DNA of 33,843 bases, taken from positions 90,673 through 124,515 of the forward strand of contig NZ_HG005290.1 of the NCBI RefSeq assembly GCF_000455285.1. The letters are read 5' to 3'. This document shows, piece by piece, positions 1 through 33,843 of the stretch. The notes beneath the pieces were generated by a model, which saw nothing but the letters and a program-made list of their open reading frames with translations, ran no database searches and was not told the origin of the DNA. The position numbers and the translations under genes were made by a program. How positions within the stretch are numbered: the stretch's first letter is position 1; the number at the start of each line of letters is the position of its first letter. This DNA comes from Candidatus Stoquefichus massiliensis AP9 (lineage in GTDB: Bacteria > Bacillota_I > Bacilli_A > Erysipelotrichales > Coprobacillaceae).

Positions 1-5
1 TTTCA

Positions 6-353
6 TTATTCAAAATCAATATTATCAACTTCAATATCAATATGTTTCACATTGACATCTGTCATCTGTTTAATTGAAATTGCTATTTTCTCTTGAATTT
101 CTTTTGTAATTTGAGATACATTGACTCCATATTTGATACGAACATGAATGTTTACATAGATTTCGTTATCTTTGATAGAACAAGATACAACAGCTTTTGT
201 TCCTGGGATTTGTATTCCCTTAGATGTATCTAAAGAAACATTTTTCATTTCATTAACTGTTCTTTTTGTAATTTCATCAAAGACTTGAACATTCATCAAT
301 ATTTTACCATTCACAGTACCTTGATCAAATGTATAATATTCATTATGTGCCAT
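6..353 (-). CDS. yqhY: Asp23/Gls24 family envelope-stress protein (YqhY-like)
   Basis: A complete 115-residue Asp23/Gls24-type protein with no signal peptide or membrane segment. The core has the alternating beta/alpha pattern of the family (VKVSIKYGVNV-like strand around residues 65-80, then an amphipathic helix). In Firmicutes the YqhY branch sits beside accBC or spoIIIA and just before nusB, and is linked to control of acetyl-CoA carboxylase and fatty acid synthesis. That role is family knowledge, not visible here. The position after efp and spoIIIAH matches the Bacillus order efp-spoIIIA-accBC-yqhY-nusB, but accBC is absent. The stop codon overlaps an ATG at 4-6 that would start the next gene, perhaps nusB, of which only two codons lie in the window. 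The start follows AGAGGT with six bases spacing. Confidence 0.85.
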   Translation of the reverse strand: MAHNEYYTFDQGTVNGKILMNVQVFDEITKRTVNEMKNVSLDTSKGIQIPGTKAVVSCSIKDNEIYVNIHVRIKYGVNVSQITKEIQEKIAISIKQMTDVNVKHIDIEVDNIDFE

Positions 354-377
354 AACATTACCTCTTTTCTATACTCT

Positions 378-406
378 ATTGTATATAAAAAGTTATAAAA
401 TTACAA
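378..406 (-). promoter_or_regulatory. Sigma-A-type promoter of yqhY
   Basis: On the minus strand TTGTAA is followed after 17 bases by TACAAT, 25 bases before the yqhY start. The -35 box abuts the spoIIIAH stop codon, so yqhY and any downstream nusB can be expressed without the sporulation gene upstream. Confidence 0.55.
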
Positions 407-408
407 GT

Positions 409-867
409 TTATTCACTAATAAATTTTACTTCTACCTGATAATTATCTCCTACAAGATTTAAAATTTCTTTAATAACTTTTGAAGCATCACTTTGTGTTG
501 CATCTTTTTTCATGACTGTAACTTTGATTGTTTGATTTTCAATTTCAACATAGGCATCTGAATAGCCTAATTCTTTAATCTTTGCAACAATACTCTTTTC
601 TTTCTCTCCTATATTTTTTGTTTCACTAATTGTTTCTAAAGCTTCATTAATAGAATCGGATGTACTTGATTCTTTAGCAATAATTTCATTGTTCTTAGAA
701 ATAATATCTTCTCTTTTTTTGTTAAGTTGTTCTTGTAATTGCTGAATTGTTGTTTGTGTACTTGTAACAACTTCCTCATTGGTACTTGGTGGCAACATAA
801 TATAATAAATAGATAAGACAAGTATCAAACTAAAAAGTGTTAAAAAAGTAAAAGCTTGTTTATTCAT
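409..867 (-). CDS. spoIIIAH: Stage III sporulation protein AH (SpoIIIAH)
   Basis: A 152-residue protein with one N-terminal membrane segment (about residues 7-25), a Gln/Glu/Lys-rich helical stalk (about 38-95) and a compact C-terminal domain (about 95-150). This is the layout of SpoIIIAH, the mother-cell protein whose YscJ/FliF-like domain binds forespore SpoIIQ to form the channel between the two cells. The Bacillus protein is about 218 residues, so this copy is short, mainly in the stalk. Its place between efp and yqhY is exactly where Bacillus has spoIIIAA-AH, but only AH is here. The gene starts after AAAGGAG and has its own promoter with sigma-E-like elements. I am fairly sure of the family from position, topology and the C-terminal pattern, though no search was run. 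Confidence 0.82.
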   Translation of the reverse strand: MNKQAFTFLTLFSLILVLSIYYIMLPPSTNEEVVTSTQTTIQQLQEQLNKKREDIISKNNEIIAKESSTSDSINEALETISETKNIGEKEKSIVAKIKELGYSDAYVEIENQTIKVTVMKKDATQSDASKVIKEILNLVGDNYQVEVKFISE

Positions 868-891
868 ATCCCATTCTCCTTTTTCTTATAT

Positions 892-920
892 ACTATATGT
901 TTCAACAAGCATAAATATGA
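892..920 (-). promoter_or_regulatory. Putative sigma-E (mother-cell) promoter of spoIIIAH
   Basis: The minus strand reads TCATATT, 14 bases, CATATAGT. This fits the Bacillus sigma-E pattern (about kmATATT, 14-15 bases, CATACAmT) with two mismatches in the -10 box. It lies 25 bases before the spoIIIAH start, and its -35 box overlaps the end of the efp terminator. No comparable sigma-A pair is obvious in the same gap. spoIIIA genes are known sigma-E targets in Bacillus. Confidence 0.55.
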
Positions 921-940
921 AAAAAAGAGCTTACGCTCTT
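919..940 (-). terminator. Intrinsic terminator of efp
   Basis: The stem AAGAGC/GCTCTT with loop GTAA is followed by a run of seven T on the minus strand. The stem contains the last efp codons and its stop codon. It should isolate efp from spoIIIAH. Confidence 0.85.
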
Positions 941-1488
941 CCTTGATATTTCCCATCTTCAGTGTTAACAATAACTTTTTCTCCTTCACTAATAAATAAA
1001 GGAACTTTAATTTGAAATCCTGTTTCAATTGTCGCATTTTTTGTTGCTCCAGTTGCTGTATCACCTTTAACAGCTGGTTCAGTTTCAGTAATTGTAAAAG
1101 CAACATTAACAGGCAATTGTACGCCTAAAACTTCACTTTCAAAACTTGTTACTTCTACATCATCAGAAGGTTTTAAAAAATTCATTTCCCATTTTAAATG
1201 ATCAGCTGGAATTTCAATTTGTTCATAAGTTTCATTATCCATAAAAACTAACATATCAGCTGCATCATATAAATATTGCATTTTTCTCTTTTCGATATGT
1301 GCTTTAGCTACCTTTTCACTATTTCCAAAAGTAACTTCTGTTGTTGAACCTGTTCTCATATTTTTCATTTTCACTCTAATATTTGCAGCTGCACGGGCTG
1401 TTTTATTATGTGAATATTCTAAGACAACATATAAATTACCATCATATTGAAAAGTCATACCGGGTCTTAAATCACCAACATTAATCAT
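931..1488 (-). CDS. efp: Translation elongation factor P
   Basis: A full-length 185-residue EF-P, which relieves ribosome stalling at polyproline stretches. The three beta-barrel domains are recognisable: the KOW-like domain I (1-63), the central OB domain (about 66-127) and the C-terminal domain with the motif GATKNATIETG followed by VPLFISEGE. The unusual part is the domain I loop that carries the post-translational modification: where Bacillus has PGKG, this protein has TARA, placing Arg32 at the modified position. Arg here is known from rhamnosylated EF-P in some Proteobacteria. I see no modification enzyme in the window. efp is a single-gene unit with a good promoter and a terminator overlapping its stop. 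The start follows AAAGGAGAG. Confidence 0.97.
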   Translation of the reverse strand: MINVGDLRPGMTFQYDGNLYVVLEYSHNKTARAAANIRVKMKNMRTGSTTEVTFGNSEKVAKAHIEKRKMQYLYDAADMLVFMDNETYEQIEIPADHLKWEMNFLKPSDDVEVTSFESEVLGVQLPVNVAFTITETEPAVKGDTATGATKNATIETGFQIKVPLFISEGEKVIVNTEDGKYQGRA

Positions 1489-1520
1489 ATTTAATCTCTC
1501 CTTTGTAAGTTTCCTTTAGC

Positions 1521-1549
1521 ATTATAACAAATTTTTAAGTATATGTAAA
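1521..1549 (-). promoter_or_regulatory. Sigma-A promoter of efp
   Basis: TTTACA, 17 bases, TATAAT on the minus strand, about 33 bases before the efp start. This is among the best sigma-A matches in the window. Confidence 0.8.
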
Positions 1550-1578
1550 ACAAAAATAGTTTTGTCATTTTCGCTGAA

Positions 1579-1731
1579 TTAAAATAAAATGACAAGTAAT
1601 GCAATAATAGATAGTAATATCGCAATAGCAATACTAAATTGATGTTTTCTTTTTTCATCATGACATTCTCTTTCACGATAAACAGTCAATGAAAAACAAA
1701 CACCTAATAATGCAAATATAATATATAACAT
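1579..1731 (-). CDS. Small 50-residue membrane protein at the end of the comG operon
   Basis: An unrecognised protein with two hydrophobic segments (about residues 1-18 and 33-50) separated by a charged, His-containing stretch (YRERECHDEKRKHQ). It looks like a small hairpin membrane protein. Support for it being real: the start ATG lies one base after the comGG stop codon, a strong GGAGGG lies five bases upstream inside the end of comGG, and the two hydrophobic blocks end cleanly at the stop. It would be translated with comGG. No function can be assigned; a role in pseudopilus assembly is only suggested by position. The following 90 bases before efp hold the efp promoter and no convincing terminator. 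Confidence 0.6.
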   Translation of the reverse strand: MLYIIFALLGVCFSLTVYRERECHDEKRKHQFSIAIAILLSIIALLVILF

Positions 1732-1732
1732 A

Positions 1733-2113
1733 TTATCCCTCCAAATATTCAAATTTTGTTACTTCAAAGGTTTCAGTTTGAATCTGTAATAGAAATGAAT
1801 AATTCATATCTTCAGATGTTAATGTTGTGGTGATTTCATAATAAGTTCCTAAATCATCTATCATACTACTCAAAGAATAGTGATCATCCATAAAATTATC
1901 ACTTAACAAAATATCATTTTGCATGGATTCAACATAATATTTTGTAAGAAGAATTTCTAAATTTTTTTGTTTCATTAATAAATCTATCTGTTGATAATGA
2001 TTTGTGTTCTGATTTATCATAAATAAACCTACTGTCAGTGAAAAAGTCATCACCATAAAAGTAACAAGAACAACTTGCAAAACAGAGCCTTTATTGTTCA
2101 ATAATTTCATCAT
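1733..2113 (-). CDS. comGG: Competence pseudopilin-like protein ComGG
   Basis: The last pilin-like gene of the comG operon, 126 residues. It starts with LLNNKGS followed by a long hydrophobic helix (residues about 9-32), the form of a type IV prepilin-like leader. The canonical Glu at position +5 after the Gly is replaced (GSVLQ), as is common for ComGG-type minor pilins. The remainder is a poorly conserved globular domain. Assignment to ComGG rests mainly on order after comGF and on the N-terminal pattern. In Bacillus it is a minor component of the DNA-uptake pseudopilus. It overlaps the end of comGF by 23 bases. The start chosen is ATG at 2113 following GCAGGAG; ATG at 2110 is equally possible. 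Confidence 0.65.
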   Translation of the reverse strand: MMKLLNNKGSVLQVVLVTFMVMTFSLTVGLFMINQNTNHYQQIDLLMKQKNLEILLTKYYVESMQNDILLSDNFMDDHYSLSSMIDDLGTYYEITTTLTSEDMNYSFLLQIQTETFEVTKFEYLEG

Positions 2114-2543
2114 CAATCTCCTGCTTCTCTTTCACATAAGTTAACATAAAACGGTAATCCTTTTTATCACGTGAAATACTCATATAAATAAAGTCATTCT
2201 CTATTTCAAATGATAAATCATCAATATCGGTTAACATTATTTCAAATCCAGGAGTCTTCACTAATCTATGATTATCAAGTTCAAATGTGAATGTTTCACC
2301 ATTACGATTGATATATTCATAAGTTTGACCCACTTCTTCATAACATGTTCCTAGAACTTCCTGACTCACCTGTTTAGCAGCAATATAGATATCCTCATTT
2401 GCAACTGTTATATTTTGAGTATGCCCAATGAGACGATACATACCAAATAAACTTGATACTATCATTAGTGTAATCCCAAGTGAGAGTAATACTTCTACGA
2501 GTGTAAAGCCATCTCTGCTATCTCGACAAAATCTTCTGAATAT
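2091..2543 (-). CDS. comGF: Competence minor pilin ComGF (non-standard start codon)
   Basis: A ComGF-type minor pseudopilin for DNA uptake. The open frame begins after a TGA at 2550-2552. A clear class III prepilin motif, RDGFTLVEVLLSLGI, is encoded from about 2516, but no ATG, GTG or TTG precedes it in frame. The first ATG (2463-2465) lies inside the hydrophobic helix and would remove the cleavage site. The most reasonable start is ATA at 2543 (or ATC at 2546), 7 bases after an AAGGTG ribosome-binding site, giving 150 residues. The soluble part (about residues 45-150) carries the beta-rich pattern of the family (GETFTFELDNHRLV). The 5' end overlaps comGE by 49 bases, so translational coupling is likely. 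A simple ATG-only prediction gives a 124-residue protein ending at the same place. Confidence 0.7.
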   Translation of the reverse strand: MFRRFCRDSRDGFTLVEVLLSLGITLMIVSSLFGMYRLIGHTQNITVANEDIYIAAKQVSQEVLGTCYEEVGQTYEYINRNGETFTFELDNHRLVKTPGFEIMLTDIDDLSFEIENDFIYMSISRDKKDYRFMLTYVKEKQEIDDEIIEQ

Positions 2544-2707
2544 GATATTTCACCTTCTTTCACTAATATCTGTTCGTAAAAACGATTAATCTTTACTTCC
2601 TGAGAAAAAACAGTGGTCATTAATCCTGTGTATAAAACGAGAACACTTATAAAGATCTCAAAAGCTAATAAACTTTCTATAAGTGTTGATCCTTTTCTAT
2701 TCAACAT
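2495..2707 (-). CDS. comGE: Competence minor pilin ComGE
   Basis: A 70-residue minor pseudopilin: MLNRKGSTLIESLLAFEIFI is a textbook prepilin leader, with cleavage after Gly and Glu at mature position 5, followed by a hydrophobic helix to about residue 30. The rest is too divergent to recognise. It follows comGD with an overlap of 11 bases and overlaps comGF downstream. The start chosen is ATG at 2707; a GTG at 2719 would add four residues but leaves no room for a ribosome-binding site (GGGAG is directly adjacent). It is probably processed by the ComC prepilin peptidase, which is not encoded here. Confidence 0.75.
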   Translation of the reverse strand: MLNRKGSTLIESLLAFEIFISVLVLYTGLMTTVFSQEVKINRFYEQILVKEGEISYSEDFVEIAEMALHS

Positions 2708-3092
2708 AAAAGCACCCACTCCCTACCTGATATACAAAATGATAATTCTTGTTTTGAGTATGGAGAATAACTGTCTTTGCCCCTTTAATATTTCCAAAAT
2801 CATTAAATGTCATTTGATGATTATCGAAATAAAATTGTTGATTGAGTTCATAATCTCGTTGCCTGTTAAGACATTGATAAGAGACTAATGATCCATTGAA
2901 CTTTAATGTTACTGTTTGTTTATAAGTCATTGCAGTCAACTTTGCCTCATTTAGAAAACTGACAATTTCTTTAATTTGAACATCAGCACTTTTTTGTGGC
3001 ATATGTAATGTCATTGAAATCATAGATAACATACATATAATAAATAAAACAAAAAGTGTTTCAATTAACGTAAAACCTTTATTAGTCAGCAT
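2697..3092 (-). CDS. comGD: Competence minor pilin ComGD
   Basis: A 131-residue pseudopilin beginning MLTNKGFTLIETLFVLFII, with the G-F-T-L-I-E cleavage motif and a hydrophobic helix to about residue 28. A GspH/ComGD-like body follows, with the helix SFLNEAKLTAMTYKQ and C-terminal beta strands. It helps form the pseudopilus that pulls DNA through the cell wall. The start at 3092 overlaps the comGC stop (ATGCTGACTAA), which indicates coupling. The frame stays open to an ATG at 3173, but those extra residues would sit before the prepilin leader and are not expected. The leader is short, as is normal for this family. Confidence 0.85.
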   Translation of the reverse strand: MLTNKGFTLIETLFVLFIICMLSMISMTLHMPQKSADVQIKEIVSFLNEAKLTAMTYKQTVTLKFNGSLVSYQCLNRQRDYELNQQFYFDNHQMTFNDFGNIKGAKTVILHTQNKNYHFVYQVGSGCFYVE

Positions 3093-3384
3093 ACGCCTGT
3101 CCATCACTAATTGAAATAGATTTTCCATTTGGACATACCCCTTGTTTTTCAGTAAGATATGGGTGAGTCCCACTAGTTAGATCAGAAATACTTATTGGTA
3201 ATTCACCATTTTCAATTTCATATAATAAAATCTGTGAATTGACTACTTCTATTTGTGCTTCACATCCTTTATTTTTTACAACTGTGTTTTTTGAAGTAAC
3301 ATTTGGTATAACAAGAAGTAGGATTACAAGTATAACACTTATACAAAAAATCATTTCAATTAAAGTAAACCCATTTTTATTCAT
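3082..3384 (-). CDS. comGC: Competence major pseudopilin ComGC
   Basis: The major pseudopilin of the DNA-uptake pilus, 100 residues. The N-terminus MNKNGFTLIEMIFCISVILV gives a five-residue leader, cleavage after Gly5, methylated Phe6 and Glu10, then a long hydrophobic helix. The body continues with KGCEAQIEVVNSQILLYEIENGELP, the typical alpha-1 C-terminal half, and two Cys (in GCEAQ and GVCPNG) that could form the stabilising disulphide known in ComGC. A GGAGG lies upstream at normal spacing. It sits between the comGB assembly-platform gene and the minor pilins in the standard operon order. Confidence 0.95.
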   Translation of the reverse strand: MNKNGFTLIEMIFCISVILVILLLVIPNVTSKNTVVKNKGCEAQIEVVNSQILLYEIENGELPISISDLTSGTHPYLTEKQGVCPNGKSISISDGQAYAD

Positions 3385-3405
3385 TCTTTCATTCCTCCCT
3401 TTCAG

Positions 3406-4404
3406 TTATATATCTGATATAACATTCATCATTGGTATGATAATTGACACATAAATTGTTATAACAAATATAGCAACAAATCCATAAATTGATGGTACAA
3501 AATATTTAAGAAACTGAGAAATCCATAAATCAATTTGTTCATAAGTTAAATCAATATAATGTGATAACGATTGTTTTTGATTCGGATTCTTCATATACAT
3601 TTGAAAAAAACTCAAAAATAACTGATCGAAATATTCAAAGTCTTCTAAAATATCTTCTAGTGCTTCTCCATCATGCAATCGATTATTTATTTCATAAAGA
3701 ACTATCTTTAAATCACTCTCTGTCATCTGTTCATTTAATAGAGCAATGATACTTGTACTATCTATCTCTTCATTAAGTAATTCATGATAATAGACAGCAA
3801 ATTTTAATGAAAAATATTTCTGTAAACAGACTTTAAATATAGGTAGCTTTAAATACCATTCAATGACCTGATATGACTTTTTTTGTAGAGCATAGAACAA
3901 TCTTACTAATAAAAATATAACACTTACACCTATCCCAATAACAAATATAGGCATTGTATAAAAGAAAAGAAACATTAATTGTGTCATGAAACTTTTATGT
4001 ATCTGAAATGAATCAAATAACTGATTAACATTAGGCAATAAAACAAAGACAACAAATATAGAAAAGAGTAATAGAAAAGCCATCAAAATAAGAGGATAAG
4101 TTAATTTGGATTTTAATTGATTTTGATATTCTTGTTTCATTACACAAATATCTAAACTTTTTTGAATCGCTTCTGATAAGCAATTCTTATTTTTGAAAAA
4201 ATAAAAGTACTCCAAAAACAATTTAGGAAAGTCACTATATGATATAACAACTTCAAGCGATTCTCCATTTCTTAATTTATCAATCATCTTCTCAATCATT
4301 GGATAATGCATAATGTTCTGACAAATTTTGAGCGATTCTTCAACACTATATCCTGATTCCAATAACGTATACAAATTTTTCAAAAACATATAATCTTTAT
4401 TCAC
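3406..4404 (-). CDS. comGB: Competence pseudopilus assembly platform protein ComGB
   Basis: A 332-residue inner-membrane platform protein of the type II secretion F / PilC family. It anchors the ATPase ComGA and recruits pilins. Two homologous halves are visible, each starting with a GESLEVVI- or GEALEDIL-type motif (about residues 47-55 and 246-254). Hydrophobic segments lie at about 106-130, 150-175 and 305-330, the usual three-helix topology. The gene begins with GTG at 4404 following AGGAG at nine bases spacing and overlaps comGA by eight bases. Length is normal for the family (about 320-350). Confidence 0.93.
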   Translation of the reverse strand: MNKDYMFLKNLYTLLESGYSVEESLKICQNIMHYPMIEKMIDKLRNGESLEVVISYSDFPKLFLEYFYFFKNKNCLSEAIQKSLDICVMKQEYQNQLKSKLTYPLILMAFLLLFSIFVVFVLLPNVNQLFDSFQIHKSFMTQLMFLFFYTMPIFVIGIGVSVIFLLVRLFYALQKKSYQVIEWYLKLPIFKVCLQKYFSLKFAVYYHELLNEEIDSTSIIALLNEQMTESDLKIVLYEINNRLHDGEALEDILEDFEYFDQLFLSFFQMYMKNPNQKQSLSHYIDLTYEQIDLWISQFLKYFVPSIYGFVAIFVITIYVSIIIPMMNVISDI

Positions 4405-5383
4405 TCTTACACTCTCCTAAAAATAATTGTTGATCAAATCCTTGATTGATTAATTTTTGTGCTTGTTTTGCAAATGTCATATACGAAGTAACATTCTTTT
4501 GAAAATAAGATAGAATCTGTTGTCTATTCATTAATTCAGATAATACTATTACTCTTTGGTTAGCTTCATCATACTTCATTTTTTGAGACATTGCTCCAAT
4601 CATTACATCACAAATATCCGTTTCATTAATTTCTAAATTCATTAAACGTTTCAATGATAAAATAGCATTACTAGCATGAATTGTTGTTAAAACAAGATGT
4701 CCAGTCAAAGCACATGTAATAGCTATTTTAGCTGTGTCTACATCACGAATTTCCCCTATCATAATAACATCTGGATCATGTCTTAAAATCTGTCTAAGTG
4801 TATCATGATATGTTATTCCTAACTTTTCATTAAGTTCAATTTGTAAACAATTTTCTAAATGCATTTCTATCGGATCTTCGATAGTAATAATATTTTTGTT
4901 GTTATGCTGAATGATTTCTTTAAGAATTGTATATAATGTTGTAGACTTTCCTGATCCAGTGGCTCCACTAATTAAAAAAAGACCACTTTCCTGTTTGCTT
5001 AACCATGTTAGATACTGACATACATCCTCCTGATATGTAAGTTCCTGAATTGTACCAATTTCATGATTATTTAAAATTCTTATAACAATACTTTCAAATT
5101 CCTGTGATGGCAAATAAGATATTCTTAGAAAATACTCCTTTTGATGAATATGTATTGAAAAATCTCCTGTTTGTGGAAGCAAACGATAATTTGTATTAAT
5201 CAAAGATCTATACTTAATATAATTCATTAATTTGCTTCCCACATCGTTATCCATACAGTCATACTTTTCTAATTGTCCAAAAATTCTAAAGCGAATTGTT
5301 AAATTTTCCTTTAAAATCATGTGAATATCAGTTGCTCTTTTCTTTAATGCTCGATAAATCATCTTATCAAATAGTTCATCCAT
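4397..5383 (-). CDS. comGA: Competence traffic ATPase ComGA
   Basis: A 328-residue GspE/PilB-type secretion ATPase that powers pseudopilus assembly for DNA uptake. Motifs visible: Walker A GATGSGKST (140-148), Asp box ITIEDP (166-171), Walker B DVIMIGEIRD (205-214) and His box TGHLVLTTIH (227-236). The N-terminal domain includes KRATDIHM (about 15-22). It lacks the long N-terminal region of GspE/PilB and the four-cysteine zinc motif, as expected for ComGA. The frame stays open a further 23 codons upstream, but ATG at 5383 has AGGAGGG at five bases and is the clear start. It is the first gene of the operon comGA-GB-GC-GD-GE-GF-GG plus a small membrane protein. The promoter is not obvious in the AT-rich 57 bases before it. 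Confidence 0.95.
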   Translation of the reverse strand: MDELFDKMIYRALKKRATDIHMILKENLTIRFRIFGQLEKYDCMDNDVGSKLMNYIKYRSLINTNYRLLPQTGDFSIHIHQKEYFLRISYLPSQEFESIVIRILNNHEIGTIQELTYQEDVCQYLTWLSKQESGLFLISGATGSGKSTTLYTILKEIIQHNNKNIITIEDPIEMHLENCLQIELNEKLGITYHDTLRQILRHDPDVIMIGEIRDVDTAKIAITCALTGHLVLTTIHASNAILSLKRLMNLEINETDICDVMIGAMSQKMKYDEANQRVIVLSELMNRQQILSYFQKNVTSYMTFAKQAQKLINQGFDQQLFLGECKSE

Positions 5384-5440
5384 AATTACCCTCCTACTAT
5401 ATATATACGCAAAAAAAATCAATTTTTCTTTTTTTATACA

Positions 5441-5471
5441 AAAAAAAGTCATATTTTTTTATTATGACTTT
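5441..5471 (-). terminator. Intrinsic terminator between the metallo-hydrolase gene and comGA
   Basis: The nine-pair stem AAAGTCATA/TATGACTTT is followed by T residues on the minus strand and overlaps the hydrolase stop codon. The stem is AT-rich, so it may be leaky, but it should separate the hydrolase from the comG operon. Confidence 0.65.
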
Positions 5472-6073
5472 AAATAAGGGTTATTTTGTTGTTCATAATA
5501 CAATGTACTCTCTTCACCATGACCTGGTAAAAGCCTTGCATCAAAATCCATTTCTTTTATTTTTATCATAGACTGTTTTGTTTGTAAATGAGATGATGTT
5601 GGAAAATCAAATCTTCCAATTGAACCAGCAAATAAAACATCTCCACTAAACATGGCATTTTCATCTTTTATATAAATCATACTGCTCCCCTGGCAATGTC
5701 CTTCCAATAAAAACCAATGTATTTCATAATTAGCTATATGCATTATGGGTGATGAAGCTGATACTTGTGATTTTACAATAAAAGATTTTTCATAAAAAGA
5801 AAGATTTAATTGTGGATTGCTAAGAAGCGCCATTGATTCTTGATGTGTATAAATAGGACAATGATAATGTTCATATAAATAATCAACTGCTCCTATATGA
5901 TCAAAATGACCATGTGTCAATAAAATTGCCACAACTTTCAGTTCATGTTCTGTAATATATTTAACAACCTTTTGTCCGTTTGCACCAGGATCAATAATTA
6001 TACTTTCATTAAATTCATTATAAACAACATAACAATTTGTTTGCATTGTACCTAATATTAATTTTTTTATCAT
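5462..6073 (-). CDS. MBL-fold metallo-hydrolase (YqgX / glyoxalase II-like)
   Basis: A 203-residue metallo-beta-lactamase-fold hydrolase. The metal ligands are visible: THGHFDH (53-59), the His of GHCQGS, the Asp of SGDVLF and the His of LPGHGEES. The ending NPYL is typical of the YqgX/YcbL group of small glyoxalase II-like thioesterases. The substrate cannot be read from sequence; S-lactoylglutathione-like or other thioesters are likely, given low-GC bacteria often lack glutathione. The usual GHTPGS is here GHCQGS, a mild variant. A homologue stands just upstream of comGA in other Firmicutes, so the neighbourhood is conserved. There is no room for a promoter between it and the rpmG terminator, so it is probably transcribed by read-through from rpmG. 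Confidence 0.87.
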   Translation of the reverse strand: MIKKLILGTMQTNCYVVYNEFNESIIIDPGANGQKVVKYITEHELKVVAILLTHGHFDHIGAVDYLYEHYHCPIYTHQESMALLSNPQLNLSFYEKSFIVKSQVSASSPIMHIANYEIHWFLLEGHCQGSSMIYIKDENAMFSGDVLFAGSIGRFDFPTSSHLQTKQSMIKIKEMDFDARLLPGHGEESTLYYEQQNNPYLKS

Positions 6074-6093
6074 ATTTATTTTCCTTTCTCTAA

Positions 6094-6117
6094 AGAAAAA
6101 AAGCCATCAGGCTTATT
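6094..6117 (-). terminator. Intrinsic terminator after rpmG
   Basis: Stem AAGCC/GGCTT with loop TGAT and a T run on the minus strand, just after and partly overlapping the rpmG stop. It is probably partial, since the next gene has no room for its own promoter. Confidence 0.65.
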
Positions 6118-6262
6118 TCTTTTCTTTATGAGCAGTTTTTTTATTACATCTTGGACAGTATTTCTTAACTTCCATTCTCTCTGGATGATTTCTTTTATTT
6201 TTAGTATTAATGTAGTTTTCTTCACCACATTCAGTACATTTTAAAATGATGTTTTCTCTCAT
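6113..6262 (-). CDS. rpmG: 50S ribosomal protein L33 (zinc-binding form)
   Basis: A 49-residue L33 reading [20 protein letters not shown], then [21 protein letters not shown]. The two Cys pairs (C9/C12 and C36/C39) form the zinc ribbon of the C+ version, so this is not the zinc-independent paralogue that some Firmicutes make under zinc starvation. GGAGGTG lies five bases before the ATG. It is short, basic and complete. It has its own promoter and a terminator. The neighbour upstream is a class B PBP gene. Confidence 0.96.
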
Positions 6263-6293
6263 TATTACACCTCCATCGTGACTTCGCCATACT

Positions 6294-6304
6294 ATAATAG
6301 CATA
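6294..6304 (-). promoter_or_regulatory. Extended -10 promoter of rpmG
   Basis: TATGCTATTAT on the minus strand carries a TGN-extended -10 box, about 32 bases before the rpmG start. A -35 box is not clear. It lies in the 64-base gap after the PBP gene. Confidence 0.5.
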
Positions 6305-6326
6305 AAGTTTTGAAAAATGCTACACT

Positions 6327-8378
6327 TTATTTATTTTTTACACCATATTTATCAAAATATTTTGTTAATGCTTGTTTAGAAATACTATTACACGCGCTTG
6401 AAGAAGATGATGACTGACTTTCTGATATGCAAGCAATGGAAATTTGAGGAGCATTGTAAGGCGCATACCCAATAAATGCTTTGTTTTGATATTCTGTTCC
6501 ATTAATCATGACCTGAGCAGTACCAGTTTTTCCAGCCGCCTGATAATATCCATTCATAGCCTTTGCAAGTCCAGTAACACACCCTTCTCTAAACCCTGTT
6601 TGAACACGTTCAAACGCGAGAGTATAACTTGAAACATCATCTAATACCTTAACTTTATGCTGTAATAATGATATTTTTTGACCTTCATCATTTTCATTAA
6701 AAGATTCTAAAAATAAATGAGGCTGAACACGTTTCCCTCCATTTGCGATAGTAGAGACATATTGTGCCATTTGAATTGGTGTATAAGTATCATATTGTCC
6801 AATTGAAAAGTCGAGTAAATTACCACCTTGACGACTTGTCACTGATCCACGATATCCTAAACTTTCACTAGGAACATCAATTCCTGTTTTAACACCTAAA
6901 CCAAGTTCTCCAACATCTTGCCTTAATGTATCAAATGCTTCTTGATTTATATAAAGGGGTTTCCCTTTTTCATAGGTTCCTCCACCTAAACGAATAGCCA
7001 CATAAAACATATAAACATTGGATGACTTAGCAAGTGCTTGAACTTCATTTAATCTTCCTAGACCGCTTTTATTCCATGAACGTTTAATAGGAGTGCCCGC
7101 AATTTGTATACCCTCTGCCGTGTCATTAAAGTACGTATTTTTTGTGATTAGGCCTTCTTTAAAACCTGTGTAAATCGTACCACCCTTGAATGTTGAACCA
7201 ATAGCATAAGCAGATAAATAGTTACCAGATGCATAATCTGATATTTCACCTGTTTTCGTATCTCTTTGTTTTCCTGCCATAGCAACAATTTCACCATTAT
7301 TAGGATCCATTAAAGTGACAAAGATATGATTGTTATATTGACCTCCCTGACGACTTTTCAAAAAACTTTCTATCAAATCATTCAAATATTCTTGTAGTTC
7401 CCAATCAATAGTTAATCTAATATTATCACCTTTAGAACCACTTGAAACTGATTTGATAATTGGATTTCCTGCACTATCATAAGTCATAGAATACTTTGCT
7501 GCTGATCCAGCCAAAACACTTTCATATTGTGATTCAAGCCCACTGACTCCAACACGTGAATCATTGTTATAATCTTCTGCTAATAAAATATCTTTTGTAC
7601 TTGCTGGTAGTCCTTGTTTTTTAGTCGTTACTCTTCCAAGAACAGACTTAAAGGTATTCTCATATGTATATTCACGAGACCAGTCATTTGTAACTTTGAT
7701 TCCTCTTAATAAACTAGAGTTTTCACCAATTAAACTTGCTTCTTTTATAGATAAATTTTCTAACAAAACAACAGATCCACTTCTACAATTTGAAATTTTA
7801 GAGAATAACATATAATATTTTATATCATTATTATTTAATTTATCATTTAATATATCATCAGTTATACGATCTAATTTTAATTTATATATTGTATCGTTTT
7901 CTGCTTTTAATTCATCTGCACTCAATAAACTTTTGACATAATCATCATCTTTCAAAATCAAAAAATCTTTTTTATCACGTTGAGTAACACTTTCAATATC
8001 TACATTAACATTCTTTATTAAAAAATTGACAATAGTATTAATTTCTTCTTCTTTAATGTTTTTAACTGCATAATAAGTCGCACAATTAATATTTTTATTA
8101 TAAACTAATCGATTATAATTTCTATCATATATATTCCCTCTAAAAGTATCTGCAGTAAAAACACTGGTATTATATTGTGTGAGTTTGGCAGCATAATAAT
8201 CTTTTTGGCTAATTTGAGTCATAAACAAACGTATGAGTAAAATAGCCCCCATTATTGCAACACTAGCCATTAATATTTTAAATCTTCTAGAGATTACATT
8301 ATTTGTTTGATTTTTCATTTTAGATTCAATTTCTTTTTGACCATTAAATCTTATCTGATTTTTCTTAAACAGCCCCAT
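6327..8378 (-). CDS. Class B penicillin-binding protein 2 (cell-wall transpeptidase)
   Basis: A 683-residue membrane-anchored peptidoglycan transpeptidase. One membrane helix lies at about 33-53, followed by a dimerisation/pedestal region (80-310) and the transpeptidase domain (320-680). The three catalytic motifs are present: S395-T-F-K398, S452-S-N454 and K617-T-G-T620. Length and the early RGNIYDRN motif place it in the PBP2 (MrdA/PbpA) group, so elongation of side walls is likely. A division-specific role cannot be excluded because no rodA or ftsW lies next to it. It is transcribed alone: good promoter upstream, lepA terminator before it, rpmG promoter after it. The C-terminus has a short Ser-rich stretch (about 656-664) ahead of the last helix. 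Confidence 0.92.
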   Translation of the reverse strand: MGLFKKNQIRFNGQKEIESKMKNQTNNVISRRFKILMASVAIMGAILLIRLFMTQISQKDYYAAKLTQYNTSVFTADTFRGNIYDRNYNRLVYNKNINCATYYAVKNIKEEEINTIVNFLIKNVNVDIESVTQRDKKDFLILKDDDYVKSLLSADELKAENDTIYKLKLDRITDDILNDKLNNNDIKYYMLFSKISNCRSGSVVLLENLSIKEASLIGENSSLLRGIKVTNDWSREYTYENTFKSVLGRVTTKKQGLPASTKDILLAEDYNNDSRVGVSGLESQYESVLAGSAAKYSMTYDSAGNPIIKSVSSGSKGDNIRLTIDWELQEYLNDLIESFLKSRQGGQYNNHIFVTLMDPNNGEIVAMAGKQRDTKTGEISDYASGNYLSAYAIGSTFKGGTIYTGFKEGLITKNTYFNDTAEGIQIAGTPIKRSWNKSGLGRLNEVQALAKSSNVYMFYVAIRLGGGTYEKGKPLYINQEAFDTLRQDVGELGLGVKTGIDVPSESLGYRGSVTSRQGGNLLDFSIGQYDTYTPIQMAQYVSTIANGGKRVQPHLFLESFNENDEGQKISLLQHKVKVLDDVSSYTLAFERVQTGFREGCVTGLAKAMNGYYQAAGKTGTAQVMINGTEYQNKAFIGYAPYNAPQISIACISESQSSSSSSACNSISKQALTKYFDKYGVKNK

Positions 8379-8402
8379 ATCTTCACCTCCATGACTTATT
8401 AT

Positions 8403-8430
8403 ATTATAAACGATATTGAAAGTAAATCAA
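8403..8430 (-). promoter_or_regulatory. Sigma-A promoter of the PBP gene
   Basis: TTGATT, 16 bases, TATAAT on the minus strand, about 25 bases before the PBP start, which has a GGAGGTG ribosome-binding site. It follows directly after the lepA terminator. Confidence 0.75.
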
Positions 8431-8434
8431 CCCA

Positions 8435-8465
8435 AAAGAAAAAGAGAATTTCACAAATTCTCTTT
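8435..8465 (-). terminator. Intrinsic terminator of lepA
   Basis: Eleven-pair stem AAAGAGAATTT/AAATTCTCTTT with a three-base loop, then TTCTTTT on the minus strand, 21 bases after the lepA stop. Confidence 0.9.
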
Positions 8466-8485
8466 CCATGATTTTAATTCAACAT

Positions 8486-10294
8486 TTAATCATCATCAAC
8501 AGATAATATAGCCATAAAAGCTTCTTGCGGTATTTCAACACTTCCTACTGCTTTCATCCTTTTCTTTCCTTCTTTTTGTTTTTCTAAAAGTTTTTTCTTA
8601 CGAGAAATATCACCGCCATAGCATTTTGCTAAAACATTTTTACGCATAGCTTTAATATTTGTTCTAGCAATGACTTTTCCTTGAAGTGCAGCTTGAATAG
8701 GAACTTCAAACATTTGTTTTGGAATAATTTCTTTTAATTTTTCACAAATAATGCGACCACGATTATATGCAAAATCTTTATGAACAATTGTTGATAAAGC
8801 ATCAACAATTTCACCATTTAAAAGAATATCCATACGTGTTAATTGACTTTGTTTATATCCATGAAGTTCATAATCAAATGATGCATACCCTTTAGTACAT
8901 GATTTAAGTTTATCAAAAAAATCATAAACAATCTCACTTAATGGAATCATATACATTACATTACGTCTTAAATCATCAATATATTCAATATCCTGATATT
9001 CACCACGTTTAGACTGACATAATTCCATAATAGGACCTACGTATTCATTAGGAGTCATAATTGAAGCTTTAACATAAGGTTCTTCAATATAATCAATTCG
9101 CTGTGGACCAGGTAACATGGCAGGATTATCAATTTCTACCATCGTTCCATCTGTTAAGTAACAATGATAAACAACTGAAGGGGCAGTCGCTATTAAATCT
9201 AAATCAAACTCTCTTTCTAATCTTTCTTCAATAACATCCATATGGAGTAACCCCAAAAAACCACATCTAAAACCAAAACCTAAAGCCTGAGATGTTTCAG
9301 GTTCAAAAATAAGTGAAGAATCACTTAATTTCATTTTTTCCAATGCTTCTCTTAAATCTTTATATTTTGCATTATCAACAGGATATAAACCGCAATACAC
9401 CATTGGATTCAATTGACGATAACCTGGTAACTGTTCTGTTGATTCTTGTGATAAAGTGGTAATCGTATCTCCAACATGAACATCTTGGATAGATTTAATA
9501 GATGCAGCAATCCATCCAACTTCACCAGTCATGAGTTCATTCTTTTTAACTTCTTTTGGCGTTCTAACACCTACTTCAACAACTTCATAGATAGCATCTG
9601 TAGCCATAAACTTAATTTGATCACCAACACGTACACGCCCCTCTTTGACGCATACAAAAACAATAACTCCACGATAACTATCATATAATGAATCGAAAAT
9701 AAGAGCCTGTGTTGGGTTTTCTATAGTCCCTTTAGGAGCAGGAACATTCATCACAATATCTTCTAGTACATCAATAACATTTAATCCAGTTTTAGCAGAA
9801 ATCAAAGGAGCTTCATCAGCTGGCAGCCCTATGACATCTTCTATTTCATGAATCACACGTTGTGGATCAGCGCTTGGTAAATCCACTTTATTAATAACAG
9901 GCAAGATTTCCAAATCATTATCTAAGGCTAAAAAAACATTGGCAAGTGTTTGCGCTTCAACACCTTGAGCTGCATCTACTACCAGAACAGCACCTTCACA
10001 CGCTGCTAATGAACGAGAAACTTCATATGTAAAGTCCACATGACCCGGTGTATCTATAAGATGCAATAAATACGTTTCACCATTCTTGGCTGTATATGTT
10101 AACTGTACAGCATTAAGTTTAATAGTGATACCACGTTCTCTTTCCAAATCCATACTATCAAGGAGCTGTTCTTTCATTTCTCTGTCACTCACTGCACCAG
10201 TAAGCTGTAATATTCTATCAGCCAAAGTAGATTTTCCATGGTCGATATGGGCAATGATAGAAAAATTTCTTATATGTGATTGATCTATATTCAT
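8486..10294 (-). CDS. lepA: Elongation factor 4 (LepA)
   Basis: A 602-residue translational GTPase that acts on stalled or early ribosomes. Domains in order: G domain with P-loop AHIDHGKST (about 15-23), DTPGH and NKVD; domain II; EF-G-like domains III and V; and the LepA-specific C-terminal domain ending in [18 protein letters not shown]. All GTPase motifs appear intact and the length is normal. ATG at 10294 lies seven bases after AAGGAG, so the TTG two codons earlier is not needed. It is a single-gene unit between the ssbB terminator and its own terminator. In Bacillus lepA precedes hemN-hrcA; that link is lost here. Confidence 0.97.
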
Positions 10295-10340
10295 AATCAA
10301 ACTCCTTTCTTTTACCTAATCTATTTTACACAATTCTCCA

Positions 10341-10382
10341 TAAAAAAGAAATAGAAAAGTCACCATTAGACAACTTTTCTAT
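10341..10382 (-). terminator. Intrinsic terminator after ssbB
   Basis: Ten-pair stem ATAGAAAAGT/ACTTTTCTAT, with a short inner loop, followed by TTCTTTTTT on the minus strand. It lies about 80 bases after the ssbB stop. The bases in between hold only a small imperfect palindrome (TTCAC-AA-GTGAA at 10429-10440). The lepA promoter must lie within or just after the T run; TGTGTAAAAT is a weak candidate. Confidence 0.85.
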
Positions 10383-10463
10383 AAAACATTTGCTTATACT
10401 GTTTATAATTGAAATTGTTAAATTATGATTCACTTGTGAAAACTCATATTTTTAAAGATATAT

Positions 10464-10799
10464 TCATTTCCGTTCTAACAAATATTTATCAACAAATTCA
10501 ACGTGTTCGACTTTTACCTCCATGATTGTCGTTGTCTGATGATCTGATGATTCAAATGTCTTAGATTGGAGACGTCCCTTTACTCCTAAAAAACTGCCTA
10601 TCTCACAACATTCCATCACTGAAGCACTAATCCCTTTCCACAATACACAACTAATAAAATCATGATCTTTTAATCCTAAATTATTACGATATGGTCTTTC
10701 TACATCTAAAACAATTGTTGCAAGTTTAATCCCATTAGGCGTTTCTCTTAAGATTGGTTCACTTGCTAATCTCCCAATAATTATAATTTCGTTAAACAT
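10464..10799 (-). CDS. ssbB: Single-stranded DNA-binding protein, short paralogue (SsbB-like)
   Basis: A 111-residue OB-fold SSB. The N-terminus MFNEIIIIGRLASEP and the strands DFISCVLWKG and GSFLGVKGRLQSK are typical of bacterial SSB. It stops right after the OB domain and lacks the flexible tail and the acidic DDDIPF-like tip that recruits repair proteins. This matches Bacillus SsbB (YwpH, about 113 residues), which protects incoming single strands during natural transformation. The main ssb (between rpsF and rpsR in most genomes) is expected elsewhere. A competence role is supported by the comG operon 5 kb away but not proven. It is a single-gene unit with its own terminator and a GGAGG site. 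Confidence 0.87.
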   Translation of the reverse strand: MFNEIIIIGRLASEPILRETPNGIKLATIVLDVERPYRNNLGLKDHDFISCVLWKGISASVMECCEIGSFLGVKGRLQSKTFESSDHQTTTIMEVKVEHVEFVDKYLLERK

Positions 10800-11012
10800 T
10801 TTATATTTCCTCCTTGCCTATAGTATATATGATTCTCATGAAATGACCAAATTTCATCAAAATAGGTATTTTTATGAAAATTTCACGTATTTTGGAAGAG
10901 TAAAACTATCAAAACTAATAAAAATAGTATGAAAAGAGATGAAATGATGTCTAAATTTGAAAAATTAGATTATAAATCTTAAATAAAAAAAGCACATTTT
11001 TTGTGCTTTTTA
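10800..11012. other. Intergenic region between acpS and ssbB with repeated ATGAAAT motifs
   Basis: The 213 bases hold the ssbB upstream region and the acpS terminator. Nearest ssbB, the minus strand has TACTAT preceded by a weak TGGTCA box at 18 bases. An inverted repeat ATGAAAT-GACCAA-ATTTCAT (10838-10857) overlaps that -35 area and could be an operator. Related ATGAAAATTTCAC (10874-10886) and ATGAAAT (10939-10945) copies follow. A possible 17-codon plus-strand reading frame lies at 10929-10982. Nothing else is recognisable. Confidence 0.4.
10984..11011 (-). terminator. Intrinsic terminator of the lipoprotein-to-acpS operon (bidirectional)
   Basis: Stem AAAAGCACA/TGTGCTTTT with a five-base A loop and T runs on both strands. 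It begins two bases after the acpS stop codon. The flanking A and T runs mean it could also stop plus-strand transcription. Confidence 0.88.
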
Positions 11013-11342
11013 CTACTTTTCTACAACAACAAATGCTATAGCATATTTTTTTTCATGAGAAATTGAAATAAGTGCATGTTTATCGTTTAAATATGGACTA
11101 CCATCTTTATCATTTAAAATCTCAATATCATGGAAATCAATTCCACCTAATCCTTTATGATTAGCTTTAAGATATGCTTCTTTACCAGCAAATCGTCCTC
11201 CCAAAAATTCTAAACGACGCTGTTTAGATTTCATCTGACAAAAAAGCTGATATTCATTCACACTAAGAATTCTCTCTACAAAATGAAGATTTTCAATATC
11301 TAAACGATCAAGATCAATAATGTCAACACCAATACCTCTCAT
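11013..11342 (-). CDS. acpS: Holo-[acyl-carrier-protein] synthase
   Basis: A 109-residue AcpS that transfers phosphopantetheine from CoA to ACP for fatty acid synthesis. The family signatures are present: GIGVDIIDLDRL with metal-binding Asp7, and FLGGRFAGKEAYLKA with Glu55. SISHEKKYAIAFVV forms the C-terminal strand region. The length is normal. The ATG overlaps the stop of the upstream gene (TGATG), so it is translationally coupled to the unrecognised 200-residue protein. It is the last gene of its operon. Confidence 0.95.
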   Translation of the reverse strand: MRGIGVDIIDLDRLDIENLHFVERILSVNEYQLFCQMKSKQRRLEFLGGRFAGKEAYLKANHKGLGGIDFHDIEILNDKDGSPYLNDKHALISISHEKKYAIAFVVVEK

Positions 11343-11944
11343 CAATCTTTAAATTTCTTTTCGTAAAGACTCATAAGTTCATCTAAACTCATTGAATCAT
11401 CAATCTCATCAATAAATGAATCTTCATCTTTATTTTGAAAATCAAGTTTAAACTCTCCAGTTCTCTCTTCAATAATTTTTAATTGATCTTGTTCTTCTTC
11501 AACAATATGAGCAATATTACGTAAATTCTGCTCAACACTTGGTTCTTCTTTTATTGGTTGGGTTTCCACAATTTCTTTTTTTTCCTCTTCAAGTTGAGAA
11601 GCTGGTCCATAAAAAGGACTAATAATTGGAATAAGTTCATCAGTTTCTTTTTTTATTTTTTTGACTTTAGGTTTTGTTGGTTTAACCTCAGGTTTTCTTT
11701 TTTCTTTTAAACCAGTAATTGGTGAAATAATTTCACTCATACGATAATTTGTATCTAATGCAACTTTCTTAGGCTCAGTTTTTTTAACTTCGACTTTCTT
11801 TTCTTCAACTTTTTTCTCTTCTTCATCTTCATTGTAAATGAGAGGAGTACTAAATTTTTCCTTACGTCGTTGCTCTAAAACAGGATCCACTGTTTCAAAG
11901 ACTTCCTCATCTTCTTCATCTCGTCCAAAAAATTTCTTAAACAT
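11342..11944 (-). CDS. Unrecognised charged protein with duplicated IISP-x-x-G motif
   Basis: A 200-residue protein I cannot assign. The N-terminus MFKKFFGRDEEDEEVFE combines a short amphipathic, basic-aromatic start with an acidic run, which recalls the membrane-binding tip of SepF but nothing more. Residues 40-105 are a Lys/Glu/Pro-rich linker, probably disordered. Two related short motifs stand out in it: YRMSEIISPITG (67-78) and LIPIISPFYGP (104-114). The C-terminal half is acidic with a predicted helix (SLDELMSLYEKKFKD). There is no membrane segment or catalytic motif. AGGAGG precedes the ATG, and the stop is fused to the acpS start, so it is a real gene. The repeated motif suggests a docking peptide for a partner protein. 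This is inference. Confidence 0.8.
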   Translation of the reverse strand: MFKKFFGRDEEDEEVFETVDPVLEQRRKEKFSTPLIYNEDEEEKKVEEKKVEVKKTEPKKVALDTNYRMSEIISPITGLKEKRKPEVKPTKPKVKKIKKETDELIPIISPFYGPASQLEEEKKEIVETQPIKEEPSVEQNLRNIAHIVEEEQDQLKIIEERTGEFKLDFQNKDEDSFIDEIDDSMSLDELMSLYEKKFKD

Positions 11945-11955
11945 ATGTCTTCCTC

Positions 11956-12558
11956 CTATTTAAAAAATGAATCGCCAATTCGATAATTCTGTTCATCTAA
12001 AACAAGTATACCTCGTGTTTGTGGGGCATTCTCTAAAGCAAGTTCTCTTGGAGAACAGAGCATACCTGATGAAGGAATACCGCGCAATTGAGAAGGTTTA
12101 ATAACCAAACCAGAAGGCATCACAGCTCCTGGCTTTGCAACAACAACAAATTGATGAAGAGCAACGTTAGGAGCTCCACAAACAATTTGCAGAATTTCAC
12201 TACCCACATCTACCTGACAAATATGCATATGATCAGAATCAGGATGCTCCTTCATATCAATGATTTTTCCCACATGAAATCCATCATCAAAATTACTTTC
12301 TACTTTTGAGTGTTGATAATGCTGCATAACTTGATTCAATTCATCTACAAACTGAGGGGTTATTTTTATTTGACCGTCTTTTAAATCTGAAATATATGTA
12401 GATGCATGAAAAAGATTATAACCAATAATTTCATCTCTATGATATAAAGTACATAAATCATCTCTTCTTTCATACTTATCTACTTTCCTTATATCTGTTA
12501 ATCTCACAAATAAGATATCACCAACATATTGATGATTATAAAATGCATGTAAATTCAT
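11956..12558 (-). CDS. ytpR: YtpR family tRNA-binding-domain protein
   Basis: A 200-residue protein whose C-terminal half (about 92-198) is the OB-fold tRNA-binding domain also found at the N-terminus of PheT: GFHVGKIIDMKEHPDSDHMHICQVDVG, then QIVCGAPNV, then GVMPSGLVIKPSQLRG-like residues and SSGMLCSPRELAL. The N-terminal part (1-90) is specific to the YtpR family. The function is unknown; tRNA binding is expected from the fold. Bacillus has ytpR beside ytpP, as here. The second of two adjacent ATGs (12558) has the better spacing from AGGTGGG. Confidence 0.9.
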   Translation of the reverse strand: MNLHAFYNHQYVGDILFVRLTDIRKVDKYERRDDLCTLYHRDEIIGYNLFHASTYISDLKDGQIKITPQFVDELNQVMQHYQHSKVESNFDDGFHVGKIIDMKEHPDSDHMHICQVDVGSEILQIVCGAPNVALHQFVVVAKPGAVMPSGLVIKPSQLRGIPSSGMLCSPRELALENAPQTRGILVLDEQNYRIGDSFFK

Positions 12559-12568
12559 CATATCCCAC

Positions 12569-12892
12569 CTATTCTATTGCATCAATAAATGCTTGTATTT
12601 CATTTTTCGTCTTACGTAATTTATTTACTAACCTAGAAACTTCATGACCATCTTTATAGGCAACAAATGATGGAATTCCCATAATTTCTAAATCAATACA
12701 TAAATCAACCATATCATCACGATCAATATAATAGAAAGTCCATTGCGGATTTTCATTAACAAGTTCATCAATAAATGTCTTTAAAAAATGACAATCAGGA
12801 CACCATGTTGTAGAAAAAACCATCATTGCCTGTCCTTTAGATATTGCCTCTTCATAAGTTTTTAAATCATTAATTTTTATTAATTTATCCAT
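12569..12892 (-). CDS. ytpP: Thioredoxin-like protein YtpP
   Basis: A 107-residue thioredoxin-fold protein. The active site reads W30-C-P-D-C34, with the cis-proline loop in MGIPSF (about 72-77). There is no signal peptide, so it is cytoplasmic. WCPDC differs from thioredoxin's WCGPC and matches the YtpP group, whose disulphide partner is unknown (a link to low-molecular-weight thiols is discussed for Bacillus). It stands between trmB and ytpR in the conserved order and is preceded by AAAGGAG located inside the end of trmB. Confidence 0.88.
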   Translation of the reverse strand: MDKLIKINDLKTYEEAISKGQAMMVFSTTWCPDCHFLKTFIDELVNENPQWTFYYIDRDDMVDLCIDLEIMGIPSFVAYKDGHEVSRLVNKLRKTKNEIQAFIDAIE

Positions 12893-12895
12893 AGA

Positions 12896-13546
12896 TTATT
12901 CTCCTTTAAATGTTGTTACAATTCTGTAAATTGGACCATAAGGTGAAAATTTACGTTCATATTCTGTTTGAATATTATCTTCATACCCTTCACTATGGTG
13001 TAAATCTAAACATACATCTTCAAAGTTTAGACCATAATGTTGAAAGGAGAGTAATGAATATTCAAATAAAATACGATTATCTGTTTTTAAAATTAATTCA
13101 CCTGATATATTTAATATCTCTTTATAGATAGGTAAAAAAGTCTCAGATGTCAAACGACGTTTTGTATGCTTCTTCTTTGGCCAGGGATCACTAAAATTAA
13201 GATAAATACGATCAACTTCATGGCAATCAAATACGTCTGTTAATTCTAATGCATCTTCTTTCATCAATCTTAAGTTAGATAAATTTTCTCCAATATCATC
13301 TATCTTCTTAATTGCTCCAACAAGAACACTTGGAAATTTTTCAATACCTATAAAATTAACATCTGGATATTTTTTTGCATTTTCAATAATAAAATCACCT
13401 TTTCCCATTCCAATTTCAATATAAATAGGATGATCATCACCAAAAATTTCATGCCATTTTCCTTTGTGACTTTTTGTATTTAGAACAACAAATTCTTTGT
13501 GATTTTCTAAAATCTCATTTGCTTTTGGGTTATTTCTTAAACGCAT
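12896..13546 (-). CDS. trmB: tRNA (guanine-N7-)-methyltransferase
   Basis: A 216-residue SAM-dependent enzyme that makes m7G46 in the tRNA variable loop. The SAM site is IYIEIGMGKGDFI (about 42-54), and the family motif NFSDPWPKKKHTKRR lies at about 117-131. The C-terminal TEYERKF completes the substrate pocket. All are intact and the length is normal. ATG at 13546 has GGAGG at five bases; an upstream in-frame TTG is part of the ribosome-binding site and not the start. It follows the pseudouridine synthase by 21 bases in the same operon. Confidence 0.96.
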   Translation of the reverse strand: MRLRNNPKANEILENHKEFVVLNTKSHKGKWHEIFGDDHPIYIEIGMGKGDFIIENAKKYPDVNFIGIEKFPSVLVGAIKKIDDIGENLSNLRLMKEDALELTDVFDCHEVDRIYLNFSDPWPKKKHTKRRLTSETFLPIYKEILNISGELILKTDNRILFEYSLLSFQHYGLNFEDVCLDLHHSEGYEDNIQTEYERKFSPYGPIYRIVTTFKGE

Positions 13547-13567
13547 ATTTTCCTCCAATATTTTATA

Positions 13568-14290
13568 TTATTGTAGCACAGATTCATCTTTTAATCTATC
13601 TAATTCTTCATCAGTCAATCTTCTATAAGCACCTAATTCTAATGAATTGTCTAATTCTAGATCTTTCATACGAATTCTCTTTAAATATGTCACTTCTTTT
13701 CCCACTGCTAAAAACATTTTTTTCACTTGATGGAACTTACCTTCATAGATTTCAACTTCAATTTCACTCTCTGTGCTAGTTGTTGATATAATCTTCAAAT
13801 GTGCACTTTGACATTGATAATCATCATTAATCACAATTCCTTTAAGAAATTTTTGAATATCATTTTCATTCACAACACCTTTGATTTTCGCATAATAAAC
13901 CTTAGGACAATGTTTTTTAGGTGAAAGTAATTGATGAGCTAATACACCATCATTCGTCATGATGAGCAAACCCTCAGTATCCACATCTAATCGACCTACA
14001 GGAAATAAATCATCACGATAATAATCATCAATAAGTTCGACAACAGTTGGATATAATTTATCTTCTGTTGCGCTCACATATCCAGCAGGTTTATTCAACA
14101 TATAATAAACATGTTCTTCATAAATAATTTGTTGATCATCTACCCAGATTTCATCTCTCATAGGGTCAACATGAATTTTATCTTTCTTTATTTTTTCACC
14201 ATTAACAATGACTATTCCTTTTTTAATTAATTCTTTTACTTCTTTACGGCTTCCAAATCCACTGTGTGCTAAAAGTTTATCTATTCTCAT
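13568..14290 (-). CDS. RsuA-family rRNA pseudouridine synthase
   Basis: A 240-residue pseudouridine synthase. An S4 RNA-binding domain (MRIDKLLAHSGFGSRKEVKELIKKG and on, residues 1-55) is followed by the catalytic domain with GRLDVDTEGLLIMTNDG, where Asp102 is the nucleophile, and by EGKFHQVKKMF (about 188-198). The short form with FHQVKKM resembles RsuA (16S rRNA Psi516) and Bacillus YtzG rather than RluB. The exact target base is not readable from sequence. Its start overlaps the stop of the upstream lipoprotein gene, and it is preceded by GAGGTG. Confidence 0.88.
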   Translation of the reverse strand: MRIDKLLAHSGFGSRKEVKELIKKGIVIVNGEKIKKDKIHVDPMRDEIWVDDQQIIYEEHVYYMLNKPAGYVSATEDKLYPTVVELIDDYYRDDLFPVGRLDVDTEGLLIMTNDGVLAHQLLSPKKHCPKVYYAKIKGVVNENDIQKFLKGIVINDDYQCQSAHLKIISTTSTESEIEVEIYEGKFHQVKKMFLAVGKEVTYLKRIRMKDLELDNSLELGAYRRLTDEELDRLKDESVLQ

Positions 14291-14757
14291 TCATGTTTCA
14301 CCTCAATATACTTTGTTTCTTTTTTTGTTTTTGATTCATCCGTGTAATAACTTACATATACCTTAACATTTTCCATCTCATCACACTCACCTGACAATTG
14401 AATTCCTTTATAAAAATTTTCAGCTTTATTAATATAATTTCTTTTAAGATGAAATGGTTCATCATCAAATATACCAATTACAGGACAAGTCTGTTTATCA
14501 TCTTCATTAGCATATGCTAATGCTTGAATATCATACATATCAACTTGTGGCTGATCTATAATAAGATCATAACGATATTTTTGTTCAAGTTTATTAAAAA
14601 CTAATTGTATATGAAACGGATATTCATTATCAAAGTCATGACATTTTATTAAATTATCTTTCATTTCTTGATACACATCAAATTCTGAATATTGTTCCGT
14701 TTGCTGACAGGCACTACACAATGCAAGAAGACATATTAACAATATTAATTTCTTCAT
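14287..14757 (-). CDS. Small predicted lipoprotein of unknown function
   Basis: A 156-residue protein with a signal peptide (KK then about 12 hydrophobic residues) ending ALCSAC, so Cys17 is the likely lipidated residue. The -3 position is Cys instead of Leu, which departs from the standard lipobox. The mature part is acidic, with several Cys (KCHDF, QTCPV, GECDE) and beta-strand-like stretches, without a domain I recognise. It is the first gene of the seven-gene operon ending at acpS and overlaps the pseudouridine synthase start by four bases. AGGTGATAAG precedes the ATG. Confidence 0.72.
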   Translation of the reverse strand: MKKLILLICLLALCSACQQTEQYSEFDVYQEMKDNLIKCHDFDNEYPFHIQLVFNKLEQKYRYDLIIDQPQVDMYDIQALAYANEDDKQTCPVIGIFDDEPFHLKRNYINKAENFYKGIQLSGECDEMENVKVYVSYYTDESKTKKETKYIEVKHE

Positions 14758-14773
14758 CTTATCACCTTTTTTT

Positions 14774-14782
14774 ATTATAGCA
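14774..14782 (-). promoter_or_regulatory. Extended -10 promoter of the lipoprotein-to-acpS operon
   Basis: TGCTATAAT on the minus strand, 17 bases before the lipoprotein start. The -35 region would fall in the T run of the preceding terminator, so recognition probably relies on the extended -10. Confidence 0.6.
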
Positions 14783-14795
14783 TTTTTTCCTTAAT

Positions 14796-14819
14796 GAAAA
14801 AAGGCTATTTCTAGCCTTT
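14796..14819 (-). terminator. Intrinsic terminator after the DUF1540-like gene
   Basis: Eight-pair stem AAAGGCTA/TAGCCTTT with loop GAAA, then T residues, directly after the stop codon on the minus strand. Confidence 0.9.
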
Positions 14820-14975
14820 CTACTTACATTTACATTCAAATGTGTCACAAGCTGTTTCTGCAACATCTTTTGCTTCTTTGCAACGACAGTTATTGACATG
14901 AATGCAGTTTGCTTCACAACATCCATCACAATAGTATTTACAAGTATCCACGCTACATTTTACATCTTTAGCCAT
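14820..14975 (-). CDS. Cys-rich small protein (DUF1540-like)
   Basis: A 51-residue protein with 11 Cys: MAKDVKCSVDTCKYY, CDGCCEANCIHVNNC, RCKEAKDVAETACDTF and ECKCK. The spacing matches the DUF1540 type, thought to bind metal through its Cys cluster; the function is unknown. The start at 14975 has GGAGGTG and fits the family; the frame continues upstream, but those residues belong to the leader. The upstream region carries a promoter that fits forespore sigma factors (TGTATA, 17 bases, CATAATA), and the preceding gene is Cse60-like. A sporulation role is therefore plausible. A terminator follows. Confidence 0.85.
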   Translation of the reverse strand: MAKDVKCSVDTCKYYCDGCCEANCIHVNNCRCKEAKDVAETACDTFECKCK

Positions 14976-14993
14976 GGTTTCACCTCCATATTT

Positions 14994-15023
14994 TATTATG
15001 GCGTAAATCAAGGCAAATATACA
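14994..15023 (-). promoter_or_regulatory. Promoter of the DUF1540-like gene, sigma-F/G-like
   Basis: TGTATA, 17 bases, CATAATA on the minus strand. This fits the Bacillus sigma-G/F pattern TGNATA, 17-18 bases, CATAnTA. The same bases can be read as a weaker sigma-A pair (TTGTAT, 18 bases, CATAAT), so the sigma factor is not certain. The start of transcription would fall just before the ribosome-binding site. Confidence 0.45.
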
Positions 15024-15181
15024 ATCATGCAACTGAAACTATATTCTAACTCACCATTATGTGATGTCATTGTAACTTGATACTGAAGATCTTGAATATC
15101 AGGATTTTCCTTTTCAACAAACTCATTCAAGGCATCTTCTAAATCAAGTTCATGTGTTTTTTCAATAATTTTTATTTTCAT
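15008..15181 (-). CDS. Cse60-like small sporulation protein
   Basis: A 57-residue acidic protein: it begins MKIKIIEKTHELDLEDALNE and ends with SFSCMIVYLP. The pattern (MKVKIFD-like first strand, then DLE-x-x-x-N-x-F helix, then Q-Y-x-V strand and S-x-x-x-I-Y end) resembles Cse60, a 60-residue product made in the Bacillus mother cell under sigma-E. The function is unknown. I see no ribosome-binding site. A mother-cell-like -10 sequence CATATGCTA (CATAnnnTA form) lies only 9-17 bases before the ATG, so the transcript would have a very short leader or none. The gene starts 38 bases after the aldose-epimerase gene, so read-through is also possible. The family call is by eye only. Confidence 0.6.
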   Translation of the reverse strand: MKIKIIEKTHELDLEDALNEFVEKENPDIQDLQYQVTMTSHNGELEYSFSCMIVYLP

Positions 15182-15219
15182 AAATACATTTTAGCATATG
15201 ATATATAAAAATTTTGTCA

Positions 15220-16101
15220 TTATTGGTTAATCTCGACAGTGAATTGACACATAAATTCATCATTTTCCGCTAAAACAACAACGCCTTCCTTATCTTTAAA
15301 TTCACCATTAAAACCAACATAATCACTATGTCCAACCCAAGGTTCAATTGCTATTAAACCACCTACATGTTTGCTTGCCCATATTCCTAAATGATTAAAA
15401 TTATCAATATAGAAACGAATTGACTTATCATGATTTAGAGATTTTAATGCAACATAATGAGAATGAGGATTTTTTACAACAATTGCATCATTATTAAACA
15501 TCGCTTGTCTTATAAAGAAACGTCTTTCATTATCAAATAATAACTCTGTTTTATCAGACATACCACGATGTTCAACATCAATAATTTTTTGATACAATGT
15601 TTCATTTTTTTCAAACTCAATATAATAATCATTACTTGATTCATTCTCCATTAATGGGCATGCAAATGCTGGATGACCACCAATTTGGAAATAAATTGTA
15701 CGATGATCTGTGTTACGAACAAGACAGCGACATTCCAATTGATTTTCTTTTAATGTATAAATAACTTTTAAATGAAATAAATAAGGATATTGTTTTAATA
15801 TTTCTTCATTTGGTGTTAATTCAAATTCAACACATGTATCAGATAACTGATGAGTAACATACTCATTATGTCTTGAAAATCCATGCTGTGTCATTGTATA
15901 AGTTTTTCCTTCAATACGGCATTCGTTATTTTGCAATGCCCCAACGATTGGAAAAAGAATTGGTGCACTATTAGCCCATAATGAAGCATCTCTTCTCCAC
16001 ATATAGTTTAACCCATCTTTTAATCCAATAATTTTAATAATTTCTGCACCTTTAGGATTTAATTCAATTTTTAAAATATCATTTTTTAAAATTATCATCA
16101 T
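15220..16101 (-). CDS. Aldose 1-epimerase family protein (LacX-like)
   Basis: A 293-residue galactose-mutarotase-fold protein. Features: NPKGAEIIKI near the start, YMWRRDASLWANSAPILFPIVGAL (about 33-57), MTQHGFSRHNEY (about 70-82), and IGGHPAFACP with the catalytic-type His (about 145-154), ending IAIEPWVGHSDYVG. The IALEPW-like element and the length fit the LacX/YeaD-like branch, not classical GalM. It probably interconverts sugar anomers. The start is seven bases after the nagA stop, so the two are co-transcribed and an amino-sugar substrate is a fair inference. AGGAG precedes the ATG at 16101. Confidence 0.9.
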   Translation of the reverse strand: MMIILKNDILKIELNPKGAEIIKIIGLKDGLNYMWRRDASLWANSAPILFPIVGALQNNECRIEGKTYTMTQHGFSRHNEYVTHQLSDTCVEFELTPNEEILKQYPYLFHLKVIYTLKENQLECRCLVRNTDHRTIYFQIGGHPAFACPLMENESSNDYYIEFEKNETLYQKIIDVEHRGMSDKTELLFDNERRFFIRQAMFNNDAIVVKNPHSHYVALKSLNHDKSIRFYIDNFNHLGIWASKHVGGLIAIEPWVGHSDYVGFNGEFKDKEGVVVLAENDEFMCQFTVEINQ

Positions 16102-16108
16102 CTATCTC

Positions 16109-17239
16109 CTATTTCATTTGACCTTTAATCATTGCTTGTTGAATGCAAATGTCTTCATCAAAGAAAACAATATCTGCATAATTACCTTCTTTAATCTCTC
16201 CTATGAATTCTTCATTTAAGCTACGCGCGGCATTGTAACTCGCCAAATTAACAGCTTCATTTAAAGTCAATCCAAGATGCTGATATGCATTTCTAACACA
16301 ATCATTCATATTCGCAATACTTCCTGCTAAAGCACCATTTGCTAAGCGCGCTTCACCATCTTTAACATAAACTGGCTGATTCCCTAATTTATAAGTTCCA
16401 TCTGGCAATCCAGCTGCTTCAATTGAATCAGTAATAAGCACAAGTTTGTCTTTTCCTTTTGTACGTAGCAATGCTTTAGCAGCTGCAAAATTAACATGAA
16501 TACCATCTAAAATTAATTCTGCATAAACTGTATCATTAATCATAACAGCACCCACAACTCCAGGCGCACGATGTGTTAATGGTGTCATTGCATTAAAAGT
16601 ATGCGTTCCAGAAGTTGCACCAGCATCAATCGCAGTTTGGGCTTCTTCATATGTTGCATTTGTATGTCCCAAAGAAACAGCTGTATTTTTATCTTTTAAA
16701 TAAGTAATTAACTCAATAGAATGCTCTAATTCTGGAGCAATAGAAATTTTTCTCACTACATTCTGATGCTTTTTAACGAAAGATAAATAATTTTCAACAG
16801 TAGGTAAAATCATACATTCTTCTGGTTGAGCACCTTTATATTTTTTATTAAAGAACGGTCCTTCCAAATGTGTTCCTAATATTTGGGCACCTGTTACTTT
16901 TTCTTTATTTATAGCAATATTCTCAACTGCTTTTGCAATGTCATCAACTGGCATTGTCATTGTTGTTGGTAAAAAACTTGTCACTCCTGTTTTTAAAGCA
17001 GCTATAGAGATAGTATTTAAATCTTCAAAAGTCGGATACATTGTATCACTACCACCTCGACCATGTGTATGCACATCAATAAAACCAGGACTCACATACA
17101 ATCCTTTCGCATCAATAACATCTTCATCAGTTGGTTGTCGATAACTAATTTCTATAATTTTATCACCATCAATGAAAACATTTTTTTCTACAATTTCATC
17201 ATGTAAAATAATTTTCCCGTTCACAATACATTTTTTCAT
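16109..17239 (-). CDS. nagA: N-acetylglucosamine-6-phosphate deacetylase
   Basis: A 376-residue amidohydrolase that removes acetate from GlcNAc-6-phosphate, feeding glucosamine-6-phosphate to glycolysis or to wall recycling. Motifs: GFIDVHTHGRGG with His57/His59, THLEGPFF with metal ligand Glu126, SLGHTNATYEEA with His192, GTHTFNAM with His213, and LITDSIEAAG with catalytic Asp271. All are intact. The length is typical (about 380). The start has AGGAGGAC six bases upstream. nagB is not next to it; the partner downstream is the aldose-epimerase-like gene. The promoter has a good extended -10 box, and no operator such as a clear NagR site is visible. Confidence 0.96.
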   Translation of the reverse strand: MKKCIVNGKIILHDEIVEKNVFIDGDKIIEISYRQPTDEDVIDAKGLYVSPGFIDVHTHGRGGSDTMYPTFEDLNTISIAALKTGVTSFLPTTMTMPVDDIAKAVENIAINKEKVTGAQILGTHLEGPFFNKKYKGAQPEECMILPTVENYLSFVKKHQNVVRKISIAPELEHSIELITYLKDKNTAVSLGHTNATYEEAQTAIDAGATSGTHTFNAMTPLTHRAPGVVGAVMINDTVYAELILDGIHVNFAAAKALLRTKGKDKLVLITDSIEAAGLPDGTYKLGNQPVYVKDGEARLANGALAGSIANMNDCVRNAYQHLGLTLNEAVNLASYNAARSLNEEFIGEIKEGNYADIVFFDEDICIQQAMIKGQMK

Positions 17240-17259
17240 TTTTTTGTCCTCCTTATTTT

Positions 17260-17287
17260 ATTATACCACGTCTTTATTTATCTTCAA
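17260..17287 (-). promoter_or_regulatory. Sigma-A promoter of nagA
   Basis: TTGAAG, 16 bases, TATAAT with an upstream TGG (extended -10) on the minus strand, 21 bases before the nagA start. Confidence 0.72.
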
Positions 17288-17296
17288 ATAAAATAC

Positions 17297-17324
17297 ACAA
17301 GAAAAGGTATACATCAGTATACCC
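17297..17324 (-). terminator. Intrinsic terminator of the SDR gene
   Basis: Stem GGTATAC/GTATACC with loop TGAT, followed by TTTTCTT on the minus strand, a few bases after the SDR stop. It separates the SDR gene from nagA. Confidence 0.85.
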
Positions 17325-17328
17325 ATAA

Positions 17329-18078
17329 TTATGACATTGTTGCACCATCAACTGATAAAATCACACCCGTGATATAACTTGCCATATCACTTGCCAAAAA
17401 TACAAAGGCATTAGCAATATCTTCTGGTTCACCAATACGTCGAAGTGGAATAGAGTTAATGATAGGCTGAATCATTTCATCAGGTAAAGCAGCGACCATA
17501 TCTGTTTTAATAACACCAGGAGCTACTGCGTTAACACGAATATGATCTTTGCCTAATTCTCTTGCTAACGATTTTGTCATACCATTCACAGCAAACTTAG
17601 ATGTTGGATATCCTGCACCAGCAGGTTGACCATATAAAGAGACCATTGAACTTGTATTTAAAATAACGCCTCCACCTTGTTCTTTCATGATAATTGCAGC
17701 TTCCTTAGAACAAATAAAGACAGCATTAACATTTAAATTCATAATCATTTCAAAGTCTTCTAAATTATAATCAAACAATTTATCACGCTGTGATATACCT
17801 GCATTATTAACAAGAATATCTAAACGTCCAAATGTATTAATAACAGTTTGAAAAGCATCTTTGACTTCTGCAGCATTCATCAGATTAGGATGTAATCCAA
17901 TAACCTGATAATCTTTATTTTCTTCTTTTAATTTTTCAAGTGCAATTTTAACAGTCTCTTCTCGTGAACCAAATAAGGCAACTTTTGCTCCTTGATTTAA
18001 ATAAGCCTTGACTGTAGCATATCCAATTCCTCTAGTACCACCAGTCACTATTGCAACTTTTCCATCCAATAATTTCAC
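17329..18078 (-). CDS. Short-chain dehydrogenase/reductase (FabG-like)
   Basis: A 249-residue classical SDR. Cofactor motif TGGTRGIG (12-19), NNAG (about 91-94), catalytic Ser at about 143-144 (NTSS), Tyr157 and Lys161 (YPTSK), and the C-terminal SVDGATMS. Arg16 and the GSRE segment after strand 2 suggest NADP(H). Sequence resembles FabG and sugar/hydroxysteroid dehydrogenases alike. The gene stands alone with its own promoter and terminator, away from any fab genes, so I would not call it fabG. The start taken is GTG at 18078 with AAGAAGG at seven bases; the ATG at 18096 lies too close to the promoter and has no ribosome-binding site. Confidence 0.88.
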   Translation of the reverse strand: MKLLDGKVAIVTGGTRGIGYATVKAYLNQGAKVALFGSREETVKIALEKLKEENKDYQVIGLHPNLMNAAEVKDAFQTVINTFGRLDILVNNAGISQRDKLFDYNLEDFEMIMNLNVNAVFICSKEAAIIMKEQGGGVILNTSSMVSLYGQPAGAGYPTSKFAVNGMTKSLARELGKDHIRVNAVAPGVIKTDMVAALPDEMIQPIINSIPLRRIGEPEDIANAFVFLASDMASYITGVILSVDGATMS

Positions 18079-18111
18079 TATATTTCCTTCTTTCATTTTT
18101 AATATAAATCT

Positions 18112-18140
18112 ATTTTATGATAAATCTATTATTTTGTCAA
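18112..18140 (-). promoter_or_regulatory. Sigma-A promoter of the SDR gene
   Basis: TTGACA, 17 bases, TAAAAT on the minus strand: a perfect -35 and near-perfect -10. The predicted start of transcription, near 18105, supports the GTG start at 18078. Confidence 0.85.
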
Positions 18141-18160
18141 ATATTTCACAAAGGTATTCA

Positions 18161-18188
18161 TAAAAAAAGACAGATTAACTGTCTTTTT
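18161..18188 (-). terminator. Intrinsic terminator of the rimP-rbfA operon
   Basis: Stem AAAAAGACAG/CTGTCTTTTT with loop TTAAT and a T run on the minus strand. The stem includes the last rbfA codons and the stop codon. Confidence 0.9.
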
Positions 18189-18522
18189 CATTTAATTCTT
18201 CTATAATACTTTCTATTTTATTTCCATACTCTAAAGAAGTATCAAGTATGAAATGAATTTCAGGACATTTACGAATTGTTAATCGTTTTGCTAATAATGA
18301 ACGAATAAAACCTTTTGATCTTTCTAAAGCATCCATACTTTTCTTTGTATTTTTATTTAAAAAAGATACATATATTTTTGCAATAGATAAATCATTCGTA
18401 ATATCTACGCCTGTAATTGTACAAAATCCAATGGCTGGATCTCTGACTTCCGTTTGTAGAATATCTGAAAGTTCTCTTTGAATGATACCATTCATTTTAT
18501 CTTTCTTTAATACCACTTTCAA
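18175..18522 (-). CDS. rbfA: 30S ribosome-binding factor A
   Basis: A 115-residue KH-fold assembly factor for the 16S rRNA 5' region and cold adaptation. Visible core: IIQRELSDILQTEVRDPAIG, ITGVDITNDLSIAKIYVS (about 37-54), and the C-terminal helix region with HFILDTSLEYGNKI. The start appears to be TTG at 18522 with AGGAG at four bases; GTG at 18516 is the alternative. infB ends just before it (seven-base gap). In Bacillus ylxP lies between infB and rbfA and truB follows; both are absent here, and the operon ends at a strong terminator. Confidence 0.94.
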   Translation of the reverse strand: MKVVLKKDKMNGIIQRELSDILQTEVRDPAIGFCTITGVDITNDLSIAKIYVSFLNKNTKKSMDALERSKGFIRSLLAKRLTIRKCPEIHFILDTSLEYGNKIESIIEELNEKDS

Positions 18523-18529
18523 TCAACTC

Positions 18530-20386
18530 CTATTTTCTTTCGACTTCTTCCATGATATATCCTTCAATAATATCTCCTTCTTTGATATCATTGTAGTTTT
18601 CAATTGTTATACCACATTCATAACCACTTGCAACTTCTTTTGCATCATCTTTAAAACGTTTTAAAGAAGCTAATTTCCCTTGATAAATAACAACACCATC
18701 ACGAATCAAACGAATACCACAATCTCTACGAATATAACCATCTGTCACATAACATCCTGCAATATTTCCAACTTTAGAAACCTTGATAACTTGTCTAATT
18801 TCAGCCTGTCCAGTAATGACTTCTTCTAATTCAGGAGCTAACATTCCTTTCATTGCTGCTTCAATTTCTTCAACCATCTTATAGATAATATTGTGTAATC
18901 TGATTTCTACACCTTCTTCTTCAGCCTTACGCCTTACATTTGCATCAGGACGTACATTAAAGCCATAGATGATTGCTTTAGAAGCACTTGCCAACAAGAC
19001 ATCAGATTCACTAATTGCACCTACAGTAGAACGAATAACATGAACACGAGCACCATCAATATCAATTTTTTCCAATGATCCTCTAACAGCTTCAGCAGTA
19101 CCGTTAACATCTGCTTTAACAATAATATTTAAATCAACCATCTGTCCTTCTTTGATTTGACTAAATAAATCATCAAGACTCATTGCCGAATTCACACCAC
19201 GATCAATTTCCTGTTTTGCTTTTTGTCTTTCTTCACCAACATGACGAGCCATTTTTTCACTCTCAAATGCCATAAATTTATCTCCAGCAACAGGTACTTC
19301 ATTCAATCCAGTAATTTCAACTGGTGTTGAAGGCATTGCTTCTTTCAAAGGACGTCCACTATCATCAAGCATTTGACGAACTCTACCAAAAGCTGTTCCC
19401 ACAACAATTGGATCTCCAGATCTCAATGTTCCATTTTGAACCAATAATGTGGCCACTGGTCCACGACCTTTATCTAGTCTACCCTCAACAACACTACCAT
19501 ATGCATAACGTTTAGGATTGGCTTTTAAATCAGCTAATTCTGCAACAACTGTAAGTGTTTCTAATAACTCGGAAATACCAGTTCCTTTTTTAGCAGAAAT
19601 ATTGCAATAAACAGTATCTCCACCCCACTCTTCTGGCATTAAGCCTAATTCACTCATTTCTGATTTTATACGATCAGGATCCGCTCCTTCTTTATCTATC
19701 TTATTGACAGCAACTACAATTGGAACTTTTGCAGCCAATGCATGATCAACTGCTTCTTTTGTTTGAGGCATAACACCATCATCAGCAGCTACAACAATAA
19801 TAACAATATCTGTTACCTGAGCTCCACGCGCACGCATAGCTGTAAAAGCTTCATGACCAGGAGTATCAAGAAAGGTAACTTTTTTACCATTCACTTCAAC
19901 CTGATACGCACCAATATGTTGAGTAATTCCACCAAATTCACCATCAACTACTTTAGACTTTCTGATAGAATCTAATAACGTTGTCTTTCCATGATCTACA
20001 TGTCCCATAATTGTCACGACAGGTGGACGACTGGCTAGATCAGCTTCATCATCAACAATTTCAATTTCCTCAAAATTAATTTCATTCACAACAACATTTT
20101 TCTTTGGTTCATAACCATACTCAATACAAATTAATTCAACTTGTTCATCATCTAACGATGAATTAATTGTTACCATTGTTCCTAACATAAATAGAACTTT
20201 AATCACATTTGCTGGTGTTTGCCCAATTTTTTCAGCTAATTCACCAACTGTAATACCTTCTTCATATTCAACAATTCCATCACCAATGATCTTATCTTCT
20301 TTTTTAGGCTTATTGGGAATATTTGAAATAAGCTTCTTTTTATGCTGATTACCTTTCTTTTTTGTTGAAGTATTCTTTTTTGCCAT
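18530..20386 (-). CDS. infB: Translation initiation factor IF-2 (short form)
   Basis: A 618-residue initiation GTPase that delivers fMet-tRNA to the 30S subunit. A short Lys-rich N-terminal stretch (1-35) leads into the IF2_N fold (about 43-92). The G domain follows: GHVDHGKTT (128-136), DTPGH and NKID. Domains II-IV come last, with the fMet-tRNA-binding C2 near the C-terminus. The Bacillus IF-2 is 716 residues, so this copy has a much reduced N-terminal extension, a feature shared with Mollicutes. Only one start is evident (AGGAGG at good spacing), so no obvious second isoform. The gene begins four bases after ylxQ. Confidence 0.97.
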
Positions 20387-20390
20387 AACA

Positions 20391-20693
20391 TCAACCTCCT
20401 AACTTTGATTTGATTTTATCTGCAAAACCTTTATCTTTAATTCCTATAACAACGCGATTGTTCTTACCAATCGCAGCCGACAATTCGTCTATCATACCAA
20501 CAATTTGATAATCGATATGATAAAATGAACATTTATCAGTATATTTCTTTTTTGTATTGTCACTTGCATCTGTAGCAATCAAAACGAACGAAACTTGTTG
20601 ACTGCGAATATCATTTAACAATACACTGCCACAACTGATTTTTCTTGCTCTTGCAGCAAGCCCTAACAAAGCATGAATATCTTTATTTAACAT
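20391..20693 (-). CDS. ylxQ: L7Ae-family RNA-binding protein YlxQ
   Basis: A 100-residue L7Ae/L30e/S12e/Gadd45-fold protein. The first helix [17 protein letters not shown] and the strand [15 protein letters not shown] match the YlxQ (RplGA) group, which binds kink-turn RNA in related Firmicutes proteins. The biological target of YlxQ is unclear. It overlaps rnpM by 11 bases and precedes infB by four bases, the conserved order. No promoter of its own is visible. Confidence 0.9.
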
Positions 20694-20937
20694 AATTTTT
20701 TAATTCCTCATAAATTGTATCAGGAATTTCAATTCCTAATGCTCTTTTTAATGCACCTTTTTTTTGAGCTATCTCAATTGCATCAAGACTTCTTTTTAAA
20801 TATGCCCCACGGCCATTCATTTTACCCGTAGAATCAACAAAAACTTCGCCCTCTTTATTTTTAACAACACGAATTAATTCTTTTTTAGGTAGTTGTTCAC
20901 CTGTAACAACACATTTTCTTAAAGGTATCTTTTTCAT
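20683..20937 (-). CDS. rnpM: RNase P modulator RnpM (YlxR)
   Basis: An 84-residue YlxR protein. The family signature is complete: RKCVVTGEQLPKKELIRVV, then DSTGKMNGRGAYL (about 38-50). In Bacillus this protein binds the RNase P RNA and lowers its activity. It starts with ATG at 20937 after AGAGGTG; the GTG three codons earlier is part of the ribosome-binding site. It follows nusA by 11 bases and overlaps ylxQ, consistent with the nusA operon. Confidence 0.93.
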   Translation of the reverse strand: MKKIPLRKCVVTGEQLPKKELIRVVKNKEGEVFVDSTGKMNGRGAYLKRSLDAIEIAQKKGALKRALGIEIPDTIYEELKNYVK

Positions 20938-20948
20938 TAAAATCACCT

Positions 20949-22388
20949 CTATTTATCATCATAATATTTGTCAAATTCATCATAGTCAATATCTTCATCA
21001 TATTTTGGATCATAATCATAGTCATAATCATCATCCTCAAATTCTTCAACATCTTCTTCATCTTCAATAGATTCATCAATGTCATTACTCTGCAAAATTT
21101 CTTCAGTATCTTCAGCTTCTTCAGCAGTGTTTTCAACAATTTCTTCAATAATTGGTTCTTCAGCAACGGATTCATCAACATCTAGATTATCAGCGAAAAC
21201 AACTTCATCACTTTCTTCATAAATATCATCTTCTACCGGTTCATTCATGACTGTTTTCACAAGTTCTTCAACAATAGGCTCATCACTAATCATCTCTGCT
21301 TCAAAAGATTTTTCAAATTCAGCATCCTGACCATAAATAATTCCTTCAGCAGCTGCCTCGCTTACTGATTTAATATCAATTTTCCAACTTGTTAAACGAA
21401 CTGCTAATCTAGCATTTTGTCCCTTTTTACCAATTGCTAGAGATAATTGATTATCAGGTACAATAACGAGTGCACTATGATCTTCCTCATTAATTCCAAC
21501 ATGTACAACTTCAGATGGTGATAAGGCATGAGAAATAAAAACAACAGGGTCCTCATTCCATTCAATAATATCAATCATTTCACCATTTAACTCATTCACA
21601 ACATTACGTACACGACTTCCTTTAGGACCAACACATGCACCAATTGGATCAACATTATCATTAGTTGTATAAACAGCAATTTTACTACGATCTCCTGCTT
21701 CACGAGAAACAGATTTTATTTCAACAGTTCCATCATAAATTTCTGGAACTTCCATTTCAAACAATCTCTTAACTAGTCCAGGTTCTGTTCTAGAAACACC
21801 AATATGAGTTCCTTTTGTACTTCTTTCTACATCACTGACATAAACCTTAATATGTTGTCCTTCATAGATTTTTTCACCTGGAATTTGTTGATTCAAAGGC
21901 AATAACGCTCCAGTTCTTCCAATATTAATAATAGCAAAACGATCTTCTACACGATCAACAACACCAGTGATAATATCATCTTTTTTATCAATATATTCAT
22001 TATACAAAGTTTCTTTCTCTGCTTCACGAATTTTTTGTTTCAATAACTGTTTTGTTTGAATTGCTGCTAAACGTCCAAAGACTTCTGGATCAATTTCAGT
22101 CACAACGTCATCACCAACCTGATATTTTGGATTAATAACTTGTGCTTCTTCTAAAGATAATTCAAAATCTTCATCATTGACATCATCAACAACATGTTTA
22201 ATTTCATATAAACGAATTTTTCCATTATTCTCATTAATATCAACTCGAATAATAGATTCAGGTCCACCATAATTCTTCTTATATGATTTTTCTAAAGCCT
22301 CTTTTAATGCATCTAAAACAATTTCTTTTTGAATCCCTTTCTCACTTTCCAATAACTCTAAAGCTTGGATAAATTTTTTACTAGCCAT
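20949..22388 (-). CDS. nusA: Transcription termination/antitermination factor NusA, with long acidic tail
   Basis: A 479-residue NusA: N-terminal RNA-polymerase-binding domain (1-130), S1 domain (about 134-200: DIITGVVDRVEDRFAIINIG), and KH1 and KH2 (about 230-345, with GPKGSRVRNVVNEL and GKKGQNARLAVRLTSW). Bacillus NusA ends near residue 371 right after KH2. Here about 115 further residues follow, nearly all acidic, ending in Asp/Tyr repeats (EDDDYDYDYDPKYDEDIDYDEF). These are low-complexity and unlike the ordered acidic repeats of E. coli NusA. NusA stimulates pausing and intrinsic termination. It lies between rimP and rnpM; the leader of its operon contains overlapping hairpins that could serve autoregulation. 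Confidence 0.96.
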   Translation of the reverse strand: MASKKFIQALELLESEKGIQKEIVLDALKEALEKSYKKNYGGPESIIRVDINENNGKIRLYEIKHVVDDVNDEDFELSLEEAQVINPKYQVGDDVVTEIDPEVFGRLAAIQTKQLLKQKIREAEKETLYNEYIDKKDDIITGVVDRVEDRFAIINIGRTGALLPLNQQIPGEKIYEGQHIKVYVSDVERSTKGTHIGVSRTEPGLVKRLFEMEVPEIYDGTVEIKSVSREAGDRSKIAVYTTNDNVDPIGACVGPKGSRVRNVVNELNGEMIDIIEWNEDPVVFISHALSPSEVVHVGINEEDHSALVIVPDNQLSLAIGKKGQNARLAVRLTSWKIDIKSVSEAAAEGIIYGQDAEFEKSFEAEMISDEPIVEELVKTVMNEPVEDDIYEESDEVVFADNLDVDESVAEEPIIEEIVENTAEEAEDTEEILQSNDIDESIEDEEDVEEFEDDDYDYDYDPKYDEDIDYDEFDKYYDDK

Positions 22389-22403
22389 TCTTTATTTTCC
22401 TCC

Positions 22404-22865
22404 TTAAAACTTAACAGCTAATCTTATAAAAGCAATATCATCATACTGCAGAATACAAGTTTTTTTAATGTTTTTAATCATATATTGAATTTCAATTGAT
22501 GCATCATTTACACTCAAGATTGTTCCATAGACATCATCCATACCTTGCGTTGGCTTTTTAAACTGAATATATACATATTCACCAATTGACTGTTTTACTT
22601 TTTCCAGTGTCTTTAAAGGCTTCTCAGCTCCTGGTGAAGAAATTTCTAAATAATATTCATTTTTAATAATATCAGCTTCATCTAGTTTTTCGCTAATTGC
22701 TTCACTCACAGCAACACAAGTATCCATATCTAAATGTCCATCATTTTTTTCAATAAAAATTCTTAAATACCATTCATTTTTTTCATTCACATATTCAATA
22801 TCATCAAGATAAACATTATGAATATTAAGAATAGGTTGAATTAAATTTGTAATTGTCTCTAGCAT
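22404..22865 (-). CDS. rimP: Ribosome maturation factor RimP
   Basis: A 153-residue protein needed for 30S subunit assembly. The N-terminal alpha/beta domain carries the typical DDIEYVNEKNEWYLRIFIEK and the SEAISEKLDEAD helix. The motif YYLEISSPGAEKPL (about 72-86) is the family hallmark, and the C-terminal SH3-like domain ends the protein. Length is normal. It is first in the rimP-nusA-rnpM-ylxQ-infB-rbfA operon. CGGAGG lies just before the ATG, within reach of the second leader hairpin. Confidence 0.95.
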   Translation of the reverse strand: MLETITNLIQPILNIHNVYLDDIEYVNEKNEWYLRIFIEKNDGHLDMDTCVAVSEAISEKLDEADIIKNEYYLEISSPGAEKPLKTLEKVKQSIGEYVYIQFKKPTQGMDDVYGTILSVNDASIEIQYMIKNIKKTCILQYDDIAFIRLAVKF

Positions 22866-22874
22866 ATAATCCTC

Positions 22875-22911
22875 CGTTTACAAATATAAACGAGAGGGTC
22901 GCCCCTCTCGT
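22875..22911 (-). promoter_or_regulatory. Overlapping leader hairpins before rimP (attenuator candidate)
   Basis: Two stems share bases on the minus strand. The first is a perfect nine-pair stem ACGAGAGGG/CCCTCTCGT with tetraloop GCGA (22890-22911), followed by TTTATATTTG, a weak T run. The second is CGTTTA/TAAACG (22875-22892), which uses the last CGT of the first and touches the GGAGG ribosome-binding site. Both lie downstream of the predicted rimP promoter. The first fits a weak intrinsic terminator that would need NusA, as reported for the nusA operon leader in Bacillus. It could equally end polC transcripts. Confidence 0.62.
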
Positions 22912-22931
22912 AAATCACTGATTACATGTAT

Positions 22932-22960
22932 AATATACCACAACCAAGTACAAAAAACAA
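22932..22960 (-). promoter_or_regulatory. Promoter of the rimP-nusA-infB operon
   Basis: TTGTTT, 17 bases, TATATT with an extended TGG element on the minus strand, about 67 bases before rimP and just after the polC stop. The -35 is weak and the -10 good. Confidence 0.6.
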
Positions 22961-22979
22961 TGCTTTCATCAATATTTTT

Positions 22980-25900
22980 CTATAAATCAAACAAAGAAAG
23001 CTGATTTTCTTCAGACATATCTTGAAAGACTCCTATTTTACTTAAAAATTCAATTTGATTATTTGTCAATTTTGTACGTTTTGTGACATCTTCTTTAGAT
23101 AAGAAAGAATTATTCTTACGTGCTTCAATCACACTATCCCCTACTGATACACCCAATCCATCAATAGAAGTAAATGGTGGAAGCAGTCCATCTAAATCAT
23201 TTGGATCTAAAATGAAGTTTCTTGAATCAGAATATTCTAAAGATATATTATTAAAATGAATACCTCTTTCATACATTTCTAAGGCAATTTCAAAAACAGA
23301 AATTAAAGCTTCTTCTTTATTAGAAATCTTGACACCATTTTGCTTATCTGAAAGAATTTGTTGATATCTACTATAAATAGATTCTTTTCCCTGAATCATT
23401 GTTTCGATATCATAAGCATCACAACGCGTTGTAAAATAAACAGCATAGTATTCTCGAGGGTAATAAAGCTTCCACCAAGCCACACGAATCGCACTTAAAA
23501 CATAAGCAGCAGCATGGGCTTTTGGGAACATGTATTTAATTTTCTTACATGATTCTATATACCACGAAGGAACATCATGCTGACGCATTAATTCCTCATA
23601 TTTTTTTTCAGGAAAAACAGCAGGAGACTTTCCTTTACGAACACATTCCATAATATCAAAAGCATCTTTATTAGGTAAACCTTTTTCAATAAGATAGACC
23701 ATGATATCATCACGACATCCAATAACTTCCTTTAATGTACACGTTCCTGAACTAATTAATGTTTCAGCATTGCCTAAGTAAACATCTGTCCCATGAGATA
23801 AACCAGAAAGAATAACCAGGTCACTAAACGATGTTGGATGTGTTTGTTCAAGCATTCCACGAACAAACTTTGTTCCAAATTCAGGTAAACCTAAAGCACC
23901 TGTTTTACAGTTTAAATATCCTAAATCAATACCTAGAGATTCTGTAGAATTAAACAAACTCATTACACGTGGATCATTTGTTGGAATATCTTTTGGATTC
24001 ACTCCTGTTAAATCTTGTAACATTCTAATAACTGTAGGATCAACATGTCCTAAAATATCAAATTTCAAGACATTATCATGAATAGCATGGAAGTCAAAAT
24101 GTGTTGTTTTCCATTCTGCACTTAAATCATCTGCAGGATACTGGAATGGCGTAAAATCATAAACATCCATGTTTTCTGGAATAACAATAATACCACCTGG
24201 ATGTTGACCAGTTGTTCGCTTAACACCAGTACATCCTTTAGCAATACGTTCTAATTCAGCACTACGAATTGAATTTTCCTTTCCCATGAGTTCAGCATAA
24301 CCTTTTGCATAACCATAAGCAGTCTTTTCAGCAACAGTAGAAATTGTTCCTGCACGATAGACATGGCTTTCACCAAAGATTTCCTTAGTATATGCATGAG
24401 CTGTAGGCTGATAATCACCTGAGAAATTTAAATCAATATCTGGGACCTTATCCGCATTAAATCCAAGAAATGTTTCAAATGGAATATTGTGTCCATCACC
24501 CTTTAAGGGTTTACCACATTTAGGGCATACTTTATCTGGTAAATCAAATCCATTAGCAATATAACCTTCTGGTAAAAATTCATTATATTGACAATGAGGA
24601 CAATAATAATGAGGTGGAAGTGGGTTCACTTCAGAAATATCTGCCATAGTTGCTACAAATGACGAACCAACAGAGCCTCGACTCCCTACCAAATAACCAG
24701 CATCATTAGATTTTTTAACCAATTTATGTGCAATATAATAAATAACACCAAAGCCATGTTTGATAATATTGTCCAACTCTTTGGTTAAACGCTTTTCAAC
24801 AATATCTGGTAACACTTCACCATATTGCTTATGAGCATTTTCGAAACAGAGTTTTCGCAAGTTCTCATCAGCATTATCAATATGTGGTGTAAATAATTTA
24901 TCATGAACAACATGAAAATCTCCATCAATCATATCTGCAATCTTATTTGTATTTTCAACAGCATATTCATATTTCTCAGTTTCTGTCAAGTAAGAAAGTG
25001 AATCTATCATTTCTTGAGTTGTACGGAAATATTCATCCGGTGTCCAAGCTGTTGGATTATTACGATCAGTCAAGGGATGTAAAGTGCCACCTAAACCTAT
25101 TTTAGGATTACATGTAAAGACATCACGAAATATTTTATCTTGCTGATCAACATAATGGACATCACCAGTTGCAACAATCAGTTTTCCCATTTCTTTGGCT
25201 GTATCAACAATTCGACGTAGAATACGTTTAAGATCATCCTCTGTATCAATACGTCCTCTTTCAACAAAGTACTGACATATATCTAAAGGCAATATCTCAA
25301 TATAATCATAAAAAGCAATAGCTTTTTTCAGTTCATCTAAACTTCTGGTCATTGCAAGATCAAAGATTTCAGAATTATAACAACCACTTCCAAATAGTAA
25401 ACCTTCATGATAAAACTCAAGACGTTCACGTGGAATACGTGATGTTTTTTGGTAATATGTTGTATTGGCTTCTGAAACAAGCTTAAACATATTCTTTAAT
25501 CCTGTTTTATCTTTGGCAAGAATACACATATGCTTAGGTCTTACAATCTTATAAGCATTTGGACATTCGATAGTGTTCATATCAAGGAGATTATACTTTT
25601 GATTTTGCATCATATCATGAAGCATCATATTAAAGACACCAGCTAATACTTCAGCATCATAGTCAGCACGGTGTGCTTCATCCCCATCATAAGCAATACG
25701 ATAATGACGGGCAACACTCCCAAGTCGATATCCCTTTAATTCTGGCAATAGTTTCCAAGCAAGAGTTAATGAATCAACAGCAGGATTCTTTAATTTTTCA
25801 TACCCATGACGTTGTAGAATTTCATTTAAGAATCCAACATCAAAAGTCGCATTATGGGCAACTATAACATCATCTTTAAAGAAATCTAAAATTTTTGGAA

Positions 25901-27296
25901 TGAACTCTTCAATTGTAGGAGCATTTTTGACATCTTCATTTGTAATATGTGTTAAATTTGTAATCTTTTGAGATATACGTTTATTAGGCTTAATTAAACT
26001 TTGAATGCGTCCTATTTCTTGTCCATTCTTAATTCTTACTGCACCAAATTCTGTAATATCATCATCCATAACTGATAGTCCTGTTGTTTCAAGGTCAAAA
26101 GAAACAAATGTCAAATCTTTTAAAGAGACATCTTGTTCATTATAAACAACTGTAAACTCAGGATCAATCATATACATTTCAACACCATAAATCATTTTTA
26201 TTTTATTTTTTATACTCGCCATTTGTGCTTCTGGAAAAGATTGTACATTTCCATGATCAGTCACTGCAATTGCCTGGTGTCCCCAATAAGCTGCACGAGA
26301 TATGTAATCGCTAATTGACCCTATTCCATCCATTGCTGACATTTTTGAATGAACATGTAATTCGACACGTTTCTTTTTGGCATTATCCTGACGTACTTTA
26401 GGCGTCGGAATGATTTCTACTTCTCTAGCAATAATAACAGTGTCTTTAGCAAATGTGTCATATTCTACATTACCTTTAACCCTAACCCATACACCGCCTT
26501 TTTTGACTTTGTTAAGTTCTTCTAAACTATTACCACCTTTATTTTCAAATCTTTTCACAACAATACTATTTGTATAATCAGTAATATATAAAGACTGAAT
26601 TGTTTTACCAGTTTTTACTTTTTTAGAATCTTCCTTAAAAATATAACCTTGGATCATCACTTCTTTAACAGTTTCATCTATTTCATCAATTGTCAAAGAA
26701 AAATATTCTTTTTTATAACTTTGATATCTAGGTTTCTTTTCAATGACTTGTTCTTCAACTTGATCAAATGTTTTTTGATCTACTTGAACTTCATTCAATG
26801 CATTCATTTCTTCTTGAATAGATTGATATGTTTCATTGTTATGATCTATAAAAGCATGAAAGCCAATTTGAATACCAAATTTATTAAAATACTTATCAAA
26901 TATTTTATAAAGATGCTGCAATTGACCTAATTGAATTTCATTAAGAACTTCTATATTTAATGTATTCTCATTAAAAGACAAGCTTTCTTCTTTAATAAAC
27001 TGAATCTGTGGAAAGCGATTCTTCAAACCACTAAAAATAAATAAGGCATATTCTTTAACATCCTGAGGTGTATACGATGACATCCAATCAAAGATAAAAT
27101 CACATGGATAAGGAAATTCATTCTTAGCAGAAAATAAAACTCTTATTTCTTCTAATGGTACAATATGAGATGCGACAATATAAAAAACATAAGAGTTGTC
27201 TGCATTCACAATAACTTTTTCAATATTAGCCTGTTTGAGTTGCACAACTTCATTTTCTAAATGAAGTTGCTGCAATAATATCAACATTTTATTCAT
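22980..27296 (-). CDS. polC: DNA polymerase III alpha subunit, PolC type
   Basis: The 1438-residue Gram-positive replicative polymerase. Domains in order: N-terminal regions (1-200), OB domain (about 205-295), and PHP domain split by the exonuclease (ELHVHSKMSAMDG from about 312; proofreading exonuclease with DLETTG at 401-406 and later HNATFDVGFL and HRADYDAEVL). The zinc motif CPHCQYNEFLP, then CPKCGKPL, leads into the palm with the catalytic motif PDIDLNFSGDYQP (about 950-965) and the fingers. The C-terminus ends QLSLFDL, which looks like a clamp-binding motif (QLSLF). The gene is intact, with first ATG after GGAGG. There is no room for a promoter between it and rseP, so it depends on read-through of a short hairpin. 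proS, which is between them in Bacillus, is missing. Confidence 0.98.
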   Translation of the reverse strand: MNKMLILLQQLHLENEVVQLKQANIEKVIVNADNSYVFYIVASHIVPLEEIRVLFSAKNEFPYPCDFIFDWMSSYTPQDVKEYALFIFSGLKNRFPQIQFIKEESLSFNENTLNIEVLNEIQLGQLQHLYKIFDKYFNKFGIQIGFHAFIDHNNETYQSIQEEMNALNEVQVDQKTFDQVEEQVIEKKPRYQSYKKEYFSLTIDEIDETVKEVMIQGYIFKEDSKKVKTGKTIQSLYITDYTNSIVVKRFENKGGNSLEELNKVKKGGVWVRVKGNVEYDTFAKDTVIIAREVEIIPTPKVRQDNAKKKRVELHVHSKMSAMDGIGSISDYISRAAYWGHQAIAVTDHGNVQSFPEAQMASIKNKIKMIYGVEMYMIDPEFTVVYNEQDVSLKDLTFVSFDLETTGLSVMDDDITEFGAVRIKNGQEIGRIQSLIKPNKRISQKITNLTHITNEDVKNAPTIEEFIPKILDFFKDDVIVAHNATFDVGFLNEILQRHGYEKLKNPAVDSLTLAWKLLPELKGYRLGSVARHYRIAYDGDEAHRADYDAEVLAGVFNMMLHDMMQNQKYNLLDMNTIECPNAYKIVRPKHMCILAKDKTGLKNMFKLVSEANTTYYQKTSRIPRERLEFYHEGLLFGSGCYNSEIFDLAMTRSLDELKKAIAFYDYIEILPLDICQYFVERGRIDTEDDLKRILRRIVDTAKEMGKLIVATGDVHYVDQQDKIFRDVFTCNPKIGLGGTLHPLTDRNNPTAWTPDEYFRTTQEMIDSLSYLTETEKYEYAVENTNKIADMIDGDFHVVHDKLFTPHIDNADENLRKLCFENAHKQYGEVLPDIVEKRLTKELDNIIKHGFGVIYYIAHKLVKKSNDAGYLVGSRGSVGSSFVATMADISEVNPLPPHYYCPHCQYNEFLPEGYIANGFDLPDKVCPKCGKPLKGDGHNIPFETFLGFNADKVPDIDLNFSGDYQPTAHAYTKEIFGESHVYRAGTISTVAEKTAYGYAKGYAELMGKENSIRSAELERIAKGCTGVKRTTGQHPGGIIVIPENMDVYDFTPFQYPADDLSAEWKTTHFDFHAIHDNVLKFDILGHVDPTVIRMLQDLTGVNPKDIPTNDPRVMSLFNSTESLGIDLGYLNCKTGALGLPEFGTKFVRGMLEQTHPTSFSDLVILSGLSHGTDVYLGNAETLISSGTCTLKEVIGCRDDIMVYLIEKGLPNKDAFDIMECVRKGKSPAVFPEKKYEELMRQHDVPSWYIESCKKIKYMFPKAHAAAYVLSAIRVAWWKLYYPREYYAVYFTTRCDAYDIETMIQGKESIYSRYQQILSDKQNGVKISNKEEALISVFEIALEMYERGIHFNNISLEYSDSRNFILDPNDLDGLLPPFTSIDGLGVSVGDSVIEARKNNSFLSKEDVTKRTKLTNNQIEFLSKIGVFQDMSEENQLSLFDL

Positions 27297-27315
27297 AAAA
27301 TTCCTCCCTCAATTT

Positions 27316-27338
27316 GAAAAGGGATATACTATCCCTTA
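27316..27338 (-). terminator. Hairpin between rseP and polC (weak terminator)
   Basis: Eight-pair stem AAGGGATA/TATCCCTT with three-base loop, then only TTTTC on the minus strand. It overlaps the rseP stop. Only 19 bases remain before polC, too few for a promoter, so it probably reduces and does not stop polC expression. Confidence 0.55.
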
Positions 27339-28421
27339 TCCAAACATTCTTGATATATCTTGATATGTGACAAAAACCATCAATAACATAACTAGACCTA
27401 ATCCTACCATTTGTAAAGTCAATTTTAACTTTTCAGGAATTTCTCTACCAATAATCTTTTCAACAACAGCAAAGAGCACCTGACATCCATCCAAACCTGG
27501 TATAGGCATTAGGTTAAAAATTCCTACATTAACAGATAGTAACGCTAAAAGATTCAATAGATAAGCAACCTGTCCAGTTTCTGTCACTTGTGCTGTAATT
27601 TGATAAATACCAGCAGGACCAGATAGTTGTGTAACAGTTTCTGAAAATTTTGTTACTAACTGTCCCAAAGCAGTAAAAATAGCCATACTCATCGTTCCTA
27701 ATGAAACAAAAGTATATTGAAAGGCTTCAGCAATATTCATATGACGTGTTGCTTGTGAAATACCAAGTTTATATTTTCCATCATCCTGATTATAATTAAC
27801 TTTAACATCTACAACTTCTTTATTTTGATCACGTAACACTGTCACTTTAAGAGTGAGTGTATCAGAAGTCGTATTGAGGTTATCTTGTGTCAATTGTAAA
27901 TCATCATAACTTGAAACAAGAATAGATTGACCTGTCTCAACAACATCTACTTGTTGAATAATATCATTTTCTTTCAATCCAGCCTGTTGAGCAGGTGAAT
28001 TTTCAGGAATTGTTCCAATCTGTGCAACATTAACAGGTAATTGTCCAGAAACAAGATTAACCCCTAATGTCACAACAAGAGCCAAAACAAAATTCATAAA
28101 AACACCTGCTAAGAAGATAATGACTTTCTTATAAGTTTGTATTCCTTTCAATGTTCTTTCAATAGGAACATCTTTCATTTCCTCATTGTCTTCCTGATCA
28201 GCTTCACCAGCCATCGCTACAAAACCACCAAATGGTAATGCACGCAATTCATATTCAGTTTCCTTACCTTTTTTAGACCATATTTTTGGGCCAAAACCAA
28301 TTGAAAATTGGCTACAATAAACACCAAAGAATTTAGCAGCTAAAAAATGTCCCAATTCATGAATGATAATTATTGAACCAAGTATCAATAAAAAGACAAT
28401 AATATTAATAATTGTTTGCAT
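27336..28421 (-). CDS. rseP: Site-2 intramembrane metalloprotease RseP/RasP
   Basis: A 361-residue membrane zinc protease that cuts anti-sigma factors and signal peptides inside the membrane. The zinc motif HELGH (21-25) is in the first membrane helix, followed by GPKIWSKKGKETEYELRALPFGGFVAMAGE (about 44-72). One PDZ domain lies in the middle (about 125-225). The second ligand motif is NLMPIPGLDGCQVLF (about 303-317, Asp in LDG), and the last helix is near 340-358. Length is usual for Firmicutes RasP (about 420) minus some loops. It starts right after dxr without a gap, in the conserved uppS-cdsA-dxr-rseP order. Confidence 0.95.
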   Translation of the reverse strand: MQTIINIIVFLLILGSIIIIHELGHFLAAKFFGVYCSQFSIGFGPKIWSKKGKETEYELRALPFGGFVAMAGEADQEDNEEMKDVPIERTLKGIQTYKKVIIFLAGVFMNFVLALVVTLGVNLVSGQLPVNVAQIGTIPENSPAQQAGLKENDIIQQVDVVETGQSILVSSYDDLQLTQDNLNTTSDTLTLKVTVLRDQNKEVVDVKVNYNQDDGKYKLGISQATRHMNIAEAFQYTFVSLGTMSMAIFTALGQLVTKFSETVTQLSGPAGIYQITAQVTETGQVAYLLNLLALLSVNVGIFNLMPIPGLDGCQVLFAVVEKIIGREIPEKLKLTLQMVGLGLVMLLMVFVTYQDISRMFG

Positions 28422-29573
28422 CTAATCTTCTCCTACTCTTTTTAAAACAAAGTGACGTGCCCACTGATCAATTTCAAGAAGCTGTTCCAAAGTTGGATAA
28501 GCAATAAACTGATGAGCACGCATAGCTTCTTCAACCAATCTTTCAATATCTAAAAAATGAATTTTACGTTCTAGAAATAAAGCATTAGCTTGTTCATTTG
28601 CTCCATTTAACACGCATGGCATTGAACCACCCATACGTCCTGCCTCATATGCTAACTCCAAAGCATGATATCGCTTAAAGTCTGGTCTATAAAAATGTAA
28701 AGATCCAATATCGGCAAGAGATAAACGTTTACCTCCAATCAGTGGCTGACGATATGGATATGTTAAAGCATATTGAATAGGTAAACGCATATCAGGAGTT
28801 CCTAACTGCGCAATGACAGATGTATCTTGATACTCTACCATGGAATGAATAATGCTTTCGGGATGAATCAAAACATCAATATCATCATAGTCAACATCAA
28901 ATAGCCATTTTGCTTCCATAACTTCTAAACCTTTATTAAACAATGTTGCACTATCAATCGTAATTTTTGCTCCCATAGACCAGTTAGGATGTTTAAGTGC
29001 CTGTTCAACAGTAACATCCTTTAACTCATCTCGACTCTTATCACGAAAACTTCCACCACTTGCTGTTAAAATAATCTTTGCAATATCACCATGATGTTCA
29101 CCATTCATAGATTGAAAAATCGCAGAGTGTTCACTATCTACTGGTAATAATGCAACTCCATATTCCTTGACCAAAGGAATAATTAAATGACCTGCCACTA
29201 CCAAAGTTTCCTTATTTGCTAAGGCAATATCTTTATGTGCTTTGATTGCTTCCATTGTTGGCAACAAACCTGCAAAACCGACAATTGCATTTAATACGAT
29301 ATCTACTTCAGTTAAAGTTGCAATTGCTATTAAGCCATCTTGACCATCATAGAATTGACAATCAGGATATTTCCCTTCTAAATACTCTTTATCCTCTTTA
29401 TTTTGAACACAAATATGTTTGACATTCATAGATTGCATTATTTCTTCTAGCAATTGAATATTACGCCCTGCACTCATCGCAACAATTTCAAATTCATCAC
29501 TATGATTTTTAACAACATCTATGGTCTGCGTTCCAATTGACCCAGTCACACCTAAAACAGTTATTTTTTTCAT
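28422..29573 (-). CDS. dxr: 1-deoxy-D-xylulose 5-phosphate reductoisomerase
   Basis: A 383-residue enzyme that makes MEP from DXP, the committed step of the non-mevalonate isoprenoid pathway. The NADPH motif GVTGSIGTQT (8-17), the metal site PVDSEHSAIFQ (about 146-156, Asp and Glu), the substrate loops (GGSFRDKS about 183-190 and MGAKITIDSATLFNKGLEVMEA) and NEQAN at about 325 are all present. It is therefore functional and indicates the MEP pathway. It lies one base after cdsA and touches rseP. Isoprenoids made here feed UppS in the same operon. Confidence 0.97.
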   Translation of the reverse strand: MKKITVLGVTGSIGTQTIDVVKNHSDEFEIVAMSAGRNIQLLEEIMQSMNVKHICVQNKEDKEYLEGKYPDCQFYDGQDGLIAIATLTEVDIVLNAIVGFAGLLPTMEAIKAHKDIALANKETLVVAGHLIIPLVKEYGVALLPVDSEHSAIFQSMNGEHHGDIAKIILTASGGSFRDKSRDELKDVTVEQALKHPNWSMGAKITIDSATLFNKGLEVMEAKWLFDVDYDDIDVLIHPESIIHSMVEYQDTSVIAQLGTPDMRLPIQYALTYPYRQPLIGGKRLSLADIGSLHFYRPDFKRYHALELAYEAGRMGGSMPCVLNGANEQANALFLERKIHFLDIERLVEEAMRAHQFIAYPTLEQLLEIDQWARHFVLKRVGED

Positions 29574-29574
29574 A

Positions 29575-30363
29575 TTATACCACCACCATTGCTACAAAAT
29601 GTAATAACAAACCAAAAACCATTGCATTAAATAAAATAGAATCAAAACGATCTAAAACGCCACCATGTCCTGGCAAAAGTTGGGAATAATCTTTCACTTC
29701 AAATGTTCTTTTGATGCTACTGAAAGTCAAATCACCAATTTGACTTGTAATTGTTAAAACAAAACAAATAGCAATCAATAAAGAAATGGGAATATTCACT
29801 TGAATATATGCACCATAAGCGACAGAAAGAACTGTTCCTAATAACATTCCACCAAGTGAGCCCTCAATTGTCTTCTTAGGTGAAAGACGAGGATTTAGCT
29901 TATGTTTTCCAAAAAACATTCCTGTAAAATAAGCTCCTGTATCAGTTCCAAAAGTCGCTAAAGCTAAAATTAAAATATATTCAAAGCCATATGTTAAGCG
30001 TAACTGATAAAGCATATGTAATCCCATAGCAACTAAAACACCAGCACAAAAATAATAACATAATCTTAAATAATTCATACCATCATCAAACATACTGCAA
30101 GCCAATAAAACAATTAAATAAATAATTAAAATTTCGCTAGGAATTAATAAAGCACCTTCAAAAAAGAGTGAATAATAAATAAAAATTCCTACGAGTGGAT
30201 ACAAATAAATATTAGCTTTAGGGCGATTACAGATTGAAAGCATTTCAAATACTGCTGCCCCAGCAACAATTCCTAAAAGAACTTGAAAGGGAATTTGACC
30301 AATCACAACACATGGTAAAATAACAGCAATTAAGACAAGTCCTGTGATAATTCTCGTTTTCAT
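29575..30363 (-). CDS. cdsA: Phosphatidate cytidylyltransferase
   Basis: A 262-residue integral membrane enzyme that makes CDP-diacylglycerol from phosphatidic acid and CTP. At least seven hydrophobic segments run through the protein. The signature SPKKTIEGSLGGM (about 166-178) and the C-terminal LLPGHGGVLDRFDSIL (about 230-245, active-site Asp) are intact. It overlaps the uppS stop by four bases, so it is translationally coupled. The length is standard. Confidence 0.96.
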   Translation of the reverse strand: MKTRIITGLVLIAVILPCVVIGQIPFQVLLGIVAGAAVFEMLSICNRPKANIYLYPLVGIFIYYSLFFEGALLIPSEILIIYLIVLLACSMFDDGMNYLRLCYYFCAGVLVAMGLHMLYQLRLTYGFEYILILALATFGTDTGAYFTGMFFGKHKLNPRLSPKKTIEGSLGGMLLGTVLSVAYGAYIQVNIPISLLIAICFVLTITSQIGDLTFSSIKRTFEVKDYSQLLPGHGGVLDRFDSILFNAMVFGLLLHFVAMVVV

Positions 30364-31109
30364 TTCAACACCCCTCCAAATCTTCTTTCTCGACCTTGAT
30401 AAACAGCAATAGCATGATGTAACCTCTCTTCATCAAAATCCGGCCATAAAGTTTCATCAAAAATAAACTCAGCATAAGCTAATTGCCATGGTAAAAAGTT
30501 AGATAGACGATATTCACCACTACTTCTGACCATTAAATCTACTGCTGGCAAATCAACTGTCATTAAATGTTTTTCAAAATAATCTTCAGTAATATCGTCT
30601 AATGATATCTCTCCATTTTTATATTTTTCGCAAATTAATTTTGTGGCCTCAACAATTTCATCACGTCCTCCATAAATAAATGCAAAAGTTAATATAAGTC
30701 CCGTATTCATAGATGTTTTATCAATAGCTGCCTGAATAATTTCCTGTGTATCTATAGGTGCCATTTCTAGATGACCAATATAACGAATTTGAACATTGTT
30801 TTCCATTAATTCCTTTAAGTAAAGATTAAAGAACTCTTTAGGAAGTTTAAAAATATAGTCAACTTCACTCGCTTCCCTCTTAAAGTTTTCAGTTGAAAAA
30901 GCATAAACGGTCATTGCTTTTACCCCTAATCGATTTGCTTCTAAAGCAAGCGTACGAATTGTCTTTGTTCCTTCATGATGACCATAAGTTCTTGGCATCT
31001 TTCTCTTCTTTGCCCATCTGCCATTACCATCCATAATAAAAGCAATATGTGCGGGAATATTATTCATATCTAAATCATAGTCTTTTTTGACCTTTTTTTT
31101 AAAAAACAT
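30360..31109 (-). CDS. uppS: Undecaprenyl diphosphate synthase
   Basis: A 249-residue cis-prenyltransferase that elongates FPP to the C55 lipid carrier used for cell-wall synthesis. HIAFIMDGNGRWAKKR includes catalytic Asp27. AFSTENFKR, LMVRSSGEYRLSNFLPWQLAY, EFIFDETLWPDF and the YQGRERRFGG end are the conserved regions. In most homologues the fourth reads RTSGE or RTGGE; here it is RSSGEYRLSN, a mild substitution. First gene of the uppS-cdsA-dxr-rseP-polC operon with a good promoter. AGGTGAG precedes the ATG. Confidence 0.97.
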   Translation of the reverse strand: MFFKKKVKKDYDLDMNNIPAHIAFIMDGNGRWAKKRKMPRTYGHHEGTKTIRTLALEANRLGVKAMTVYAFSTENFKREASEVDYIFKLPKEFFNLYLKELMENNVQIRYIGHLEMAPIDTQEIIQAAIDKTSMNTGLILTFAFIYGGRDEIVEATKLICEKYKNGEISLDDITEDYFEKHLMTVDLPAVDLMVRSSGEYRLSNFLPWQLAYAEFIFDETLWPDFDEERLHHAIAVYQGRERRFGGVLK

Positions 31110-31133
31110 ATTCTCACCTCATAATCTTTTTGT

Positions 31134-31162
31134 ATTATATCATAATCCGTCATTCTTGGAAA
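31134..31162 (-). promoter_or_regulatory. Sigma-A promoter of the uppS operon
   Basis: TTTCCA, 17 bases, TATAAT with TGA extended -10 element on the minus strand, 25 bases before uppS and downstream of the frr terminator. Confidence 0.72.
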
Positions 31163-31180
31163 CAAAAAGAAAAAAGTTGG

Positions 31181-31216
31181 ATAAAAATAGGAGATATAGT
31201 TTCTATATCCCCCTAT
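31181..31216 (-). terminator. Intrinsic terminator of frr
   Basis: A stem of about ten pairs, GGGGATATAG/CTATATCTCC (one G-T wobble), with loop AAA, then TATTTTTAT on the minus strand, beginning 10 bases after the frr stop. Confidence 0.85.
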
Positions 31217-31225
31217 CTATTCATT

Positions 31226-31771
31226 TTATACAGTCATCAAATCATTTTCTTTTGCTTTTGTTAATTGATCAATTTTCTTTACAAATTCATCAGTTATTTT
31301 CTGAACTTCTTCTTTCCCCTGTTTTTCTTCGTCTTCAGTTAAACCTGCTTTTTCAACATCATCATTTATTGATCTTCTAATATTTCGTAAAGCTATTTTA
31401 GCATCCTCAGCAAACTTTTTGGCTAATTTAACATATTCTTTACGTCTCTCTTCAGTTAAAGCTGGTACATTAATACGAATTAATTCACCATCATTTTGTG
31501 GTGTTAGTCCTAAATTAGCTTCATAAATAGCATGCTCAATATCTTTTAAAATACTCTTATCATAGGGTTTAATAACCAATTGACGTCCTTCTACAACAGA
31601 AATACCAGCAGTTTGATTTAAAGGTGTTTTTTCACCCCAATAATCAACCATAACACGATCAAGCATTGTTGGATTCGCACGTCCTGTTCTTACTGTAGAT
31701 AGTTCATGTTGAAATGCTTGTATAGATTTTTCCATTCTTTCTCTTGCTTCTTCTAATATTAAATCTAGCAT
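31226..31771 (-). CDS. frr: Ribosome recycling factor
   Basis: A 181-residue RRF that, with EF-G, splits the ribosome after termination. The long-helix domain and small domain are clear: STVRTGRANPTMLDRVMVDYWG (about 25-46), then TPLNQTAGISVVEGRQLVIKPYDKS, RINVPALTEERRKEYVKLAKKFAED (about 103-127) and AKIALRNIRRSIND. It begins one base after pyrH, the conserved pair, and ends at a strong terminator. GGGAGG lies before the ATG. Confidence 0.97.
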   Translation of the reverse strand: MLDLILEEARERMEKSIQAFQHELSTVRTGRANPTMLDRVMVDYWGEKTPLNQTAGISVVEGRQLVIKPYDKSILKDIEHAIYEANLGLTPQNDGELIRINVPALTEERRKEYVKLAKKFAEDAKIALRNIRRSINDDVEKAGLTEDEEKQGKEEVQKITDEFVKKIDQLTKAKENDLMTV

Positions 31772-31772
31772 T

Positions 31773-32492
31773 TTATTTTCCTCCCTTAGAAATAATCGTT
31801 CCTATCGATTCTCCATCACATGCACGGGCAATATTTCCATCTTCCTGCATGTTAAACACACATAAATCAATGCCATTATCTTTACATAAAGTAATTGCTG
31901 TTTGATCCATGATATGTAAATCTTCATTCAAAACATCTAAATATGTAATATGATCATATTTTTTGGCTGTTGGATCAATTTTCGGATCAGCAGAATAAAC
32001 ACCATCGACACCATTTTTTGCCATTAAAATGACATCAGCATTCATTTCAGCAGCACGTAAAGCAGCAGTTGTATCAGTTGTAAAGAAAGGACTTCCTGTC
32101 CCAGCACCAAAAATAACAATTCTACCCTTTTCTAAATGACGAACTGCTCTTCTTCTAATATATGGTTCAGCAACTTCTTTCATATCAATTGCTGATAACA
32201 ATCTTGTATCTAAGCCAATTGTTTCCAATGCATTTTGTAAAGCCATACCATTCATCACAGTTGCAAGCATTCCCATATAATCAGCAGCCGCTCTTTCCAT
32301 TCCCATATCGCTACCTGTTTTACCACGCCAGATATTTCCACCACCACATACAATAGCAATTTCAACATCTAAATCTTTAGCATCCTTAATTTGTCTTGCT
32401 ACATCAGCAACAACTATAGGATCAATACCAAACCCTTGTCTACCAGCTAATGCTTCACCACTTAATTTCAATAATACTCTTTTGTACTTCAT
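31773..32492 (-). CDS. pyrH: Uridylate kinase (UMP kinase)
   Basis: A 239-residue UMP kinase of the amino acid kinase fold: [16 protein letters not shown] (2-17), the [11 protein letters not shown] loop (about 48-58), [21 protein letters not shown] (about 123-143), and the C-terminal [10 protein letters not shown]. This is a hexameric allosteric enzyme of pyrimidine nucleotide synthesis. ATG at 32492 has AAGGAG at seven bases; the frame is open upstream, but those residues lie in the tsf-pyrH hairpin region. There is no room for a promoter between the hairpin and the gene. Confidence 0.97.
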
Positions 32493-32513
32493 ATAAATCT
32501 CCTTCATTTTATA

Positions 32514-32540
32514 AGAAAAGGGCACAAAAAAGTGTCCTCC
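32514..32540 (-). terminator. Hairpin between tsf and pyrH
   Basis: Stem GGACAC/GTGCCC (one mismatch) with a loop of six T, then TTTTC on the minus strand. It lies 12 bases after the tsf stop and 21 bases before pyrH, so pyrH is likely read through it. It may tune tsf over pyrH. Confidence 0.55.
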
Positions 32541-32551
32541 CCCGTATATAA

Positions 32552-33439
32552 TTATCCTTTCATTTGAGCAGCAACTTCTTCAGCAAAGTTTTCTTCTCTT
32601 TTTTCCATTCCTTCACCAACTTCAAAACGAACCATATCTAAAACTTTACCGTTTCCTAAGTATTGAGCTACTGTTTGATCAGAATCTTTAATGAATGCTT
32701 GATCTACTAAGCACATTTCTTTTAAGTTTTTATTTAAACGACCTTGAACCATTTTTTCAACAATATTTTCTGGTTTAGGTTTAGCACTATTTGCATTTTC
32801 TTCCATAGCTTGTGCTTTTAATACTGCTAATTCACGATCTAATACTTCTGCAGGAATTGCAGTTCTATCAATATATTGAGGAGCTATTGCAGCAACTTGC
32901 ATAGCAATATCTTTTGCTTTTGCTTCATCAATACCATTAGCTTTCACTAATGCAGACATCTTTCCACCCATGTGTGAATAAGCGCCAAAAACTTCATCCG
33001 CATTTTTAGTTAAAACTACAAATCTTCTTAAACTTAATTTTTCACCAATTTTACCACTCTTTTCAGCGATAACTGTTTCTAAATCCTTACCTTCAACATC
33101 TAATTTTAAAGCAGCTTCTAAATCAGCTGGTTTATTTGTTAAAATAATTTTCGCAACATTTGCTACTAATTCTTGGAATTCAGCATTTTTAGCAACAAAG
33201 TCAGTTTCAGAGTTTACTTCAACAATTGAAGCAGTATCTCCATCAATAACAAATGCAGTTAACCCTTCAGCAGCAATACGATCTGCTTTTTTTGCAGCTT
33301 TTGCAATTCCTTTTTCTCTTAACCAGTCAAATGATTTTTCTAAATCACCATCACATGCTTCTAATGCTTTTTTACAATCCATCATTCCAGCACCAGTTTT
33401 TTCACGTAATTCTTTTACTAATTTTGCATTAACAGCCAT
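32552..33439 (-). CDS. tsf: Translation elongation factor Ts
   Basis: A 295-residue nucleotide exchange factor for EF-Tu. The UBA-like N-terminal domain [20 protein letters not shown] (7-26) and the core motif [14 protein letters not shown] (about 75-88) with the Thr-Asp-Phe that inserts into EF-Tu are intact. The C-terminal region ends [26 protein letters not shown]. The gene follows rpsB across a hairpin, with GGAGG before the ATG. Confidence 0.97.
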
Positions 33440-33465
33440 TTTTTCTATCCTCCATGTTATTTTTT

Positions 33466-33496
33466 ATAAAAAAGGGAAAGACATAAGCCTCCCCTT
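33466..33496 (-). terminator. Hairpin between rpsB and tsf (attenuating terminator)
   Basis: A nine-pair stem AAGGGGAGG/TCTTTCCCTT (two wobble pairs), loop of about seven bases, then a T run on the minus strand. It begins eight bases after the rpsB stop and lies 26 bases before tsf. A promoter for tsf does not fit, so partial read-through is expected. Confidence 0.6.
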
Positions 33497-33503
33497 AATT
33501 CAA

Positions 33504-33843
33504 CTATGCTTCAGTTTTTCCGTCTCTAACTGCAGCTGGTTTGCTTACTTCAGCAGGTTTGTTATTTCTAGGACGTCCAGCATTTTTATATCTAGGTCCT
33601 CTTTGTTTACTTTCTTCTACAGAAGCAACAGCATCATTCATAGATACTTCTTTGTCATCTTCATCTTTAACATATGCAACAGTTACAGGTTCACCTTTTG
33701 CTTCACATACAGCATCAGCCATAGCAGCAACGATTAATTTTACTGCTCTAATTGCATCATCATTTGCAGGGATAACATAATCTACTTCATCAGGATCACA
33801 GTTCGTATCAACAATACCAAAAACAGGAATTCCTAAGATTTTT
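33504..33843 (-). CDS. rpsB: 30S ribosomal protein S2 (C-terminal part only)
   Basis: The last 112 residues of S2; the 5' end is beyond the window. The S2 signature [20 protein letters not shown], then [21 protein letters not shown], is clear. It is followed by a C-terminal extension of about 65 residues rich in Lys, Asn, Pro and Glu ([17 protein letters not shown]). Extensions here vary among Firmicutes and this one is somewhat long. Only the visible part can be judged, and it has no frameshift. It is followed by a terminator-like hairpin and tsf, the normal order. Confidence 0.95.

Follow-up and report, generated by a model that had tools for sequence, protein, structure and literature searches.

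The eight SpoIIIA proteins belong to a machine that joins the mother cell to the spore developing in it, with SpoIIQ as a partner. The role of the SpoIIQ-SpoIIIAH pair is in dispute, with a channel, a zipper and a localisation hub all under discussion. In C. difficile, spoIIIAH mutants stop early in engulfment, whereas SpoIIIAH is still produced in a spoIIIAA mutant, 10 to 20% of whose cells finish engulfment (PMC6934232). In B. subtilis, loss of the direct contact between SpoIIQ and SpoIIIAH hardly reduces sporulation, according to a 2025 study (PMC12720343). No spoIIIA homologue was found in Erysipelotrichia by Davis 2013, although some members sporulate and SpoIIQ is apparently present, and the operon was proposed to be non-essential or replaced in this class (PMC3749518). 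Two members of the Erysipelotrichia were also described as lacking most spoIIIA products (PMC7924749), and RF39 was reported to have spoIIQ and spoIIAH (apparently spoIIIAH) as additional genes in comparison with Erysipelotrichales (PMC10868615).

We analyzed a stretch of 33,843 nucleotides (the window; G000:C7:90673-124515) in the genome of Candidatus Stoquefichus massiliensis AP9 (G000; 3.5 Mb, 99.4% complete), together with the genomes of 59 relatives. The region from 409 to 940 of the window takes in spoIIIAH, its promoter, and the terminator of efp (Table 1). In Bacillus, the accBC genes come after the spoIIIA genes at the corresponding locus. The intergenic gaps in the window are 63 bases between efp and spoIIIAH and 55 bases between spoIIIAH and yqhY, so that neither spoIIIAA-AG nor accBC can fit between efp and yqhY. 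An earlier note on this DNA had described the three genes as adjacent, with no space for AA-AG, and the AH reading frame as intact, and both descriptions are correct.

Table 1. Features of the spoIIIAH locus and position of spoIIQ (window positions unless a contig is named)
Feature	Position	Strand	Description
yqhY (Asp23 family)	6..353	-	downstream ancestral neighbour; PF03780
spoIIIAH	409..867	-	intact ORF, 152 aa, ATG start
spoIIIAH ribosome-binding site	876..883	-	AAAAGGAG, ~8 bases before ATG, read directly
sigma-E-like promoter of spoIIIAH	892..920	-	-35 TCATATT 920-914, 14-base spacer, -10 CATATAGT 899-892
intrinsic terminator of efp	921..944	-	AAGAGC-GTAA-GCTCTT-TTTTT
efp	931..1488	-	upstream ancestral neighbour; NCBIfam TIGR00038 E 2e-71
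spoIIQ	G000:C3:130516-131151		212 aa, directly downstream of spoIID; 3tuf_B E 2e-33

The gene occupies the ancestral position between efp and yqhY, and this arrangement extends beyond the window. Within the same family, most loci have the order efp-spoIIIAH-yqhY, while a second family keeps spoIIIAH-yqhY behind another gene, with a similar promoter pattern still upstream; one or the other arrangement is seen in nearly all of the related loci, as is the direct neighbourhood of yqhY. No extra gene common to the spoIIIAH loci was found among the related loci compared. The efp genes of the Longibaculum/Massilimicrobiota loci (L019, L020, L021, L025, and L045-L049) are just 66 to 68% identical to that of the window, with one partial match (L017) at 85%, while their SpoIIIAH and YqhY proteins are 78 to 87% and 79 to 91% identical; other genera show the reverse, with efp at 84 to 90% and SpoIIIAH at 68 to 73%. 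This suggests that efp may have been swapped in place in the Longibaculum/Massilimicrobiota lineage. Directly upstream of efp, the window (1733-5452) carries a competence pseudopilus (comG-like) operon encoding T2SSE, T2SSF, N-methylation, and ComGF proteins.

The open reading frame is a true spoIIIAH gene. Its product matches the Pfam domain PF12685 (SpoIIIAH) with an E value of 6e-11 (43.1 bits against a curated cut-off of 30.6), as do 30/30 of its SpoIIIAH relatives at E <= 0.01, and a profile search with the alignment of 30 relatives (A1) finds the solved B. subtilis SpoIIIAH chains (3uz0/3tuf) at E values of 8e-16 and 3e-13. The closest named relative is the protein of Longibaculum muris (87% identity), followed by those of Massilimicrobiota and other Erysipelotrichaceae. 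Over 113 residues, the AlphaFold2 model (pLDDT 81) superposes on 3uz0_C at 1.4 A (Z 16.5). PrgK (Z 10.2) and EscJ (Z 9.8) come next among the structural matches, ahead of further ring proteins of type III and flagellar systems, FliF among them. The earlier note had staked its SpoIIIAH call on a YscJ/FliF-like fold, and the predicted structure agrees, with a single N-terminal transmembrane (TM) helix (residues 3-24), a linker (residues 25-39), and a helical segment followed by a mixed alpha/beta ring-building domain (residues 40-152). The linker (window 751-795) falls short of its B. subtilis counterpart by about 65 residues and differs in length between families. Second PF12685 matches in the relatives, mostly to model positions 1-85 in frames of 180 to 500 aa, were set aside as generic N-terminal TM or coiled-coil matches.

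The other seven SpoIIIA proteins are missing. Profile searches of G000 and the 59 relatives, in each of which B. subtilis scored above the cut-off as a positive control, found SpoIIIAA ATPase, SpoIIIAB, SpoIIIAC/AD, SpoIIIAE, and SpoIIIAF above their curated cut-offs in 0/60 genomes, and the SpoIIIAG ring in 0/60 as well, with weak matches only. The closed genomes G004, G034, and G035 have SpoIIIAH and SpoIIQ but lack all seven, which means that missing sequence cannot account for the absence. Since neither the 99.4% complete G000 nor the 59 relatives gave a match above the cut-off, the seven genes were, as far as profiles can tell, lost, not moved. A weak TIGR02830 match on contig C18 of G000 (E 0.012; 15.9 bits against a cut-off of 147.7) was taken as chance or another ATPase. 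The SpoIIIAA matches in relatives, also below the cut-off and mostly short stretches in frames of 350 to 460 aa, were judged in the same way, and comparable matches occur in E. coli and other controls.

The genome also encodes SpoIIQ, for which a search had been proposed in the earlier note. The adjoining SpoIID matches TIGR02870 (E 5e-79), and SpoIIQ itself matches NF053738 at 9e-48 yet under its cut-off. SpoIIQ is present in 28/60 genomes (E below 1e-20) and SpoIIIAH in 26/60 (A1 profile). Both proteins occur together in 25 genomes, SpoIIIAH alone in 1, SpoIIQ alone in 3, and neither in 31 (Fisher 1.5e-12), and SpoIIIAH also co-occurs with SpoIVA (1.5e-9), which SpoIIQ tracks too; these P values overstate the evidence because related genomes are counted as independent. 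The discordant genomes are drafts in 140 to 240 contigs, three of them (G002, G006, and G012) with SpoIIQ and SpoIVA in which SpoIIIAH was not detected and one (G029) with SpoIIIAH and no SpoIIQ, and real gene loss is possible in these. A 1.7-Mb genome of the sister family (G057; L150, L136) has SpoIIIAH and SpoIIQ with no SpoIVA match. The LytM histidine position of SpoIIQ is Asn in 26/28 and Ser in 2/28 of the proteins, so SpoIIQ looks catalytically degenerate, as it does in B. subtilis (Ser119). SpoIVA, SpoIID, and SpoIVFB-like sporulation genes are present. About 0.7 to 2.9 kb past the window end on the same contig (L070:705-2832) lies minD, followed by genes for an M23 protein resembling SpoIVFA and a metalloprotease resembling SpoIVFB; NCBIfam names only MinD, and the other two were assigned by visual inspection of motifs and gene order.

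The promoter of spoIIIAH had been proposed in the earlier note to fit the mother-cell factor sigma-E, and comparison with relatives favours this assignment. With a consensus derived from the window promoter itself and the textbook sigma-E consensus, a score of 12/15 or more is reached by 90% of 29 distinct spoIIIAH upstream regions but by 5.6% of Markov shuffles, and a score of 13 or more by 79% and 0.7%, respectively. The ATA-type -35 and the CATA-type -10 lie at the place proposed in the window. Most of these regions keep them, 13 to 14 bases apart (the sigma-E class allowing about 13 to 15) and 19 to 29 bases from the ATG, although the sequence between the boxes diverges. In L005, L027, and L028, the boxes escaped the scripted consensus, but CATA boxes are readable by eye. 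A sigma-A reading of the same region (TTCATA-18-TATAGT, 9/12) is weaker, and CATA is retained where TATAnT is not. A CATA-type -10 also precedes most spoIVA and spoIID genes, and for one spoIVA gene of the order (L073) the promoter is TCATATT-N14-CATACAGT. The two-part consensus scores these genes only mildly higher than shuffles (means of 11.1 and 11.6 against 10.2 and 10.6), which reflects a different -35, while the CATA-type -10 recurs. Upstream of the spoIIQ genes, GTATA-N14-GGAAACACTA or a variant of it resembles a sigma-F promoter and scores at least 14 in 46% of cases against 6% of shuffles. With a sigma-E-like motif before spoIIIAH and a sigma-F-like motif before spoIIQ, the split between mother-cell and forespore expression appears to have been kept. 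The efp gene has its own sigma-A-like promoter (TTTACA-17-TATAAT, 1549-1521), and its terminator, whose stem is conserved in related loci, overlaps the last efp codons and stops exactly at the start of the spoIIIAH -35, an arrangement that should isolate spoIIIAH from efp transcription.

The spoIIIAH gene is under purifying selection (dN/dS of 0.03 to 0.18 among congeners and neighbouring genera), and the pattern of conservation would be compatible with binding of SpoIIQ. In a gapless structural alignment (window residue + 65 = B. subtilis number) with contacts taken from PMC12720343, the SpoIIQ-contact positions of SpoIIIAH carry 3.03 bits against 2.40 for the remaining ectodomain (P 0.012). 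V147 and F149, which correspond to the intermolecular strand positions 212 and 214 of B. subtilis, are invariant. On the side of SpoIIQ, the B. subtilis interface residue Leu109, described as invariant (PMC12720343), is Leu in 24/28 proteins and Met or Phe in the others. Within the order, no part of SpoIIIAH is as conserved as its TM helix (window 790-867, residues 1-26), which carries 3.78 bits where the ectodomain has about 2.46, even though all known SpoIIIA membrane partners are missing. A helix more conserved than the ectodomain suggests a membrane partner, which a pure zipper would not need.

SpoIIQ is thus the one component of the SpoIIIA-SpoIIQ secretion or feeding complex found besides SpoIIIAH, with AA, AB-AF, and AG all missing. 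Because the SpoIIIAA ATPase, the AC/AD/AE membrane core, and the AG ring are all absent, the pair does not amount to the published secretion channel, and the system should not be classed as an A-Q channel. We consider it probable that SpoIIQ and SpoIIIAH instead form a trans-septal zipper or scaffold without an export apparatus. As the last surviving gene of the spoIIIA operon, spoIIIAH would have stayed in place once AA-AG and accBC were lost, and would be transcribed alone in the mother cell from its sigma-E promoter, shielded from efp by the terminator. The protein would be anchored in the mother-cell membrane, with its ring-building domain facing the intermembrane space and binding SpoIIQ produced in the forespore, and the pair would keep the engulfing membranes together and position other proteins. 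The C. difficile phenotypes, in which SpoIIIAH is needed early and SpoIIIAA less so, fit such a role. Against a zipper stands the mildness of the contact mutants in B. subtilis: as the contact barely matters there (PMC12720343), it need not be the feature under selection. Of the two options in the earlier note, the reduced system holds up, as an order-wide reduction and not a peculiarity of this genome, although a zipper or scaffold is likelier than the channel that the note named; the relocation of the seven genes finds no profile match above the cut-off in 60 genomes. That AA-AG lie elsewhere and were missed is extremely improbable: fast-evolving proteins can escape profile searches and the short AC/AD models are weak, but SpoIIIAH, with its single TM helix, was detected at E values of 1e-8 to 1e-16, and AE and AA, which are larger, gave nothing above the cut-off in the 60 genomes, closed ones included. 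That spoIIIAH is a relic, or was co-opted for a role outside sporulation, is very unlikely too; strong purifying selection, a conserved promoter, and co-occurrence with SpoIIQ and SpoIVA all speak against it.

Two readings would keep a transport function for the pair. Rings of SpoIIIAH and SpoIIQ might form an open conduit without the ATPase or the AC/AD/AE core, lined or gated by the SpoIIIAH TM helix. The predicted fold is that of the ring-building domain of EscJ, PrgK, and FliF, the TM helix stands out in conservation, and the short linker (38 residues, compared with 103 by B. subtilis numbering) would bring the ring near the membrane. We nevertheless regard such a conduit as quite improbable: models of SpoIIQ-SpoIIIAH rings lack corroboration even for B. 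subtilis, cryo-tomography revealed no such channel (both discussed in PMC12720343), and one TM helix per subunit makes a weak pore candidate. Alternatively, unrelated membrane proteins may have taken the roles of AA-AG, leaving SpoIIIAH and SpoIIQ to span the intermembrane space within an analogous channel. Alternative means were proposed by Davis 2013 (PMC3749518), the conserved TM helix hints at a partner, and our searches covered known families only, but no candidate emerged and the locus offers no additional shared gene, so that this reading, too, is unlikely. The broader proposition that a trans-septal complex of two proteins, SpoIIIAH and SpoIIQ, underlies endospore formation in Erysipelotrichales, whether as a minimal conduit or together with new membrane partners in place of SpoIIIAA-AG, is put forward tentatively and seems to us rather doubtful; if true, the pair and not the secretion channel would be the irreducible core.

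Heavy loss of sporulation genes in Erysipelotrichaceae was reportedly described by Galperin in 2022, and spoIIIAH in this family may already have been tabulated there. The loss of spoIIIA, which the earlier note had implied to be novel, was published in 2013 (PMC3749518); what appears to be new is that SpoIIIAH alone survives, in its place and together with SpoIIQ. Judged from the sequences, the two proteins are kept, in place and under selection, in Erysipelotrichales genomes with sporulation genes, and the published picture is revised to that extent. If this is confirmed, the view of Erysipelotrichia as devoid of any spoIIIA gene will be corrected, and the role of the pair becomes testable in these species without the remaining complex. 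The order also provides a natural experiment opposite to the B. subtilis contact study, in that SpoIIIAH and SpoIIQ are retained together under purifying selection in the absence of the export components.

Compared with the A-Q complex of B. subtilis, the system shares the SpoIIIAH fold, a SpoIIQ with a degenerate LytM site encoded beside spoIID, the efp and yqhY flanks, and the mother-cell and forespore promoter types. It differs in the absence of 7/8 SpoIIIA proteins and of accBC from the locus, in the shortened SpoIIIAH linker, and in a SpoIIQ of 212 aa without the C-terminal tail. Part of spoIIIA has likewise been lost lineage-wide in Planococcaceae/Lysinibacillus, where AA, AB, AD, and AF are missing and others are listed as kept, whereas here AH alone remains (PMC3533761, PMC7924749). 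In C. difficile, SpoIIIAH and SpoIIQ matter more than SpoIIIAA for engulfment, and AG-AH have their own internal promoter, which we liken to the lone spoIIIAH promoter described here; unlike the present system, C. difficile has a full spoIIIA operon and a SpoIIQ with an intact zinc site (PMC4982068, PMC6934232). In contrast to the scoring that set RF39 apart (PMC10868615), SpoIIIAH and SpoIIQ are both found here in Erysipelotrichales.
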